Shown here piece by piece: positions 1-64,000 of a stretch of DNA of 64,000 bases. The DNA comes from Synechococcus sp. A10-1-5-1. Lineage in GTDB: Bacteria > Cyanobacteriota > Cyanobacteriia > PCC-6307 > Cyanobiaceae. Below the pieces are notes generated by a model. That model was given only the letters and a program-made list of their open reading frames with translations. It was not told the DNA's origin and searched no databases. How positions within the stretch are numbered: the first letter of the stretch is position 1; every line of letters begins with the position of its first letter. Location: the NCBI RefSeq assembly GCF_023115425.1, contig NZ_CP096032.1, positions 62,001-126,000 on the forward strand, read 5' to 3'. The translations under genes were made by a program, and so were the position numbers.

Positions 1-255
1 AGCACTGCCGGTCGGTCTCAAGTTGACCTTGCTGCGCCGGGGTAGTTGCTTGCGAATCCAGTCGACGGCCGCGGCGTCATCGGCTGGATCAACCACCACA
101 CAGGCCAGCTGAACGCTGTAGTTGCGGTTTCGGTCACCGATCTGGAGCAGATTCCCGCTTCGCACCTGGAGAACTTCCGCCGCCAGGACTTGGCTAGGCC
201 AGAGCAACAGACAAGTCGCCGCTGCAGCGCAGATCAAGCGAGGGATCAGCGCCAT
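1..255 (-). CDS. Secreted SNase-like protein, N-terminal part (runs off the left edge)
   Basis: Not a closed ORF because the stop lies outside the window; read on the minus strand from ATG at 255. The first ~25 residues form a clear signal peptide (basic start, Ala/Leu-rich core, ending LAA), so the product is exported. The mature start, beginning EVLQVRSGNLLQI, followed by a short loop and the string SVQLACVVVDP, resembles the first strands of the staphylococcal-nuclease/thermonuclease fold (the V-x-DGD-T-L-x-V ... V-R-L pattern), but the DGDT turn is replaced, so nuclease activity is doubtful. It starts 2 bases after the ilvB stop on the same strand and is probably co-transcribed. Family assignment is inference from 85 residues. 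Confidence 0.6.
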   Translation of the reverse strand, partial: MALIPRLICAAAATCLLLWPSQVLAAEVLQVRSGNLLQIGDRNRNYSVQLACVVVDPADDAAAVDWIRKQLPRRSKVNLRPTGSA

Positions 256-257
256 GC

Positions 258-2111
258 TCACAGCTTGGCGCCGCAGTTGGGGCAGTACAGGCTTGTGCTG
301 GACGTGCTGTGGTGGCAGCTATGGCACTCACGATTGGTGTCGATTGCCAGTTCTGGATGGGAGGGGAGACCCACCATTTGGGCGTTGCTGGCACCAGGGG
401 GCACCATCGGATAGCAGTTCTCGTTGCGGCGCACCTTCACTTCAATAAAGGCAGGACCGGGGTGGGCGAGGGCTTCGGCCAGTGTTGAGCGCAGCTCATC
501 CCGGGTTTGGATCTGGAACCCTTTGACCCCGAAGGCTTCAGCGACCGCTGGGAAGTTCGGCATGCCTCCGGTCATCTCAGAGGCGCTGTAGCGCTCGCCG
601 TAGAAACTTTCTTGCCACTGGCGCACCATCCCCTGCCAACCGTTGTTGAGCACCACCACCTTCACGGGAAGGTGGTACTGGCTGAGGGTGCCGAGCTCCT
701 GGATGTTCATCAGGATGCTCGCGTCGCCGGCCACACAGATCACGGGTTCATCAGGGAAGGCGCACTGCACCCCCATGGCCGCTGGCATGCCGAAGCCCAT
801 GGTGCCTAGGCCTGCGGAGCTGATCCAACGCCGGGGAAGGGTGTGGAGGAATTGGGCCGCCCACATCTGGTGCTGTCCGACATCCGTGGTGAAGAACGCT
901 TGAGGGGAGAGCTCTTGCAGCATCGACACCACCTCCTGGGGGGCGACATCTCCTTCGGGGGCGGGCACCACCAGGGGGTAGTGCTGCTTCCACTGCGCGA
1001 TTCGCTCGAGCCAAGCCTCGGTGCGGCCGCGGGAGTCTTCTTGGCTCGAGGCGGCCAGCAGGGCTTCAACGGCTTGTTTGACGTCGGACACCACGGCCAC
1101 GTCCGGTAGACGGGTCTTGCCCATCTCGGCCGCATCAATATCGATGTGGATGACCTGGGCCCGGGGGGCGAAGCCATCCAGGCGGCCGGTGACGCGATCG
1201 TCAAAGCGAGCACCCGCAGCGATCAACAGGTCGCAGTCGGTGACAGCGAAGTTTGCATAGGCGGTCCCGTGCATGCCGAGCATCCCCACCGAGAGGGGAT
1301 GGAGCTCATCAAAGGCACCCTTCCCCATCAAGGTCGTGGTCACCGGCAGCCTGAAACGCTCCGCCAGGGCGTGGATTTCCGCGTGGGCACCGCTACTGAT
1401 GGCACCCCCACCGACGTAGAGAAGGGGGCGCCTGGCGTTGCGAATCAGCTCGAGCGCTGCCTCGATGGCGTTTGGTGCCGCAGCAGGGGGGATCTTGAAG
1501 CCGGGGGGAATGGCAGCGCCCGGTTCCACCGGCACGTAGTCAAACTCTTCGATGCCCACGTCCTTGGGCACGTCGATCAGGACAGGACCAGGCCGGCCGG
1601 TGGAGGCGATCAAGAAGGCCTCCGAGACAATGCGGGCAATGTCCCGTGGATCGCGCACCACCCAGGAGTGCTTCACGATCGGCAGGGTGATGCCGAAGAT
1701 GTCGGTCTCTTGGAAGGCATCCGTGCCGATGGCCGCCCGGGGGACTTGTCCCGTAATCACCACCATGGGCACGGAGTCCATGTGGGCGGTGGCAATGCCC
1801 GTGACCAAGTTGGTGGCCCCAGGACCGGAGGTGCCAAAGCAGACGCCCACCTTTCCGGTGGCCCGTGCGTAGGCATCGGCTGCGTGGGTTCCGCCCTGCT
1901 CGTGGCGCACCAGCACGTGCTTCAGCCATCCCCGGGACTCGGCCTTGTGGAGCTCGTCGTAGATGGGGAGAATCGCGCCGCCGGGATAGCCGAAGATGGT
2001 TTCGACGCCATGGCGTCGCAGAGCATCCATGAGGGCGTAGCCGCCACTCACCCGGGTCGGGGCGGAGTGTTCAGCGGCGGTGGCCGCTTGCGAAACGGAC
2101 GTCACGGTCAC
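258..2111 (-). CDS. ilvB: Acetolactate synthase large subunit
   Basis: Catalyses TPP-dependent condensation of pyruvate to acetolactate (or with 2-oxobutyrate), the first common step of branched-chain amino-acid synthesis. The 617-residue protein has the three TPP-enzyme domains: an N-terminal PYR domain with [13 protein letters not shown] and the catalytic Glu in VRHEQGG, a central FAD-binding-like domain, and a C-terminal PP domain with the GDASILMN...NN TPP/Mg motif. An unusual extra is the C-terminal tail: Cys596-x2-Cys599 and Cys610-x2-Cys613, ending CPNCGAKL, which looks like a small zinc ribbon. The start MTVTSV gives the usual ~20-residue lead before the conserved block. No regulatory subunit (ilvN) lies beside it. 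Confidence 0.97.
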
Positions 2112-2146
2112 GGCGGCGGCGGACAGCGTTTTCAGATCTCGTCACC

Positions 2147-2704
2147 CTAAGGTCTGGCCCGAGAAATAGGCGTTTCTAGTCGCCTGGCGTCAGCCATTGC
2201 GTGAAGCACGACCACGGGGTCGAGCCAGCGTTCTCCCAGCTTCACGCCCCAATGCAGGTGGGGCCCGCTGCTGCGGCCGCTGGTTCCAATGGTGCCAAGG
2301 GGCTCACCCGTACGGAGCCAGGTGCCCTGCCGCAGATTCACCGCTCCGCTGCGCAGGGTGCCCCCCTCCACGCTCCCCTGCAGATGGCAGTACAGGTGCT
2401 CGTAGGCACCGGAGCGCATGACAAGCCCGATGCCGCAGCTCCTGTCGTTGATCAGTCGCTCCACTCGGCCAGCCCACCAGTTGAGGACTGGCGACCCCAG
2501 GGGTGCGGCGATGTCTAGGCCCTGATGGTGTCTCGAGCTGCCTGATCCGCTAGGCCTGAGGCCGAAATGGCTGGTGTAGCCGCTGAATTGCGGAACGGGA
2601 AAACGCGCTTTGCGCCAGGGGTTGGCCTGGGCAGAAGTTGCTAGCAGCAGGGCAGCAGCCAGCAGCCCTGGTTTAAAGCAAGCCGATGGAATGAAGAGGC
2701 CCAC
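2147..2704 (-). CDS. M23-family (LytM-like) peptidase, secreted
   Basis: Predicted cell-wall endopeptidase or LytM-type activator of 185 residues. A signal peptide ([14 protein letters not shown]) is followed directly by the M23 domain: GLRPSG, the zinc-ligand motif HxxxD in [17 protein letters not shown], and the second metal motif HLHWG (HxH) near residue 150. Both zinc motifs are intact, so catalysis is plausible. There is no coiled coil or LysM/SH3 targeting domain, so this is a minimal M23 protein. Its start overlaps the 3' end of hemH by 32 bases on the same strand, suggesting co-transcription; the stop lies 35 bases from ilvB. Confidence 0.9.
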
Positions 2705-3848
2705 GACCGCTGAGCAACTCGAGCAGGAAAGCGGAGAAGCCGAGCATTGCCAAGCGACCGTTCCAGACCTCTGAGCTGTTGTTCCATCCCCAGGCCCACT
2801 TGTCCTGGGGGTAGAGCTTGACCTGTGTGGGAAGAGCGGCGGCTTGATCGAGGTTGACTTCTGGTCCTTCTAGGGCGTGTTGGACGAGGTTGGCCAGACC
2901 GTTGATAAAGGACGGTGTGGTGTCGAGAGCGGGAACGCGTCGGAAGTTGGTGATGCCGGCTTCCGTTGCGATTTCGCGGTATTCGATATCGATTTCCTCG
3001 AGGGTTTCGATGTGCTCGCTGACAAAGCTGATCGGGACGACGACGAGGTCCTTGACGCCGGATTCACCGAGTTCGTTGAGGGCGTCGTCGGTGTAGGGCT
3101 TGAGCCATTCCACCGGCCCGACGCGGCTTTGGTAGGCCAGGGTGAAGGGATTGGTGTGGCCGAGATCAGCGGCCAGCTTGTCCATGATCAGCTGGGCGCA
3201 GGTTTCGATCTCCTTTTGATAGGGATCACCGGCTTCCTCGACGTAGCTCTTGGGTACGCCGTGGGCGGAGAAGAAGACGTGGGCGTCAGGGGGGTTGGGG
3301 CAGGCCTGGATTTCTTTGCCGATGAGTTCGGCCATGGCGCCGATGTAGCCGGGGTCGTTGTAGTAGCTGCGGATGCAGCGGATGGGGAGTTTGGAGAAGG
3401 AGGGATCGCCCTGACGCAGGCGTTGCAGCTCGCGGAAGCTGGAGCCGCTGGTGCTGATGGAGAAGTGTGGATAGAGGGGAAGGACGACGACCTCATCGAT
3501 CCCATCGGCCTTGATGTCGGCGACGGCCGATTCGGTGAAGGGATGCCAGTAGCGCATGGCCACATAGCTGGTGGCCTCAATGCCGCGTTGGCGGAGGGTG
3601 CTCTGGAGCTCGCGTGCCTGCTGCTCGGTGATGCGACGCAGCGGTGAGCCGCCACCGATGGAGCGGTAGGCGGCTTGCGACTTGCCAGCACGCAGGGAGC
3701 TGATCAACCAGGCGAGGGGCTTCTGGAGAGCGGGATTGGGTAGCCGGATGATTTCCGGGTCCGCGAAGAGGTTGTAGAGGAAGGGGCCGACGTCCTGAAT
3801 GCGCTCAGGGCCGCCGAGGTTCAGCAACACCACGCCGACCTTGGCCAT
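2673..3848 (-). CDS. hemH: Ferrochelatase with C-terminal chlorophyll-binding-like (CAB) helix
   Basis: Inserts Fe2+ into protoporphyrin IX, the last step of protohaem synthesis. Starting at ATG 3848 ([14 protein letters not shown], the canonical N-terminus) the protein has 391 residues; an ATG four codons upstream is also open but is less like the family. The HxxG-type block [11 protein letters not shown] and [16 protein letters not shown] are present. The last ~40 residues ([21 protein letters not shown]) form a hydrophobic CAB/LHC-like segment with the ExxxGRxAM signature, a fusion typical of cyanobacterial and plastid ferrochelatases that tethers the enzyme to thylakoid membranes and couples haem and chlorophyll metabolism. 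Confidence 0.97.
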
Positions 3849-4018
3849 GCCCCGTTGCACCGGACAACAACAAGCGCGAGCGTAACGCTGCCGGCCTGGG
3901 GCTGGTCGCTCCCGCTCAGTCTCGATAAGGTCGGCCGGCCCGCATTGGTCTCGAGATCAGCCTCGAACGCCTCGATCTGGCCCTTCGGGAACACAACGCG
4001 CTGCTGGCCGCCAGCGGG

Positions 4019-5155
4019 GTGTCGCTCCGGCTTGAGCGCCGTGGCTCCCGCTTGGGCCTCAGGGGCCCCCTGCCCTGCCGCAACGGTGGACCGTCCCAAC
4101 GCGTGCAGCGAATCAGCCTCGGCCTCGATGCAGACATGGCCGGCTTGGAGCAGGCCCGCTCCCAACTGAGGCTTCTGCTGCAACAGCTCCAGCAGCAGCG
4201 CTTCTGCTGGCGGGATTGGGTGGCTAGCCCCAAGCCAACGGACGGCACAACGGGAGAGCGGTTGCACCCCGTCACGGCCACGCCCGTCGCGGTGCGACTG
4301 GAGCATTTTGAGCTGGCGTTTTTTAACGATCCGCGTCGCCGCCGCAATCCCTCTGGCGCACGGACCACCTGGAGCAGTGCCTATCTGCCCTATCTCAGAC
4401 GCCTCGAGCGCCTGGCTCAGGATCAGGAACTGTCCTGGGGCTTGCCGCTCCTCGAGGCTGTTCTTGAGAGTTATCCCCTGGCCTCGCGGGGGCGTCAGCA
4501 ATGCGGCACAACCCTGGGGGCCCTAGCCCGGGCGGAAGGGTTGGAGTTGCCCGCTGACTGGAGTGAGCGAGCGGCTGGCTATGGCCTCCATGCTGCCCAA
4601 TTCCGCCAGCTCCCCAGTGATCTGCAGATTCTCGAGTGGATTGAGCGCATTCCCAATCCCGCATGGCGTTTGGCCTATGGCCTGATGGCGACCTACGGCC
4701 TGCGCAACCACGAGGTCTTCTTCAGCGATCTCTCCGCTTTGGCACCGGGGGGTGATCGGGTCATCCGGGTCCTGCCCACGAGCAAGACCGGCGAGCATCA
4801 GGTGTGGCCCTTTCGCCCGGAGTGGGTGGAGCGCTTTGGCCTGGAGCAACTGGGTGCCCAGCGTCAGCTGCTGCCGGTGGTGTGTACCGATCTGCGCCGC
4901 ACCACCCTTCAGCAGGTCGGACGTCGGGTGGCCGAGCAGTTCCGCCGCTACGCGCTGCCATTAACCCCCTACGACCTGCGCCATGCCTGGGCAGTTCGCA
5001 CCATTCACATCGGCCTGCCGGACACCGTGGCGGCGCGAATGATGGGGCACTCGGTGGCGATCCACACCCGCACCTATCACCACTGGATCACGCGCCGGGA
5101 CCAACAGCAGGCGGTGGACACTGCCCTGGCGCGTAATCAGGCGGCGGCGGCCTGA
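4019..5155 (+). CDS. Tyrosine recombinase/integrase, stand-alone
   Basis: Site-specific recombinase of the phage-integrase (tyrosine recombinase) family. The C-terminal catalytic half shows GLRNHEVFF (first Arg), TPYDLRHAWAVR (box II Arg, with Tyr where HxxR normally has His), MMGHS (Gly-His) and the nucleophilic Tyr in HTRTYHHW. The first usual start is GTG 4019, but the frame stays open back to 3929, and the extra residues (SLERLDLALREHNALLAASG) read as a natural amphipathic N-terminus, so the true start may be an ATT/ATC codon at 3944 or 3956. No excisionase, att repeat or phage gene is nearby; it is probably a resident chromosomal recombinase. It is transcribed away from hemH and abuts cobO. 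Confidence 0.88.
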   Translation: MSLRLERRGSRLGLRGPLPCRNGGPSQRVQRISLGLDADMAGLEQARSQLRLLLQQLQQQRFCWRDWVASPKPTDGTTGERLHPVTATPVAVRLEHFELAFFNDPRRRRNPSGARTTWSSAYLPYLRRLERLAQDQELSWGLPLLEAVLESYPLASRGRQQCGTTLGALARAEGLELPADWSERAAGYGLHAAQFRQLPSDLQILEWIERIPNPAWRLAYGLMATYGLRNHEVFFSDLSALAPGGDRVIRVLPTSKTGEHQVWPFRPEWVERFGLEQLGAQRQLLPVVCTDLRRTTLQQVGRRVAEQFRRYALPLTPYDLRHAWAVRTIHIGLPDTVAARMMGHSVAIHTRTYHHWITRRDQQQAVDTALARNQAAAA

Positions 5156-5157
5156 CC

Positions 5158-5859
5158 TTGGCAGATTGGACCCACCACGTACCCCTTGCTGTGCCGGATC
5201 CCAACGCCCTTGACCAGACGGCATCGGAATTGGGGATGGGAGGTGACCTGGCCCCTGAGGCAACGGCTGATGCTTACCAGCGACGCATGGCCCGGCGGAA
5301 GGAAGTGCAGCAGCAGCGGGTTGGTGAGCGCTCCTTAGAGAAGGGTTTGGTGCTGGTCTTCACCGGCGATGGCAAGGGCAAGACCACCGCGGGACTGGGG
5401 CTCGTGCTCCGTACCTTGGGCCACGGGGAGCAGGTGGCGGTGGTGCAGTTCATTAAGGGGGGCTGGCATCCCGGTGAGGCCAAAGCTCTCGAAGTCTTTG
5501 GGGAGTCGCTGCATTGGCATGCCCTCGGTGAGGGATTTACCTGGGAAACCCAGGACCGCGAGCGCGACCGTGCTTTGGTGCAGCAGGCCTGGAATCGCTC
5601 TTGCAATTACCTCGCGGATCCCAATCGCAAGTTGGTGCTCCTGGATGAGGTCAACGTGGCCCTGAAATTGGGCTATCTCGACCTGGAGGTTCTGCTGGAG
5701 GGCCTCAACCTGCGGCCCCCCTTGACCCATGTGGCGCTGACCGGCCGCGGGGCTCCGCCGGCCTTGATTGAGCGGGCTGACCTGGTGACCGAGATGAAGT
5801 TGGTGCGCCATCCCTTCCGAGAGCAGGGGGTTAAAGCCCAGGCCGGAATCGAGTTTTAG
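5158..5859 (+). CDS. cobO: Cob(I)yrinic acid a,c-diamide adenosyltransferase (CobO/CobA type)
   Basis: Transfers the adenosyl group of ATP to cob(I)alamin precursors, giving adenosylcobalamin. The 233-residue protein has the P-loop FTGDGKGKTTAGLG at about residues 62-75, VVQFIKGGW, and the acidic LLDEVNVALKLGYL block of the CobO family; ~45 N-terminal residues precede the core. The proposed start is TTG 5158, two bases after the recombinase stop; an internal start closer to the core cannot be excluded. It ends with a 4-base stop overlap against the small gene on the other strand. Together with cobK (27188-28009) it shows that this organism makes its own corrinoid cofactor. Confidence 0.93.
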   Translation: MADWTHHVPLAVPDPNALDQTASELGMGGDLAPEATADAYQRRMARRKEVQQQRVGERSLEKGLVLVFTGDGKGKTTAGLGLVLRTLGHGEQVAVVQFIKGGWHPGEAKALEVFGESLHWHALGEGFTWETQDRERDRALVQQAWNRSCNYLADPNRKLVLLDEVNVALKLGYLDLEVLLEGLNLRPPLTHVALTGRGAPPALIERADLVTEMKLVRHPFREQGVKAQAGIEF

Positions 5860-6062
5860 GGACTGGCATTGGCCTGCACTGTGGCCAAGGCGCTCATCAG
5901 CACTGAAAGTCCACTGATCAACAGAGCCCGATGGACGACGGGCTCGCGCCAGGCATTGGGGTCTTCGGTGAGCTGTTCAACCGCTGAGAGGGTGAGGCGG
6001 GCCATCAGGCCGCTGCGGCTCGAGGCGCCGGGGGGAATGGGTTGGTCTTGATGCCTGTCCAT
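5856..6062 (-). CDS. Small conserved-looking protein with one C-terminal hydrophobic segment
   Basis: A 68-residue ORF that I cannot name. Residues ~20-40 ([18 protein letters not shown]) look like a structured soluble helix and residues ~45-62 ([19 protein letters not shown]) are hydrophobic enough for one membrane helix. A shorter form may start at the internal Met20. It converges on cobO with the two stop codons interlocked in TTAG at 5856-5859, and it diverges from pyrH about 100 bases away. The lack of any other gene in this gap and the good coding look support a real gene, but function is unknown. Confidence 0.6.
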
Positions 6063-6163
6063 CCATTACTCCCATCTGTTGGTCATCGAAGCGCTCCTGG
6101 CCAGCGTCGGCAAGGGATCTCACGCTTGCTACTGTTCGGCCATCGAACCTGCAGCACGAAGGG

Positions 6164-6877
6164 ATGGCCTATCAGCGCGTGTTGCTGAAGCTCAGTGGCG
6201 AAGCCCTGATGGGTGAGCAGGGTTACGGCATCGATCCTGCGGTTGTGGATGCGATCGCCAAGGACGTGGCTGCTGTGGTCGCTGACGGGAGTCAGTTGGC
6301 AATCGTGGTGGGCGGGGGCAACATCTTCCGCGGTCTCAAAGGTTCAGCGGCGGGCATGGACCGGGCGACCGCTGACTACGTCGGAATGCTGGCCACGGTG
6401 ATGAATGCCATCACCCTCCAGGACGGACTGGAGCGGGCAGGCATCCCCACCCGGGTCCAGAGCGCCATTTCCATGCAAGAGGTGGCTGAGCCCTACATCC
6501 GCCGCAAGGCCATTCGGCACATGGAGAAGGGGCGCGTGGTGATCTTTGCCGCGGGTACGGGCAATCCCTTCTTCACCACGGACACCACCGCTGCATTGCG
6601 GGCGGCCGAGATCGGGGCTGATGTGGTCTTCAAGGCCACGAAGGTGGATGGTGTCTATGACAAGGACCCCAACAAGTACGCCGACGCCGTGCGCTACGAA
6701 AGCCTCTCGTTCATGGATGTCCTCAGCAAAGAGCTAGAGGTGATGGACAGCACGGCCATCGCCCTCTGTAAGGACAACGCCATCCCAATTGTGGTGTTTG
6801 ATCTGTTCGGCACCGGCAACATCGGCCGGGCTGTGCGCGGTGAACCCATCGGCACCAGCATTCTTCCTTCGGCCTGA
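6164..6877 (+). CDS. pyrH: UMP kinase
   Basis: Phosphorylates UMP to UDP in pyrimidine nucleotide synthesis; bacterial hexameric amino-acid-kinase-fold enzyme. The 237-residue length is standard. Visible motifs are LLKLSGEAL at the start, the GGGN loop ([11 protein letters not shown]), the nucleotide-contact segment [14 protein letters not shown] and [13 protein letters not shown], all diagnostic of PyrH. The start ATG 6164 gives the canonical [12 protein letters not shown]. It is followed 44 bases later by frr, the usual pyrH-frr pairing, so the two are probably one transcript. Confidence 0.98.
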
Positions 6878-6921
6878 CGGGTCGGCCCAGTTCTCTCCTT
6901 CAGCGACGCCTTTTTCTCGCC

Positions 6922-7461
6922 ATGGATCTCGAAGCCAGCATGCGCAAGTCGGTGGATTCCACCCAGCGCACCTTCAACACGATTCGTACCGGCCGGGCGA
7001 ATGCATCGCTGCTGGACAAGATCCAGGTGGAGTACTACGGCGCTGATACGCCGCTGAAGTCCTTGGCCACCATCAGCACGCCGGACTCGACCACCATCCA
7101 ACTTCAGCCGTTCGACATGAGCTCCTTGGCTCTGATCGAAAAGGCGATCGCCATGAGCGATCTCGGATTGACGTGCAACAACGACGGCAAGTTGATTCGC
7201 ATCAACATTCCGCCCCTCACCGAGGATCGCCGTAAGGAGCTCTGCAAGCTGGCGGCGAAGTATGCCGAGGAAGGCAAGGTTGCCCTGCGCAACGTTCGCC
7301 GCGATGCCATCGACAAGGTGAAAAAGCAGGAGAAGGAAGGGGAATTCTCTGAAGATCAGAGTCGCGATGAGCAGGACAAGGTCCAGAAGCTCACCGACAA
7401 GTTCATCGCTGAGATCGAGAAACTCCTGGCGGATAAGGAAGCAGACATCCTCAAGGTGTGA
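6922..7461 (+). CDS. frr: Ribosome recycling factor
   Basis: Releases ribosomes from mRNA after termination together with EF-G. The protein has 179 residues, close to the family norm. It has the expected three-helix-bundle pattern: N-terminal [13 protein letters not shown], the invariant [12 protein letters not shown] block, [10 protein letters not shown], the [12 protein letters not shown] segment of domain II boundary, and [13 protein letters not shown]. The start ATG 6922 gives MDLEASM. The last codon and stop (GTGTGA) overlap the GTG start of the next gene by 4 bases, implying translational coupling with the flavoprotein downstream. Confidence 0.98.
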
Positions 7462-8606
7462 GCCAACCGCATTGTTTTGATGTTGCCGTTGTCGGTGCCG
7501 GTGCTGCCGGCGCATCGGCGGCTTATCACCTGGCTGCCCGTGGACGCCGGGTTCTCCTTTTGGACGCTCAGTCCTTGCCCCGTGCCAAGCCCTGCGGTGG
7601 CGGGATGGCGGCTTCGGTGCAGCGCTGGTTTCCCTTTGACCTGCAGCCGGCCGTTGATCGAGTGATCACCCAGGTGAAATTCACCTGGTGCCTGGAGGAT
7701 CCGGTGGTGGCGGTCCTGCCTGGTGATTCACCCTTCTGGATCGTCCAGCGCTCCAAGCTTGATCACTACCTGGTCCAGCAGGCTGTGGCAGAGGGCGCTG
7801 AGCTGCTGGATGGCTCCGAAGTCTCGTCGATCCAGCGAGACGGCGCTCAATGGATGCTGGAATCCAGGGGCGATGGCTACCGGGCGCGAGCTGTGGTGAT
7901 CGCTGATGGCTCCAATTCACGTTTTGCCGCTCCCTTGGGCCTTGGTCCCAGTCAGCCGCGCTTTGCGGAGGCCTTGGCGGTCGAGGTGGATGCTGATGTC
8001 CTAGAGGGCGACACGGCTCGATTTGAATTCGGACTCGTGCGCCATGGCTTCTGCTGGGCCTTTCCTCGGCAAGGCGGCTACAGCATTGGTGTCGGCACCT
8101 TCATTGGCCGCGACGTGGCGGATGCCGATGCGGTCTTGGCTGAACTGCTGCCAGCGTTGGGTCTGCCCTCTGATGCTGGCTTGAGACGGCGTTCTCCCCT
8201 TCGGGTCTGGGATGGTCACTATCCGCTGCATGTCCCAGGGGCGGTGGTGGTTGGCGATGCCGCCTCGCTCTGTGATCCCTTTTTGGCGGAAGGGTTGCGG
8301 CCAGCATTGATGAGTGGAGTTCGCGCGGCAGAGGCAGTCGATCGCTACCTGGGCTGTTCAGCGTCCGATGAGCAACAGAAGGCCCTGGCCCAGTACAGCG
8401 CCGAGATGCGCCAGCACTGGGGAGACTCCATGGCCTGGGGGCGTCGCATTGCGCAAGTTTTTTACCGGGTCCCCAAGGTGGGTTACCAACTGGGGATCAA
8501 GCGCCCGACCGCACCGCAACGGATTGCTCAGATCCTCTCAGGGGAGATGGGTTATGGGGATATCGCCCAGCGCGTCATCAAACGGTTGCTCTTCCAGAGG
8601 GGCTGA
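7458..8606 (+). CDS. FAD-dependent oxidoreductase, geranylgeranyl reductase (ChlP) family
   Basis: A 382-residue flavoprotein of the geranylgeranyl-reductase/p-hydroxybenzoate-hydroxylase-like superfamily. The N-terminus carries the Rossmann dinucleotide motif ([17 protein letters not shown]), then [10 protein letters not shown], the substrate-loop signature of ChlP-like reductases; the second FAD motif [22 protein letters not shown] lies near residue 265. Such proteins reduce isoprenoid double bonds, for example on geranylgeranyl-chlorophyll or membrane lipids. It is shorter and more divergent than the main ChlP (usually ~450 residues), so it is probably a paralogue with an unknown substrate. 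GTG start overlaps the frr stop. Confidence 0.85.
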
Positions 8607-8617
8607 ACCCTCAGCCC
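8600..8617. terminator. Perfect stem-loop spanning two convergent stop codons
   Basis: GGGCTGA-ACCC-TCAGCCC forms a 7-bp perfect stem with a 4-base loop. The left arm carries the TGA stop of the plus-strand flavoprotein and the right arm carries the TGA stop of the minus-strand cyclic-nucleotide-binding gene. No U-tract follows on either strand, so it may be a weak bidirectional terminator or an mRNA 3'-end stabiliser. Confidence 0.45.
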
Positions 8618-8991
8618 ACCTTCGTGCAGTCCTTGAGTTGCCTGAGGCGTTGATCGATCGAGCCCAGTAGCTCGATGGCAAACATCGGGGACTCCTGCAC
8701 GGCGAAGAGAAACTTCTCGCGGTTCATCTTCAGCAGTTTGCAGTCACTGACTGCCTTGGCGTTGCCATAGCGGCGGTGCTCGGCTGTCACCAGAGCGCCG
8801 GCCCCAAAGACATCACCGGCCTTGATCACCTCATGGCCGACCTCGTCATTCCAGGTGAGTTCGACGGTTCCCTCAAGAACGCCGAACATGCAGTCACCGG
8901 TTTCACCCGAAGCAAAAATCGACCCACCAGCTGGAGCGTGAAGCACCTCGCCTTGGCTCGCCAGGGCGCGCATGGTTTCGAGGGCGTTCAC
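8611..8991 (-). CDS. Single-domain cyclic-nucleotide-binding (CRP effector-like) protein
   Basis: A 126-residue protein consisting only of a cNMP-binding beta-barrel: APAGGSIFASGETGDCMFGVLEG at residues ~20-42 matches the hairpin and GxxGDxMF turn, and GDVFGAGAL (~78-86) sits where the phosphate-binding cassette lies. The canonical cassette ends with an Arg-Ser/Thr pair; here it reads GAGALVTAEHRR, so cAMP binding is uncertain. There is no helix-turn-helix, so it is not a CRP-type transcription factor on its own; it could act as a small ligand sensor or protein-interaction module. It converges on the flavoprotein gene, with tal upstream on the same strand. Confidence 0.85.
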   Translation of the reverse strand: MNALETMRALASQGEVLHAPAGGSIFASGETGDCMFGVLEGTVELTWNDEVGHEVIKAGDVFGAGALVTAEHRRYGNAKAVSDCKLLKMNREKFLFAVQESPMFAIELLGSIDQRLRQLKDCTKVG

Positions 8992-9023
8992 GCAGGATCT
9001 AACTGAGAGGGTGGAACTTTAGG

Positions 9024-10193
9024 TCAGTTATTGATGGCGAGAGCAGCACCGAGCCCGCCTCGGATGTCATTGGGCAAAAGACGTCCATCGTGATCGGTGT
9101 CCAGTGCATCAAAGACGGCATCGGTGCCAAGCCACTCCTCGCGGGTGATACAACCATCGCCATCGAGGTCGTTGAGCAGGAAGATTTCCTGGGCCGCATG
9201 TTGAAAAGCCCCGGCTCCTTCGAGTTCTCCCAAGCGGTGGGCGAGCTGGGCTTCCAGGGTTTCGATGGCCTTGGTGAATCCCCGGATGCCTTCATCCAGT
9301 TTTTCAGTCGCCATCTGGTCCTCGGCCATCATCACCTTGAACCCTTGAGCATCGAGATGAATCTGCTGCTCGGTGGTGGCTGGGTCAAATGGATTTAATT
9401 TGCGATGTAAATCGCCCTGGGTGTTGCGCAGTTGGTCGAGGAGCTTGGGCGAGATGGTGAGTAGATCACAGCCCGCCAATTCGATGATTTCGTCAATATT
9501 GCGGAAGCTCGCACCCATGACCTCGGTTTTGTAGCCGAAGGTTTTGAAGTAGTTGAAGATTTTGGTGACCGAGAGAACACCAGGGTCCTCATGGCCGGGA
9601 TAGCTTTCGCGGCCGGTGCTTTTCTTGTACCAGTCGAGGATGCGACCGACGAAGGGGGAGATCAAGGTGGCTCCGGCTTCAGCCGCAGCTACGGCCTGGG
9701 CAAAACTGAAGAGCAGGGTGAGGTTGCAGTGAATACCCTCTTTCTCGAGCACTTCGGCGGCTTTGATCCCCTCCCAGGTCGAGGCGATCTTGATCAGCAC
9801 GCGATCGCGGTTGATGCCGGCTTGGCGGTAGAGGCCAATCAGTTTCCGGGCTTTGGTGATCGTGGCCTCAGTGTCAAAGCTCAGGCGCGCATCCACTTCG
9901 GTGGAGACCCTGCCTGGCACGATTTTCAGGATCTCTTTGCCAAAGGTGACGCAGATCTCATCGAGGGCTTCACGCACCACTTCTTCAGCGGGAGCTGAGG
10001 GCCCGCAGACTTCGCGGGATTCCCGTAGGGAGGTGTCGATCAGGTTTTGGTAGGCCGGGATTTGAGCTGCAGCCAGGATCAGCGATGGGTTGGTGGTGGC
10101 ATCCCGGGGCGTGAACTGTTGGATCGCATCGATATCACCGGTATCGGCGACCACAACCGTCATCGCGGCCAGTTGGTCGAGGAGATTGGCCAT
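9024..10193 (-). CDS. tal: Transaldolase with C-terminal pair of EF-hands
   Basis: Pentose-phosphate/Calvin-cycle-linked transaldolase, moving a dihydroxyacetone unit between sugar phosphates. From ATG 10193 ([21 protein letters not shown]) the protein has 390 residues, against ~320-335 for ordinary TalB-type enzymes. The TIM-barrel signatures TTNPSLIL and the Schiff-base lysine region RVLIKIAST are present. The extra C-terminus contains two EF-hand loops, [12 protein letters not shown] (residues ~343-354) and [12 protein letters not shown] (~366-377), both with correct Ca2+ ligand spacing, so activity or placement may respond to calcium. An in-frame ATG at 10217 is less family-like. Confidence 0.96.
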
Positions 10194-10276
10194 GCCGGGC
10201 ACCAAACGTGATTTCAAACTAGCGATGCAGAACGGGGACAGAACCCTGTTGTCACCAAGCGGTCACTGATTGAGGC

Positions 10277-12094
10277 CTACTGCCTTGCTGTGGTTGGAAC
10301 CGAACGGGTGGGGGGGATTTTTTCCAGCACCAGCAAGGCTTCGATGATTTGCTTGGCCACGGGGACTGCCACGGTTGAGCCATAGGCGTTCTCGCCTTTG
10401 GGTTCATCGATGACGACCAACACGACGTAGCGCGGTTTGTTGATCGGCAGATGGGCGATGAAGCTCGTGATCTTGGCGCCTGCGACGTAGACCCCATTGC
10501 GAGCTTTTTGCGCTGTGCCTGTTTTTCCGCCAATGCGGTGGCCAGGGATTTGAACGCCACGGCCACTGCCTTTCTCCACCACGGTCTCCATCCAATTCAG
10601 GACGGTCTGCGCGATCGCCGGTCGGATGAGTTGGACGCCAGAGGCTGGTGGGGCGCTAGCGAGGTCATCACCGGAGCGGAGTCCCCGGGTGATGTGGGGA
10701 CTGACGAGTCGGCCGCCGTTGGCCAACATCGCGTGCAGCTGAATCAGTTTCAGCGGTGTGAGGTTGAATCCCTGCCCGAAGGCTGCCGTGGCCGGTTCGA
10801 TCGGTTGGGTCTTGAAGGTCTCGAGGGATTTCAGCTGGCCCGCAACGGCGCCCGGCAGGTCGGTATCGGGGGTGTTGTCGATCCCGAGGGTCTGGAGCCA
10901 ATGCCAGAACCGTGAGGGCTGAACGCGCCGCATGGCCTGGACCATGCCGACGTTGCTTGAGACCTGCAGCACCGTGGGGAAGTCGATCACCCCATTGCCT
11001 TTGCGGTCGTGATTAAAGATCGGCCAGCCGCCAATGGTGAGTTGGCCCGAATCATTGACCTTGCCGGAGGGATCAATGGCGTTTTCCTGCAAGGCGATCG
11101 CCAGGTTGATCGGTTTAAAGGTTGAGCCAGGCTCATAGAGGTCTTGCACCGACCACTCGCGGAATAACCCAGGTTTGAATTTCCAGAACTGATTGGGGTT
11201 GTAGGTCGGCGTGGAGGCCAGGGTCAGCAGTTCACCATTGCTGACATCCATCACCAGGGCCGCCCCCCGTGTGGCCTTCCACTTCTTGACCTGTTTAGCC
11301 AACGCCATCTGGGCGACTTGTTGCAGGCGGGCATCAAGGGTGAGCTGCAACTTGAGGTCATCGCCGTAGAGCACTCCTGGCTTCAGGCCGTCGGGGAGTG
11401 GCGTCCCATCGGCTCCGCGCCGGAGGCTTCGTGAGGCTTCTTGGCGACGCAGGTCGCGATCACGGCTCTGTTCGAGTCCGGCTTGCGGGATGCGCTCGAG
11501 GTTGAGAAAGCCGACGACATTGGCGAACAGTCCGGCTTGCGGGTAGACGCGTTGGGGATAAGCCTCCAGGTCGACACCGCTGATGCCGAGTTCCCGCACC
11601 CGCTGGGCGGTTTCAGGATCCAGCTCGCTGGCGAGCTTGACCCCGGATTTGCGGCCATCCATGGCCTTGAGTAACTCGCCCATCGGCTTGGCGAGCACGG
11701 GGGAGAGCTTGCGTGCCACATCCAGGGGACTGCGCAGTCGTCCGATGTCATCTCCAGGGAAGGAGAAGTAGCGGGGGTGGGCCCAGAGGGTGAAGCGCTC
11801 TTCGTCCAGGGCCACCAGGCGTCCCTGTCGATCAACGATGGTCCTGCGCCTGCCCAAGGGCGTGATCGTCTGGGTCTGGATCGCCCGGGCGCGATTCAGG
11901 AGCTCGTTGCCCTGAATGACTTGAACCCAGGCCAGCCGGAGGGCGAGGCCACTGAGACCCGCTGCTAACAGTCCGTAGACCACCCAGAGCCGACGCGACG
12001 GCACGGGCTGAAAGTCCACGACGTGGTTCCGTCTGCGTCGCCGATCGTCCCGTGGTGCAGGGGTGCGGCGGCCTTGCAGCCCCAGTGATCCCAT
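10277..12094 (-). CDS. ftsI: Penicillin-binding protein of the FtsI/PBP3 class
   Basis: Septal peptidoglycan transpeptidase for cell division, 605 residues. A short cytoplasmic basic stretch (RRTPAPRDDRRRRRN) precedes one membrane anchor near residues 35-55. The non-penicillin-binding domain starts RRRTIVDRQGRLVA. The catalytic domain has the three Ser-acylase motifs: SxxK in EPGSTFKPINL, SxN in QVSSNVGM and KTG in HRIGGKTGTAQKA. An earlier-starting hypothetical gene (12094-12549) shares base 12094 with this gene in a TGATG overlap, so the two are translationally coupled, as expected for ftsL-ftsI pairs. No PASTA repeats are present. Confidence 0.96.
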   Translation of the reverse strand: MGSLGLQGRRTPAPRDDRRRRRNHVVDFQPVPSRRLWVVYGLLAAGLSGLALRLAWVQVIQGNELLNRARAIQTQTITPLGRRRTIVDRQGRLVALDEERFTLWAHPRYFSFPGDDIGRLRSPLDVARKLSPVLAKPMGELLKAMDGRKSGVKLASELDPETAQRVRELGISGVDLEAYPQRVYPQAGLFANVVGFLNLERIPQAGLEQSRDRDLRRQEASRSLRRGADGTPLPDGLKPGVLYGDDLKLQLTLDARLQQVAQMALAKQVKKWKATRGAALVMDVSNGELLTLASTPTYNPNQFWKFKPGLFREWSVQDLYEPGSTFKPINLAIALQENAIDPSGKVNDSGQLTIGGWPIFNHDRKGNGVIDFPTVLQVSSNVGMVQAMRRVQPSRFWHWLQTLGIDNTPDTDLPGAVAGQLKSLETFKTQPIEPATAAFGQGFNLTPLKLIQLHAMLANGGRLVSPHITRGLRSGDDLASAPPASGVQLIRPAIAQTVLNWMETVVEKGSGRGVQIPGHRIGGKTGTAQKARNGVYVAGAKITSFIAHLPINKPRYVVLVVIDEPKGENAYGSTVAVPVAKQIIEALLVLEKIPPTRSVPTTARQ

Positions 12095-12549
12095 CAGTAC
12101 CCGGGCAGAATTTGGCCCGGGTTGACCTGGGCCAGCAAGGCCTCAAAGCTCGGGCCCGAGGAGCTGGCCGGTGGAGCGACGTACACCAGCTTTTCGCTGC
12201 TGGTGGGTTCCAGGAGGCTTGGTTTACGCGTCATGGAGAGGTGGTGCTGCTCGAGCATCGCAGCCGAGTCCTGCAGGCGGTGCTCCAACCGCTGGGTGGC
12301 TTCTAGAGACTGAAAACTGCTCGTCCAGCGGCCTTGCCAGTGAAGGGTCAAGGCGCTCAGGCCGACCACCGCGACCCCCAAGCCGACCAGGCTTCCATCG
12401 GCGATGCGGTGCAGGTTCCCAAGCCATGGGGCTTGGCGATCGAGCTTGCGAGCCAGCAGTGAGCCTTGAATGAGCTCAAGCGATCGGCTGGAGCGGTTGC
12501 CCTGCGCTCTGTTGCTCTGTTGGAGCTGAACGGCAACCACAAACATCAA
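12094..12549 (-). CDS. Small bitopic protein upstream of ftsI, FtsL-like by position and topology
   Basis: A 151-residue protein with a basic N-terminal cytoplasmic region, one transmembrane helix at about residues 50-70 (SLVGLGVAVVGLSALTLHW), then a helical stretch with heptad-like spacing (FQSLEATQRLEHRLQDSAAMLEQHHL) and a Pro/Ser-rich tail. The single TM plus short periplasmic coiled coil, and the TGATG overlap with ftsI, are what is expected of the divisome protein FtsL. FtsL sequences diverge too fast for recognition by eye, so this is inference from topology and gene order. The start MMFVV is the longest; internal starts are possible. Confidence 0.65.
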   Translation of the reverse strand: MMFVVAVQLQQSNRAQGNRSSRSLELIQGSLLARKLDRQAPWLGNLHRIADGSLVGLGVAVVGLSALTLHWQGRWTSSFQSLEATQRLEHRLQDSAAMLEQHHLSMTRKPSLLEPTSSEKLVYVAPPASSSGPSFEALLAQVNPGQILPGY

Positions 12550-12599
12550 CGCGTGCTGCGCAAGTCAACCATGCGAGAGCGCTTCCAGCAAGTGGGTTT

Positions 12600-14009
12600 T
12601 CACCAACCCAGCACAACAAGATTGAAGAACGTCAGGCTGTTCCAGAGGGCGTGCATCAGCACGCAGCTCCCGAGCCGTCCGCTGCGCCAGCGCAGCCAGC
12701 CCAAGCCGAGCCCTAAAACCATCAGTGGCGGGAATTCTCCGAGGCTGGAATGGGCCACCGCAAAGACCGCGGCGCTGGCCACAACACCCCAGCCCGATCC
12801 CCAGTAGCGGGCGGCAACGGGCAACAGCACGCCGCGAAAAATCGTCTCTTCAAACAGGGGGGCCATCACGATGGCGGTGACCCCAAAGCACGCCAGGGCT
12901 GGGACGTTGTGCCCATTGAGAACCAGCTCGAGCAGGGGATTACTGCCACCGGGGTCGCCAAAAATTTGTCCCTGCAGCCAGCCGACCAGGCTCACCAAGG
13001 GCAGCACCATCAAAAAGCCCTTGAGGGCTTGGCTCAAACAGAGCTGGGGCGGAGACCAACGAAATTGCAGCCAGCCCTCCTGGGGGGCTGGCCCCAGGGG
13101 CTTCAGCAGCATCTGCAGGATCAGAAGTGGCCCGGCCATCAAGGCGCCATAGAGGGCAACGACGCTGATGCCCTGTTTGAGCACTGCATTGATCGGTAAG
13201 TCCTGCAGCAGGCGGGTCAGCAGCGGTGCCACCAGCAGTGGTGTGATCAGCGAACCGACGACGACAAAGCCGCCGGCCACCAACAAGACGGTGTCAATCC
13301 CGGACAGGTTGGGGCCTTGCCAAGGTGGCGCCGCTGGGGCTTTTCCGCGCCAGCGGCGCCAGAGCTCGCGCAGCAGCAGGGCGATGCCTGCGATCAGCCC
13401 CAGTGCCGGAAGCAATGTGACAGCCAGCAGCTGAAGGCTGGCCCGGCGAGCCACCTGCCCCCCGTTGCAGGCTCCTTCCCCGAGCAGTGCCTCGCAGGTC
13501 CATTGACGCAGCAGGGTGGATCCCTTCAGCTGCGCGAGTAGTTCCTCTCGCTCCCGTCTGCTGTGCTGCTCCGGTTTGAGAAGGGCGGCTGCGATGGACC
13601 GGTGTTCCCCTGCTCCGGTATGGAGGCGATCCAACAGGGCCTTGGCCTGATTCCCGTCCCCTGTTCGCTGCAGCAGCAGCGCTTGCTCAAGCAAGAGGTC
13701 AGGGGATGGATTGCGTCCCTCCTCCTCGTTGCTGTTGATGGCGACCTTCAGGCTCTCTTTGAGCGATTGCAGTGGATCGCTGGAGCTCACCAGCGGACGG
13801 ATCGGTTCGCTCAGGTTCCCCTGGGCAAGCACGGTCAGCTCCAGCTGGCGGCGACTGAGGTCATCGCCAACGGAGGGGCGCTCCAAGCTGCTGAGAAGAC
13901 CGTTCAGCCAGAGCAACAGGCTGAGCGCCAGGCTGACGAGTGCCAGGGCTGATTTCCAGTTGGGGGTCTCCTGGCGGGTTGGACTGTTGGACTCGTGTTC
14001 CGCGCTCAC
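12600..14009 (-). CDS. CPBP-family intramembrane glutamic endopeptidase
   Basis: A 469-residue multi-pass membrane protein. After one N-terminal TM comes a ~130-residue soluble segment rich in helices, then several TMs. The C-terminal ~100 residues are a CPBP (CAAX-protease/Rce1-like) domain with its three motifs: EETIFRG (EExxxR), a FAVAHSS block (FxxxH) and HALWNSL (HxxxN/D). In bacteria such proteins process membrane or peptide substrates, sometimes giving bacteriocin self-immunity; no link to the peptide island ~35 kb away is claimed. It stands between the ftsL-like gene and the divergent gpm-like gene. Confidence 0.88.
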   Translation of the reverse strand: MSAEHESNSPTRQETPNWKSALALVSLALSLLLWLNGLLSSLERPSVGDDLSRRQLELTVLAQGNLSEPIRPLVSSSDPLQSLKESLKVAINSNEEEGRNPSPDLLLEQALLLQRTGDGNQAKALLDRLHTGAGEHRSIAAALLKPEQHSRREREELLAQLKGSTLLRQWTCEALLGEGACNGGQVARRASLQLLAVTLLPALGLIAGIALLLRELWRRWRGKAPAAPPWQGPNLSGIDTVLLVAGGFVVVGSLITPLLVAPLLTRLLQDLPINAVLKQGISVVALYGALMAGPLLILQMLLKPLGPAPQEGWLQFRWSPPQLCLSQALKGFLMVLPLVSLVGWLQGQIFGDPGGSNPLLELVLNGHNVPALACFGVTAIVMAPLFEETIFRGVLLPVAARYWGSGWGVVASAAVFAVAHSSLGEFPPLMVLGLGLGWLRWRSGRLGSCVLMHALWNSLTFFNLVVLGW

Positions 14010-14099
14010 CCCACTGCCCCGTGGATGTCAATGCGGGCATTCTGTCGGCCCGAGTAGGGCCCACAGATCACTCCAATACGATGCCTTTTCGTTAAGGAA

Positions 14100-15470
14100 G
14101 TGCCCGTGTCCCTCCGGATCCTGCTGGTTCGCCACGGCCTGAGCAGCTTCAACCTCGAGCACCGCATCCAGGGCCGAGATGACCTCTCAAGCCTGACCGA
14201 GGTGGGTGCCAAGCAGGCATTGGCGACTGGAGAGGCCCTGCGGGGTTTGACCATTGACGCGGCCTACAGCTCGCCGCTGCGGCGAGCCCACGACACCGCA
14301 ACGGCACTGCTGGCCGCGCAGGGATCCAGCCTGGATCTGCAGCTGAGCGACGACCTGCTCGAGGTGGACCTGTCGCCTTGGAGCGGCCTGTTGAGCACGG
14401 AGGTTCAGGCCCAGTTCCCCCAGGATTACGCCACCTGGAAGCAGCAGCCAGAGCTGCTCCAGCTGCACCGCTCCGACGGGACGGCCTATGCGCCGATCCC
14501 TGAGTTGATGGCCCAGGCCCAGCGCTTCTTGGCCCATTTGCTGGCAGCCCACGATCCGGCTGCCGCCGACAGTCAGACCGTCCTGGTGGTGGGGCACAAC
14601 GCGATCCTGCGGTGCCTGGTGCTCGCCTTGCTGGGCCTGGATGCCTCCGGTTTCCGTCGTCTCCGTTTAGAGAACGCCTCGCTGTCGGTCTTCAACGTCA
14701 GCCCGGCTCCCTCGGGTTCGCCCACCAAACCCTGGGCCGTTCAGATCGAATCTCTCAATGGCACCACTCACCTGCAGCCAGAGGTCTGTGCCAGCAGCTT
14801 GCCGAGCAAAGGTCAGGGTCCCCGCCTGCTCCTGGTGCGCCATGGAGAGACCAATTGGAATCGCCAAGGGCGTTTCCAGGGACAGATCGATATCCCCTTA
14901 AACGAGAACGGCTGGGCCCAGGCCGCCGCCGCGGGTGAGTTTTTGCGGAAGCTGAGCTTTGATCGGGCCTACACCAGCTCCATGTCCCGCCCTCGCCAGA
15001 CGGCGGAGGGGATCCTGAAGCACCACCCAGGGGTCCCTCTCACCAGCGTCTCGGATCTGGTGGAGATTGGTCACGGCGAGTGGGAGGGCCGTCTGGAGGA
15101 GGAGATCTCCGCCACCTGGGCAGAGCTGCTGGCGGATTGGAAACGGGCACCTGAAACCGTGCAGATGCCCGATGGGGAAACCATCCAGGACGTCTGGGAG
15201 CGCTCCCTGAAGGGCTGGAACACCATTGCGGCGAGCCTGTCCAGTGATGAGACCGCCTTGGTGGTCGCCCACGATGCCGTGAACAAGACCATTCTTTGCG
15301 CCTTGCTCGGACTGACTCCAGCGGACATCTGGGCTGTCAAACAGGGCAACGGCGGAGTCACCGTGATCGACTACCCCAATGGAGCCGATCAAGCTCCGGT
15401 GGTGGTGTGTTTGAACCAGACGGCGCATCTTGGAGGAGTGATCGACCGCACCGCTGCCGGTGCCCTCTGA
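14100..15470 (+). CDS. Double-domain histidine phosphatase / phosphoglycerate-mutase-like protein
   Basis: A 456-residue protein with two tandem histidine-phosphatase domains. Domain 1 starts with LLVRHGLSSFN (about residue 8) and has a second catalytic His block VVGHNAILRCL; domain 2 starts with LLVRHGETNWN (about residue 242), with GHGEWEGR and VVAHDAVNKT later. Both keep the RHG nucleophile, so both may be active. Candidates are cofactor-dependent phosphoglycerate mutase or alpha-ribazole phosphatase (CobC) of cobalamin synthesis; the sequence alone does not decide. The start is GTG 14100 (or GTG 14106), preceded by AAGGAAG as ribosome-binding site. Confidence 0.9.
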   Translation: MPVSLRILLVRHGLSSFNLEHRIQGRDDLSSLTEVGAKQALATGEALRGLTIDAAYSSPLRRAHDTATALLAAQGSSLDLQLSDDLLEVDLSPWSGLLSTEVQAQFPQDYATWKQQPELLQLHRSDGTAYAPIPELMAQAQRFLAHLLAAHDPAAADSQTVLVVGHNAILRCLVLALLGLDASGFRRLRLENASLSVFNVSPAPSGSPTKPWAVQIESLNGTTHLQPEVCASSLPSKGQGPRLLLVRHGETNWNRQGRFQGQIDIPLNENGWAQAAAAGEFLRKLSFDRAYTSSMSRPRQTAEGILKHHPGVPLTSVSDLVEIGHGEWEGRLEEEISATWAELLADWKRAPETVQMPDGETIQDVWERSLKGWNTIAASLSSDETALVVAHDAVNKTILCALLGLTPADIWAVKQGNGGVTVIDYPNGADQAPVVVCLNQTAHLGGVIDRTAAGAL

Positions 15471-15494
15471 TCGCCATTGCCCCCAGCGTTGACG

Positions 15495-16778
15495 ATGCCG
15501 ATGTCTCTCCCCCAAGCCCTGGTGCTGCGCCAGGTTCAGCTGTTGGAGGGACCGGGCCAGGCGCTGCGCCGCACCGACGTGCGGCTGGAGGAGGGTCGGA
15601 TTGCTGCATGGGGTGAGGGTTGCCGGGATCACCCGTGCCCGGTGATCGATGCCTCCGGGCTGCTGTTAGCCCCTTCCCTGGTGGATCCCCATTCGTGTTT
15701 GGACGATCCCCTCCATGGGGTGGGTGAAACCCGGGCATCCCTCGAGCGTTCTGCCATCGCTGCGGGCTATGGCACCGTCGCCCTCTTGCCCGATGCGAGC
15801 CCTTGGCGCGACTCCCCCGAGCGGCTGCAGGCCCTGCGCGCCCCTCAGGGACAGGGATTGGAACTGTTGCTCTGGGGCAGTTTCAGCCTGTCGGGAGCCG
15901 GCCTTGAGCTGGCCCCCCATGGTGATCAATTGGCCAGCGGAGCTCTGGGCTTGGCCGATGGCGCTCAAACCCCTTCCCTGCCGTTGCTCGAGCGGGGACT
16001 CAGCCTGGCGGAAATGGATCAGGCTCCAGTTCTCCTGGCGCCTCGAGACAGGACCCTCGCCCAGGAGGGCTTCGTCAGGGAGGGGGTTGAGGCTCTGCGG
16101 GCGGGATGGCCCATGGATCCCACCACCAGCGAAAGTCTGCCCCTGCGCAACCTGTTGGCCTTGGCAGCGCGCTACCCCTCCTGTCGTCTGCAACTGATGA
16201 ATCTGTCCACTGCTGAAGCGGTGGACCTCCTCGGCTCCGTGGCGGCGGAGCAGCGACCCGTCGCCACGGTTTGTTGGTGGCATCTCCTGGCGGATTCGGC
16301 CAACTTGGCCCCGATTGAGGAGGGCTGGCGGGTGGAGCCGCCACTGGGATCAGCCCAGGACCGTCAGCGGCTAAAGGAAGGATTGCGAGAGGGACTGCTG
16401 TCGGCGGTGGCGGTTCATCATCAAGCCCTCGATCCCGAGGAGCAGTTGCTGCCCGTGGATCAGCGCCGGCCTGGAGTGGCGGGCCATCGCTTCGTTCTCC
16501 CTGCTCTTTGGCAGGAGCTGGTGGAGGGTGATGGCTGGAGTGCGGAGCAGCTTTGGCAGGTTCTCTGTTTTGGCCCCGCCGACCTGCTTGGTCTGGAGCC
16601 TCCCAAGCTGCAATTGGGGACGGATCGCTGGTTGCTGTTTGATCCCCAGCACGTTTGGACGGCGCAGGAGGATTGCTATGCGCCATTGGCCGCCAACCAG
16701 CCCATGGCTAGAGCAACCCTCAAGGGGCAAGTGCTGGCGACGGGGCTCAACCCCCAGCTTTGGCGCTGGATCTCCTGA
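15495..16778 (+). CDS. Dihydroorotase-like amidohydrolase with degenerate metal site
   Basis: A cyclic-amidohydrolase homologue of about 427 residues. It has the flanking beta-sandwich start (LRQVQLLEGPGQA...DVRLEEGRIAAWG) and the GLLLAPSLVDPHS strand of dihydroorotases, and the C-terminal LGTDRWLLFDP. The first zinc motif, normally HxHxRxPG, reads DPHSCLDDP, so one His and the substrate-binding Arg are missing. This resembles the inactive PyrC-like proteins that accompany aspartate transcarbamoylase in some bacteria; the real dihydroorotase would be elsewhere. ATG 15495 is preferred over the TTG at 15477. It follows the phosphatase gene closely and its 3' end overlaps convergent lepB by 32 bases. 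Confidence 0.8.
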   Translation: MPMSLPQALVLRQVQLLEGPGQALRRTDVRLEEGRIAAWGEGCRDHPCPVIDASGLLLAPSLVDPHSCLDDPLHGVGETRASLERSAIAAGYGTVALLPDASPWRDSPERLQALRAPQGQGLELLLWGSFSLSGAGLELAPHGDQLASGALGLADGAQTPSLPLLERGLSLAEMDQAPVLLAPRDRTLAQEGFVREGVEALRAGWPMDPTTSESLPLRNLLALAARYPSCRLQLMNLSTAEAVDLLGSVAAEQRPVATVCWWHLLADSANLAPIEEGWRVEPPLGSAQDRQRLKEGLREGLLSAVAVHHQALDPEEQLLPVDQRRPGVAGHRFVLPALWQELVEGDGWSAEQLWQVLCFGPADLLGLEPPKLQLGTDRWLLFDPQHVWTAQEDCYAPLAANQPMARATLKGQVLATGLNPQLWRWIS

Positions 16779-17508
16779 GCGGATCGCTGCTGGTCAGCGC
16801 ACCGGAGGTCGACAGAGGCCAGAAGCGCCAGAAGGCCCGCCCAATAATTTCTTTCTCTGGGAGAAAAGCACCACCTGGCCAGAAGCGACCATCCCAACTG
16901 TTGGCGCGGTTGTCGCCCAGCACGAGGATATGGCCTGGGGGAACAACGGCGTTGAGGGTCCTGCACTGCCCCATTCCCAGCGCATTGACAGGGCAGTAGT
17001 TCGTCACGTACGGCTCCTTGAGCCAGCTGCCGTTGACGTTGACCTCTCCCCGGGGATTGATGACGACCCGATCACCGGAGACGGCCACCACGCGTTTGAT
17101 GTAGGCGTCACAGGCCGGATCGGCGACCCCCGGGATGCTGTTGACAATCGGTAGGTGCGCGAGGACGCAGCCCAGGGGACCCACGCTTCGATCGGCGCTG
17201 AGGACTGGATCGAAGTGGTGGGGGGCATGGAAAACCACGATCTCTCCCCGTTTGGGCGCTCGGCTCCGTAGGGAGAGTTTCTCCACCAGCAGCCGATCCT
17301 GCAGCTGTAGTCCCGGGAGCATGGAGCCGGAGGGGATGTAGCGGGCCTCCAGGACGTAGTGGCGGACGCCCAGGGCTACGCCGAGGGTGATCAAGACCCC
17401 TCTCCAGAAGACCCAGGGACTTTCTTGGGGTGGTTGTTTCCCTCCAGGTTCCGGCTCGGAGCCCTCGGTTTTGCTGCTGGCAGCTTGTGTTGGATCGTGC
17501 GAGGACAA
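16747..17508 (-). CDS. lepB: Signal peptidase I
   Basis: Membrane serine protease removing signal peptides from exported proteins, 253 residues. A polar N-terminal ~30 residues is followed by one TM (VFWRGVLITLGVALGV), then box B with the catalytic Ser62 in RYIPSGSMLP, box D with the catalytic Lys138 in YIKRVVAVSGD, and box E GDNRANSWDGR. The Cys-containing insertion between Ser and Lys boxes (GCVLAHLP...DPACDA) is longer than in minimal enzymes. It lies divergently from the gene at 17571 and converges on the dihydroorotase-like gene. Confidence 0.96.
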   Translation of the reverse strand: MSSHDPTQAASSKTEGSEPEPGGKQPPQESPWVFWRGVLITLGVALGVRHYVLEARYIPSGSMLPGLQLQDRLLVEKLSLRSRAPKRGEIVVFHAPHHFDPVLSADRSVGPLGCVLAHLPIVNSIPGVADPACDAYIKRVVAVSGDRVVINPRGEVNVNGSWLKEPYVTNYCPVNALGMGQCRTLNAVVPPGHILVLGDNRANSWDGRFWPGGAFLPEKEIIGRAFWRFWPLSTSGALTSSDPLRRSSAKAGG

Positions 17509-17570
17509 GGACGGGGCTGCCAGCTTGGGGTTCGGCTAGGGAAGATTAGGTCGGTCCCCTCGCTTACTCG

Positions 17571-19064
17571 ATGGTTCGTCCGCGTTGGTTGTCCGTTCAG
17601 CGAACCGCCGCGGCGCGCAGCTGGTTGATCTGGGATCGGACCATTGCCCTATGGGCCACGGTCAATTTGGTCTGGGTGGTCTTTGACATCACCTATGTGC
17701 CCTTTCGCACCTTCTGGTTGCAACGGAATCTGACCCCGATTCCGCAGGTGCCCCTGGTGGTCCCTCTGAAGGTCTTGCCCAATATCACCCCCCTCTATGA
17801 CCCGGTGAAGGGCATTGAGCCCCATCGGGAGACCCAGGCTTACCTGCAGCACTTCGAGCAACTGGATGCAGCCCTTGCTCGGTCTACTTCGTTGACCAGT
17901 TCGGCTCAGCTGCGTCGCCAACAGGTGGCGCTGACCGAGGCGATGATCAATGAGAATCCCTTCGCCGCCTCCGGCAACAGCGGCACCCTGGAGAAGATCA
18001 AGAACCGCCTGCGCCAGCGTGCTGGGTTGGACTCTGCGAAGCAGTCCGCGGAACGCCTGCTCTCCGATCGCTGGCTCCAACGGAACACCTGGGAGGAGGA
18101 ACGCCGCTTCTGGCAGCAGCAGATCCTGCCGTTGGTGGCGACGAGCTACTGGCGCTCGATTGATGAGAACGGACGCCCGAGTGATCACTTCTGGCGCTAT
18201 GACCTGCTCCTATTCCAGAGCGTCTTCGCCTTTGACATCCTGCTGAGGATGCTGCGTTTGCGGCGTCGCTTTCCCGGTTTGAGTTGGCGAGATGCGCTGC
18301 TGCGGCGCTGGATCGACCTTCCTCTGTTGCTCCCCTTTTGGCGCTGGATGCGGCTGGCTCCGGTGGTGGAGCGCTTGAGTCAGGCCGGGATGATCAATGT
18401 TGAGCCGCTTCGGGCTGTCATCAGCCGCGGTGTGGTCTCACTGTTGGCCTTGGAGCTCTTTGAGGTGCTGGCCCTGCAGCTGGTGGATGGCACCCAATCG
18501 CTGATTCGCTCGCCCCAGTGGCCTCGCATGATTCGAAGCCTGCGCAGCCATCAGAGTGTGAGTGCCCTCCCGCCACAGCTCGAGCAGCCGCTGTTGGGCT
18601 TGCTGCAGCTGTGGGGCCCGATGGTCCTCGGTCAGGTCACCCCGCGGTTGACCCCGGAACTCCAATCCCTGCTCAGCCATGCACTGGAGCAAAGTCTGCG
18701 GGAGGTTCCTGGGGGTGCGGTGGTTCCTTCGGCCCTGGCGCGGCAACTCACCGCCAGCATGGTGGAGACGGTGGTTGAGCTGTCCAGGACAACGGCGGAC
18801 CGTTTGGCACAGAACGATGACCGGCAAGCGGAACTGCTCCAGCGCTTTGGCGATCGCTTCTGGGAAGAGCTGGCAGCGGCCCTGGAGCGCGGGGACACCC
18901 TGGAGCGAAGCCAGGAGCTGCTCTGCGGCCTACTGCAGCAGGTGAAGCTGAACTACCTGGCTCAGGTCAACCGTGCCGGAATCGGTGCCTTGATGGAGGA
19001 GCTCGACGAGTTGACGGCGCCTGTACCCATTACCCCAGAGCCGCCTGCCACTCCTCAGGCTTGA
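17571..19064 (+). CDS. Conserved-looking membrane-associated protein of unknown function
   Basis: A 497-residue protein that I cannot assign. It has an N-terminal hydrophobic helix (IALWATVNLVWVVFDITYV, about residues 25-43), a long soluble helical region, then a second hydrophobic block near residues 215-300 with a run of regularly spaced Arg residues (FDILLRMLRLRRRFPGL) reminiscent of, but not proof of, a voltage-sensor-like helix. The rest is helical and Leu/Gln/Glu-rich. ATG 17571 follows an intergenic divergent with lepB. Its end overlaps the convergent ArsC-like gene by 35 bases. Length and coding quality support a real gene. Confidence 0.8.
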   Translation: MVRPRWLSVQRTAAARSWLIWDRTIALWATVNLVWVVFDITYVPFRTFWLQRNLTPIPQVPLVVPLKVLPNITPLYDPVKGIEPHRETQAYLQHFEQLDAALARSTSLTSSAQLRRQQVALTEAMINENPFAASGNSGTLEKIKNRLRQRAGLDSAKQSAERLLSDRWLQRNTWEEERRFWQQQILPLVATSYWRSIDENGRPSDHFWRYDLLLFQSVFAFDILLRMLRLRRRFPGLSWRDALLRRWIDLPLLLPFWRWMRLAPVVERLSQAGMINVEPLRAVISRGVVSLLALELFEVLALQLVDGTQSLIRSPQWPRMIRSLRSHQSVSALPPQLEQPLLGLLQLWGPMVLGQVTPRLTPELQSLLSHALEQSLREVPGGAVVPSALARQLTASMVETVVELSRTTADRLAQNDDRQAELLQRFGDRFWEELAAALERGDTLERSQELLCGLLQQVKLNYLAQVNRAGIGALMEELDELTAPVPITPEPPATPQA

Positions 19065-19404
19065 AGCCCACCAGGGCCGAGCCTGACTCCGTCATCGCAA
19101 AGGGACGCTTGATGAGTTTTCCATCAGCGGCCAGAGCTGCCAGGGCCTCCTCGTCGCTCAGAGCAGCTACAGCCGCAGCACCAAGGGTGCGGTAGCTCTG
19201 CCCACTTGTGTTGAACAGGCGCTTTCGACCAACGCTGTTGCAGGCCAGCTGAAGATCCTCGAGGCTGGGAGGCTCCAAGGTGATGTCGACTAGATCGAGG
19301 TTGCCCTTCGCAACAGAAAAGCCCTGCTGGTCAAGCCAGTTCAGGGCTTTGCGGCAGGTACCGCATTTGGAATAACTGAAGAGCCGTAGACGGCCAGTGC
19401 TCAC
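19030..19404 (-). CDS. ArsC/Spx-family thioredoxin-fold protein
   Basis: A 124-residue protein of the ArsC-like (arsenate reductase/Spx/YffB) family. The N-terminal thioredoxin fold carries LFSYSKCGTCRKALNWL, with Cys14 and Cys17 forming a CxxC; Spx-type regulators use this pair as a redox switch and YffB-type proteins act on thiols. The C-terminal part has KRPFAMTESG, matching the family's [KR]RP motif. The RNA-polymerase-binding features of Spx cannot be judged by eye. Its start overlaps the ferredoxin stop by 4 bases, so ferredoxin and this protein are co-translated, which fits a redox role. Confidence 0.87.
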   Translation of the reverse strand: MSTGRLRLFSYSKCGTCRKALNWLDQQGFSVAKGNLDLVDITLEPPSLEDLQLACNSVGRKRLFNTSGQSYRTLGAAAVAALSDEEALAALAADGKLIKRPFAMTESGSALVGFKPEEWQAALG

Positions 19405-19880
19405 TTGCCCAGCAGGCTCTTGATGGCGCCCACGAGGCTGTTGGAGCCGCTGCCGGTGCCACCTTGGGGACGGGTTCTCACCGTCACATCACCATTGACG
19501 GTGGTGCGGCAGCTCAGGCGGTAGTTGGCGGGACGGTCAGCCAGGTAAACCTGCTCGACGTCGCTGCGGGGTGACAGGTTTTGCATCCCTTCAACCACCT
19601 CAACAACGCAGGTGCCGCACTGACCGACGCCACCGCAGTTATTGAGATTATTCAGACCGCCGTAGGGGTTCACCCCTGCGTCGACGGCCGCCTTGCGAAG
19701 GTTGGCTCCCTCGATGCATCCGACCTGCTGGCCTTCCTGTTCAAAACGGATGGTGGGCACGGTCGGGCGGGGATCTTCGGCGCCGACAAACTTAACCGGC
19801 CGGCGACGAACCTTGACGTTGTTTGGTTCGGCTGACACCAAATGCAGCCTCCTGCCGGGCTCCATCAGGCTGCCTAGCAT
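19401..19880 (-). CDS. [2Fe-2S] plant-type ferredoxin with extended N-terminus
   Basis: Electron carrier of 159 residues, longer than photosynthetic PetF (~98). Ligand cysteines are Cys82, Cys88, Cys91 (NNCGGVGQCGTC) and Cys124 (RLSC), the spacing of adrenodoxin/thylakoid-type [2Fe-2S] proteins. The N-terminal ~40 residues are basic (VKVRRRPVKF) and the C-terminus is Gly/Ser-rich. The ATG at 19880 is the longest start; ATG 19865 or GTG 19838 (MSAEPNN) would avoid crowding the divergent methyltransferase start. Coupled by a 4-base overlap to the ArsC-like gene downstream. Confidence 0.92.
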   Translation of the reverse strand: MLGSLMEPGRRLHLVSAEPNNVKVRRRPVKFVGAEDPRPTVPTIRFEQEGQQVGCIEGANLRKAAVDAGVNPYGGLNNLNNCGGVGQCGTCVVEVVEGMQNLSPRSDVEQVYLADRPANYRLSCRTTVNGDVTVRTRPQGGTGSGSNSLVGAIKSLLGK

Positions 19881-19902
19881 TGGCCTTTCTCCGGCCCAAA
19901 CG

Positions 19903-20571
19903 GTGCATCCATCGGGTTACGACCGTCTTCAAAGCCAAGTCATCCCCGGCTATGGAAGTCTGGCCCGCTTGGCGGTGGCCCTGCTCAGCAGCTCTCCAGC
20001 AGCCCAGGTTTCGGGTTCGTCGATTCTGGTAGCGGGCTGCGGCACCGGTGCTGAGTTGCTCGAAGCCATCGCGCAGCGTCCGGATTGGAACCTGACTGCG
20101 CTCGACCCCAGCGAGGAGATGTTGACTGCCTCCCGGCAACGGCTGGGTGAAGCTCCATCGATTAGCTGGCATCAAGCCACCGTTGAGGGATTTGTCGCAG
20201 GCGGTGAGGCTGCAGGCGGCTATGCCGGCGCCCTCTCAGTCCTGGTGCTGCAATCGCTCCCCGATGACGGCAGCAAGCTCGCCTACCTCAGCGCCCTGGC
20301 CAAGTGCCTCCAGCCAGGGGCCCAGTTGGTCTTGGTGGATTTGATGCGCAGTTCCCTCACCTCTTTGGAGCCCCAGCTGGATGCCGCGTGGGATCGTTTC
20401 CAGCGGGCCAGTGGACTGGACGTGACCCGAGAGCTCTTGCCCTCTGAGGGCCTGCATCCCATCGGTCTGGCGCGTCTAACCAGCTTGGTTAATGCGGCCG
20501 GCTTTGGTGATCCGGCGCGGGTCTTTCAAGCCCTCGGTTTTGAAGGGTTTTTGCTGCAGCGACAGGGCTAA
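19903..20571 (+). CDS. SAM-dependent class I methyltransferase
   Basis: A Rossmann-fold methyltransferase of about 222 residues, substrate unknown. Motif I is ILVAGCGTGAELLEA, followed by the acidic motif ALDPSEEML and the later LQPGAQLVLVDLM strand. The open frame extends far upstream (to 19693), but that part lies antisense to ferredoxin and does not look like protein; GTG 19903 (then HPSGYDRLQ) is the best start, just upstream of the helix that leads into motif I. It diverges from ferredoxin and its stop interlocks with the pyrophosphatase stop in CTAA at 20568-20571. Confidence 0.85.
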   Translation: MHPSGYDRLQSQVIPGYGSLARLAVALLSSSPAAQVSGSSILVAGCGTGAELLEAIAQRPDWNLTALDPSEEMLTASRQRLGEAPSISWHQATVEGFVAGGEAAGGYAGALSVLVLQSLPDDGSKLAYLSALAKCLQPGAQLVLVDLMRSSLTSLEPQLDAAWDRFQRASGLDVTRELLPSEGLHPIGLARLTSLVNAAGFGDPARVFQALGFEGFLLQRQG

Positions 20572-21083
20572 AGCTGTTTTGCGGCGGCGCTGCAACGCTC
20601 GATCAGCGTGGGAACGGCGTCCGCATCGAGCCAGCCAAGGATGTCGACGACTCGCCCCTCCATGCTCTTGTAGGTCCGGAAGAACTCAGCCACCTCTTCC
20701 AGTTGCACCGGAGCCAATTGGCGGATGCTGTTGATCGCGCGTTGATTGGGATCAGCGGCAGGAACACAGAGGAGTTTTCCGTCGTGGGCTCCCTCATCGA
20801 GCATGTCGAGAATGCCGATGGGGCGAGCTTGAATGAGGCAGCCCGCAAAGGTGGGTTCATGCATGATCACCATCGCGTCCAGTGGAGCACCGTCCTCGGC
20901 GAGGGTGTTGGGAATGAACCCGTAATCGAAGGGATACCGCACCGAAGAGTGAAGGACCCGATCCAGGGCCATGACTCCAGCGGCTTCGTTGAACTCGTAT
21001 TTATTGCGGCTTCCAGCTGGTATCTCCACCACCAGGTTCACTAGCCCTGGCTGCGGGGAAGCCTGCAGAGTGCGCAAGTCCAT
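20568..21083 (-). CDS. ppa: Inorganic pyrophosphatase, family I (copy 1), with one substituted metal ligand
   Basis: Hydrolyses pyrophosphate released by biosynthesis; soluble cytoplasmic enzyme of 171 residues. Family blocks visible are VEIPAGSRNKYE (Lys and Glu at the active site), YPFDYGFIP, and the metal motif. The family motif is D-x-D-P-x-D; here it is DGAPLDA with Ala66 instead of the central Asp, so one Mg ligand equivalent is missing. The rest (LLCVPAADP, FFRTYK) is normal. A second PPase gene with an intact motif lies at 42651. The 5' end overlaps the small membrane-protein gene upstream by 83 bases. Confidence 0.93.
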   Translation of the reverse strand: MDLRTLQASPQPGLVNLVVEIPAGSRNKYEFNEAAGVMALDRVLHSSVRYPFDYGFIPNTLAEDGAPLDAMVIMHEPTFAGCLIQARPIGILDMLDEGAHDGKLLCVPAADPNQRAINSIRQLAPVQLEEVAEFFRTYKSMEGRVVDILGWLDADAVPTLIERCSAAAKQL

Positions 21084-21372
21084 GGCTGGGTTGCTCGATC
21101 ACGCCGGAAGGGGGGGCCGCGATCCGGGGTGGATTGGGTCGACTGCCGAGCACACTGGCGATGGGAATCACCACAGTGCAAATGGCGACCACAAAGCCCA
21201 GGAGAGGAGCGGCAGTGTCATAGATCGGGCTTGAACTGAAAGGTTCTTCGCTCGATTCACTCGCCAGGGGTGTGGATCTGCTGCTTGCGGCTTGCGGAGG
21301 CACTGAGGCCTGATCCGCTGGGGTGCTCGCAAGAGCGGATCCGCTGGTTCGGGGAGGGGGGTCTGAGTCCAT
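21001..21372 (-). CDS. Small single-TM protein overlapping ppa
   Basis: A 123-residue ORF whose last 83 bases overlap the start of ppa in another frame. The N-terminal ~45 residues are Ser/Pro/Ala-rich and probably disordered; residues ~50-75 (PIYDTAAPLLGFVVAICTVVIPIASVLGSRP) form one membrane helix; the tail is Pro/Gly-rich. Function unknown. The conserved-looking hydrophobic helix and flanking disordered tails are typical of small thylakoid or inner-membrane proteins of cyanobacteria. The true stop may be as given, which makes this an unusually long same-strand overlap; a frameshift near the 3' end is another possibility. Confidence 0.45.
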   Translation of the reverse strand: MDSDPPPRTSGSALASTPADQASVPPQAASSRSTPLASESSEEPFSSSPIYDTAAPLLGFVVAICTVVIPIASVLGSRPNPPRIAAPPSGVIEQPSHGLAHSAGFPAARASEPGGGDTSWKPQ

Positions 21373-21463
21373 TCAGGGGGTTAATGAAAACCCTCGAAAG
21401 AGATGAGTAACTGCATCCTGACATCCAGTGATGAGACTGTCAGGTGGGCGAGCTAACGATGGC

Positions 21464-21967
21464 CTAGGCCGCAGGGCGTTCCTGCTCGTGTTGATCGCGC
21501 CGGCTGTCGAGTGTGGTGGGGCTGAGGGCCGTGGCATCCAGCAGCTCACGGATCGTGCGCAGCTCATCAAGGATTGATCCCAACAGCTGCTGGGTGGCAG
21601 TCGATGGGGAGTTCAGCACCTCAACGGTGACTTCCTTGATCCGGAGGACGTCCCTGGCGAACCGAGCCACTTCATTGGGGTGGAACATCAACGGTTCCTT
21701 CTGGTCGCTTCGGTATTCGGGGTTGAGCTTCCGTGGATTGAAGGCCGGGTTCAGGTTGCGCGGGTCGGTGTTGGTGTAGCGATAGACCGATGCCCGCGAG
21801 CGGTTTAACGAGCGTTGGACCTCATCGATGGTGATCAGGTTTTCCGATTGCTCTGATGAATTGGCTGCTCCTTCTGCGCTGCTCTCGATGGCCGCTGCTG
21901 CACTCGCGACCACTTGACCCATTCCTGCAGAAAACGAATGGGGGGTCATGAGACGTGCTTGCGACAA
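21464..21967 (-). CDS. Hypothetical protein with an HTH-like central segment
   Basis: A 167-residue protein not recognised by name. The N-terminal ~40 residues are Ala/Ser-rich. The middle (ITIDEVQRSLNRSRASVYRYTNTDP, residues ~46-70) reads like a helix-turn-helix of the MerR/excisionase type (T-x-x-E-V-x-x-x-L-x-x-S-R-x-S-V-Y-R-Y), then FHPNEVARFARDVL continues as another helix, and the C-terminal third (ILDELRTIRELLD) suggests a coiled coil for dimerisation. A DNA-binding role is therefore plausible but inferred. It diverges from proS, separated by ~180 bases. Confidence 0.65.
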   Translation of the reverse strand: MSQARLMTPHSFSAGMGQVVASAAAAIESSAEGAANSSEQSENLITIDEVQRSLNRSRASVYRYTNTDPRNLNPAFNPRKLNPEYRSDQKEPLMFHPNEVARFARDVLRIKEVTVEVLNSPSTATQQLLGSILDELRTIRELLDATALSPTTLDSRRDQHEQERPAA

Positions 21968-22033
21968 ATTGGATTCGGTTGGAAATTAGCAGGCTTTCCT
22001 CTCTGCAACTGAAATTTTTTCTTGATTCCAGCT

Positions 22034-22058
22034 CCGCTTGTGGCGCTTTTTCAAGCGG
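22034..22058. repeat. Inverted repeat in the proS upstream region
   Basis: CCGCTTG (22034-22040) and CAAGCGG (22052-22058) form a perfect 7-bp inverted repeat around an 11-base spacer. It lies between the divergent HTH-like gene and proS, ~90 bases upstream of the proS start. No U-tract follows on the plus strand. It could be an operator or a leader hairpin for proS; no T-box-like structure was recognised. Confidence 0.35.
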
Positions 22059-22150
22059 GTGCGACGGATGCTCTCACGGGCCACTGGTCGGTGAACCCGA
22101 GCTCGCTTGAGCAGGTGATAGCTTCCGGCCTCTTTCTTGGTCAGAATCCC

Positions 22151-23977
22151 ATGCGCGTCTCCCGCCTGATGCTGGTGACGCTGCGGGACGATCCCGCTGA
22201 GGCCGAGATCGCCTCCCACAAATTGCTGCTCCGGGCCGGGTACATCCGCCGAATCGGCAGCGGGATCTACGCCTATTTGCCGCTGCTCTGGCGTGTTCTT
22301 CAGAAGATCTCCGCTGTCGTGCGCGAGGAACTGAATGCGGCCGGGGCCCTCGAGACGCTTTTGCCCCAGCTGCAGCCGGCTGAGCTTTGGCAGCGGAGTG
22401 GTCGCTGGGCCGGCTACACCGACGGCGAGGGAATCATGTTCCACCTCGAGGATCGCCAGGGGCGTGAACTTGGCCTCGGTCCCACCCACGAGGAGGTGAT
22501 CACCGCTCTCGCCTCAGACCTGCTGCGCTCCTACAGGCAGCTACCGGTCAACCTGTATCAGGTTCAGACCAAGTTTCGCGATGAGATCCGTCCCCGCTTC
22601 GGTCTGATGCGGGGGCGCGAATTCATCATGAAAGACGCCTATTCCTTCCACGCCAACGAGGACTGCCTGAAGCAGACCTATGGCCAGATGGACCAGGCCT
22701 ACCGCAGGATTTTTCAGCGTTGTGGCTTGAGGGCCGTGGCGGTGGAGGCCGACAGCGGTGCCATTGGGGGCTCTGCCAGTCAGGAATTCATGGTGACGGC
22801 TGAATCTGGCGAGGATCTGATCCTGGCCGCTGGAGATGGTCGCTACGCCGCGAACCAGGAGCGGGCTGTCTCTCTGGCGCCCCAGGCTCAGCCGTTGGAG
22901 GCAGCCCCGACAGCTGAACGAATCCCGACCCCTGGTCAGACCAGCATCGACGCCCTTTGTGAGGCCCACGGTTGGCACCCCACGCAGTTGCTGAAGGTGC
23001 TGCTTTTGCTGGCTCGTTTTGAGAATGGGTTGCAGCAGCCGGTCTTGGTCTCCCTCCGGGGTGACCAGCAGCTCAATGAGGTCAAGCTGAGCAACGCCCT
23101 GAGCCTTCGTCTGGCGGCCGAACACGGCACCTTGCTGGACTTGCAGCCGCTTCTGCCCGATGAGGCCGCCAAGCAGGGGCTTCAGGCAATCCCCTTCGGC
23201 TTCCTCGGCCCGGACCTCAGCGATGCGGTGCTCTTGGGTGCGAAGTCTTGGGCCCCACGTTTTGAGCGATTTGCCGATGGCACGGCCACCGACTTGAAGG
23301 CTTTTATTTGCGGCGCAAACCAGCGTGACGAGCACTGCGTCGGAGCCCGTTGGGAGGCCTTCGGTGGGGCGCCCATCTCAGACGATCTGCGGGCAGCACA
23401 GCCCGGTGATCGCTGTGTCCATGACCCCAGCCAAATCCTTGAAGCCAGCAGAGGGATCGAAGTGGGCCATATCTTCCAGCTCGGAAGGAAGTACTCCACC
23501 GCTCTGGAGGCCACCTTCACCAATGAATCCGGGGTGGAGGAGCCCCTTTGGATGGGTTGCTACGGCATTGGTGTGTCTCGGTTGGCCCAAGCTGCTGTGG
23601 AGCAGCACCATGACGCCAATGGCATTTGCTGGCCGACAGCGATTGCTCCTTATGAGGTGATCGTGGTGATTGCCAATGTCAAAGAGGAGGCGCAGGTTGA
23701 GCTGGCAGAACGCCTCTACAACCAGCTTCGTTTGGCCGGTGTGGATGTTCTCCTCGATGACCGCCCTGAGCGGGCTGGCGTCAAATTCAAGGATTCAGAA
23801 CTGCTGGGGATCCCCTGGCGTGTGGTGGTTGGCCGGGGTGCCGCCGATGGACAGGTGGAGTTGGTTCAGCGCTGCAGCGGTGAAAAACAGGACCTCTCCG
23901 CTGAAGCCCTCGAATCCACCCTGCTGCCTCAGCTCCAGCTCGAGCGCCGGGGGATTCTCTTGGCCGAGGCCCCCTAG
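22151..23977 (+). CDS. proS: Prolyl-tRNA synthetase, bacterial type with editing insertion
   Basis: Charges tRNA-Pro. ATG 22151 (MRVSRLMLVTLRDDPAEAE) is the right family start; the open frame upstream to 22022 is not protein-like. The 608-residue enzyme has class II motif 1 near KISAVVREELNAAGALE, motif 2 TKFRDEIRPRFGLMRGREFIMKDAY, the INS editing domain in the middle (roughly residues 225-400), motif 3 region GIGVSRLAQAAVEQ, and a C-terminal anticodon-binding domain with LDDRPERAGVKFKDSELLGIP. This is the common bacterial architecture. The downstream psb27 gene follows after 28 bases. Confidence 0.97.
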   Translation: MRVSRLMLVTLRDDPAEAEIASHKLLLRAGYIRRIGSGIYAYLPLLWRVLQKISAVVREELNAAGALETLLPQLQPAELWQRSGRWAGYTDGEGIMFHLEDRQGRELGLGPTHEEVITALASDLLRSYRQLPVNLYQVQTKFRDEIRPRFGLMRGREFIMKDAYSFHANEDCLKQTYGQMDQAYRRIFQRCGLRAVAVEADSGAIGGSASQEFMVTAESGEDLILAAGDGRYAANQERAVSLAPQAQPLEAAPTAERIPTPGQTSIDALCEAHGWHPTQLLKVLLLLARFENGLQQPVLVSLRGDQQLNEVKLSNALSLRLAAEHGTLLDLQPLLPDEAAKQGLQAIPFGFLGPDLSDAVLLGAKSWAPRFERFADGTATDLKAFICGANQRDEHCVGARWEAFGGAPISDDLRAAQPGDRCVHDPSQILEASRGIEVGHIFQLGRKYSTALEATFTNESGVEEPLWMGCYGIGVSRLAQAAVEQHHDANGICWPTAIAPYEVIVVIANVKEEAQVELAERLYNQLRLAGVDVLLDDRPERAGVKFKDSELLGIPWRVVVGRGAADGQVELVQRCSGEKQDLSAEALESTLLPQLQLERRGILLAEAP

Positions 23978-24005
23978 GATCCCGCTCAAGTTGAACCCAA
24001 GACCG

Positions 24006-24416
24006 ATGGCAGCTGGTTGGCGTCGAATCAAAGCAGCCCTGCTGGCTGTCTGCCTGGGCCTGACCCTGCTGGTCACGGCTTGTTCAAGCAGCGGTGGTCC
24101 CCTCACCGGCAACTACGCGGAGGACACCGTCACCGTGGCTGACCAACTCATGGCCACCATCTCGATCAGTGCCGATGACCCTGGCCGCAGCGAAGCCGAA
24201 ACCTCAGCACGGGCCCTAATCAACGACTACATGGCGCGCTACCGCCCTCAGTCCAAGGTCAACGGTCTGGCCTCCTTCACCACCATGCAGACGGCTCTGA
24301 ACTCCCTGGCAGGCCACTACGCCAATTACCCCAATCGCCCTGTTCCCGACGCTCTGAAGGATCGTCTCAACAAAGAACTCAAGAAAGCCGAGACAGGCGT
24401 GGTTCGCGGAGCGTGA
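24006..24416 (+). CDS. psb27: Photosystem II assembly lipoprotein Psb27
   Basis: Lumenal lipoprotein that binds CP43 during photosystem II assembly and repair and keeps the Mn cluster site accessible. ATG 24006 gives a 136-residue precursor with a basic start, a hydrophobic core and a lipobox LVTAC, so Cys26 is the lipidated residue after cleavage. The mature part has the Psb27 pattern: GNYAEDTVTVADQL, INDYMARYRP and FTTMQTALNSLAGHYANYP, forming the four-helix bundle. An open frame in the same phase extends upstream inside proS and is not coding. Followed by a probable terminator. Confidence 0.95.
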   Translation: MAAGWRRIKAALLAVCLGLTLLVTACSSSGGPLTGNYAEDTVTVADQLMATISISADDPGRSEAETSARALINDYMARYRPQSKVNGLASFTTMQTALNSLAGHYANYPNRPVPDALKDRLNKELKKAETGVVRGA

Positions 24417-24442
24417 TTCTCAAGCGGCGTCTCTAGGACATC

Positions 24443-24469
24443 AAGCGGCTCTGATGGGTCGCTTTTTTT
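24443..24469 (+). terminator. Probable intrinsic terminator after psb27
   Basis: AAGCGG pairs with TCGCTT around a 10-base loop (five Watson-Crick pairs plus a G-U), and seven T residues follow at 24463-24469. It lies 27 bases after the psb27 stop and ~90 bases before purA, so it probably separates the two transcription units. Confidence 0.6.
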
Positions 24470-24538
24470 GTCAATGTAATTCTGTAATTGTTTTGACGGA
24501 GGGTCACCCCATCTGAGATCCTTGACCCTTGTGCTTAG

Positions 24539-25876
<1,338 letters not shown>

Positions 25877-25881
25877 TCCCC

Positions 25882-26877
25882 ATGCCTGAAAAGAAGAGCT
25901 TGGACGTTGTCGGCATCGGCAACGCCATTGTTGATGTGCTCGTCCAAGCCGACGATCGGGTGATCGAGGGCTTCGGCCTGACCAAAGGGACCATGGCCCT
26001 GATTGATCAGGACCAAGCCGAGACCCTCTACTCCAAGCTCGGCCCAGGCCTGGAAACCTCTGGGGGCTCAGCTGCAAATACCTTGGCCGGGATCGCCCAG
26101 CTGGGCGGACGTGCGGGATTTATTGGTCGGGTGCGTGACGACCAGCTCGGCACGATCTTTGCCCATGACATTCGTGCTGTGGGTACGCGCTTTGAGACCC
26201 CTGCCGCAACGGTGGGGGCATCCACAGCCCGCTGCCTGATCCTGGTTTCCCCGGATGCACAGCGCACGATGTGCACCTATCTGGGGGCTTCAGTCGGCCT
26301 CGATCCCACTGATCTGAATCTTGAGATGGTGGCCCAGGCCAAGGTGCTCTACCTCGAGGGCTACCTCTGGGACAGCGACGAGGCCAAGGAAGCATTCCTC
26401 GCCGCAGCCAAGGTCGCCAAAGAGAACGGAGCAGAGGTGGCCCTGAGCCTTTCGGATGCGTTCTGCGTCGAACGTCATCGCGACAGCTTCCTAGAGCTTG
26501 TCGACGGCCATGTCGACATCCTCTTTGCCAATGAGATGGAGATCACCTCCCTCTACAAGGCCAACAGCTTTGACGAGGCCGCCCAGGCGGTCCGCGGCCG
26601 TTGCCGCATTGCTGCTCTGACCCGCAGTGAGCAGGGATCCATCGTCCTCAGTGGTGACGAGTCCATCGCGATTAAGCCCTTCAACCTCGGTGCCCTTGTG
26701 GACACCACGGGTGCTGGTGATCTGTACGCCGGTGGATTCCTGCATGCCTACACCCAAGGTGAATCACTGGAGCGCTGCGGCCAGCTCGCTTCCCTCTGTG
26801 CAGGCCAGGTGGTGACCCAGCTCGGTCCCCGCTCCCAGGTGGATCTCAAGGCCCTAGCCCAGACCCACCTCAGCTAG
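25882..26877 (+). CDS. PfkB-family carbohydrate/nucleoside kinase (adenosine-kinase-like)
   Basis: A 331-residue ribokinase-superfamily kinase. The N-terminal motif VVGIGNAIVDVLV, the GGSAANT substrate loop (residues ~54-61), the mid-protein FANEMEI and the C-terminal signature DTTGAGDLYAGGFL with the catalytic Asp in GAGD are all visible. The GGSAANTLAGIAQLGG pattern is closest to the adenosine-kinase branch seen in bacteria, so the substrate could be adenosine or a related nucleoside or sugar; this is inference. Placement five bases after purA, also making AMP, supports a purine-salvage role. Its stop interlocks with cutA in CTAG. Confidence 0.9.
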   Translation: MPEKKSLDVVGIGNAIVDVLVQADDRVIEGFGLTKGTMALIDQDQAETLYSKLGPGLETSGGSAANTLAGIAQLGGRAGFIGRVRDDQLGTIFAHDIRAVGTRFETPAATVGASTARCLILVSPDAQRTMCTYLGASVGLDPTDLNLEMVAQAKVLYLEGYLWDSDEAKEAFLAAAKVAKENGAEVALSLSDAFCVERHRDSFLELVDGHVDILFANEMEITSLYKANSFDEAAQAVRGRCRIAALTRSEQGSIVLSGDESIAIKPFNLGALVDTTGAGDLYAGGFLHAYTQGESLERCGQLASLCAGQVVTQLGPRSQVDLKALAQTHLS

Positions 26878-27191
26878 GGGCGGCAGGCGGCTGCGGCCCA
26901 GGTTGCGTAGTCACCGCTGGCCTCTGCCGCCCAGCAAAGAAATTCCGGTGTCTCGTAGCTGTGGTGCTGCCGTACGGCGGTCTCCAGCGCGTCCCGTTGC
27001 TCGAGACGCGCTTTGATCAGCAACTGCACCTCGTCGCTGCTCTCGATCTGCCCTTGCCACCAATACATGGCCCGTTGTGGCTGAAGGGCAACGCAGGCCG
27101 CTAAGCGTTGCTCCAGCAACATCCGAGCGAGGGTCTCTGCGCTCTGTTGGTTGGCCTCGGTGGTCAGGGCCAGGATCAGCCGTTGGGTCAT
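26874..27191 (-). CDS. cutA: CutA-like divalent-ion tolerance protein
   Basis: Small trimeric PII-like-fold protein of 105 residues. Recognised by LALTTEANQQSAETLARMLLEQRLAACV at the start, YWWQGQIESSDEVQLLIKAR in the middle, and the HSYETPEFLCW block. CutA is linked to copper/divalent-ion tolerance in E. coli, but its molecular function in cyanobacteria is not settled. It starts 4 bases inside the end of cobK on the same strand (translational coupling), and its stop interlocks with the convergent kinase stop at 26874-26877. Confidence 0.94.
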   Translation of the reverse strand: MTQRLILALTTEANQQSAETLARMLLEQRLAACVALQPQRAMYWWQGQIESSDEVQLLIKARLEQRDALETAVRQHHSYETPEFLCWAAEASGDYATWAAAACRP

Positions 27192-28009
27192 GGCCGGGGG
27201 TGAGGTGCTCCAACCTGGCGCAGCATCGCCTCCCGGGACAGTCCCGTGGGCTCATTGGCTGAGGGCGACCTGATCTGGATCAACGGCAGGCCTAGTTCCT
27301 GGCTCAGGGATTGCCAGATCTGCTGGGTGATTCCTCCGGACTGCCTGCAGAGCACCCTGCTGATCTGCCAGCGGCGGCAGAGGGCTCGCTCAATGGCCCC
27401 CTCAGGTAGTGCCCCCGGCCGGACGCAGGCCAGATGCTCCGGCTCCAAGCCCGCGGCGAGGGCCAGGCGCAGGCTTTCAGGGTTGTCGAGGATCCGGGCG
27501 AAGTGCTGGGAGGCGGTGCTATGGCGCAAGGCCCTGGCCAGATGCCGGGAGCCAATCGCTAGCAGTAGTCGTTCTCCCGCCAGCTGCATGTCTTGGAGCT
27601 CTTTGAGATCACCAATCCAATGAATCCGAGTTCCAAGGGCGGGAAGCTGGGCCTCTCGCTGCAGTTGCAGTAGCGGTTGGTGCTGGGCCCTGCAGCGCCG
27701 TTGCAGCCTGCTGCTGATGACTTGGGCAAAGGGATGGGTGGCATCCAGGACCCACTGGGGCCTGTGGCTTCGCAGTAGATGATCAACCGCCTCGTCCCTT
27801 TCGAGCTGTCCCACCTGGAAGCGGAGATTGGGGTGGGATGGATATGCCCGGATGGCCGCTTCGCTGACCACGCTGACCAGGACGCTCCAGCCGCGTTTCA
27901 GTAAGGCCTGGGCGAGGGGCGGACCATCTCCAGTGCCAGAGACCAACCAAATCGTCTCTGCTGGGTCCGATGTCGAGGAATCCCCCTGGTGAAATTCCAG
28001 GCCTTGCAT
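27188..28009 (-). CDS. cobK: Precorrin-6A/cobalt-precorrin-6A reductase
   Basis: NAD(P)H-dependent reductase of the corrin ring in cobalamin synthesis (CobK/CbiJ). The 273-residue protein shows WLVSGTGDGPPLAQALL (the family's nucleotide-binding start, equivalent to LxGTxEG), VLDATHPFAQVIS (the DATHPFA signature) and CLxLRxP-like PLLQLQREAQ, followed by IGSRHLARAL. It is co-oriented with and overlaps cutA by 4 bases. A possible start at 28009 has a short extra N-terminus relative to the family. With cobO this indicates de novo B12-type cofactor synthesis. Confidence 0.92.
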   Translation of the reverse strand: MQGLEFHQGDSSTSDPAETIWLVSGTGDGPPLAQALLKRGWSVLVSVVSEAAIRAYPSHPNLRFQVGQLERDEAVDHLLRSHRPQWVLDATHPFAQVISSRLQRRCRAQHQPLLQLQREAQLPALGTRIHWIGDLKELQDMQLAGERLLLAIGSRHLARALRHSTASQHFARILDNPESLRLALAAGLEPEHLACVRPGALPEGAIERALCRRWQISRVLCRQSGGITQQIWQSLSQELGLPLIQIRSPSANEPTGLSREAMLRQVGAPHPRP

Positions 28010-28029
28010 CAGGATGATGCCCCTAGTCC

Positions 28030-28521
28030 ATGACCTGTCCTGTGAACCATTGCTTGCTGGAGGTAGAGGTGCTGGAGGCGCCTCAGGTGCGCTACACCCA
28101 GGACAACCAAACTCCAGTGGCGGAGATGGCCGTTCAATTTGATGGCCTGCGTCCTGATGATCCGGCGGGTCAGCTCAAGGTTGTCGGCTGGGGAAGTCTT
28201 GCTCAGGACCTGCAGAACAGGGTTCAGGTCGGTCAGCGCCTGATGGTTGAAGGCCGCCTGCGGATGAACACCGTGAGCCGTCAGGACGGGGTCAAAGAAA
28301 AGCGCGCTGAATTCACCCTCTCCCGTCTGCATCCGCTGGGTGCCAGCGCCGGTGCCGGCCGACCTGCTGCCGCAGCGCCGTCCTCGGCTCCCGCCCCAAC
28401 CCGCGCCGCTGCTCCGGCTCCCGTCGCGGCCGCGGCTGCCGCTCAAGAGCAGCCTCCCACTTGGAACGCTTCACCCTTGATCCCCGATCTGCCTGAGGGC
28501 GAGGACGAGATTCCGTTCTGA
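28030..28521 (+). CDS. ssb: Single-stranded DNA-binding protein
   Basis: OB-fold protein that coats single-stranded DNA in replication and repair; 163 residues. The N-terminal ~105 residues are the OB domain (NHCLLEVEVLEAPQVRYT, GDLRPDD-like loop, LKVVGWGSLAQDLQNRVQVGQRLMVEGRLR). The middle is a low-complexity Ala/Pro linker, and the last residues are an acidic tip ending DEIPF, the protein-interaction tail that recruits repair enzymes. The OB part is divergent from E. coli SSB but typical for picocyanobacteria. Divergent from cobK, 20 bases apart. Confidence 0.93.
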   Translation: MTCPVNHCLLEVEVLEAPQVRYTQDNQTPVAEMAVQFDGLRPDDPAGQLKVVGWGSLAQDLQNRVQVGQRLMVEGRLRMNTVSRQDGVKEKRAEFTLSRLHPLGASAGAGRPAAAAPSSAPAPTRAAAPAPVAAAAAAQEQPPTWNASPLIPDLPEGEDEIPF

Positions 28522-28545
28522 TCGCGCCTGGCCCGGAAGAAGGAC

Positions 28546-28767
28546 TCAGTTGCTTGGGTTGAGCTGCTCCTGGGCTTGCTCGAGCAGTTGCCCCAGCTCC
28601 CGCTCCAGGGCCGCCAAGTCCAAGCGCAGCTCTGGCCAGCGACCCTGATCGAGCTGCTGCAGCAACCAAAGCCGGTCCCGCTGCAGCTGCTCAATCAGTT
28701 CCGTTGTGCTTGGGGCATCGTGTACTGGGTTTGGCTCTTGCCCCCCGTTGACCGAAGATGCCCGCAT
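28546..28767 (-). CDS. Short helical protein of unknown function
   Basis: A 73-residue ORF from ATG 28767: a polar N-terminus, then a regular helix (TTELIEQLQRDRLWLLQQLDQ) and a second heptad-like helix (LAALERELGQLLEQAQEQL), so it is probably a small helical hairpin or coiled coil. Function unknown. The open frame continues upstream to 28827, but that part overlaps the start of the DUF2854 gene and is not likely coding. The start codon shares CATG at 28765-28768 with the divergent ATG of the DUF2854 gene, leaving no room for separate leaders on both strands. Confidence 0.6.
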   Translation of the reverse strand: MRASSVNGGQEPNPVHDAPSTTELIEQLQRDRLWLLQQLDQGRWPELRLDLAALERELGQLLEQAQEQLNPSN

Positions 28768-29308
28768 GCTCGCAATCGCTTCCCCCGGCAGCCTAGTCAC
28801 CCTGGCAGGTGCTGCTCTGTCGGTCATTGGCTGGATCGGCTACGCCACCTCCAATCCCAACCTCAGCCTGCCGACCATTTTTTATGGCATTCCCATCCTG
28901 TTGGGTGGTCTGGCCTTGAAGTCGTCAGAGCTACCCCCAGCGGAGCTTCTCCCTGCGGAGTCAGAGGCCGTTGCCCTGCGCGAGGAGGCCTCCAGCAAAA
29001 CCCTGCGCAAGTTGGTGAAGGATGTCACCCGCTGGCGCTATGGCCAGAAGGCTCACCTGGAGAGCTCACTGGAGGCCCTGAAACTTTGGGACGAAGATCA
29101 GCCCCCCCAGCTCGTTAGCGTTGCCGAGCGGGCCATCGGGGGCCGCTATGCCGTCGCAATGCGCTTCCGCTGCGAAGGGGTCCCCTATGAGCGTTGGCAG
29201 GACAAGCAGGACCGTCTGGGTCGCTTCTTTGACCGTGGCCTGCGGGCCGAGCTGAGCGAGCCGAGCAAGGGCGAGGTGCTGCTTGAGTTGTTGCCCGCTG
29301 CTGGCTAA
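28766..29308 (+). CDS. DUF2854-family membrane protein
   Basis: A 180-residue protein matching the cyanobacterial/plastid DUF2854 pattern: two N-terminal transmembrane helices (SLVTLAGAALSVIGWIGYAT and LPTIFYGIPILLGGLALKS), the PPAELLP segment, then a soluble C-terminal domain (KLVKDVTRWRYGQKAHLESSLEALKLW ... RYAVAMRFRCEGVPYERWQDKQDRLGRFF). No biochemical function is known to me for the family; distribution suggests a thylakoid-related role. ATG 28766 is chosen because 20 upstream open codons do not look like protein. Confidence 0.85.
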   Translation: MLAIASPGSLVTLAGAALSVIGWIGYATSNPNLSLPTIFYGIPILLGGLALKSSELPPAELLPAESEAVALREEASSKTLRKLVKDVTRWRYGQKAHLESSLEALKLWDEDQPPQLVSVAERAIGGRYAVAMRFRCEGVPYERWQDKQDRLGRFFDRGLRAELSEPSKGEVLLELLPAAG

Positions 29309-29375
29309 ACCTTGAGCGGTACGAGCGGGTAGCTTCCCGTTTCCTCGACCCCATCTTTCGACCGCGGTCTTTCCC

Positions 29376-30260
29376 TTGAGCGAACGTCCTGCTGATCGCA
29401 CCGACGCCTTGCGGGTGTCGGTGCTGAGCGAAGCCCTTCCGTATATCCAGCGTTTCTCGGGACGCCGCGTTGTCGTGAAGTACGGCGGAGCTGCCATGGT
29501 CAGAGAAGACCTGCGTGATGCGGTCTATCGCGACTTGGTGCTGCTGGCTTCGGTTGGCGTGAAACCGGTGGTGGTCCATGGCGGTGGGCCAGAAATTAAT
29601 GAGTGGTTGGGGCGCCTGAACATCGAGCCCCAATTCCGTAATGGGTTGCGGGTGACCTGCCCGGACACCATGGACGTGGTGGAGATGGTCCTGGTGGGCC
29701 GGGTCAATAAGCAAATCGTCAATGGGTTGAACCGTCTTGGCGCCCGGGCCGTGGGCCTCTCCGGCAGCGATGGACCGTTGGTGCGGGCCCGCACCTACGG
29801 CGATGGCGCCAATGGACTGGTGGGGGATGTGGCCGCGGTGGATCCCTCGGTGCTGTTCCCCCTGCTGGATGCCGGCTACATCCCGGTGATCTCCTCGGTG
29901 GCGGCCGATGGTGAGGGCCAGGCCCACAACATCAATGCCGACACCGTCGCCGGTGAGTTGGCCGCGGCATTGGAAGCGGAGAAGTTGATCTTGTTGACCG
30001 ATACCCCGGGCATCCTTCGGGATCGGGAGGATCCCAGCTCTTTGATTCGATCCGTGAGTCTCTCCGGGGCCCGCGAGCTCATCAGCTCTGGCGTCGTGGC
30101 CGGCGGCATGACCCCGAAGACCGAGTGCTGCATTCGCGCCTTGGCCCAGGGGGTCGCCGCTGCCCACATCGTCGATGGCCGAACCGCCCATGCCCTGCTG
30201 CTTGAGGTGTTTACCGACGCAGGCATCGGCACGATGGTGACGGGCCGCTCCAACCTCTAG
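29376..30260 (+). CDS. argB: Acetylglutamate kinase
   Basis: Phosphorylates N-acetylglutamate, the controlled step of arginine synthesis, and in cyanobacteria is activated by PII. The 294-residue protein starts at TTG 29376 ([14 protein letters not shown]) and has [20 protein letters not shown], the GLSGSDG and VAGGMTPK signatures of the amino-acid-kinase fold. An N-terminal helix ([15 protein letters not shown]) is present, the element that makes hexameric, arginine-inhibited and PII-binding enzymes. Its stop is followed immediately by the GTG of the next gene. Confidence 0.97.
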
Positions 30261-31412
30261 GTGTCGGTGGAGGATCCCGGGTCTGCTGAGGTGACGGAAG
30301 GGGTGGATTCATCCGCGCTTCTCCCGGCGCGCGCGGCCCTAGAGAGGGGGGACTACGGGACCTGTGAACGGTTGCTGGAGCCGCTCCTTGAGGCCCATGG
30401 CCCGGTGACTCCCTTCGGCGGCGAAGTGCGCCTCCTGTTGGCCACGGCCCAGTTGGGACGGGGTGATCATCAGGCCGCGGCAACAACGTGCCGAAGTCTT
30501 CGGGGCTGCCGCGATGCCGCTCTTCGCGCCCAGGCCAAGGGACTTCAGGAGATCCTCGACGCTCCGGCTTTGGTCAGGCCCCGCGAATGGTCGATGACCC
30601 TCCCCAGCCTGGGGGAGATGAAACCGTTGGAGGGCGAGCTCAAGGCCATGGCCCGTCAACGGCGCCGCCGCCGCCGTCCTCCTGAGCCGCCGCCGCCGCC
30701 CACCGGACCGACCCAAGCCCCAGTGGGCTTTGCTGTGCTGGCCGTCCTCCTGTTGCTGCTCACTGCGCTGCTCGGGGGCTGCGTCGATTTGGAGACGCAG
30801 CTCAATTTCCCCGCCCCAGGACGGTTGCAATTTGAGCAGCGCAGCCAATCCTTGACCGATCAGCCCCTGCCCTGGCAGGCCCAGTGGCGCCAATCACTTC
30901 GCGGCCGCCCATTGAAGGTGCATCAAGACCATGGCCGCCTGGAGGTGAGCTCCCCGGTCTTGCCTGCCGCTCAGGCCTTGCGCCTTCTCGAGAACAGCCT
31001 TGAGCAGGGGGCCAAGCTCGCCAATCTCGATCTTCCTGGGCCTGATTTGCAATTCAGCGAGCGCAACTGGCTCATCGGGGTGCGTCAACAGCTCTCCATT
31101 CGCTTGGACCTGGAGGCTCTGCAACCCCTACCGGGCCTGAAGCTGAGCGTTGGCCTTGAGCCGCTTGCGCTGCGCTCGATTCAGTCCTCCAGCCCCAACT
31201 CCGCCCAGGCCATCCGCCGCGGCAAGGGCAAGCCCGAGGCTGTCCGCTGGACCCTTGAGCCCGGCTCCATCAACACGCTTCGGCTCTCCTGTTGGCGATG
31301 GAGCAAGCTCGGCCTCGGCACCCTCGCCATCAGCCTGCTGCTCCTGCTGGTGGCCTTGCTTCAACGACTGCGCCTGGCCGCCGGTTTCGGCCTCCCCCAA
31401 CTCCCGGCCTAG
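30261..31412 (+). CDS. TPR-like plus DUF3153-type membrane protein
   Basis: A 383-residue protein from GTG 30261, directly after the argB stop. Residues ~20-125 form helical repeats resembling TPRs (ARAALERGDYGTCERLLEPLLEAHG). A basic Arg stretch (RQRRRRRRPPEPPPPPTG) leads to a hydrophobic segment near 158-178 (VLAVLLLLLTALLGGCVDLE); the GGC here could be read as a lipobox, but it is internal. The extracytoplasmic domain, with a C-terminal TM (LGTLAISLLLLLVALL) and basic tail, matches the cyanobacterial DUF3153 pattern. Function unknown. Its stop interlocks with priA in CTAG at 31409-31412. Confidence 0.75.
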   Translation: MSVEDPGSAEVTEGVDSSALLPARAALERGDYGTCERLLEPLLEAHGPVTPFGGEVRLLLATAQLGRGDHQAAATTCRSLRGCRDAALRAQAKGLQEILDAPALVRPREWSMTLPSLGEMKPLEGELKAMARQRRRRRRPPEPPPPPTGPTQAPVGFAVLAVLLLLLTALLGGCVDLETQLNFPAPGRLQFEQRSQSLTDQPLPWQAQWRQSLRGRPLKVHQDHGRLEVSSPVLPAAQALRLLENSLEQGAKLANLDLPGPDLQFSERNWLIGVRQQLSIRLDLEALQPLPGLKLSVGLEPLALRSIQSSSPNSAQAIRRGKGKPEAVRWTLEPGSINTLRLSCWRWSKLGLGTLAISLLLLLVALLQRLRLAAGFGLPQLPA

Positions 31413-33670
31413 AGCTCCAGTGGATCTGGATCGATCGCCAGACTGACGTCGTTTGGCAAGAGCGCCCTCAGTTCGGTCTCCATGGGCAGGGGTAGATCTG
31501 AACCGGCGGGGCCATGGAGCAGTAGTTGCCAGCGGCTATTCCCTGCCACCCGCGCCACGGGGGCTGGGGCCGGTCCGATCAGTAACCAACCCTGTTGCAT
31601 CAGTTCTGAGCGCAGGTGTTCCGCGAGGCTGGAGGCAGCGGTCGCGGTCCGACTGGCGGACGGCCCGGCGAGCCGCAGCAGGCAGGCCCGGCTAAAGGGC
31701 ACGAGGGAAGCGGCCTGCCTCTGGCTCAGTTCCTCGGCCAAGAAGGCTTCGTAACGGCCGTCGACCAGGTGGCGAATGACTGGGTGCTCAGGGCTGTAGG
31801 TCTGCACCAAGACTTCCCCCGGGCGATCGCCTCGGCCCGCTCGGCCGGCCAGCTGGAGCAGCAGCTGCAGGCTTTCCTCGGCGGCCCGCAGATCGGGGCG
31901 ATGCAGCAGGCCATCCGCGGCCAGAACAGCAGCCAGGGTGACGCGAGGTAGGTCCATGCCCTTGGCCAGCATCTGCGTTCCGATCAAGACATCGGCCTCT
32001 CCGCGTGCGAACCGCTCGAGGAGGTGGCGATGGCCATCGCGACCGCGGGTCGTGTCCCGATCGAAGCGCAGCAGCCGGAGGTCTTCTAATTCTTCGGAGA
32101 GGTGCTCCAGCACCTGTTGTGTCCCAGCTCCAAAGGGTTTGAAGGCGGTCGATCCGCAGTGTCCGCAGCGGCGTTCGATTTCGGCTCGATGGTCGCACCA
32201 ATGGCAGCGAAGCCAGGAGCGCTCCCGTTGGCGGTGCACCGTGAGTGCAACGTCGCAGTGGGGACACTGCACGACTTCACCGCAGCTCCGGCAACTCAAA
32301 AAGCTGCTGTATCCCCGGCGAGGCACCAGCACGACGGCCTGTTCACTGCGTTCTTTCAGGGTTTGGAGTCGATCCATGAGGGGCCGACTGACGAGTCGGC
32401 GATGCCCCTCGGCCAGTTCCTGCCGCATGTCCACCACCAGCACTGGTGGGAGAACGCTGGTGCCAATCCGTTTTGGTAGGCGCACCAGCTGGCATTCAGC
32501 CAGCGGTCCTTGGCAGGCCCGCCAGGTTTCCAAGCTTGGGGTGGCGCTACCAAGGACCAACTTGGCGCCACTGCTCTGGGCCCGCAGCTTCGCCACATCA
32601 CGGGCGTGATAACAGGGCATGGGGCTGTCCTGCTTGTAGGAGCGGTCGTGCTCCTCATCGAGCACCACCAACCCCAGCTGTTGGAGGGGTAAAAAGATCG
32701 CCGATCGGGTGCCCACCACAAGCAGGGGCGAGTCGCTATTCAGGCAGCGGCGCCAGGTTCGGATCCGCGAGCCATCGCTGCAACCGGAGTGGTACTCAGC
32801 CACCGCTCCGCCAAAACGGGCTCGGCTGCGGTCCAACAGCTGGGGAATGAGGCCAATTTCCGGCGTCAGCAACAACACAGAGCGTCCGGCCTGGAGCTCG
32901 CGGGCTGCGGCCTGGAGATAGACCTCTGTTTTGCCGGCTCCGGTGACCCCCCAGAGCAGCAGTGTGCTTCCAGCTTTAGCCAGTTCGATGGCCGCTAGCG
33001 CCTGGGCCTGATCCGCTGTGAGTTGTTTGGGGTTGGCCTCGCCTGAGTGGCTGATCGCCCCTGTTTCCCTTGGACCGTGAAAGAGACGTCGTTCTCGCCG
33101 GATTGTTCCCCGGCGCATCAGGGTGTCGCTGACGGATCGGCTGACCTGGGCGGACTCCAGAGCCTGGGTCTGCCAGCACTGGCCGCCATGCTCCTGAATG
33201 ACCTGGAGCAGGCGTGTTTGTGCCGCGCTCCAGGTACCGCATTCCGCTTCAGTCGGCGGCTGGATCAGCTCCAACCAGAGTTGCTCCCGTGGACGTTCCG
33301 CCGCTGAAGTGGCCCGTTGACCCAGCCAGCCCGGGGGCAGGACCGCCTTGAGTGTTCGAAACGATGTGGTCCGGCACTGCTGCGCAACCGTCTCAATCAG
33401 GCCCTGCCAATGCGGTTCAACCGCAGCCTTTTGATGGATTGTCTCAATCGGTTGTAAGGCTTTGCCTGCGAGTGCAGATGGGTGGTGTTCCAGCAGATCC
33501 ACCACCAGTCCAATGTGGCGGCGTCCCCTGAGTCGAATCTGAACGAGATCTCCTCTGGCGCAGGGGAGTTGCTCGGGATTGCTGTAGGTAAAAACCTGCC
33601 CCTCACGGCCTGCTTCAAGCCAGACCTGGACCCAGGAACCCTGGGCATCAGCTGAGGCGGAGGCAGTCAA
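31409..33670 (-). CDS. priA: Primosomal replication helicase PriA
   Basis: SF2 DNA helicase that restarts stalled replication forks, 753 residues. An N-terminal DNA-binding domain (QVWLEAGREGQVFTYSNPEQL) precedes the helicase core: Walker A WGVTGAGKTEVYL, Walker B as LDEEH, the GSATPS motif and later LIGTQMLAKGMDLP and QLAGRAGRGDRPGEVLVQT. Two zinc-binding clusters lie between the helicase halves: CRSCGEVVQCPHC and CHWCDHRAEIERRCGHC, eight cysteines in the family pattern. It diverges from rpoD and converges with the DUF3153 gene. Confidence 0.97.
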   Translation of the reverse strand: MTASASADAQGSWVQVWLEAGREGQVFTYSNPEQLPCARGDLVQIRLRGRRHIGLVVDLLEHHPSALAGKALQPIETIHQKAAVEPHWQGLIETVAQQCRTTSFRTLKAVLPPGWLGQRATSAAERPREQLWLELIQPPTEAECGTWSAAQTRLLQVIQEHGGQCWQTQALESAQVSRSVSDTLMRRGTIRRERRLFHGPRETGAISHSGEANPKQLTADQAQALAAIELAKAGSTLLLWGVTGAGKTEVYLQAAARELQAGRSVLLLTPEIGLIPQLLDRSRARFGGAVAEYHSGCSDGSRIRTWRRCLNSDSPLLVVGTRSAIFLPLQQLGLVVLDEEHDRSYKQDSPMPCYHARDVAKLRAQSSGAKLVLGSATPSLETWRACQGPLAECQLVRLPKRIGTSVLPPVLVVDMRQELAEGHRRLVSRPLMDRLQTLKERSEQAVVLVPRRGYSSFLSCRSCGEVVQCPHCDVALTVHRQRERSWLRCHWCDHRAEIERRCGHCGSTAFKPFGAGTQQVLEHLSEELEDLRLLRFDRDTTRGRDGHRHLLERFARGEADVLIGTQMLAKGMDLPRVTLAAVLAADGLLHRPDLRAAEESLQLLLQLAGRAGRGDRPGEVLVQTYSPEHPVIRHLVDGRYEAFLAEELSQRQAASLVPFSRACLLRLAGPSASRTATAASSLAEHLRSELMQQGWLLIGPAPAPVARVAGNSRWQLLLHGPAGSDLPLPMETELRALLPNDVSLAIDPDPLEL

Positions 33671-34134
33671 TCTTGCAAAGCTCTTGGGAGTTTCTTAAGA
33701 TGAGTCTGTTGAGCAGTCCATAGGGCTGCAGTCGGAACCAGGCAAAGTTCCGTCCAGCGGGAAGATCTTGAGGCCAGCCAGCTCTGCTGAGCGCCCGATC
33801 TGCGACCACCCCTGACAGCCTTGCCGGGCTTCTGGCCCATGTCTCGACCCCCCTTTTAACCCACCTCAGTTCGCCGCCGAGTTCCTTGGCACGCCTGCTG
33901 AGTTCGCTGACGCCCTTTCCCCATCAATCGCCCAAGTGTTCTCGCGCTTCTCTGGGTGCGAATGACTGACTTGGTTGGCCTGAGTGCCTGAGCCAAGTCG
34001 ATTGATGGTTGGCCACCTGATCTTGATCTCGAGTCAGGCCCTTGAAGTCCGTCATCCGTCAGGTCTGGATCCATCTCTCTTGGGGATGATCTAGCTGATC
34101 TGCCATCCGCCTCTACTTCATTTAGCCGAACGCG
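33671..34134. other. 464-base gene-free region upstream of rpoD
   Basis: No convincing protein or tRNA gene is seen between priA and rpoD. A promoter candidate lies at the priA end (33673-33701), so most of the region would be a ~420-base untranslated leader of the rpoD mRNA. A short minus-strand ORF (33856-34074) is Arg/Ser/Gln-rich and not protein-like. Long leaders are common for principal sigma-factor genes; a small RNA or regulated leader is possible but no clear terminator or riboswitch is visible. Confidence 0.5.
33673..33701 (+). promoter_or_regulatory. Candidate sigma-70-type promoter for rpoD
   Basis: TTGCAA (33673-33678) and TAAGAT (33696-33701) match the -35 and -10 consensus at four of six positions each, with the optimal 17-base spacer. 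Transcription would start near 33708, giving a ~425-base leader to the rpoD ATG. It lies next to the divergent priA start, whose own promoter must overlap it. Inference from consensus only. Confidence 0.45.
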
Positions 34135-35565
34135 ATGAGTCCTGCTGCTGCGACCAAAAAGTCAGCGACCACCAAGAGCGCTTCGAAGGCACCCGCCAAA
34201 GAGAAGAAGCCCTCTGCTGAAATCCTGGCCGTGGCGAATGCCTCCGGAGAGACGGTCAAAGTGACTAAGGCCAAGGCTGCCAGCAAGGCCAAGAAAGACG
34301 CAGAGGCCGCCAACAAGGTCAGCCCGACGAAGGCCAAAGCCACCAAGACATCCGCCAGTAGCAAGAAGAGCGCTTCAACCAAGGCTGCTTCAACCAAGGC
34401 GACTTCTACGAAGGCCGCCTCATCGAAGGCCGCCTCAACAAAGACGTCTGCTTCGAAAGCCAGCGGCAAGAAAGCGGCTGCGGCGGATCTCGATAAGGCC
34501 GCTGATCAGTTGTTGGCTGCTGCGGGCCAAGCCCCGGCCGCCGATGCCAAGGCCTCTGAGAAGGACGCCGCTAAAACCGCTAAGGCCCTCGCCAGCATCA
34601 AGATCGGGCCCAAGGGCGTCTACACCGAAGACTCCATCCGGGTTTACCTCCAAGAAATCGGTCGGATCCGTCTGCTGCGGCCCGACGAAGAAATCGAGCT
34701 GGCCCGCAAAATTGCTGATCTGCTTCAGCTCGAGGAGCTCGCCAATCAGTTCGAGGCGGACAACGGCCACTATCCCGACACCAAGGAATGGGCGGCTCTC
34801 GTCGAGATGCCCTTGGTGAAGTTCCGCCGGCGCCTGATGCTGGGCCGCCGCGCCAAGGAAAAGATGGTGCAGTCGAACCTCCGTCTGGTGGTCTCGATTG
34901 CAAAGAAATACATGAACCGGGGTCTGAGCTTCCAGGATCTGATTCAGGAAGGTTCCCTCGGCTTGATTCGGGCTGCCGAGAAGTTCGACCACGAGAAGGG
35001 CTACAAGTTCTCGACCTACGCCACCTGGTGGATTCGTCAGGCGATTACCCGTGCGATCGCTGACCAGTCCCGCACCATTCGTCTTCCGGTGCACCTTTAC
35101 GAGACCATTTCTCGGATCAAGAAGACCACCAAGACCCTCTCCCAAGAGTTCGGCCGGAAGCCCACCGAAGAGGAGATCGCTGAGTCGATGGAGATGACCA
35201 TCGAGAAGCTCCGTTTCATTGCCAAGAGCGCCCAGCTGCCAATTTCTTTGGAGACGCCGATCGGTAAGGAAGAGGATTCCCGTCTCGGTGACTTCATCGA
35301 AGCCGACATCGAAAATCCTGAGCAGGATGTTGCCAAGAACCTGCTGCGGGAAGACCTCGAGGGAGTGCTGGCCACCTTGAGCCCCCGCGAGCGTGATGTT
35401 CTGCGCTTGCGCTACGGACTCGATGATGGCCGGATGAAGACCCTCGAGGAGATCGGTCAGATCTTTGATGTGACCCGCGAGCGGATCCGTCAGATCGAAG
35501 CCAAGGCTCTACGCAAACTGCGGCACCCCAACCGCAATGGCGTCCTCAAGGAGTACATCAAGTAA
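34135..35565 (+). CDS. rpoD: Principal RNA polymerase sigma factor (RpoD/SigA)
   Basis: Group 1 sigma-70 of 476 residues. The first ~130 residues are low-complexity and strongly basic: tandem Lys/Ala/Ser/Thr units such as STKAAS and KAASTK, with little acid, unlike the acidic region 1.1 of E. coli RpoD. Then region 1.2 ([17 protein letters not shown]), region 2 with [14 protein letters not shown] (2.4) and [12 protein letters not shown], region 3, and region 4.2 [30 protein letters not shown]. The start ATG 34135 lies at the end of the long leader. A Rho-independent terminator follows. The repeat-rich N-terminus resembles other cyanobacterial SigA proteins. Confidence 0.97.
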
Positions 35566-35606
35566 CCAACCTGTTGGGTTTGTCCAACACGGTTTAAGGT
35601 TCAGGC

Positions 35607-35636
35607 GCCGGCGGGATCTCTCGCCGGCTTTGTCTT
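35607..35636 (+). terminator. Intrinsic terminator after rpoD
   Basis: GCCGGCG (35607-35613) pairs perfectly with CGCCGGC (35622-35628), a 7-bp GC stem plus one G-U pair around a ~6-base loop, followed by TTTGTCTT. It lies ~40 bases after the rpoD stop and directly before the next gene. Confidence 0.7.
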
Positions 35637-35645
35637 GAGGATTTC

Positions 35646-36746
35646 ATGGGCTTGCGGGTCTCGATTGTTCTGCCCACGTACAACGAACGGGGCAATATCG
35701 AGCCGCTCCTGGCCCAGCTGCTTCCCCTAGGTGAGCAGTGGGACTTGGAACTGCTGGTGGTGGATGACGACTCGGCCGATGGAACCGCCGAGCTGGTGCG
35801 TCAGCTTGCCCACAACGAGCCGCGGCTTCGTCTGATTCGTCGGGTCGGCCGCTCTGGCTTAGCCAGCGCCATTAAGGAAGGTCTGCTGGATGCCACCGGT
35901 GATTTGGTGCTGGTGATGGACAGCGATGGCCAGCATGAGCCGGGTTCGGTTCGCCGGGCGATCGAAACCCTGGAAGCCGGGGGCTCGGATCTGGTCATCG
36001 GTAGCCGCTTCCATCCGGAGGCCCAGATCCTCGGGCTGAGTGACCGCCGAGAGACGGGATCTACCTGGGCGAATGCCAGTGCCCGCTTCAGCTTGCCGAA
36101 GCGCTACGCCCATCTCACGGATTACATGAGCGGCTTCTTTGCCCTCCGCCTTGAGCCCCTGCTTCCTTTGATCCGGGGTGTGGATGTCAACGGTTTCAAG
36201 TTCCTCTACGAACTCCTGGCCGTCAGCCGTGGCCGCTTGAGCACCGCGGAGGTGCCCCTGACCTTTCAACCCCGCACCTACGGCAGCTCCAAGTTGGATC
36301 TGGCCATCTTTTGGGACTTTTTGATCTCGATCCTCCATACCCTGAGCTTCCGCCTGTTGCCCAGACGCGCCATCAGCTTTGGTTTGGTGGGGATCAGCGG
36401 TGTCCTGGTGCAGTTACTGATTACCCAGCTCTTCATGGCCCTCTGGGGGTTGGGCTTTGAGCAGGCTCTGCCGATCGGCGTGATCTCGGCCGCCAGTTCT
36501 AACTACCTGATTAACAACGCCCTGACCTTCCGCTTCGCTCGCTTGAAGGGCGTTTTGCTGGTTCGCGGTCTGCTGAAGTTCCTCCTTGTGGCATCCCTGC
36601 CGGTGATGGCGAATGTGGGCTTGGCTTCGGCCTACTACAGCCTTGTTGCACCAAATGCCTTTTGGGCGCAGTTGGCCGGCATCGTTGTGGTCTTCGTCTG
36701 GAACTACGCCGCCAGCAGCCGCTTCGTCTGGAACACCCCCAACTAG
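35646..36746 (+). CDS. Polyprenol-phosphate glycosyltransferase (DPM1-like) fused to a GtrA domain
   Basis: A 366-residue membrane-anchored family 2 glycosyltransferase. Residues 1-225 are the GT-A domain: VSIVLPTYNERGNIEPLL, the DDDSADGT nucleotide segment and VMDSDGQHEPG (DxD), then FHPEA...MSGFFALR and KFLYELLAV, close to dolichol-phosphate mannose synthase-like enzymes. The last ~130 residues are a GtrA-type four-TM domain (ISFGLVGISGVLVQLLITQLF ... NYLINNALTFRF). It likely loads a sugar onto undecaprenyl phosphate for the neighbouring GT39-type transferase. ATG 35646 follows a short leader after the rpoD terminator. Confidence 0.92.
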   Translation: MGLRVSIVLPTYNERGNIEPLLAQLLPLGEQWDLELLVVDDDSADGTAELVRQLAHNEPRLRLIRRVGRSGLASAIKEGLLDATGDLVLVMDSDGQHEPGSVRRAIETLEAGGSDLVIGSRFHPEAQILGLSDRRETGSTWANASARFSLPKRYAHLTDYMSGFFALRLEPLLPLIRGVDVNGFKFLYELLAVSRGRLSTAEVPLTFQPRTYGSSKLDLAIFWDFLISILHTLSFRLLPRRAISFGLVGISGVLVQLLITQLFMALWGLGFEQALPIGVISAASSNYLINNALTFRFARLKGVLLVRGLLKFLLVASLPVMANVGLASAYYSLVAPNAFWAQLAGIVVVFVWNYAASSRFVWNTPN

Positions 36747-36748
36747 TG

Positions 36749-38515
36749 ATGCAGCGGCTTAGAACCTGGCTGGATGCCAACCCCTCTCGCGCCCTCGGTG
36801 CAGCCTTGGCGGCCCTCTTGGGCCTTTGCCTGCTGGCCTTTTTTAACCAGCTGGGCAGCTTGGGTCTGCTCGATAAGACCGAAGGGCTCTTTGTCGAGGT
36901 GCCGCGCCAGATGGAGCTGAGCGGTGACTGGGTCACCCCCCGCTGGAACGGCGAGCCCTTTTTTGACTACCCCGTTTGGGGCTACTGGATGGTGGGCCTC
37001 AGCTTCCAGCTGTTCGGCATCAGTGAATGGGCGGCCCGTTTGCCGGCTGCCCTTGCGGCCACAGCCGTGGTCTTTGCGCTCTTTGGCCTACTGCTCGCCC
37101 TCGCGCCTGCCCAGGAGTCCGTCAGTGACCGGCTTGGACGGGCCACCCTCTGCAGCGGCCTCTTGGCCTTGACCCCAGGTTGGGTGGGCTGGGGCCGCTC
37201 GTCGGTCACCGACATGTTTTTGGCCAGTGGGATCAGCCTGGCCTTGCTTGGTTTCGCGCTGGCCTATTTGCGCCGGGACCGGCCTTGGCTGCGCCAGCTC
37301 GGACATGTCGCCCTGGCGCTCTTCTGCGGGATCGCGGTGCTGGCGAAGGGACCCGTGGGGTTGCTTTTGCCCGGCCTCGTGATCATTGGCTTTCTGCTGT
37401 TGCGTCGTGATCTCTGGCCTGAGGTCCGGCAGACCCCCTGGCTGCCGCTGCTGTCCCTCTTCATCGGCGTCACCCTGCCTTGGTACGCGGCCGCGACCCA
37501 GGCGAACGGCTTCGACTTCCTGGCGCGCTTCATCGGTTTCAGCAACCTGGAGCGCTTCACCTCCGTCATCTACGCCCACCCCGGTCCCCCTTGGTTCTAT
37601 TTGCCCTGGTTGCTGCTCTTGGCGCTGCCCTGGTCGCTGTATCTCCCCGCGGCGATTCTCGATCTGCAGCTCTGGGCCCCCCAGCGCTGGCACCGCGCTG
37701 ATGCGGGAACGGCCCTGGCGCAATTGGCGCTGATTTGGCTGGTCGTTGTCGTCGCCTTCTTCTCGGCGGCCGCTACCAAGTTGCCTGGCTACATCCTTCC
37801 GGTTGTTCCCGGTGTGGCTCTGCTGGTGGGACTGTTCTTTGCCCCCCTTTCGGCGCGTCCCCCCCGCCCGGTCTGGCTGGATCGCCTGCAGCGCGGCAGC
37901 GGCTGGTTCAACGCTCTGTTGCTTGGAGCGATGGCGTTGGCGGCGGTGCTCGCCCCACGCCTGATCGAGGTGGACCCCTCCTATCCCGGCTTTGCCGATG
38001 CGATCGCGCGCTCGGGTTTGCCCTGGCTTCTGGCCCTGCCGCTTGCCGCCGCCTGCGCTGGCTTGATCGTCTTGCTGCGGGCCGCGAACCCGGAGGCACT
38101 GCGTTGGTTGTGGCTGCCCAATGCTGCTGGCTTCGCGGCGGTGTTGGCCCTGGTGATTCCAGTCTTGGCGCCCTTAATGGACCGCGAGCGGCTCTTGCCC
38201 ATTCGGGTCTTGGCACGTCAGGCCGCCGCTGCGGCGGAGCCCGGAGAGCCGCTGTTGGTGGCGGGCTACAAGCGCTACAGCGTGGTCTTCTACAGCGGAC
38301 GGCCTGTGCTGTTCGTGCACGATGCCCGCTCCGCTCGAGAGCAGCTGGAGGCGCAAGCCAGCGCTGCTGGATCGGTTTTGGTCTTGGGGTCCGATCGGGA
38401 GCTCTTGGACCTTGGCGTGGGACCGGGTGATGCGGAACTGCTCGGTCGTTTGGATGCCCACCGCTTGATCAGACTGGACCGCAGCACCCTCGAACAGTTG
38501 AGCGAAAGACCTTGA
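36749..38515 (+). CDS. ArnT/PMT-family (GT39) membrane glycosyltransferase
   Basis: A ~588-residue polytopic transferase using a polyprenyl-phosphate sugar donor. The first luminal loop carries the family signature GLLDKTEGLFVEVPRQMELSGDWVTPRWNGEPFFDYP, where the Asp/Glu pair is catalytic. About ten to twelve TM helices and a C-terminal soluble domain (RVLARQAAAAAEPGEPLLVAGYKRYSVVFYSGRPVLF) follow. ATG 36749 lies 2 bases after the stop of the DPM1-like gene, so donor-synthesising and donor-using enzymes are one operon. Target (lipid A-like lipid, glycan or protein) is not evident. Confidence 0.9.
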   Translation: MQRLRTWLDANPSRALGAALAALLGLCLLAFFNQLGSLGLLDKTEGLFVEVPRQMELSGDWVTPRWNGEPFFDYPVWGYWMVGLSFQLFGISEWAARLPAALAATAVVFALFGLLLALAPAQESVSDRLGRATLCSGLLALTPGWVGWGRSSVTDMFLASGISLALLGFALAYLRRDRPWLRQLGHVALALFCGIAVLAKGPVGLLLPGLVIIGFLLLRRDLWPEVRQTPWLPLLSLFIGVTLPWYAAATQANGFDFLARFIGFSNLERFTSVIYAHPGPPWFYLPWLLLLALPWSLYLPAAILDLQLWAPQRWHRADAGTALAQLALIWLVVVVAFFSAAATKLPGYILPVVPGVALLVGLFFAPLSARPPRPVWLDRLQRGSGWFNALLLGAMALAAVLAPRLIEVDPSYPGFADAIARSGLPWLLALPLAAACAGLIVLLRAANPEALRWLWLPNAAGFAAVLALVIPVLAPLMDRERLLPIRVLARQAAAAAEPGEPLLVAGYKRYSVVFYSGRPVLFVHDARSAREQLEAQASAAGSVLVLGSDRELLDLGVGPGDAELLGRLDAHRLIRLDRSTLEQLSERP

Positions 38516-38520
38516 TCGCC

Positions 38521-39189
38521 ATGCCTCCTCTTGTTCGCGAGTGGCTGCACGTTCTCGGCCGGCGGCGCCTCTTCATTGCTCTGGCCATCGCGGTGGTGCT
38601 GCTGGTGGCGGGTCCCAGCCTCAAGGTCAATGCTCCGGACGCATGGGATCGGGCCCTGCTCGATGGGCTGCATCAGCAGATCCCGGAGTGGTTAGGTCAG
38701 CTGTTGCTCGTGGTCTATCAAGCCAGCGGTGTTCACGTGACCGCCGTGCTGGTGTTGGCCGTCCTCAGCTTTCTGGCCTTCAAGCGGTTTTGGCCTGATT
38801 TGGTTTGCCTGGTGGCGGGAACCGGGGGGATCTTGGTGATCGTTGACCGTCTTCTGAAGCCCTGGTTTGATCGACCGCGGCCCGACGCCAGCCTGCTGGA
38901 GCTGAGTGGCCGCAGCTTCCCCAGTGGCCATGCTGCTGGCTCGGTGGTCTTTTATTTCATGAGCTGCACCCTGCTGGCCGCCCACTATCCGCGGCTGCGC
39001 AGGCCTCTTTTTGTCCTCTCAAGCCTCTGGGTGGCGCTGGTCTGGCTGAGCACGCTCTACTGCCGAGCCCACTGGCCAAGCGACATCCTGGCGGGGGCGG
39101 CCGTCGGTTATGTGTGGCTCAGCTTCTGCCTCGCGGGGTTCACCGTCTGGGAGCGGCACCATTCCAATCCTTCCTCTTCCCATGGCTGA
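38521..39189 (+). CDS. PAP2-family membrane phosphatase
   Basis: A 222-residue membrane phosphatase (PAP2/undecaprenyl-diphosphatase type). The three catalytic motifs are visible: KPWFDRPRPDAS (KxxxxxxRP), SFPSGHAAGS (PSGH) and CRAHWPSDILAG (SRxxxxxHxxxD with Cys instead of Ser). Several TMs surround them. It could recycle polyprenyl diphosphate produced by the two glycosyltransferases upstream; that is inference from the operon. The TTG at 38512 is possible, but ATG 38521 gives a normal start. The stop overlaps the next gene by 8 bases. Confidence 0.92.
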   Translation: MPPLVREWLHVLGRRRLFIALAIAVVLLVAGPSLKVNAPDAWDRALLDGLHQQIPEWLGQLLLVVYQASGVHVTAVLVLAVLSFLAFKRFWPDLVCLVAGTGGILVIVDRLLKPWFDRPRPDASLLELSGRSFPSGHAAGSVVFYFMSCTLLAAHYPRLRRPLFVLSSLWVALVWLSTLYCRAHWPSDILAGAAVGYVWLSFCLAGFTVWERHHSNPSSSHG

Positions 39190-39586
39190 CGTCCCCTCGC
39201 TGCTGGCTTCGCTGAAGGGACTGCGTTCAGCCCCAACGTTGTCCGCGGCTGAGCAGGGCCAGCTGTCCGAACAGCTGATGGCTGCGCTGGCCACTTGCGA
39301 GTGGTTCACCGTTGGCGTCATGGCCCCCTCTGCCGCCGTCGCCGTCGCAAGCCTGCGGGCTCTGGAGGCGCGGCTCTCCTGGGAGGCCCTGGAACTGGAT
39401 CCCGCTTGCGAAGAGCTGGCCTCCATTGAGGGACCCGTCTTCCTCAAGGCCAACCAGAACACCGGGCGGTTCCTGGTGCGCCGCGAGACCGGCCTCGGCG
39501 AAGGCCTGCTCATCACCGGCCACAACCCTGAGGATCCCAGCACCGAAGACACCTGGGGTCCTCTTCCCTTAGGTCTGATCGGCTGA
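39182..39586 (+). CDS. DUF1824-family protein
   Basis: A 134-residue soluble protein from ATG 39182, overlapping the PAP2 stop in another frame. It matches DUF1824, a cyanobacterial family: CEWFTVGVMAPSAAVAVASLRALEARLSW in the middle, then GPVFLKANQNTGRFLVRRETGLGEGLLITGHN and a terminal TEDTWGPLPLGLIG. No function is known to me. The frame is open upstream to 39110, but that part lies inside the PAP2 gene. It ends the short operon; hemC follows after ~115 bases. Confidence 0.85.
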   Translation: MADVPSLLASLKGLRSAPTLSAAEQGQLSEQLMAALATCEWFTVGVMAPSAAVAVASLRALEARLSWEALELDPACEELASIEGPVFLKANQNTGRFLVRRETGLGEGLLITGHNPEDPSTEDTWGPLPLGLIG

Positions 39587-39703
39587 GCTGGGCGCACGCG
39601 ACGACTGATCAAGACTTACTAGGCCTTTGGCCGGGATGGGCACTCCACTCCTTAGGCTTATCGGCTGTGATTCGGCGGCTTTTTGCTGCCTTGATGCATT
39701 CCG

Positions 39704-40657
39704 ATGGCTGGTTCCCAACTGCGCATTGCCTCCCGCCGCAGCCAGCTGGCCATGGTCCAGACCCATTGGGTGCGTGACGAGCTGGCTAAGGCCCACGACG
39801 GTCTGGAGATCACCATCGAAGCGATGGCCACCCAGGGCGACAAGATCCTTGACGTGGCCCTGGCCAAGATTGGTGATAAGGGTTTGTTCACCAAGGAGCT
39901 CGAGGCTCAGATGCTGGTGGACCGCGCTGACATCGCCGTCCACAGCCTGAAGGATCTCCCTACGAACCTTCCCGAAGGCCTGATGTTGGGCTGCATCACC
40001 GAGCGGGAAGATCCTGCCGATGCCTTGGTGGTGCACGAGAAGCACAAGGACAAGACCCTTGCGACCCTTCCTGAGGGGGCCGTGGTGGGCACCAGCTCCC
40101 TTCGCCGTTTGGCCCAGCTGCGTCACCACTACCCGCACCTCACCTTCAAGGATGTGCGCGGCAATGTGATCACTCGCCTGGAGAAGCTCGATTCCGGCGA
40201 GTTCGATTGCCTGATCCTGGCCGCTGCCGGGCTCGGCCGCCTGGGCTTGGGGGATCGGATCCATGAACTGATCGATCCCTCCATCTCTCTCCATGCCGTC
40301 GGTCAAGGGGCCCTGGGGATTGAGTGCCGCGATGGCGACACCAAGGTGCTGGAGCAGATCAAGGTTCTGGAGCACGTTCCCACCGCCCGTCGCTGTCTCG
40401 CCGAGCGCGCCTTCCTTCGCGAACTCGAGGGTGGTTGTCAGGTGCCCATCGGCGTCAATACCCGTTTTGAGGGTGACCAGCTGGTGGTGACCGGCATGGT
40501 CGCCAGCCTCGATGGCAAGCGTCTGATTCGTGATCAGGTCCAGGGTGATCAAACCAACCCCGAAGCCCTTGGGATTGACTTGGCCCACAAACTGAAGGCC
40601 CAGGGAGCAGGAGAGATCCTGGAGGAGATCTTTGCAACCGTTCGGCCCGAGGCCTGA
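39704..40657 (+). CDS. hemC: Hydroxymethylbilane synthase (porphobilinogen deaminase)
   Basis: Polymerises four porphobilinogens in tetrapyrrole (haem, chlorophyll, corrin) synthesis. The 317-residue protein has [18 protein letters not shown], the [11 protein letters not shown] block, [16 protein letters not shown], and the dipyrromethane-cofactor Cys in [16 protein letters not shown] 39704 gives [13 protein letters not shown]. The 3' end overlaps the ClC gene start region by 26 bases in a different frame. The upstream gap may hold its promoter, but no strong match to consensus was seen. Confidence 0.98.
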
Positions 40658-42632
40658 CACCCTTCCGGAAGGGGCCCTGCCCGAGCTGGATGAGGCTCGG
40701 CCCCTTCCCTTTCAGTGGAGCCTGTTGGCATGGGCCGCCCTCGTTGGGGGCCTGACCGGATTGGCCGTTGTCGGCTTCCATGAGCTTCTCGGTCTGATCA
40801 ACAACGGTTTGTTTGGTCCCGCCGTGTCCTGGGCCCTCGCTCTGGTGGGCCAGGTTCAGCCGCAGCCTCCGGTTCTTCCTGCCGAACCCTTGCCTGTGGA
40901 CAGCGGTACACCGCTGCGGGCGCTGCTGCAGATCGGCCTGGGGGGGGTGGGTTTTTTGCCTGACCAGGCTCCACTGCCTCCGGACCCTGCCCCGGCTCTG
41001 GCTGGAGACCTCCCTCTGTGGTTGGCCTCTTGGCCCGTGGTGCTGATGCCGGTCCTCGGTGGATTGGGGGTTGGCGTGCTGAGGCTCTGGTCGAAGGATC
41101 TCGGCCCTGGCCTGCCCAGCTTGATGGCCATGGCCGATGGAGCTGTTCAGGCCAAGCCCAAGCTGCCGTTTCAGCGGTTGCTTGGGGCCTCGTTGAGCCT
41201 TGGCAGTGGCGCTTCTCTGGGCCCTGAGGGCCCCAGCGTGGAGAGCGGCGGAAACATTGGTCTCTGGCTGGGGATGCGCGGGGGCCTGCCCCCCGAGTCA
41301 CAGAAGGCCTTGGTCGCCGCTGGCGTCGCCGCCGGACTCGCCGCGGGCTTCAAGGCGCCCATCGCTGGCGTTTTTTTCGCTTTTGAAGGGAGCTACAGCA
41401 CCATTCCCGGTCGTCCCAGCATTCGCGCGGTGCTGGTGGCGGCGGTGGCCTCCGCCCTGGTGACCCAGTTGTGCCTGGGCAGTGATCCGATCTTTCGGCT
41501 CCCGGCCTACGAGGTGCGCTCCCCCCTGGAGTTACCCCTGTATCTCGGACTGGGCCTCTTGGCCAGCGGGGTTTCCCTGGCTCTGTTGCGCCTGCTGGCG
41601 GCTGGCCGGAGTCCAGCTGCCCAGCGGCTATTGGGACGGCTGCCCTCATGGCTGTTGCCAGGGTTGGGAGGCTTGGCCATCGGTCTGATGGCCCTGGGTT
41701 TCCCTCAGGTGCTGGGGGTTGGCTACGACACGATCGAGGCCCTGCTGGGCAGTGGCGGCGGGATTGCCCTGCTGACTCTGGTGGGACTCTTGCTGGTGAA
41801 GCTCTTGGCCACCGCTTTGAGCAGTGCCACGGGATTTGTGGGTGGCGGTTTTGCGCCGTCGCTCTTTGCCGGGGCTGTGTTGGGCAATGTCTACGGCCAA
41901 TTGCTTGGGGACAGCGGCTTTGGTCTACCGGTGGCGGAACCTCCGGCCTACGCCATGGTTGGGATGGCCGCGGTGCTCGCCGGAAGTGCCCGTGCTCCGC
42001 TCACCGCCCTGTTGCTGCTGTTTGAGCTGACCCGGGACATTCGCATCGTCTTGCCGTTGATGGCGGCAGCCGGCCTGAGTGCGGCCCTGGTGGAGCGTTG
42101 GCAGGGCTTGGCTGACCCTGGATTACTGGGACCGGATCGACTGGAGGACCAGCGTCGTCATGCCCTGGCGGCCCTGCCGGTGCTTGAAGCCTTTGAGCCG
42201 GAGGCCCCGTTGGTCCTCAATGCTGCGGAGTCAGCCCAGTCGGCTCTGCAGCAACTGCTTTCGGCCCATGGCCACTGCTTGATGGTCGCGCAGGAGAACT
42301 GGGTCGTTGGGCTGGTGACCCTGGCGGATTTGCAGCGCGCGCTGACGGGGTTGGGGCCTGCGGTCACCCTGGCGGAGTGCCGTCGCTCCGATTTGCTGTG
42401 GCTTCCTGCGTCAGCGAACCTTGCCCAGCTGGAAGATCAGCTCCGCCCCAACGGCCTGCGTCAACTGCCGGTCTTTGATCTCAGCCTGCCTGACCTGCCC
42501 CATCTCCCCAGTGCTCTGCCCAACAGCGGATTGCCGGTGAAGGCTTTGCAGGGGCTTGCGAGTCGCGATGGGATGGCGCGTGCCGTGGCCCGTGCCCAAG
42601 CCATGAAAAAGGCCCCCGACTGGGGGCCTTGA
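40632..42632 (+). CDS. ClC-family chloride channel/antiporter with C-terminal CBS region
   Basis: A 666-residue membrane protein. ClC selectivity motifs are seen: [14 protein letters not shown] (GxEGP; the gating Glu is present), a helix with [14 protein letters not shown], and [15 protein letters not shown] (GxFxP). About 16 helices are expected up to residue ~500; the remaining ~165 residues look like CBS regulatory domain(s) ([40 protein letters not shown]). Long extracytoplasmic Pro-rich insertion near residues 70-130. The start TTG 40632 lies within hemC; no better start is seen before the first helix. The last codons contain a terminator that acts on the opposite strand. Confidence 0.92.
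42606..42630 (-). terminator. Strong intrinsic terminator for ppa2, inside the ClC coding end
   Basis: GGCCCCC (42611-42617), loop GACT, GGGGGCC (42622-42628): a perfect 7-bp GC stem. Read on the minus strand it is followed by TTTTT (complement of AAAAA at 42606-42610), so it terminates ppa2 transcripts. It lies entirely within the last codons and stop region of the convergent ClC gene, whose C-terminal residues (KKAPDWGP) are encoded by the hairpin. Confidence 0.85.
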
Positions 42633-42650
42633 TGCCATCAGGGCCAGAGC

Positions 42651-43238
42651 TCAGTTGACCAGTTTGGGGGCGATGACTTCCATGTAGCGGGCCTCGCACT
42701 CCTTGACGATCTTTACGGCTTCAGCGCAGTCGAAGAAACCGTTGACGCGGCAGGTGCCGGGCTTCTTGAGGTCCTTGTAGTGCTCCCAGTAGTACTGGGT
42801 TTCCTTCAGCCAGTGGTCACCCAGTTGGGTGTAGCTGGTGATGTGGTCCATGCGCTTGTCATCGGCCAGCACGGCAATGACCTTGTCGTCGACTTCGCCG
42901 CCGTCGTCGAATTTCATGATGCCGATGATCCGGGCTTCCACCAAGGAGCCAGGCACCAGGGGCTCGGTCACGCCCACGATCTCGATGTCGAGGGGATCAC
43001 CATCCTCATCCCAGGTGCGGGGGATGGTGCCGTAGGCGAAGGGATAGGCCAGGGAGGAATAGCCCACGCGATCCAGCTTGAGGTGACCGGTTTCGGTGAT
43101 CAGCTCATACTTATTAATCGTGTTGCTGTTGAGCTCCACGATGGTGTTCAGCCGCAGCTCCGCTTCATCGGCAAAGGCCGGCAGCACATGCAGCAGGTTG
43201 AGCATCGTGCGGCTTGGGGCGTGGTCGATGTTCGCCAT
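42651..43238 (-). CDS. ppa: Inorganic pyrophosphatase, family I (copy 2)
   Basis: Second PPase of the window, about 195 residues from ATG 43238 (MANIDHAPSRTMLN). Active-site blocks are VELNSNTINKYELI (Lys-Tyr-Glu), AYPFAYGTIP and the complete metal motif DEDGDPLDIEI (Asp79, Asp81, Asp84), followed by VDDKVIAVLADD and YYWEHYKDLKKPG. It is quite different from copy 1 (20568-21083) in length and blocks, and unlike it keeps all three Asp. The C-terminal end lies next to a strong terminator. Both copies may be used under different conditions; that is inference. Confidence 0.94.
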   Translation of the reverse strand: MANIDHAPSRTMLNLLHVLPAFADEAELRLNTIVELNSNTINKYELITETGHLKLDRVGYSSLAYPFAYGTIPRTWDEDGDPLDIEIVGVTEPLVPGSLVEARIIGIMKFDDGGEVDDKVIAVLADDKRMDHITSYTQLGDHWLKETQYYWEHYKDLKKPGTCRVNGFFDCAEAVKIVKECEARYMEVIAPKLVN

Positions 43239-43307
43239 CAGGGCAGCGGGCCTAAAGATGGGCGGCATCCTACGGAGTTCCCGGAACAGCCTTGATGGCC
43301 GGGCTGA

Positions 43308-44336
43308 TTAGGCCGCCAGAGCTTCAGAGTCCTGGTCAAGCTCTGCCTGGTCTTGATCCCGCTTGGCTTCAAAGGCCTGAATCCAGGACCAGGCCTCTTC
43401 CGCTGAATCGGTGAATTGGAAGAGCTCCAGGTGCTCTTCGCGGATCAGGCCACAGTCCGCTAGGTAGTCGAAATCAATCAGCCTTTGCCAGAAGGCTTTG
43501 CCAAAGAGGATCACCGGCATTTGACGCTTGATCGCCGTCTGACGCAGCGTGAGCACCTCAAAGAGTTCATCGAGGGTGCCGAAGCCACCGGGGAAGAGGA
43601 CGGCAGCGCTGGAGCGTTTGACGAAGTGGAATTTGCGCAGGGCGAAGTAATTGAACTGGAAGCAGAGCTCGGGGCTGATGTATGGGTTGGGTTCAGGTTC
43701 TCCGGGGAGCTTGATGCTCAGACCGATTGAGCGTCCCCCTGCATCAAAGGCGCCGCGGTTCGCGGCTTCCATGATTCCCGGCCCCCCTCCCGTGACGATG
43801 ACGTGGTTGTGGTGCCCGGCCTGCTGATCCGCTGAGACCAGCCGAGTGAACTCTCTGGCCTCGTCGTAGTAGCGCGAAAACTCGAGTTGGGTTTGGCTGC
43901 GTTTGCGTTGTCGCTGCAAGGCAGGGCTATCGGGGTCGCGGGCGAGCTCAGCTTCTGCGGCGGCGAGCCGCTGCTCGGCAGCGCTGCGCTCAATGATGTT
44001 CACACCACCGAAAATGATGATGGTGGAATCAATGCCTTCGGCGTCGAGGATTTGCTGCGGCTTGCTGATTTCAAGGAGCATCCGTACACCGCGCATCTCG
44101 GCGCTGCACAGGAGGTCTTCATCGGAATGGGCCAGCTGATAGCTGGAGGACTGCAAGATCTGATTGAGGTTTTCACTAACCAAGCGCTCGTCTTCACTGC
44201 GCCTGGTGTGGGGAGCTGCTGAAGAGTTCAGCGCTGGGCTATTGACGCTCCGTGCCCGATCCCTGGTCGTCAGATCGAAACTCGCCTTGCGGGGGAATTG
44301 ATTGGCCACTTCTTTCTTCTCGCGCAGGCACATCAC
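43308..44336 (-). CDS. LOG-family nucleotide 5'-monophosphate phosphoribohydrolase-like protein
   Basis: A 342-residue protein of the 'lysine decarboxylase-like'/LOG family (cytokinin riboside 5'-monophosphate phosphoribohydrolase type). The key motifs are VIVTGGGPGIMEAANRGAF and the PGGFGTLDELFEVLTLRQ catalytic loop (PGGxGTxxE). The family cleaves the N-glycosidic bond of nucleotide monophosphates; substrate in cyanobacteria unknown. The first ~100 residues are a less conserved extension containing LLEISKPQQIL and IIFGGVNIIERSAAEQRL, longer than short LOG proteins (~180-200). Upstream of the M32 peptidase gene, but on the same strand downstream. Confidence 0.9.
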   Translation of the reverse strand: MMCLREKKEVANQFPRKASFDLTTRDRARSVNSPALNSSAAPHTRRSEDERLVSENLNQILQSSSYQLAHSDEDLLCSAEMRGVRMLLEISKPQQILDAEGIDSTIIIFGGVNIIERSAAEQRLAAAEAELARDPDSPALQRQRKRSQTQLEFSRYYDEAREFTRLVSADQQAGHHNHVIVTGGGPGIMEAANRGAFDAGGRSIGLSIKLPGEPEPNPYISPELCFQFNYFALRKFHFVKRSSAAVLFPGGFGTLDELFEVLTLRQTAIKRQMPVILFGKAFWQRLIDFDYLADCGLIREEHLELFQFTDSAEEAWSWIQAFEAKRDQDQAELDQDSEALAA

Positions 44337-44387
44337 AGCGCGATGGTCAGCGTTTGCACACCTTTGTGCCGTTTCTTCACGGAGCGG

Positions 44388-45965
44388 CTAGTCCGCGCCC
44401 AGTCGCTCGAGCTTCCCTTGCAGGTAGCGGATGAAGGGGTGATGGCCCAGGGGTCTGCCGGTGATCTGCTCCACCAGTTCCATGGCGTTCACGCTGCGTC
44501 CCAGTGGATAGATCTGCTGTTGAAGCCACTGGCCCAGGGCGGCGTCCTCGCCTGACTCCAGTAGTGCTTCGATTGGACCGAGTTGGGCTTCGATTGTCTC
44601 GCTGATTTGAGCGCTGATGAGGTGGCCAAGGGCATAGGAGGGGAAGTAGCCAAAGAGCCCCTCGCTCCAGTGCACGTCTTGCAGGCAGCCCTCTCGATCC
44701 GTGTTGGGTTCGATGCCGAGGAGTTCTTTCATGCCTGTGTTCCAAGCACTGGGGAGCTCCTCGACGGGCATGCCTCCCTCCAGTAGCGCTAGCTCCAGCT
44801 CATAGCGCAGCAGTACATGCAGGCCGTAGCTCACCTCATCGGCTTCAACGCGGGTTAATCCCGGTGCGATGGGGTTGAGGTCGCGCCAGAAGGCCTTCGG
44901 GCTTCCCCAGACATCGTTGCCAAGGGCTGCCGCGAAGCGTGGATGCCAGCGGTTGGCTAGGGCTTGGCTGCGGGCCAGCCGGTTTTCGTAGAAGAGGCTC
45001 TGGCTTTCGTGAACGCCCATGGAGGTGGCTTCACCCAAGGGCCAGGGGAACCAGTGATCCCCCGTTCGAGGGAGCCCCTGTTCGTAGAGGCTGTGACCCC
45101 ATTCATGGGCGGTGGCGAGGAAGGCCGAGAAGGGTTGGCCCTCGACCACGCGGCTGGTGATCCGGAAGTCATCCGGACCCAGGGTGCTGGAGAACGGGTG
45201 GGGTGAGCGGGCCCGGCGGCAGCGCTTCGGGTTGTACCCCCACTCCTGCAGCAGTTGATCGCAGAGGGTCTCCTGGACTTGCTCGCTGAGATCCCAGCGC
45301 TCAGCGCTGCCCTTGGGGAGCGCCTGGGCTTGCTCGAGCAAGGGCGGTAGTTCGCTGCGCAGGGGAAGCAGCCAGCGGTTGAGCGCCTCTTTGCTGATGT
45401 CTGGTTCAAAGGGTTGGGCCAGGATTTCCCAGGGGCTTCGTTCCTGGCCTGAGGCATCCCGTTCGGCCGGAGCCAGTTGGCGTGCCTGTTCGAGCCGCAG
45501 ATCAATCAGGTTTTGGAGGGCCGGGGCAAAGCGGGCGAAGGCGTTGTCGCGCTTGGCCTCCTGCCAAAGGGCGTAGCCCTGGGCCTGGGCCTGGGCGAGT
45601 TGCCCCACCAGGGCAGGATCCAGGCGGGACTGCCGCTCCCATTGCTGGCGCAGCAGTTGGAGGTTGCGCTGCTGCTCGTGACTGGCCTGGGCTCCTGCTT
45701 CGGCCTCGGCGCTGGCCAGCAGGTCCGCGTATTCCGTTGAGGTCTGCCGCTCGTGCAATTGCAGGGCCAGCAGGGCCAGTTGCTCGCCGCGCCAGTGGGC
45801 CGATCCCGGCGGCATGGCGGTGTTCTGGTCGAAGTAGAGCGTGCTCTGAATCCCTCCGAGCAATTGGGTGGTGTGCAGGTGGTCGCGAAGCTGTGCGTAT
45901 GCCTGTCCTGCGCTCAAGGGATTGCCCGGCTCTGGGCGCGACCCTAGGCGTGTGACAGGGATCAC
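44388..45965 (-). CDS. Carboxypeptidase Taq (peptidase family M32)
   Basis: Zinc metallocarboxypeptidase of 525 residues, a typical M32 length. The HExxH zinc motif is HEWGHSLYEQ, near residue 285, with GVHESQSLFYENRLARS (third ligand Glu region) about 30 residues later; the remaining M32 blocks DDFRITSRV and SYALGHLISAQI are present. The start is GTG 45965 (MIPVTRLGSRPE). It removes C-terminal residues from cytosolic peptides. It diverges from the ecotin-like gene, with ~70 bases between, and precedes the LOG gene on the same strand by ~50 bases. Confidence 0.93.
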   Translation of the reverse strand: MIPVTRLGSRPEPGNPLSAGQAYAQLRDHLHTTQLLGGIQSTLYFDQNTAMPPGSAHWRGEQLALLALQLHERQTSTEYADLLASAEAEAGAQASHEQQRNLQLLRQQWERQSRLDPALVGQLAQAQAQGYALWQEAKRDNAFARFAPALQNLIDLRLEQARQLAPAERDASGQERSPWEILAQPFEPDISKEALNRWLLPLRSELPPLLEQAQALPKGSAERWDLSEQVQETLCDQLLQEWGYNPKRCRRARSPHPFSSTLGPDDFRITSRVVEGQPFSAFLATAHEWGHSLYEQGLPRTGDHWFPWPLGEATSMGVHESQSLFYENRLARSQALANRWHPRFAAALGNDVWGSPKAFWRDLNPIAPGLTRVEADEVSYGLHVLLRYELELALLEGGMPVEELPSAWNTGMKELLGIEPNTDREGCLQDVHWSEGLFGYFPSYALGHLISAQISETIEAQLGPIEALLESGEDAALGQWLQQQIYPLGRSVNAMELVEQITGRPLGHHPFIRYLQGKLERLGAD

Positions 45966-46037
45966 GGCCGGGCTTGATCTCGCTCATGCCCGTTGCTTGG
46001 CGCAGCCCCGAGGCTGAAGGGAGCGTCAGCCCGAGCC

Positions 46038-46754
46038 ATGTCAGCCCCAAACCTGCTTCGTAACGCCCTGGCCGCATGCCTTTGCTTGTCTTCCGCCCTG
46101 CTCGGCTCGGCCGCCTTAGCCGGTGAAACAGCCCCTTCGTCCCCAACGCTCTTCAAGGCCCTAGGCCAGTTGGGGCAGCGCTGCCTCAGGATTGATATCC
46201 CTGGCTTTCCGTGTCCAGGAGTCGGATCAAGCTGGCCGCGCCCTGTTCCGCGTCCGCACCCAAGCGGCTCAGACCTGGGGAAATTTGCCTCGCTTTTGAT
46301 CTCGGGCAGCTTGGACAGGCTGCTCCCTCTCGAAACCGGAGCGCAGCGGTTTTTGATTGATCCCCGCTGGGATCAAGGCAAAAAGGTCGCCCTCGGTTCT
46401 ATCGAGGTGCGGGTCGGCCAGACGCTGCTGTCTGACTGCAACGGATTGGCGTTTGCTGGCGCTTTCAAACCGGTGAGCTCTGTTCGCTCGGAGCGCTATC
46501 AGTTTTGGAGTTTCCAGAGCGGTGGCCTCATCAGCACGTTGAGGGCCTGCCCTGATGCAACCAGGTACGAGCGGCTGGTGTGGATGTCTGGGAAGCCCGC
46601 TCAGATCCCCTGGAGCGGTCGCGCCACGGTGATCGATCTGCCCGAGGGCTGGACGTTGCAGTGGCGCCGCCAGGGCGGCAGCAGCCCTGGACCCTGGATC
46701 AACATTCGTTCACTGCAAACGCGTCTCAGCTCCAGTGGAGCTGCATCGCCATAG
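46038..46754 (+). CDS. Ecotin-family secreted serine-protease inhibitor
   Basis: A 238-residue exported protein with a signal peptide (residues 1-29). From residue ~100 it aligns by eye with E. coli ecotin: VRVGQTLLSDCNG...YQFWSFQSGGLISTLRACPD. Cys134 and Cys171 are 37 residues apart, exactly the spacing of ecotin's Cys50-Cys87 disulfide, and the reactive loop would have Leu168 as P1 and Arg169 as P1', where ecotin has Met84-Met85. The C-terminal strand VIDLPEGWTLQWR replaces ecotin's VVYTPDNVDVKYRVW. An unrelated ~70-residue Pro/Ser-rich stretch follows the signal peptide. It likely blocks grazers' or host proteases in the periplasm. Converges on osmC-like gene with 29-base overlap. Confidence 0.8.
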   Translation: MSAPNLLRNALAACLCLSSALLGSAALAGETAPSSPTLFKALGQLGQRCLRIDIPGFPCPGVGSSWPRPVPRPHPSGSDLGKFASLLISGSLDRLLPLETGAQRFLIDPRWDQGKKVALGSIEVRVGQTLLSDCNGLAFAGAFKPVSSVRSERYQFWSFQSGGLISTLRACPDATRYERLVWMSGKPAQIPWSGRATVIDLPEGWTLQWRRQGGSSPGPWINIRSLQTRLSSSGAASP

Positions 46755-47127
46755 CCCCTTCAAGACTCAATTTGACCGGGCAGTTTTCAGCGGCTTTGCG
46801 CAGGACCTTTCGGGCCTTCTCATCGAGGTGGGCCGGTAGTTCGATCCAGACCTCGAGTTGGGCGATCTTGCGCGGGGCCTCGCTGGTCATGACTTTCTCG
46901 ACCCGGGCGGTACATCCCTTGAGATCCCAGTCGTGGCGTTCGGCGACGATGCCCATGATCGTCAGGATGCAGGTGCTCAGAGCTGTCGCCACCAGGTCGG
47001 TTGGTGAGAAGCGCTCGCCCTTGCCTTGGTTGTCGCTTGGAGCATCGGTTTCCAGGGCGGAGCCCGATGGCGCGTGCAATGAGGCACAACGGAGGTCCCC
47101 GCTGTAGCTGCTGTTGATCTGGGTCAC
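46726..47127 (-). CDS. OsmC-family peroxide-handling protein
   Basis: A 133-residue OsmC/Ohr-superfamily protein, probably a thiol-dependent hydroperoxide reductase. The sequence has DAPSDNQGKGERFSPTDLVATALSTCILT with the first Cys, then RVEKVMTSEAPRKIAQLEVW and CPVKLSL with the second Cys of the pair (about 60 residues apart, as in the family). The C-terminal end overlaps the ecotin-like gene by 29 bases on the opposite strand. It diverges from the DUF2721 gene. Confidence 0.93.
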   Translation of the reverse strand: MTQINSSYSGDLRCASLHAPSGSALETDAPSDNQGKGERFSPTDLVATALSTCILTIMGIVAERHDWDLKGCTARVEKVMTSEAPRKIAQLEVWIELPAHLDEKARKVLRKAAENCPVKLSLEGAMAMQLHWS

Positions 47128-47191
47128 GGGGCGCCGAGTGGTTGCCGCCAGGTTGGCAGTTTTGTCTCGCTTCGCTTAGGTAGATCTGTCA

Positions 47192-47620
47192 ATGTTTCTT
47201 CTGATGGGTCCCGCAGCTTCCTCACCGATGCTCGGCTTGGCCAAGGCCATACAGCTATCGGTTGCGCCTGTCTTTTTGATGACAGGCATTGCGGGTCTAT
47301 TGGGTGTGATTAGTAATCGTTTGGGAAGGGTGCTGGACCGTGCCCAGCGGCTGCAGAGCGTCACGGATGAGGCCATGGATTTGGCCTTACTCAAACGGCG
47401 AATGACCTTGCTCACCCGTGCCAGTGAAGCGGTAACTGCAACAGGTGTTCTCGTTGCGACCGTGGTCGCGGTTACCTTCATTAGCACAATCGCCGTCATC
47501 GACCTGACGGCGATTGTCGTGCCGCTATTTGTTGTAGCGATGGCTTCGCTGATCGTTGGACTATTGACCTTGCTTTTGGATGCACGCGTCTCAGCGCGTC
47601 TGATCCTTCGTCGATTTTAG
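47192..47620 (+). CDS. DUF2721-family membrane protein
   Basis: A 142-residue protein matching DUF2721: a first TM with APVFLMTGIAGLLGVISNRLGRVLDRAQRLQ, a cytoplasmic helical hairpin (RRMTLLTRASEAVTATGVLVATVVAV) and two more TMs ending VGLLTLLLDARVSARL. Function unknown. ATG 47192 follows a short leader and a divergent start with the OsmC gene. It is the last high-GC core gene before the AT-rich island; its own base composition is close to the core. Confidence 0.85.
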   Translation: MFLLMGPAASSPMLGLAKAIQLSVAPVFLMTGIAGLLGVISNRLGRVLDRAQRLQSVTDEAMDLALLKRRMTLLTRASEAVTATGVLVATVVAVTFISTIAVIDLTAIVVPLFVVAMASLIVGLLTLLLDARVSARLILRRF

Positions 47621-47796
47621 TTGGCAGCTACCATGCTTTTCGCTGCTTAGACATAGAAATATACATGCATGCTGCAACGAAAAAGTCTTCGCGCTCGATA
47701 AGATCAACCATTTAATCAGATGAGGCCCGAACAAGACAGTTTCTGAGTGTGATGTGGCAAATGCACTAAAACTCAAAGATTTTTAGGTGTCAAAAA
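47621..47796. other. Left junction of the AT-rich island, no gene
   Basis: 176 bases between the DUF2721 stop and the end of the kinase gene. Composition falls from core-like to AT-rich across this gap. Reading it both ways I see no tRNA, no integrase remnant and no convincing direct repeat with the right junction near 61.65 kb. A minus-strand ORF through it (47591-47776) is Ser/Leu-rich without conserved-looking blocks and is not called. Confidence 0.5.
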
Positions 47797-48609
47797 CTAC
47801 ATCCGGTCCTTCCGATCCTCGAGAGAACTGATAAGGCAGGTGATGCGCAGAATATGCTCATCCCTGTTCTCAAAATGCTTGCTTGTATCTAGAAGTCGAC
47901 TTGCTAAGCGTAGTAATCCGAATAAAGTAAAGTAGTAGACATTCTCATGAGCGGATAAATATGAGGTGGGTAGAGGCTTTCCCATGAACGCTGAAACTGC
48001 GACAATCCATCCCAAATCAAAGTAGACCGGAGATATGCCACAATATTCCCAGTCATAAAGCTGAAGCATCATATTATCTCCTTTGATTGTATTCTGAACT
48101 AAATAATCACCGTGGACATATGTCAGGACATCTACTGGGGGTCCGATCTCGATTCTCTCTAGAAAAGGAGCCAAATGTGAATGAAGAGATATGTGCCTTC
48201 TTATATAGGCTTTGAAGTAAAGGTATGGGGAAAAGATCTCCTGATTAGTCTCGGGATTCGAAATGCACGACTGACCCTTAATAGTATTTGCAAGCTCTAG
48301 GGCTGTATGCAAGTAATCGTCAGAAGTTGGCTTCACGCCGAAGAAGCAATCGTGAAAGCCTAAATAAGATGTATTGCTTAGCGGAATAGAAGCGTTGAGC
48401 GTAGGGTACCTGAGGTTACATAATATTTCACTGGTTGAAAAAAAATTGGTGGAAACCAGAAAGGAATGAAACTGTCGACTATCTTTGAAATGCCGACATA
48501 CCTGAAGCTCTTTGATTGCTTCTAATGTCACCAGGCATGAGCTTGCATCCAATGGTGCAAGGTATGACACCTCTGATGTGCCTTGAAAATATGCTTGAAA
48601 GTCAAACAA
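47797..48609 (-). CDS. APH/choline-kinase-fold phosphotransferase
   Basis: A 270-residue kinase-fold protein on the minus strand, starting at TTG 48609. The catalytic loop VHGDYLVQN (His166, Asp168, Asn173) and the DxE metal motif YDWEY (Asp186, Glu188) are those of aminoglycoside/choline phosphotransferases. The N-lobe is short and I cannot see a glycine-rich loop or clear ATP-binding Lys. In thioamitide and class V lanthipeptide clusters, kinases of this fold phosphorylate Ser/Thr of the precursor before elimination; here the only hydroxyl residue of the predicted core is Thr54. A resistance or lipid-kinase role is also possible. Diverges from the COQ4-like gene, 49 bases apart. Confidence 0.8.
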   Translation of the reverse strand: MFDFQAYFQGTSEVSYLAPLDASSCLVTLEAIKELQVCRHFKDSRQFHSFLVSTNFFSTSEILCNLRYPTLNASIPLSNTSYLGFHDCFFGVKPTSDDYLHTALELANTIKGQSCISNPETNQEIFSPYLYFKAYIRRHISLHSHLAPFLERIEIGPPVDVLTYVHGDYLVQNTIKGDNMMLQLYDWEYCGISPVYFDLGWIVAVSAFMGKPLPTSYLSAHENVYYFTLFGLLRLASRLLDTSKHFENRDEHILRITCLISSLEDRKDRM

Positions 48610-48658
48610 GTCAACCTCTCCATATTTGTAAGTAACTACACGACTTTAGGTTCAAATC

Positions 48659-49321
48659 ATGACGATGCTTCAAATCGGTGATTTCTTTAGGGAACAGGAG
48701 ATATTTCCAGAGATACGAAAGCACGCACTGTATCTTATGAGGTCGGGAGATCTTGATCTAAAGCATATTTGGGACTTTATCGCTTCCGATATTCAAGAGC
48801 AATGGAGTCCAATCAAGTACTCAATTCCTGATCTCTTATTCATGGATCAAAACACCCTTGGTTTTCACCTCTGTATTCATCTAATGAATATGGTGCGCGA
48901 CCAAGATGACATCCATGGTGTGCCGGCACCCACCAGATTCCCACTTGAACAGCCGGTCTGCAATGAAAAATACATTGAACTTAGGATTAAGCACACACAT
49001 GACATATTACATGTATTGACCGGTTTTAATACTTCTCCTGTTGGAGAAACAGCACTACAAGCATTCTATGTTGCTCAGTCGCTCTTGCCTCTCTCAGCCC
49101 TCTATTGCTTTAGAGATATAGGAAAACATATTTGCTCTCCTGATGAGGCCTCACATACACAGATGTATGCTCTTGCAGCTGGCTTAGAAGCTGGTTTAAA
49201 GGCTGCTGATTTTTGTGCGTTACGCAGGCTTGAGGAGTTTCTTTCTGAGGACTTAGATCAAGTCAGAAACCAACTCCATATTCACGTGTCAGTGGGCCGT
49301 CCTTGGAGTATTGATCATTAA
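48659..49321 (+). CDS. COQ4-like protein
   Basis: A 220-residue protein with the complete COQ4 zinc-motif signature HDxxHx11E: His114-Asp115-x2-His118-x11-Glu130 in KHTHDILHVLTGFNTSPVGE, followed by a long hydrophobic helix region (ALQAFYVAQSLLPLSALYC). COQ4 in mitochondria organises, and reportedly performs, oxidative decarboxylation/hydroxylation of a ubiquinone precursor; cyanobacteria do not make ubiquinone. As the first gene of the biosynthetic operon, 67 bases before the precursor, it is probably a peptide-tailoring or lipid-handling member of the cluster. AT-rich (18 of 60 bases G/C at 48961-49020). Confidence 0.8.
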   Translation: MTMLQIGDFFREQEIFPEIRKHALYLMRSGDLDLKHIWDFIASDIQEQWSPIKYSIPDLLFMDQNTLGFHLCIHLMNMVRDQDDIHGVPAPTRFPLEQPVCNEKYIELRIKHTHDILHVLTGFNTSPVGETALQAFYVAQSLLPLSALYCFRDIGKHICSPDEASHTQMYALAAGLEAGLKAADFCALRRLEEFLSEDLDQVRNQLHIHVSVGRPWSIDH

Positions 49322-49340
49322 GATATACATCAATTGCTGA

Positions 49341-49378
49341 TGCGTTGCCTGTGCTGGCTATCTTGTAAAAGCAACGCA
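49341..49378 (+). promoter_or_regulatory. 8-bp inverted repeat upstream of the precursor gene
   Basis: TGCGTTGC (49341-49348) and GCAACGCA (49371-49378) are perfect reverse complements with a 22-base spacer. The repeat fills the short gap between the COQ4-like stop and the precursor ATG at 49389 (10 bases from the right arm). It could be an mRNA hairpin that protects the abundant precursor message or regulates its translation, or an operator. No clear Shine-Dalgarno precedes the precursor start. Confidence 0.45.
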
Positions 49379-49388
49379 GACTCTGCAA

Positions 49389-49595
49389 ATGTCAGTTGAA
49401 AAGGCAAATGCTTTCATTGATGCCATCAAAAAGGATGGCCCCTCTCCCCAGTTGATTGACGAGGCCCGCAAGAGCTTCACCAAGGAGCACCTTCACGAAG
49501 CGATCAAAGCTCGAGGTGTCGACCTGAAGCAAGCTGCTGGTGGTGATACTTGTGGGTGGGTTGCAGTCGGAGTTGGCGTGGCTGCTCTGTTCTGA
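49389..49595 (+). CDS. RiPP precursor peptide with Gly-Gly leader end
   Basis: A 68-residue peptide, the likely substrate of the island's enzymes. Residues 1-50 are a helical leader (MSVEKANAFIDAIKKDGPSP ... IKARGVDLKQAA), loosely like Nif11/NHLP-type leaders; Gly51-Gly52 is a typical C39-peptidase cleavage site. The predicted core, residues 53-68, is DTCGWVAVGVGVAALF: one Cys, one Thr, one Trp, otherwise small hydrophobics. Hydrophobic Gly/Ala/Val cores are expected for YcaO-TfuA thioamidated peptides; a Cys next to Gly also recalls trifolitoxin. The gene is far more GC-rich than its neighbours (35 of 60 at 49441-49500). A terminator follows directly. Confidence 0.8.
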   Translation: MSVEKANAFIDAIKKDGPSPQLIDEARKSFTKEHLHEAIKARGVDLKQAAGGDTCGWVAVGVGVAALF

Positions 49596-49610
49596 TTACT
49601 TAAAAAGTAC

Positions 49611-49635
49611 AGGCCCTCATTCGAGGGCTTTTTTT
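49611..49635 (+). terminator. Terminator/attenuator between precursor and ycaO
   Basis: GCCCTC (49613-49618), loop ATTC, GAGGGC (49623-49628), extended by one A-U and one G-U pair, followed by seven T (49629-49635). The T-tract ends directly at the ycaO ATG (49636). The only Shine-Dalgarno-like bases for ycaO (GAGGG, 49623-49627) lie in the 3' arm of this hairpin. So one structure can both stop most transcripts after the precursor and hide the ycaO ribosome-binding site in read-through RNA, setting a high precursor:enzyme ratio. Confidence 0.85.
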
Positions 49636-50814
49636 ATGCTTGAGACGAGGTTATCCGAAACCGATAACGGATTCCTGCATCAGATTCTTTCTATCAAAAA
49701 TCTTTTTGACGTCACTAGAGTCTCGAGTATTTCTGGATTTTCTCGAGAAGATCTAGGTGTTGCGATCGCATATAGACCTAACTCGAAAGTGATGTCTCAG
49801 AGTGCTGGGAAAGGAGTTCACCAGAATCAGGCTTTTATCTCTGCAATAATGGAAAGCTTTGAGTGTCATAGTGCTGAAAATATTGGACCTGATCTTGTCG
49901 CGCCACAGGATCAGTTAGGCACTATGGCGTCTGATCCGAAGCAAATGTCTATAACAACACTTGATTATGACTACTCGTCTAACCAACGTTGGGTCCTATC
50001 CACAGATCTTGTAAACAATCAAAAGGTCTTCATACCATTTGAAAGTGTGAGCCTTGACTTTAGAGAACTCACCGATTCAGGCTGTCGAACACCATTCTAT
50101 CGATCATCAAATGGGTTAGCCTCTGGTGCATCTGAAGATGACGCAATACGGTCTGCTCTCTATGAAATCGTAGAGCGCCATAGCATCACGATCAACGAGT
50201 TAATGCATACCGATAAGAAGAAAAAGGTTGGTGATGAGAGCATTGAGAACTCCGTCTTATCACAGCTGTACCAGAAACTAAAGGCTTACAATACTTCTAT
50301 CAAAGTCGACCTTTACGATAATACAATCTTTGCACAGTTTCCTACATACAAATGTATTCTCTTTTGTGATGACCGAAGGTGGGTGGGCTACGGTACCCAC
50401 TCAAATGGAGTCACTGCCGCTACTCGTGCAATAACGGAGGCAAATCAAGCTCGACTGATTGAGATCTCTGGAGCAAGAGAGGACATGAATAAAGAACTAT
50501 ACCTTTACGGTTATCCAGAGCTGACGAGTACTAACAGAGTTATAGAGGAGGCAGGTCTTCGAAATATCGATGTGAGTACAAGTCTCACCTCGAGAGAGCT
50601 TGTTGATCAATTGAAGACTATTCATCACAAGCCACTTTATTTGTTTCGTTATCCACAGCAAGACGATCACGTTCATGTTGTACGCCTTGTTTCTGAAGGT
50701 CTTCATGGCTACTTGGTACCTGGATATCAGCACATGAGCATTCTTGCTAACAATCTGGTCACACCCACTGCACCTTTCCATATGGATAAACACTCACCGG
50801 CGGCAGGCTTGTGA
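49636..50814 (+). CDS. YcaO-domain enzyme (peptide backbone modification)
   Basis: A 392-residue YcaO protein; the family activates backbone amides with ATP to make azolines, amidines or, with TfuA, thioamides. Recognised by DVTRVSSISGF, SAGKGVHQNQAFISAIMESFECHSAE and SSNGLASGASEDDAIRSALYEIVERHS, the two Glu-rich ATP/Mg helices. The C-terminus (HMDKHSPAAGL) lacks the PxPxP tail seen in azoline-forming YcaOs, and no ThiF/E1-like partner is in the island; instead tfuA overlaps its stop by 4 bases. This supports thioamidation, though it is inference. Longer frame upstream runs through the precursor and is not coding. Sulfur source unknown. Confidence 0.92.
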   Translation: MLETRLSETDNGFLHQILSIKNLFDVTRVSSISGFSREDLGVAIAYRPNSKVMSQSAGKGVHQNQAFISAIMESFECHSAENIGPDLVAPQDQLGTMASDPKQMSITTLDYDYSSNQRWVLSTDLVNNQKVFIPFESVSLDFRELTDSGCRTPFYRSSNGLASGASEDDAIRSALYEIVERHSITINELMHTDKKKKVGDESIENSVLSQLYQKLKAYNTSIKVDLYDNTIFAQFPTYKCILFCDDRRWVGYGTHSNGVTAATRAITEANQARLIEISGAREDMNKELYLYGYPELTSTNRVIEEAGLRNIDVSTSLTSRELVDQLKTIHHKPLYLFRYPQQDDHVHVVRLVSEGLHGYLVPGYQHMSILANNLVTPTAPFHMDKHSPAAGL

Positions 50815-52364
50815 AAACAGTTCTTTATGCAGGCCCAAGCCTCTCCAACGTAGATCAAGAGCTTTTAAGCGGACTTATAGTTCGCGGTCCATGTAAGCAG
50901 GCAGACTTATTTGCTGATATTCATAATGATGAAATCTCATCCATCATTATTGCAGATGGACTATACAAGACTATCCCAGCTCCTTGGCATAAAGAAATAC
51001 TCTTTGCAATCGAGAATAAAAAGCGTGTCATTGGAGTTTCAAGTATTGGTGCTTTACGTGCCGCTGAGCTAAGCGACTTCGGGATGATTGGATTTGGAAA
51101 AGTCTATCAATATTTCTGTAATGATTTAAGAGATGATTCTGATGTCGCTCTTTTGCATCATCCTGAATCTCATGGATGGACTCCGACTACCATGGCATTT
51201 GTTGACTTATTCTTCCATATTCGAGGCTGTGTTGACCGAGGACTTATCGCACAGCATCACCATAATCAAATACTTGAGGATATTCGTGCGTGTAACTTTG
51301 AATACAGAACTCCTCCAGTAGTATCGGCAATTCTCAAAAACTACGTCGGCTCAATCGAGGCAAAAAAAATCCTTCAAGGCTTCTCATCACAGAAGTCACG
51401 TGATCTTTCGGTCTTACTTACCGATAGAAAATATCTTGAGCTCAAATCAAATGTAGCTCCTCAAACATTATCCTGGACGCCATTTGTATCCAGACAACTC
51501 TCCAAGGATATACCAATCAGTCTTTCCTTAAATCAAAAGGATCACGCAAATACAATCAGTAATTTCACGAGCTTCTGCTTTTTACGTTATCCTGAGGAAA
51601 TGAACCTTATTTACCAGTCAGTCTGGGCAGAAATGTTAATGACTGACTCCAATCGTATCGAGGCTAATCATGATCCATCTATTGGACTCTCGCGAAACAA
51701 GCTGACTAGATCGAATTCGATTCCATACGTGGTAGACCAATACAATAATAGCAGTCAAAACCAAATCAGCATTTATAAAAATGATCAGATATCATGTTGC
51801 GATGGGTTGTTAAAAATTAAAGACTTCTTTGAGAAGAACTCGAGCAGTTCATATGACTTCAGTCGGACAGTCTTGTCTGATGAGTTTAACCACGCATACA
51901 AGACTTGGCTCAAGAGTACAACAAAACTCAGCGACGACACTCAGATTCATCTGTCAGAACTTAAGCATGAATGTACTAATTACATTCTATCAATGCTTAT
52001 AGCCGATGATACTCTTGATGTCCAACAGGTTTTAGGCGCATACAAGGTTACAGAGTTCTTTAGTCTGGTTATCCCCTATAGAGATCAGGCAAGACTCCTC
52101 CTATCTCACCGATTACGAGACTCAAAGGATATTAAGCAATGGCTTAACGACTGGGAAATGCTTCTTCAAGGATGTGATGACTTTCTACCTCATTCGCTCT
52201 ACCAAAGCATGTTGTCGCAAGCTGAGATCATGTCCGCGGCCAAGAAGATCAACGAATGTGCCTCTAAGTACCTCTTCCCTATACGCAGTCAAGATGACTA
52301 TCTTAAGTTCTATTATCTTGACTTGTGGCAACTTATCAATATTGCCTGCAAAGCCTTGCCTTGA
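50811..52364 (+). CDS. TfuA-family protein with long C-terminal extension
   Basis: A 517-residue protein from GTG 50811. Residues ~1-125 are the TfuA domain: YAGPSLSNVDQELLSG, IIIADGLYKTIPAPWHKEILFAI and RVIGVSSIGALRAAELSDFGMIGFGKVYQYF (the ASSMGALRAAEL signature). TfuA partners YcaO in trifolitoxin biosynthesis, in thioviridamide-type thioamidation and in methyl-coenzyme-M reductase thioglycine formation, delivering sulfur. The remaining ~390 residues are AT-rich-encoded, helical, Ser/Asn-rich and unrecognised; ordinary TfuA proteins are about 200-450 residues. Translationally coupled to ycaO (GTGA). Confidence 0.9.
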   Translation: MKTVLYAGPSLSNVDQELLSGLIVRGPCKQADLFADIHNDEISSIIIADGLYKTIPAPWHKEILFAIENKKRVIGVSSIGALRAAELSDFGMIGFGKVYQYFCNDLRDDSDVALLHHPESHGWTPTTMAFVDLFFHIRGCVDRGLIAQHHHNQILEDIRACNFEYRTPPVVSAILKNYVGSIEAKKILQGFSSQKSRDLSVLLTDRKYLELKSNVAPQTLSWTPFVSRQLSKDIPISLSLNQKDHANTISNFTSFCFLRYPEEMNLIYQSVWAEMLMTDSNRIEANHDPSIGLSRNKLTRSNSIPYVVDQYNNSSQNQISIYKNDQISCCDGLLKIKDFFEKNSSSSYDFSRTVLSDEFNHAYKTWLKSTTKLSDDTQIHLSELKHECTNYILSMLIADDTLDVQQVLGAYKVTEFFSLVIPYRDQARLLLSHRLRDSKDIKQWLNDWEMLLQGCDDFLPHSLYQSMLSQAEIMSAAKKINECASKYLFPIRSQDDYLKFYYLDLWQLINIACKALP

Positions 52365-52369
52365 GTTTA

Positions 52370-53755
52370 ATGCACCATATCCGAATCATAGACTTAAAAG
52401 AAGCCGCGAGTAAGACGGCGATTGTATTTAATAAGTATCTTCTCAAGACGCTCACGCTTTCAGGGGATACAACTGAATCTTATGCTTATCGGTCAAGAGA
52501 CTCTATTTGTGACTATCTAACTGTGGTCTCCCAAAAGCATGGACATCTATGCCTCTGGCCCTCAATGTTTTGCTCAGAAATATGGCAGATTCTTCTTGAA
52601 CTAAGGGAAGAGACTACTCTTGACTTTGAAATCAGGCTCTATATTAACTCATATATTGGATACCAAGATAGGATTGCTGGCTTTATACGGGGATCATCTA
52701 GTTGCGATAAAATCTTTTTCAATGGCCAGTTTACATATGACCTAGTCAAACGATTTGGCCCTTCATCTAAGACTATAAATGCAATCATCAAGCCAGTCAG
52801 TATTTCTATTCCGTCGTCTGCCTCCCAACAGAAACGTGAAGGAATCGCGATAATTACACGTCTGAGCTCTTTCAAAAGAACAATTGACGCCATTTCTGGT
52901 TTATCAACAGTCGATAGCTACAGTAATATTACCCTCTGTGTTTTCTCCCCATCGACCGAAGCTGAGAGTCAAATACGTGATCTCATACAGGAGAAGGCAG
53001 ACGAATCTAGAGTCGTAATTGATTGGAGATACAACCTTAACTCATCTGAGGTCTCTGAAGTTCTCTCCCAATCAGTATTCTGCCTGATCTTTTCAACCAG
53101 CTACGAGGAAACGCAGGGAAAGATTATCATTGAAGCTGCAGCAGCCGGATGCTTACCAATTGTCAATAACTGGAACGGTCTCCCAGAACATATTGACCCA
53201 GAATTTGTAGTGCCTACATCCTGGAGTATTCAGGATGGTCCGTACGTTTGTGACTCTAATGTGAGGGACGTGCTCATTAAACTGCAGGCTAAGCTGGAAG
53301 TTGAGCCGCACTACATCTCTAGGGAATGTTTGCGTATCTATAACAAGTATTTAGCTCAATGCAACAACACTAGCTTTATCGCTATTACTTGTAGGCAAGA
53401 GTCCTTTAGTTACCAGTCTATTCTCAGCCAATACACACATTCAAAACTCTGTCTAGATGTGCCTAGCCTTTCAGACTGCATCTCTACGCAGGATCCATAC
53501 CTCTATCTCGCCTCACGTAAACGGTACATAGCCGCAAACCCCGAGCCAGTTGATCTTCATCTTTCGGACTTTACTTGGATCTCTAACTGCCAGTTTAATG
53601 ACCGATGTATTTATCTTTTAAACGAGCTCATCGATGAGTGCTCTGATGGAAGCCTGAAATCATATGACTACAACGAGATTATCGCGCTACTCGCAAGAAA
53701 AAAAGTATTCGAGAACTATTCTTTAATATTATCCCTTCTTGTTCAACTTGAATAG
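52370..53755 (+). CDS. GT-B-fold glycosyltransferase (group 1/GT4-like)
   Basis: About 461 residues, starting ATG 52370 five bases after the tfuA stop. The C-terminal nucleotide-sugar domain is recognisable: IAIITRLSSFKRTIDAISGL, VIDWRYNLNSSEVSEVL and the EX7E motif in EETQGKIIIEAAAAGCLPIV, followed by WNGLPEHI. The N-terminal acceptor domain and the last ~110 residues are not recognised. It could glycosylate the modified peptide or a cell-surface component. RiPP glycosylation would be expected on Thr54, Cys55 or Trp57 of the core; this is speculation. Last gene of the biosynthetic operon; no terminator seen before the convergent ABC gene. Confidence 0.8.
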   Translation: MHHIRIIDLKEAASKTAIVFNKYLLKTLTLSGDTTESYAYRSRDSICDYLTVVSQKHGHLCLWPSMFCSEIWQILLELREETTLDFEIRLYINSYIGYQDRIAGFIRGSSSCDKIFFNGQFTYDLVKRFGPSSKTINAIIKPVSISIPSSASQQKREGIAIITRLSSFKRTIDAISGLSTVDSYSNITLCVFSPSTEAESQIRDLIQEKADESRVVIDWRYNLNSSEVSEVLSQSVFCLIFSTSYEETQGKIIIEAAAAGCLPIVNNWNGLPEHIDPEFVVPTSWSIQDGPYVCDSNVRDVLIKLQAKLEVEPHYISRECLRIYNKYLAQCNNTSFIAITCRQESFSYQSILSQYTHSKLCLDVPSLSDCISTQDPYLYLASRKRYIAANPEPVDLHLSDFTWISNCQFNDRCIYLLNELIDECSDGSLKSYDYNEIIALLARKKVFENYSLILSLLVQLE

Positions 53756-53800
53756 ACTGATAAAATATGAAGCCACGACTACGTCTGTTTGTCTAAAATA

Positions 53801-56500
53801 TTATAGTTTGTATTGCTTATCAAAGCATTCGACTATTGATGCGTCTGATGTGGTCGCAAGAATACTAGATCCATTCTTTTTGAAGTAGCTGATTATCTTT
53901 CTTACTTCCTCACGGTCCGAGCCTGTAAGAATATCATCAATGAAAATATACCTCGACTTTCGTAAGGCTGCGCGCACAAGAAATATCCTCTTCTTATAAA
54001 CATCTGGTACAGTACTGGCGTGAGGGGATATGATCGTTCCAAGCTTTAACGGTAGAGAACCGATGAATTCATCCAGGCTAAAGTCCTTCAGACATTGATC
54101 AACTTCGCCTTGGCCAACATCAATTCCATGGCATATGTTATCGAAGATAGTGCCTTGCCTTACTTGCAAGTTTTGGGGGACATTGCCTAGAAAAGAACGG
54201 TATATCCTTGGTGAAATTGTCTTTAAGTCATGGCCTGACACAATTATATTCCCAGAATAACTCTCATGAAGCCCAGAAAGAACTTCTAGTAGAGTCGTCT
54301 TACCGCTACGAGGCTCTCCAACAATTACAGCAGCTTCTCCAGAGTTAAGCTCCAACGTAACACCACTCAGTATCAAGCGCTTATTCGAATCGGCTCCACG
54401 GTAACCGAAAGTTAGTTCACTTGCTCTAAGTGATCCATTAAATACTGAAGGAGTCTTCTCAATATTGCCTGGTTCTGATGGTAGCGATACGACTTCCATC
54501 GCCCTTGACCAGTAGACACTTAATCGCACGAAAGAAGTAATCGATTTATCGATTGCTGACTCAAAGCTTGCAAGAAATGTCTGTGTACATGTCAGAAAAC
54601 TCACAACGCCACCCACAGTTAATACTTCTTTTGCAGTTCCTGCGTGAGCAAGATGATAGGCATACGGAAGTAAGAATATGTAGAGAATATATGTCGTTGT
54701 CCCAGACAACGTGTCAACCCTGTTGCGTACCCTTACAGCCCCAAAAACCGCGTCCAAAAGCGGCGAGATGACCTCACTGAACCTCAGGAGTAGATGTCGC
54801 GTTGTACCCGCTGCCCTAGCAGCCGCCACACCGCTGATTGAATCATTTGTTGTTTCCAATAACTTCCCATCTAACTCTGTAAGCTCCCTAAAGTATTTTA
54901 AGCGTTGAAATGCCCCAATTAATGTTGCTATTCCTAGAACCAGACCACTACACATCACGATCAGCGACAACTGCCAAGAATAAATAAATAGATAAACAAA
55001 GTTAAAGATGACCGAGAGAAATGCCGTCAAGATAGGCGTCAAATTTGAGGTTATAGTTGAACGCAAATCAGATATTCCCATTATTCTATTCTGGAGGCTT
55101 CCAGGAGAGTACAGCGAGACCTCGTCAAGCTTTACCCTTAAGAATCTATCCACAATCATTGTCTGTAGATTCGAGTCTGTAACCACTTCAAATCTCACCA
55201 GATATCGAGCCTGCAGGAGCTGGATAATATATACAAGAGAAAGGGCGAGAACAGCCGATGCACCAAAGAACAATAATGAGTAGTAATCCCCGAATGGTAT
55301 GTATAGAGATGTAAGCTGTGTGACAAGAACAGCAGGAATTAAGGTCGCCGCAGACAACACTAATGAGATTAATAGAACAGAAAGAAAAGCACCAACAGTG
55401 TCTCTAAGTCCATATCTTGCAAAGTCCCAGGCGTTACCATTTTCAGGAAACTTTGGATAAATAGTCAGTATCTGCCCTGAGACGTGATGCTCGCTGTCTT
55501 TACAATAATCTGACCCCTTAGTTGTTAAAATCTTGTACCCTAGTCTGTAGCGTACGTACGCGGATACACCTCCATCATCAGAAAGGAACAAGTAACTTCT
55601 ATTATCACTGACGATTTCAGGGGCCACTGAAATCCTATATGAAACACTTGATACATTAAGTAGCCTTAGCAGTGCGTCCTGCTCACTCTTGCAATTGGAT
55701 AAGTTTACTGATGTATATAGCCTAGTCGCCCGCGACTCTCTTCTGATAATTAGACCTGCGCAGAACAGCACATTTTCGAATTTTCCTCCTGAACGCTCTA
55801 TGTTCTCTGCTGAACTATTGTGTCCTAAGTACTCTTCGAAATTCTCGACAGAGGCGTTATAAGCACGCACTTCAGATTCTGCGAGGATTCTTTCCCTTCG
55901 TTGAATCCTATTGTCTAACAGTCTATGCAGATGACTCACGGTTTCGAGTAACCGCATAACTGAGTCATCTTCACAGCGTGTCAATAGACTGAATTTTGCA
56001 TCACCATAAATTGTAAATGACTCATTCTTCGGAACCAATATCTTAACTTGATTATCTACACCGCTGCCCTTGTCATCAAAAGAATGAACTCCATCTTTGC
56101 ATTCAACAATAGCTATTTCTGAGCTACTATTAAGGAAGAATCCGCTCTCTAGATCCTCAGGCTTTGTTATAAGACCACTTCTACTAACCGACTGATCATG
56201 TGCCGATAGTCCGAGTAAGGATAACCTGGTATTTAAATAGATATTCTCGAGCGCTCGACTGAGCAGTTCTGTATCGTCAGCTGGATCTACGCAGTGCCTC
56301 AGTAGTGCATCAGCCTTCGACTCCTCGTTGATTCCAAAGGGTACTAAATCAACGGTCGCCTCTCCACGTAGCTTCTTCCAGAAGTCTGAGTCAGTTTTTC
56401 CTGGTCTTATATCGAATAGATGAATTCCCTCAAGTAATTCACCGTGAGCCAACTCGTAGCTTATGTAGACCCTTGCATATGTAGACTGAGTTGTTGTCAT
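53801..56500 (-). CDS. Bacteriocin-export ABC protein (NHLM ABC2-like) with degenerate ATPase motifs
   Basis: An 899-residue ABC protein: residues ~1-370 form a soluble N-terminal region, about six TMs span ~385-690, and an ATP-binding domain ends it. This N-domain/TM/NBD layout is that of the NHLM-type second ABC protein. Walker A is intact (GEPRSGKT, 728-735). The signature reads VPDVY where LSGGQ should be; Walker B is IFIDD with Asp856 in place of catalytic Glu; the switch His is Thr884. ATP may be bound but hydrolysis is doubtful. Starts 2 bases after the C39-ABC stop. Confidence 0.85.
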   Translation of the reverse strand: MTTTQSTYARVYISYELAHGELLEGIHLFDIRPGKTDSDFWKKLRGEATVDLVPFGINEESKADALLRHCVDPADDTELLSRALENIYLNTRLSLLGLSAHDQSVSRSGLITKPEDLESGFFLNSSSEIAIVECKDGVHSFDDKGSGVDNQVKILVPKNESFTIYGDAKFSLLTRCEDDSVMRLLETVSHLHRLLDNRIQRRERILAESEVRAYNASVENFEEYLGHNSSAENIERSGGKFENVLFCAGLIIRRESRATRLYTSVNLSNCKSEQDALLRLLNVSSVSYRISVAPEIVSDNRSYLFLSDDGGVSAYVRYRLGYKILTTKGSDYCKDSEHHVSGQILTIYPKFPENGNAWDFARYGLRDTVGAFLSVLLISLVLSAATLIPAVLVTQLTSLYIPFGDYYSLLFFGASAVLALSLVYIIQLLQARYLVRFEVVTDSNLQTMIVDRFLRVKLDEVSLYSPGSLQNRIMGISDLRSTITSNLTPILTAFLSVIFNFVYLFIYSWQLSLIVMCSGLVLGIATLIGAFQRLKYFRELTELDGKLLETTNDSISGVAAARAAGTTRHLLLRFSEVISPLLDAVFGAVRVRNRVDTLSGTTTYILYIFLLPYAYHLAHAGTAKEVLTVGGVVSFLTCTQTFLASFESAIDKSITSFVRLSVYWSRAMEVVSLPSEPGNIEKTPSVFNGSLRASELTFGYRGADSNKRLILSGVTLELNSGEAAVIVGEPRSGKTTLLEVLSGLHESYSGNIIVSGHDLKTISPRIYRSFLGNVPQNLQVRQGTIFDNICHGIDVGQGEVDQCLKDFSLDEFIGSLPLKLGTIISPHASTVPDVYKKRIFLVRAALRKSRYIFIDDILTGSDREEVRKIISYFKKNGSSILATTSDASIVECFDKQYKL

Positions 56501-56501
56501 C

Positions 56502-58685
56502 TCAATTCCTCCTAATTGCCTGATTGGCTTGCTTCTTCAGTATTTCTGTTGATAGCTCTTGCGGATTCGTTTCAACAAGCTGCCCTTCCGACTTAAGGAC
56601 AAATGAGCGGTTTGCCAGCTCTATGTATTCGGGGCTATTAGATACAAAAATGACTATCGGTACGAAACGTGTAATCTTAATTAGTGCCTCTAACCCATAC
56701 TCCCCAAGTGATTCCAGACCGCTATCAATCAAAACGATTCTCGGATTCTTGGATAATGCCCTGCTCAATCCAATTATTATCTTATCAGTATTACTGACTG
56801 GTATTGAGGGCCCAAGTCTAGAACTTAATCCATTTGGTAGCGACTTTGTAAGATCATTAAAACCATATAGATTTAGGGTCGCCGTGACCTCCCTCTGTGA
56901 CACTTGAGGGTCAAATACGCCTACATTCTCTACAAGACCTGCAGCAAAGAGATAGCTGTTAGATGTCACAAAAGACATTGTATATCCAAGTACATCAGGT
57001 GGTATCTCACCTATCTCTTTACCACAAACATGTACATCTCCTGACGTAGGCTTTAATAGACCGATCAGAAGATTCAAGAGCGTTGTCTTTCCGATACCTG
57101 GATTTCCAGATAGAGATACGACGTCTCCGGAATTCAACTTGAAGCTCAGCCCATCTATGACAGGATCAGCCGATGACGTGTATCTGTAGCCAAGGCCGTT
57201 TACTTTTAGCGTTGGTGATAGATCTAGTTTGAGCTTTCCGGGCTGCTTCAGATCAATGATGCCACTTGAGTTGTCATCAGTTGCATCATATTCTCCAACA
57301 CTATAATATTCTTGCTCACCCCAGAGATCGTTCAGTCTATTTACATCACCTACAGCATTCTCGAACTGTTGGTTTGTACCGGACAATGTCCCAACAGGCT
57401 TTAAGAAAGCAAGGGCGATCAACCGAAAGCTAATAAACTCACCCAGACTTAGTTTGCCCATCATGATAAATAAGCCGGATAAAATAACTATTAGATAATC
57501 TGCCAGTTGGTTCGTGAATGTCGTCGTACAAGCATTGCGCTTCTGCACATAAGAGATCTTTTCGCTTACAGACTGATATTGACTGAAATTATCTGACCAA
57601 CGTTGAAATAACGATAACTCAAGGCCATTCGCTTTCACTGAGTGGAAATCATTGGCCATCGTTAGTATATTTGATGTCATCTTGCCTTTCATCAAGGAGC
57701 TCTTCTGAGACAGAACTCTTAAGCTCTCGGCTAATCTGTACAACAAGTACGAGTTTCCTACTCCAATCGCTATAACGACCGCACCGAGTATTAAGTTGTA
57801 GCTCAGCATGATCAGCCCATAGATCACCATTGTGATTATTCCCACCACCGATGACGCCAGTGGCCCAGACAACGTGTTTGCTAAGGAGATATTCAAGGTG
57901 TTTCTTTGACTCACCTCCCCGAGGTCTCTTAGTGCATAGAAGGTAACAGGCATATCCAATAACTTCTTGGTTGTCTTTTCTAGAAGCCTTGACAACGTCG
58001 AAAGTTGAAACCGCCTAAGTATAAGCTGCTCTATGTACTTGCCCGTAAAATAGATACCAACAAGGAGAGCGAGTAGCCAAATGTAGCTATTCGACGCATC
58101 AACTTCTGACAGTATTGTATCGGTGAAATATCCTATATATGAACTTAGAGCAATTATCGGAATCGTAAGTACAGTCGCTATGGCGCAATAAAGCAATAAA
58201 GCGTATCTCTGATCCTTGACTAACTCTGCTATCTCAATAATGTTATTTGGCTTTTTACCACTCGGACAGAAATCCTTGCCAGGCTTTGCACTGATCGCTA
58301 GTCCGGAATATTCCTTAGTGAATTCTTCTGGTGTTGCTTTACGATAACCTTTTGCCGGATCACTGATCAGAAACTGATGGCCATCATATCTCTCTAATAC
58401 AACCCAATGATCCTTGTTTATCCATGTAATACATGGGAGGCCACAAGTTGGTTGGTTACTCTTTAGTTCATCTACGGAAGCTTCGTAGCCATCTGATTCA
58501 AAGCCCCTACGTTTGAGTGCTTGAACGATGTTATACGCATTTGATCCATCTTTTGTGATATTGACGTCATTTCTGCACGTCTCCGTACTAAGCCAATTAT
58601 TGTAGTATCCATTGATTATCCAATAAGATACAGCTCCACATTCAATTGCTTCAATCTGAATCTTTGATGGTGTTTTAAACTTCAT
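56502..58685 (-). CDS. Peptidase-containing ABC exporter (C39, NHLM ABC1-like) with degenerate signature
   Basis: A 727-residue leader-cutting exporter. The N-terminal C39 peptidase has TPSKIQIEAIECGAVSYW and an intact triad: Cys16, His93 (KDHWVVLERYDG) and Asp109 (SDPAKG), with Gln10 as oxyanion residue, so it should cleave after the precursor's Gly51-Gly52. Six TMs follow. The NBD keeps Walker A (GNPGIGKT, 527-534), but the signature is VSNTD (canonical LSGGQ), Walker B Glu is Ser655, and the H-loop His is Asn683. Overlaps the HlyD stop by 4 bases (ATGA). AT-rich. Confidence 0.9.
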   Translation of the reverse strand: MKFKTPSKIQIEAIECGAVSYWIINGYYNNWLSTETCRNDVNITKDGSNAYNIVQALKRRGFESDGYEASVDELKSNQPTCGLPCITWINKDHWVVLERYDGHQFLISDPAKGYRKATPEEFTKEYSGLAISAKPGKDFCPSGKKPNNIIEIAELVKDQRYALLLYCAIATVLTIPIIALSSYIGYFTDTILSEVDASNSYIWLLALLVGIYFTGKYIEQLILRRFQLSTLSRLLEKTTKKLLDMPVTFYALRDLGEVSQRNTLNISLANTLSGPLASSVVGIITMVIYGLIMLSYNLILGAVVIAIGVGNSYLLYRLAESLRVLSQKSSLMKGKMTSNILTMANDFHSVKANGLELSLFQRWSDNFSQYQSVSEKISYVQKRNACTTTFTNQLADYLIVILSGLFIMMGKLSLGEFISFRLIALAFLKPVGTLSGTNQQFENAVGDVNRLNDLWGEQEYYSVGEYDATDDNSSGIIDLKQPGKLKLDLSPTLKVNGLGYRYTSSADPVIDGLSFKLNSGDVVSLSGNPGIGKTTLLNLLIGLLKPTSGDVHVCGKEIGEIPPDVLGYTMSFVTSNSYLFAAGLVENVGVFDPQVSQREVTATLNLYGFNDLTKSLPNGLSSRLGPSIPVSNTDKIIIGLSRALSKNPRIVLIDSGLESLGEYGLEALIKITRFVPIVIFVSNSPEYIELANRSFVLKSEGQLVETNPQELSTEILKKQANQAIRRN

Positions 58686-59896
58686 CCGTCTATCCCAAAG
58701 AACTTCTTCGTTGCTGGAATGCCAATCGTGATAGGTGGCACCCTCTTTGTAATCACTGAGACATCAGCGAGCAGGCCTATGCGTGGAAAGAGCGCAGGAT
58801 TATTCGACGGCGGTCCAGAGCCATTGATCCATTTGTACCCTGTATGACTACGTCCATTAGGTACAAGACCTATGATTACCTGTATTGTTTTATTGGCATC
58901 CACTAGGCTATCTGCCAGTGCAATCGAACCAAGCAATCCTGATGCTTCATTCTTAGTGACTGGAAGAACTGATACCTCTCGGACCCGGCCAAGAATGAAT
59001 CCATAGGTATTCGGCAGGATATTGGATGGTAAAACATGTACCTCCTGTCCTTTTTTCAGCTTTGCAGCCTGCAGTGGTGAGAAGTATGCAATTACTTCTA
59101 GAGGATTCGCCGCATTCCAGGACTCTTTACCTTTCCCGCTCAGTATCTCCATCTGAAGCAATGCACCACTTGGTTCATTCTTCTGGCCAATATTTGCGAA
59201 TACATTCAGGACTTTACCCGGATAGTCAGTCTTGATATCCGACGCAACTGTTCTTGTAGCACGAGCTGCTTCGAGCTCTGCTTTTAGCTTCGCCAGATTT
59301 GCGTCAGAACGGATAACCTCATCTTCACTATTTAGCAAGTCCTGAATTGCACTCTCGTACGACTGCTTGGCACTCCTTACAGTTGTCTTTGAGATTACCC
59401 CGGACTTCTGTAACTCTACTGCTGCTTGAAGGTAATCTTCTGACGATCGAATTGATTCTTTCTGTTGGGCTAGTAGTCCCACATATGAGTTCGAACTGTA
59501 TTGTCTTTTGTGCTCAGCCTCGGCAATCTTTAAGTCATTGAGTGCAGATTGAACCTTCTCATCTTGTGCTGCATAACGCACTCTAGCTACTATTTCACCT
59601 TTCTTTACTACCGATCCGGGCTTGACAAATATTTCTGTGATGACACCCCCCTCATATCCTGACTGAGATACTGTTGCTAATTTAAATGGTTTGGAAATCA
59701 AACCCTCACCACTGACCTTTTCTGGTATTCTTCCAAGTAATGCCCATCCCAAGACGCCGCTGCATGCGGCAATTGACAGCGCAGCCCAATATTTGATAGG
59801 GGTAACTACAATACTTACTGTACCACTGTATTTTAATGGATCAACAACTTTAGCCCTTTTGTCTTCTTGTTTACTGCTGCTTTCGCGGTCGGGCAC
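58682..59896 (-). CDS. HlyD-like membrane-fusion protein of the peptide exporter
   Basis: A 404-residue periplasmic adaptor linking the ABC proteins to an outer-membrane channel. A short cytoplasmic region (Ser/Lys-rich, ~30 residues) is followed by one TM (YWAALSIAACSGVLGWALLG), a lipoyl half-motif (GGVITEIFVKPGSVVKKGEIVARV), an alpha-helical hairpin of ~130 residues (ALNDLKIAEAEHKRQYSSN ... AELEAARAT), the second lipoyl half (PGKVLNVFANIGQKNEPSG) and a beta-barrel domain. Pattern is that of NHLM bacteriocin secretion proteins. First gene of the export operon, facing tolC. Confidence 0.92.
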   Translation of the reverse strand: MPDRESSSKQEDKRAKVVDPLKYSGTVSIVVTPIKYWAALSIAACSGVLGWALLGRIPEKVSGEGLISKPFKLATVSQSGYEGGVITEIFVKPGSVVKKGEIVARVRYAAQDEKVQSALNDLKIAEAEHKRQYSSNSYVGLLAQQKESIRSSEDYLQAAVELQKSGVISKTTVRSAKQSYESAIQDLLNSEDEVIRSDANLAKLKAELEAARATRTVASDIKTDYPGKVLNVFANIGQKNEPSGALLQMEILSGKGKESWNAANPLEVIAYFSPLQAAKLKKGQEVHVLPSNILPNTYGFILGRVREVSVLPVTKNEASGLLGSIALADSLVDANKTIQVIIGLVPNGRSHTGYKWINGSGPPSNNPALFPRIGLLADVSVITKRVPPITIGIPATKKFFGIDG

Positions 59897-60014
59897 GTCA
59901 AATCTTTTCTACATCTTTAAAAAATAAGTTGCCCGTCTTTCTGTGTCACCCTTTCCGTTACCATTTGTTGTGTTCTTTTGTGCTAGGTTCCGTTTGACTG
60001 CGTGTAGTGTTGGT
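59897..60014. promoter_or_regulatory. Divergent intergenic between hlyD and tolC-like genes
   Basis: 118 bases that must carry the promoters of both the export operon and tolC. It is strongly AT/pyrimidine-rich on the plus strand. I find no pair of -35/-10 boxes good enough to assign. No inverted repeat of note. It is the only place in the export half where both transcripts could be co-regulated. Confidence 0.4.
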
Positions 60015-61646
60015 ATGCGACATGTTCTCTTCGCAATCCTTCCTCTGATTATTCCTTCTTCGTCTCTGGCATTTCAACTCCCAGACCCCTCTTTATCTGC
60101 TATCCCAGCTTCCTCCGAAGTCAATCAGCTTCTTTGTCTGGATCGGCGTCATCCCTCTGTTGCCAAGGCCCTTCGTCTTCTCGATCAACCCGAATACTGT
60201 TCTACTGCAACCTTCTACAACTTTCTTGACTACCGTGACGGCGATGTTTCTATTGACAATCTCCAGGATGTTCTGGATCTTACGAAGCAGTCTCCAGCAG
60301 TCATATCTGCTGATTTTTCTTACCTAGCTTCCAAGGATCAGCAGGCTTCATTCTTCATCCAGGCCTTTGCCCCTACATTCTCGATCTCTTCCGGCAGCTG
60401 GTCTAGCATTTATTCGAACAGTTCTACCTTGACCAAGCCTACGCCAGCTTCTGGTCAGCCATCAATCACGCAACGCTATTCCAACTCGTCTGCCCAGGAG
60501 TATTCTTCCTCGCTGAGTCCAACGATCAGTGTCCCCCTTTTTGATCCATACTCTATAAACCTTGCATTCTACTATCGTAACTTATCTTTCTCAACCGCTT
60601 ATTCGTCCTCTTCCTCCGACCTGTCTCAGTTTTCCAATGCACTGACTAGCTCGGTTGATCTATGGACTGCAAAGAATGGAATCCTGATTGCCCAGAAGAA
60701 CGTCTCATCTGCTTTGACCTCCTTCCTCTCGACATACGCTCAGTACGAGTTGGGAGCTCTTGCTATACCGGATGTCGCTCAGTCCCTGAACGTTTTGCGC
60801 CAATATCAAAATAATCTTTCTAGCTCTATTGAAAGCTTTAACACCTACTATGCTCAATTAGCCGCCAACGCTGGCGTGCCCTTTGGCAAGCTTAAGCTTT
60901 CGCCTTCGTTCTTTTCTGTCCAAACTGTCTCCAAGCTGGCGTCTTTCCCGTACGGAGACCTTGCGAGCTTGTCGCGTCAAAGCCTGGTCTTCTCTGACCA
61001 GATCTATGTTGACTACTACAACTTCAAGTCTTTTCAGAGTCAGTCGCGCAGCTATCTGTCCGAGTACTTGCCATCGTTCGGTCTGTCGTTTGGCTGGTCG
61101 CCATCCTCTACGTATTCTTATAATACTGCCGGTCTCGCGCAGTATAGTGGCGACCCCATTATAAACACTTACAGTCAGACGTCCAATTCGACGTGGGGGA
61201 ATTCCCTGGCTATAACCTTCACTTGGGACTTCTTTGACTCAGGGGCAAATGCGTATTTGGCATCGTCTTCAAAGAAGAATGCTATTGCTTCTCGTGAATC
61301 TGCAAAACAGGCTGCTCTGACGGTTCTTCAGACCGCATCGTCTAATTACAGTCTATTTCACAACTCTTCAAACCAGGTCGCAGCTTCTCTGCAGTCCATT
61401 GATTTCTCGAGGCGCGCTTACGATGACACCCTTGTTGCCCTTCGTGCTGGATTCTCTAATGTCACGACCCTGTTTCAGAGGTTAACTGAGTATTCATCTG
61501 CTTTGACCTCATGGAATAATCAGCTTCGGACTCTGTTGGCTTCATCCGTTACTCTCCAATATCTCTCTAGGGACGGTTACTTTGAGGGTATTCGTCCATA
61601 CCAGCTTGTCTATGGCGACTACATCCTGGACTTTATTGATTACTAG
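60015..61646 (+). CDS. TolC-like outer-membrane efflux protein, Ser-rich
   Basis: A 543-residue protein from ATG 60015 with a signal peptide (MRHVLFAILPLIIPSSSLAF). Despite strong divergence the layout is that of TolC-family channels: long helical segments (SVDLWTAKNGILIAQKNVSSALTSFLSTYAQYELG and AKQAALTVLQTASSNYSLFHNSSNQ) alternating with beta-rich stretches (SLSPTISVPLFDPYSINL, GNSLAITFTWDFFDSG), and an ending ...YGDYILDFIDY. The gene is extreme in Ser codons and C/T-ending codons, giving a pyrimidine-rich coding strand unlike its island neighbours. It would complete the exporter across the outer membrane. Confidence 0.8.
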   Translation: MRHVLFAILPLIIPSSSLAFQLPDPSLSAIPASSEVNQLLCLDRRHPSVAKALRLLDQPEYCSTATFYNFLDYRDGDVSIDNLQDVLDLTKQSPAVISADFSYLASKDQQASFFIQAFAPTFSISSGSWSSIYSNSSTLTKPTPASGQPSITQRYSNSSAQEYSSSLSPTISVPLFDPYSINLAFYYRNLSFSTAYSSSSSDLSQFSNALTSSVDLWTAKNGILIAQKNVSSALTSFLSTYAQYELGALAIPDVAQSLNVLRQYQNNLSSSIESFNTYYAQLAANAGVPFGKLKLSPSFFSVQTVSKLASFPYGDLASLSRQSLVFSDQIYVDYYNFKSFQSQSRSYLSEYLPSFGLSFGWSPSSTYSYNTAGLAQYSGDPIINTYSQTSNSTWGNSLAITFTWDFFDSGANAYLASSSKKNAIASRESAKQAALTVLQTASSNYSLFHNSSNQVAASLQSIDFSRRAYDDTLVALRAGFSNVTTLFQRLTEYSSALTSWNNQLRTLLASSVTLQYLSRDGYFEGIRPYQLVYGDYILDFIDY

Positions 61647-61670
61647 ACGCAGTTCTAGCTTGCTTGCTCT

Positions 61671-62093
61671 CTAGTTGACTTTGTCGGCTTGTCGGCAGCT
61701 GCAGAGTTCATCCAGGTCAGGCCGACCGGTCAGGGCCAAGCGCCATTGGGCCCAGAGGCCATAGGCCCAATCCGCTAACGGTCCGATGACGGGCCAGGCT
61801 GTCGGGGCGTACAACCAGCCCAGTCCGATCAGTCGATAGGCCTCGCGGAAGACTGCGACATCCTTCAGGACGGTTCCGTCCCCCTGAATGGCGTGGATGC
61901 GGCCCATGGCCTCCCGGTAGCTGATCCCTTCGTGTTGCTCTGGCCTGTAGCTGGTGTCGTTGATGTCGACAAACGCGATCAGAGCTGAGCTGGGGTGCAG
62001 CCGCTGATCCCGCTGGCGCAGGAATTTCACTTCCCGCAGACAGAGCGGACAGCCGCCGTCGTAGAGGAGCGTGAGGGACGCCGTCGTGGCCAT
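61671..62093 (-). CDS. DCC-family thiol-disulfide oxidoreductase (DUF393)
   Basis: A 140-residue protein with the DCC signature LLYDGGCPLCLREVKFL: Asp plus CxxC at the end of the first strand, as in thioredoxin-like DCC proteins. The rest (GRIHAIQGDGTVLKDVAVFREAYRLIGLGWLYAPTAWP) fits the family, including the FxxLY-like end segments. No membrane span. The function of the family is not established beyond the thiol motif. It is the first core-like gene to the right of the island, transcribed towards tolC; no terminator was noted in the 24-base gap. Confidence 0.9.
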   Translation of the reverse strand: MATTASLTLLYDGGCPLCLREVKFLRQRDQRLHPSSALIAFVDINDTSYRPEQHEGISYREAMGRIHAIQGDGTVLKDVAVFREAYRLIGLGWLYAPTAWPVIGPLADWAYGLWAQWRLALTGRPDLDELCSCRQADKVN

Positions 62094-62271
62094 GGAGCGG
62101 GACTTTGCTTAAGAGAATCCTGGCAAGGTCGTCCCCTCCGGTGGCTGGGTCACGCGGTGGTGAAGACCGCCGCCGCACTTGAGCATGTCCTTCAACCGTT
62201 GGCTTGGAGCACTGGTTGGGGCCATGGGCCGCTGATCACTTTGACTGCGCTGAGCACCAACGGGACCGTTG

Positions 62272-62727
62272 ATGGGCTTGCAGCAGGCTCTTGAGCAATT
62301 CGACCTCCAGACGCGCGGCAAGGGGTTCTTGCGCATCGACCCTGAGCTGAACCGCTGGATTCGCTCAACGGGTGTCCGCCAGGGCGTTCTCCATCTGAGT
62401 GCTCTCCACACCAGCTGCAGCCTGACCATCAATGAGAACGCCGATCCACGGGTTCTAGGCGATCTCGCGGCCTGGATGGAGGCGGTGGTTCCCCAGGTTG
62501 CCCATGGTGCCTTGGATGGCTCCGATTCCTTGCGCCGTTACCTGCATGACGACGAGGGGCCCGACGACATGCCCGCCCATATCCGCTCGGCGTTGACCAG
62601 CCAAACCCTGTCCCTGAGCGTTGTGGACGGCAAGTTGCTGCTGGGCATTTGGCAGGCGGTCTACCTCTGGGAGCACCGCGCCAGACCCCAGCGCAGGCGG
62701 GTCGCGGCTCATCTGATCGGGGAGTAG
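62272..62727 (+). CDS. YjbQ/UPF0047-family protein
   Basis: A 151-residue protein from ATG 62272 (a TTG directly precedes it). The family motifs are LHLSALHTSCSLTINENADPRVLGDL and DDMPAHIRSALTSQTLSLSVVDGKLLLGIWQAVYLWEH; the HTSCSL and GIWQ blocks are diagnostic. YjbQ homologues are reported as secondary thiamine-phosphate synthases in some organisms, but the physiological role is not settled. It diverges from the DCC gene, and the next gene follows at once (stop TAG directly before GTG). Confidence 0.92.
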   Translation: MGLQQALEQFDLQTRGKGFLRIDPELNRWIRSTGVRQGVLHLSALHTSCSLTINENADPRVLGDLAAWMEAVVPQVAHGALDGSDSLRRYLHDDEGPDDMPAHIRSALTSQTLSLSVVDGKLLLGIWQAVYLWEHRARPQRRRVAAHLIGE

Positions 62728-62985
62728 GTGATGACGCTTTCGCTCGAGGAACTGACCTTGGCGCTCACGCGCCTGCAAGAGCGGGTGGAGACGCTGGAGG
62801 CGGAACTGGCATCACTGCGGGGCCGAGACCTGTCGCCTTCAACCCAGTTGGCGCGGCGCAATGCCGAACGGCTGGCGGAGGAGGTCCGTCGCCGCCGGGA
62901 GAGCACGCCGGAGCCGGAGGACGACACCGACATTGATCTGTTGATCGATCGCCTGCATGACTTGGCCCTCGAGAATGGGCCTTAG
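62728..62985 (+). CDS. Small coiled-coil protein of unknown function
   Basis: An 85-residue acidic protein (GTG 62728, or ATG 62731 just after). The N-terminal half is one long helix with heptads (ELTLALTRLQERVETLEAELASL), then an Arg-rich helix (RRNAERLAEEVRRRRES) and an acidic tail (EDDTDIDLLIDRLHDLALE). Function unknown; it may be an adaptor or dimerisation module. It starts directly after the YjbQ stop, so it belongs to the same transcript. Confidence 0.65.
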   Translation: MMTLSLEELTLALTRLQERVETLEAELASLRGRDLSPSTQLARRNAERLAEEVRRRRESTPEPEDDTDIDLLIDRLHDLALENGP

Positions 62986-63000
62986 TTCCAGGTTTTTGGG

Positions 63001-63279
63001 ATGGCCACACCGATCAACGTCGTCCACGGGCCTGAACCCGCTCAATTGGAGCAATTGGGCGTCGCCCAGTGGCCGATCTGGAGCTGCGAGATCAGCTCCT
63101 TTCCTTGGACCTATGACGAGCAGGAAACCTGCCTGCTGCTGCAGGGGGCTGTCACGGTGACGCCCGAGGGCGGTGAACCCGTCCGCTTTGGCGCCGGCGA
63201 TCTGGTCACCTTTGCCGCTGGGCTCTCCTGCCACTGGGATGTGCATCAGCCTGTGTGCAAGCACTACCGCTTCGGTTGA
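63001..63279 (+). CDS. Small cupin-domain protein (DUF861-like)
   Basis: A 92-residue single-cupin protein from ATG 63001. The cupin signature is visible as ISSFPWTYDEQETCLLLQGAVTVTPEGGEPVRFGAGDLVTFAAGLSCHWDVHQPVCKHYRFG, with the EETCLLLxG and GDLVTFxxG motifs of the (S)-ureidoglycine aminohydrolase-like DUF861 group. Metal ligands: Glu in the first motif, His in CHWDVH. Substrate unknown. Fifteen bases after the previous gene. Confidence 0.85.
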   Translation: MATPINVVHGPEPAQLEQLGVAQWPIWSCEISSFPWTYDEQETCLLLQGAVTVTPEGGEPVRFGAGDLVTFAAGLSCHWDVHQPVCKHYRFG

Positions 63280-63315
63280 GCCGCGCCAGGCTGAGGGCCG
63301 TTGGATGGGTTGGTG

Positions 63316-63600
63316 ATGGCCGCTGTTCCGCTCACCCCGGCTGAAATCGATCAGCTCGAGCAGCAGTTGCCCGGCTGGAGCTTGGTGGACGGCAAGCTTC
63401 ACCGGGAGCTGGTCTTTGCGGATTTCAATGAGGCTTTTGGCTTCATGACCCGGGTGGCCCTGATCGCCGAAGCGATGGGCCATCACCCGGAATGGCGCAA
63501 CGTCTGGAACCGGGTGGTGATCGATCTGACAACCCACGACACCGGTGGTCTCTCCAACCTCGATCAGCAATTGGCGCATCGGATCAACGCCTTGGTTTGA
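63316..63600 (+). CDS. 4a-hydroxytetrahydrobiopterin dehydratase (PCD) family
   Basis: A 94-residue pterin-4a-carbinolamine dehydratase homologue. It has [63 protein letters not shown], where HHPEW is the catalytic His-His pair of the family. Start ATG 63316 is preferred to the TTG at 63301. In cyanobacteria and plants such proteins are sometimes linked to RuBisCO assembly or pterin recycling; without aromatic hydroxylase in sight the substrate is uncertain. Confidence 0.92.
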
Positions 63601-63632
63601 CCGTAGATTCAACGCACTGAGGGGCGCCTCGC

Positions 63633-64000
63633 ATGTGCGGACTGGCAGGCGAACTCACGAGTGGGTCCGCTGAGACCATGCCCCGCGCCCAGGCCGCGCG
63701 CATTGCTGAACTCCTGTTGCACCGCGGCCCCGATGACTCGGGCATTTGGCAGAGCCGGACCTGCACCCTGATTCATCGCCGTCTCTCGATTCAGGACCTG
63801 TCTCCGGCGGGCCATCAGCCGATGCAGTCATCCTGCGGGCGCTACCGGCTGGTCTTTAACGGCGAGATCTACAACTACAAAGAGCTCCGCAACCACTTGG
63901 AGTCCCTCGGCGAGCGATTTGTCTCCACGGGCGACACCGAGGTGCTCCTGCGGCTGTTGATCCGCGAGGGTGCAGCGGCGCTTCCCCAGTTGCGCGGCAT
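63633..64000 (+). CDS. asnB: Asparagine synthetase (glutamine-hydrolysing), N-terminal part
   Basis: Runs off the right edge; read from ATG 63633. The first residue after Met is Cys2, the nucleophile of class II glutamine amidotransferases, in MCGLAGEL. Further GATase II motifs are HRGPDDSG, LIHRRLSIQDLSPAGHQPM and FNGEIYNYKELR, and GDTEVLLRLL, all in the order found in AsnB. The synthetase domain lies beyond the window, so the acceptor cannot be checked; some AsnB paralogues amidate sugars or peptides instead of making asparagine. Confidence 0.93.
   Translation, partial: MCGLAGELTSGSAETMPRAQAARIAELLLHRGPDDSGIWQSRTCTLIHRRLSIQDLSPAGHQPMQSSCGRYRLVFNGEIYNYKELRNHLESLGERFVSTGDTEVLLRLLIREGAAALPQLRG

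Follow-up and report, generated by a model that had tools for sequence, protein, structure and literature searches.

Thioamitides such as thioviridamide are encoded in clusters in which a YcaO-TfuA pair is joined by a gene for an APH-like kinase, and we know of no Coq4 gene in any of these clusters. Nif11-leader YcaO-TfuA clusters, whose RiPP products are putatively thioamidated, are described from cyanobacteria and other organisms and transporters and a glycosyltransferase are known from among them (PMC8120280). Within the mostly non-subscription literature searched, a single RiPP paper names Coq4, and it does so in a figure legend only, where a Coq4 gene is drawn inside the Nif11-precursor synechococsin cluster of Synechococcus MITS9509 (PMC10783134). 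By its published description, that cluster features a polyketide-synthase-type domain and no YcaO-TfuA pair is mentioned, unlike the locus presented here. COQ4 itself is recognized by the metal motif HD-xx-H-(x)11-E (PMC7615680; PMC9774615), and accounts of the reaction it catalyses differ: in vitro it was reported to be a decarboxylase that depends on Zn (PMC7615680), and a review names it an oxidative decarboxylase (PMC11495197). A scaffolding role as organiser of the synthome has been proposed as well, and a solved homologue holds oleic acid and Mg (PMC9774615).

The locus lies in a 64-kb stretch of picocyanobacterial DNA, called the window below. It is an acquired island that contains a complete peptide cassette (Table 1). 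The Nif11/YcaO/TfuA cassette type is known, while its combination with a Coq4-family protein has no second case so far. As in the described Nif11-leader clusters, a Nif11-like precursor is followed by YcaO and TfuA, an order that is also found in one further genome (G467, L252), and in the island this arrangement is extended by two genes, one for the Coq4-family protein and one for an APH-like kinase. The kinase gene is shared with the thioamitide clusters, from which the island differs by its Nif11-like leader, its C39 export system and the lack of a recognised lyase partner for the kinase, as neither HopA1-type nor any other lyase families were matched among the ten cassette proteins in Pfam.

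Table 1. Features of the acquired island, in window coordinates
Feature	Position	Strand	Evidence and remarks
Acquired island with the whole cassette	47630..61693	none	GC shift; adjoining flanks in same-genus genomes; junction sequences
APH/choline-kinase-like phosphotransferase	47797..48609	-	Weak Pfam APH match, 24.4 bits (cut-off 23.2); weak PDB match 8agy
Coq4-family protein	48659..49321	+	220 aa; ATG start; metal motif H114-D115-x2-H118-x11-E130
Nif11-like RiPP precursor	49389..49595	+	68 aa; GG cleavage motif; predicted core DTCGWVAVGVGVAALF
Intrinsic-terminator-like hairpin in the precursor/ycaO gap	49611..49636	+	Terminator scan; folding z-score -3.3
YcaO, nearest to the McrA-glycine thioamidation type	49636..50814	+	392 aa; Pfam YcaO 141 bits; PDB 6pe3 (MJ1094)
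TfuA	50811..52364	+	517 aa; Pfam TfuA 105 bits; PDB 6xp8
Group-1 glycosyltransferase-like protein	52325..53755	+	Pfam Glycos_transf_1 20.4 bits (below cut-off 26.4)
NHLP-type ABC transporter permease/ATPase	53801..56500	-	TIGR03797 227.6 bits (below cut-off 709)
C39-peptidase ABC exporter	56502..58685	-	Expected cut after GG; Pfam Peptidase_C39 83 bits; TIGR03796 379.9 bits (below cut-off 853)
HlyD-type periplasmic adaptor of NHLP systems	58682..59896	-	TIGR03794 146.8 bits (cut-off 156.2)
TolC-like outer-membrane factor	59943..61646	+	Pfam OEP 72.6 bits

Pfam matched the Coq4-family protein to Coq4 (PF05019) alone, at 46.5 bits (gathering score 22.9; 3.7e-12; residues 102-209), and no NCBIfam model matched it. 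The metal motif named in the original prediction proved exact, since alignments confirm H114, D115, H118 and E130 at their positions and the spacing equals that of the published motif. All 12 columns that are invariant across a 61-sequence Coq4 alignment are kept. Searching the PDB with a profile of the Coq4 alignment returned only the two solved structures of the family, 3msq (Nostoc punctiforme) and 6e12 (Alr8543 of Nostoc PCC 7120). The same two were the only significant Foldseek matches (E ~1e-6 and ~1e-5; TM 0.59-0.66) to an AlphaFold model generated from the 61-sequence alignment (mean pLDDT 81.4, pTM 0.78), in which the all-helical Coq4 fold is predicted. Based on the Pfam score, the published motif, the invariant columns and the model matches, the family assignment is secure and far beyond chance. 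The worry that the HDxxH motif might belong to an unrelated family found no support, as profile search and fold both gave Coq4 only.

While the island protein shares its fold, the HDxxH-x11-E motif and all family-invariant residues with the described members (human and yeast COQ4, Alr8543 in 6e12, 3msq), it differs from them by its location in a peptide cassette and by its strong divergence. In aligned columns, its identity to any relative in the tree does not exceed about 30 %, and its terminal branch measures 3.16 against a median of 0.17 without a supported sister, although the placement of so long a branch is unsure. Of the 35 columns kept in at least 90 % of the other Coq4 members, it breaks 11, whereas those members break 1.2 on average and 8 at most, a contrast that is somewhat inflated by picking the comparison set by similarity. 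Both near-invariant tryptophans in the C-terminal part (columns 195 and 202) are lost, while the metal ligands are kept. Close relatives were found neither in GTDB genomes nor in IMG/VR, plasmids or phages in a single-sequence scan; the plasmid matches turned out to be ordinary Coq4 proteins of Nostoc and Gloeothece. Divergence of this extent is as expected for a protein with a changed substrate.

The quinone of cyanobacteria is plastoquinone, not ubiquinone, and the original prediction regarded a Coq4 protein as out of place in such an organism. This view has to be corrected, as 119 of the 251 genomes of the host's family (Cyanobiaceae) carry at least one Coq4, some of them as many as six, and Nostoc is the source of both solved structures. 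Synechococcus elongatus, included as a control, also gave a match. The host genome encodes two further copies (at 458750 and 1694431), and a third paralogue, missing from the host, is present in the same-genus genomes G021, G013 and G012. One copy is common in the genus and sits among housekeeping genes unrelated to it, e.g. for L,D-transpeptidase, starch/glycogen synthase and Mur ligase (L049). No role for cyanobacterial Coq4 was found in the literature searched. Genome G370 is worth mentioning for its six Coq4 matches, two of which are only about 3 kb apart (L129:5964-10376).

The island spans about 14 kb, has sharp borders and stands out by its base composition, with a GC content of ~0.38-0.49 inside and ~0.58-0.67 outside (overall ~43 % versus ~63 %), falling at 47.6 kb and recovering past 61.6 kb. 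Among ten same-genus genomes with loci reaching both sides, the left and right flanks adjoin directly in nine; the left-flank match ends at 47.54-47.63 kb of the window (47.13 kb where shorter) and the right one begins at ~61.69 kb. In the tenth genome (G012), the right-flank match starts further in, at 62.38 kb. In G021 and G013, the junction of the flanks falls at about 47627-47629 and 61693. The 7-bp repeat GGCAGCT occurs at both edges (47623-47629 and 61694-61700) and possibly represents microhomology or a target duplication. Neither integrase nor transposase families were matched among the ten island proteins, no tRNA was found within the window, and plasmids yielded nothing related at the DNA level to the island's first 7.4 kb. 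The cassette was thus horizontally acquired as a whole, and its insertion site is unbroken in relatives.

The GC3 value of the island coq4 (0.389) is that of YcaO (0.397), TfuA (0.396) and most other cassette genes (0.392-0.435), and not that of the host genome's own two Coq4 genes (0.819 and 0.833), which is why we conclude that coq4 arrived together with the cassette. An origin from the third paralogue was considered and dropped, because the base composition is foreign and the tree contains no supported sister. The island borders, the empty site in relatives and the common base composition thereby establish the physical link between coq4 and the YcaO/TfuA cassette.

The gene content suggests that the cassette is built to supply a modified, exported small peptide. 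The leader of the precursor scores 17.0 bits against NCBIfam leader_Nif11 and 14.2 bits against Pfam Nif11, aligned from residue 1 and containing GG; as both scores are under the curated cut-offs, its Nif11 label relies on pattern, position and context together. The predicted core DTCGWVAVGVGVAALF has Phe as its last residue and is strongly hydrophobic, with a GRAVY of +1.56; its calculated mass after GG cleavage is 1563.776 Da when unmodified. Convincing relatives of the precursor were found neither in 299 genomes of the order nor on plasmids. The YcaO and TfuA genes are adjacent and overlap, and the NCBIfam matches of both proteins are McrA-glycine thioamidation models, under the equivalog cut-offs (127.5 bits against a cut-off of 365 for YcaO with TIGR03266). 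By analogy with these families, the peptide is probably thioamidated, for which we calculate a mass shift of +15.977 Da per thioamide. The TfuA protein has a C-terminal extension of ~300 residues (window 51400-52364) that matches no known domain or family; among the other cyanobacterial TfuA ORFs, two measure 224 aa and the rest are long as well (433-558 aa). For the glycosyltransferase-like ORF, the real start may be located 3' of 52325. Judging by their profile scores, the exporter proteins appear as clear relatives of NHLP-type C39 export systems, below equivalog cut-offs. The APH-like gene is divergent from coq4, and its translation contains the HGDxxxxN and DWE motifs; it could encode a tailoring kinase as in the thioamitides or serve self-protection.

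Coq4 had been described as the first gene of a RiPP operon. This description is reasonable inasmuch as coq4 lies on the strand of the precursor and ends 67 bp 5' of it. Against it speaks the hairpin that follows the precursor, and no convincing promoter was located. The hairpin was called in a scan whose overall site count was no higher than in shuffles; its position between precursor and ycaO would favour synthesis of extra precursor.

To see how widespread the association is, the flanks of 80 named GTDB loci and of ~70 loci from relatives, overlapping and amounting to ~130 distinct Coq4 loci, were scanned with profiles built for YcaO, TfuA, C39, HlyD and Nif11. Neither YcaO nor TfuA was found near any of these ~130 other Coq4 loci within flanks of up to ~10 kb, many of them on short contigs. 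TfuA is rare in itself, with 7 of 296 relatives and 7 of 386 phylum genomes in overlapping sets, and Coq4 was absent from all nine of the further cyanobacterial TfuA loci that were read; two of the nine are on very short contigs, and the genome of one of these (G044) contains no Coq4 anywhere. Thioamidation therefore does not need Coq4. The predicted link between Coq4 and peptide clusters accordingly holds at the island locus, by virtue of its borders, empty site and base composition, but not as a general rule, as there is no second case.

Several of the other cyanobacterial TfuA loci have a Nif11-like precursor beside YcaO-TfuA, and in G467 (L252:246-5420) the Nif11 precursor, YcaO and TfuA genes are followed in a row by one for a 678-aa protein that has no Pfam match. 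The nearness of Coq4 and Nif11 ORFs (~4.2 kb) in several same-genus genomes was not counted as a link, because it looks like one orthologous locus and the host genome alone has 13 Nif11 matches. Coq4 genes near C39 or HlyD in G047 (L047) and G218 (L128, ~9 kb) were judged to be loose associations.

On balance, we lean towards the island Coq4 being a recruited, fast-evolving part of the acquired cassette that acts on its peptide, either as scaffold or carrier or by catalysis. From what is known of the respective families, YcaO and TfuA would introduce thioamides into the backbone of the core, which is short and hydrophobic, the C39 exporter would cleave after GG, and HlyD and TolC would carry the product out. 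The most likely role of Coq4 would be to hold the greasy core peptide in its hydrophobic helical groove, the lipid site in relatives, for which a hydrophobic core ending in Phe is well suited. In doing so, Coq4 might scaffold the maturation enzymes, or its metal site might remove or replace a carboxylate, with the C-terminal Phe carboxyl as the best candidate. A role on the peptide is weakened by being a single case that none of the ~130 Coq4 and nine TfuA loci shares, and by a core devoid of an aromatic p-hydroxy-carboxylate, the known type of COQ4 substrate. Moreover, a lipid-binding or self-protection function would leave an identical genomic trace. If a role on the peptide is true, Coq4 would be tied to one small, defined peptide in a self-contained cassette, providing a tractable system for the chemistry of this fold, and an enzyme class could be added to peptide tailoring. 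More broadly, the locus suggests that Coq4-type proteins can be recruited for building peptides.

Taken by itself, a purely structural contribution is possible but leans towards the unlikely side: Coq4 may assemble the maturation enzymes or shield the hydrophobic peptide in the absence of any chemistry, similar to the proposed role of COQ4 in the synthome. Scaffolding is proposed for its relatives, which also bind lipid (PMC9774615), and the hydrophobicity of the core fits such a function. The metal motif, however, is fully retained in a fast-evolving protein, which suggests a site that still matters, although a structural metal would also explain this.

We are more doubtful about catalysis by analogy with COQ4, in which Coq4 would decarboxylate the peptide, perhaps oxidatively and most likely at the C-terminal Phe, with a shift of -28 (COOH to OH), -44 or -46 Da. 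All four metal-motif residues are kept and decarboxylase activity of COQ4 is published (PMC7615680; PMC11495197), but the known substrate is a prenylated hydroxybenzoate, which has no counterpart here, the two tryptophans are lost and the literature is divided between plain and oxidative decarboxylation. Should the published oxidative reaction apply to the peptide, a shift of -27.995 Da is expected, and the original prediction, with its -44/-46, missed this value; the exact figures for the latter two are -43.990 and -46.005 Da. It seems rather unlikely to us that this metalloprotein is a RiPP-tailoring enzyme that uses its metal to decarboxylate a thioamidated peptide, possibly oxidatively, or to carry out some other carboxylate-directed reaction on it; were it so, it would represent a new class of RiPP enzyme and the first peptide substrate for Coq4.

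No better prospects are seen for a Coq4 whose target is a lipid or prenyl compound of the cell instead of the peptide, be it to protect the producer or to provide the product with a lipid. Many members of the host family have Coq4 paralogues, which stand in varied housekeeping contexts, solved relatives bind lipids, and the cassette shows no obvious immunity gene other than the exporter and, perhaps, the kinase, yet Pfam found neither a prenyl- nor an acyltransferase in it, and coq4 is placed directly 5' of the precursor. Least probable is a passenger gene that merely happened to enter the donor cassette and plays no part in the peptide pathway, which would fit the lack of a second Coq4-YcaO/TfuA case but sits poorly with the motif residues kept through a long divergence, with the compact placement of coq4 heading the precursor unit and with all other island genes suiting peptide making, export or, for the kinase, plausible tailoring.

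A different Coq4 in genome G074 (L146:4381-12074) adjoins a Rieske oxygenase, with HPr-kinase-like, sulfotransferase and PqqD genes 3-6 kb away, and is a possible second peptide-linked Coq4.
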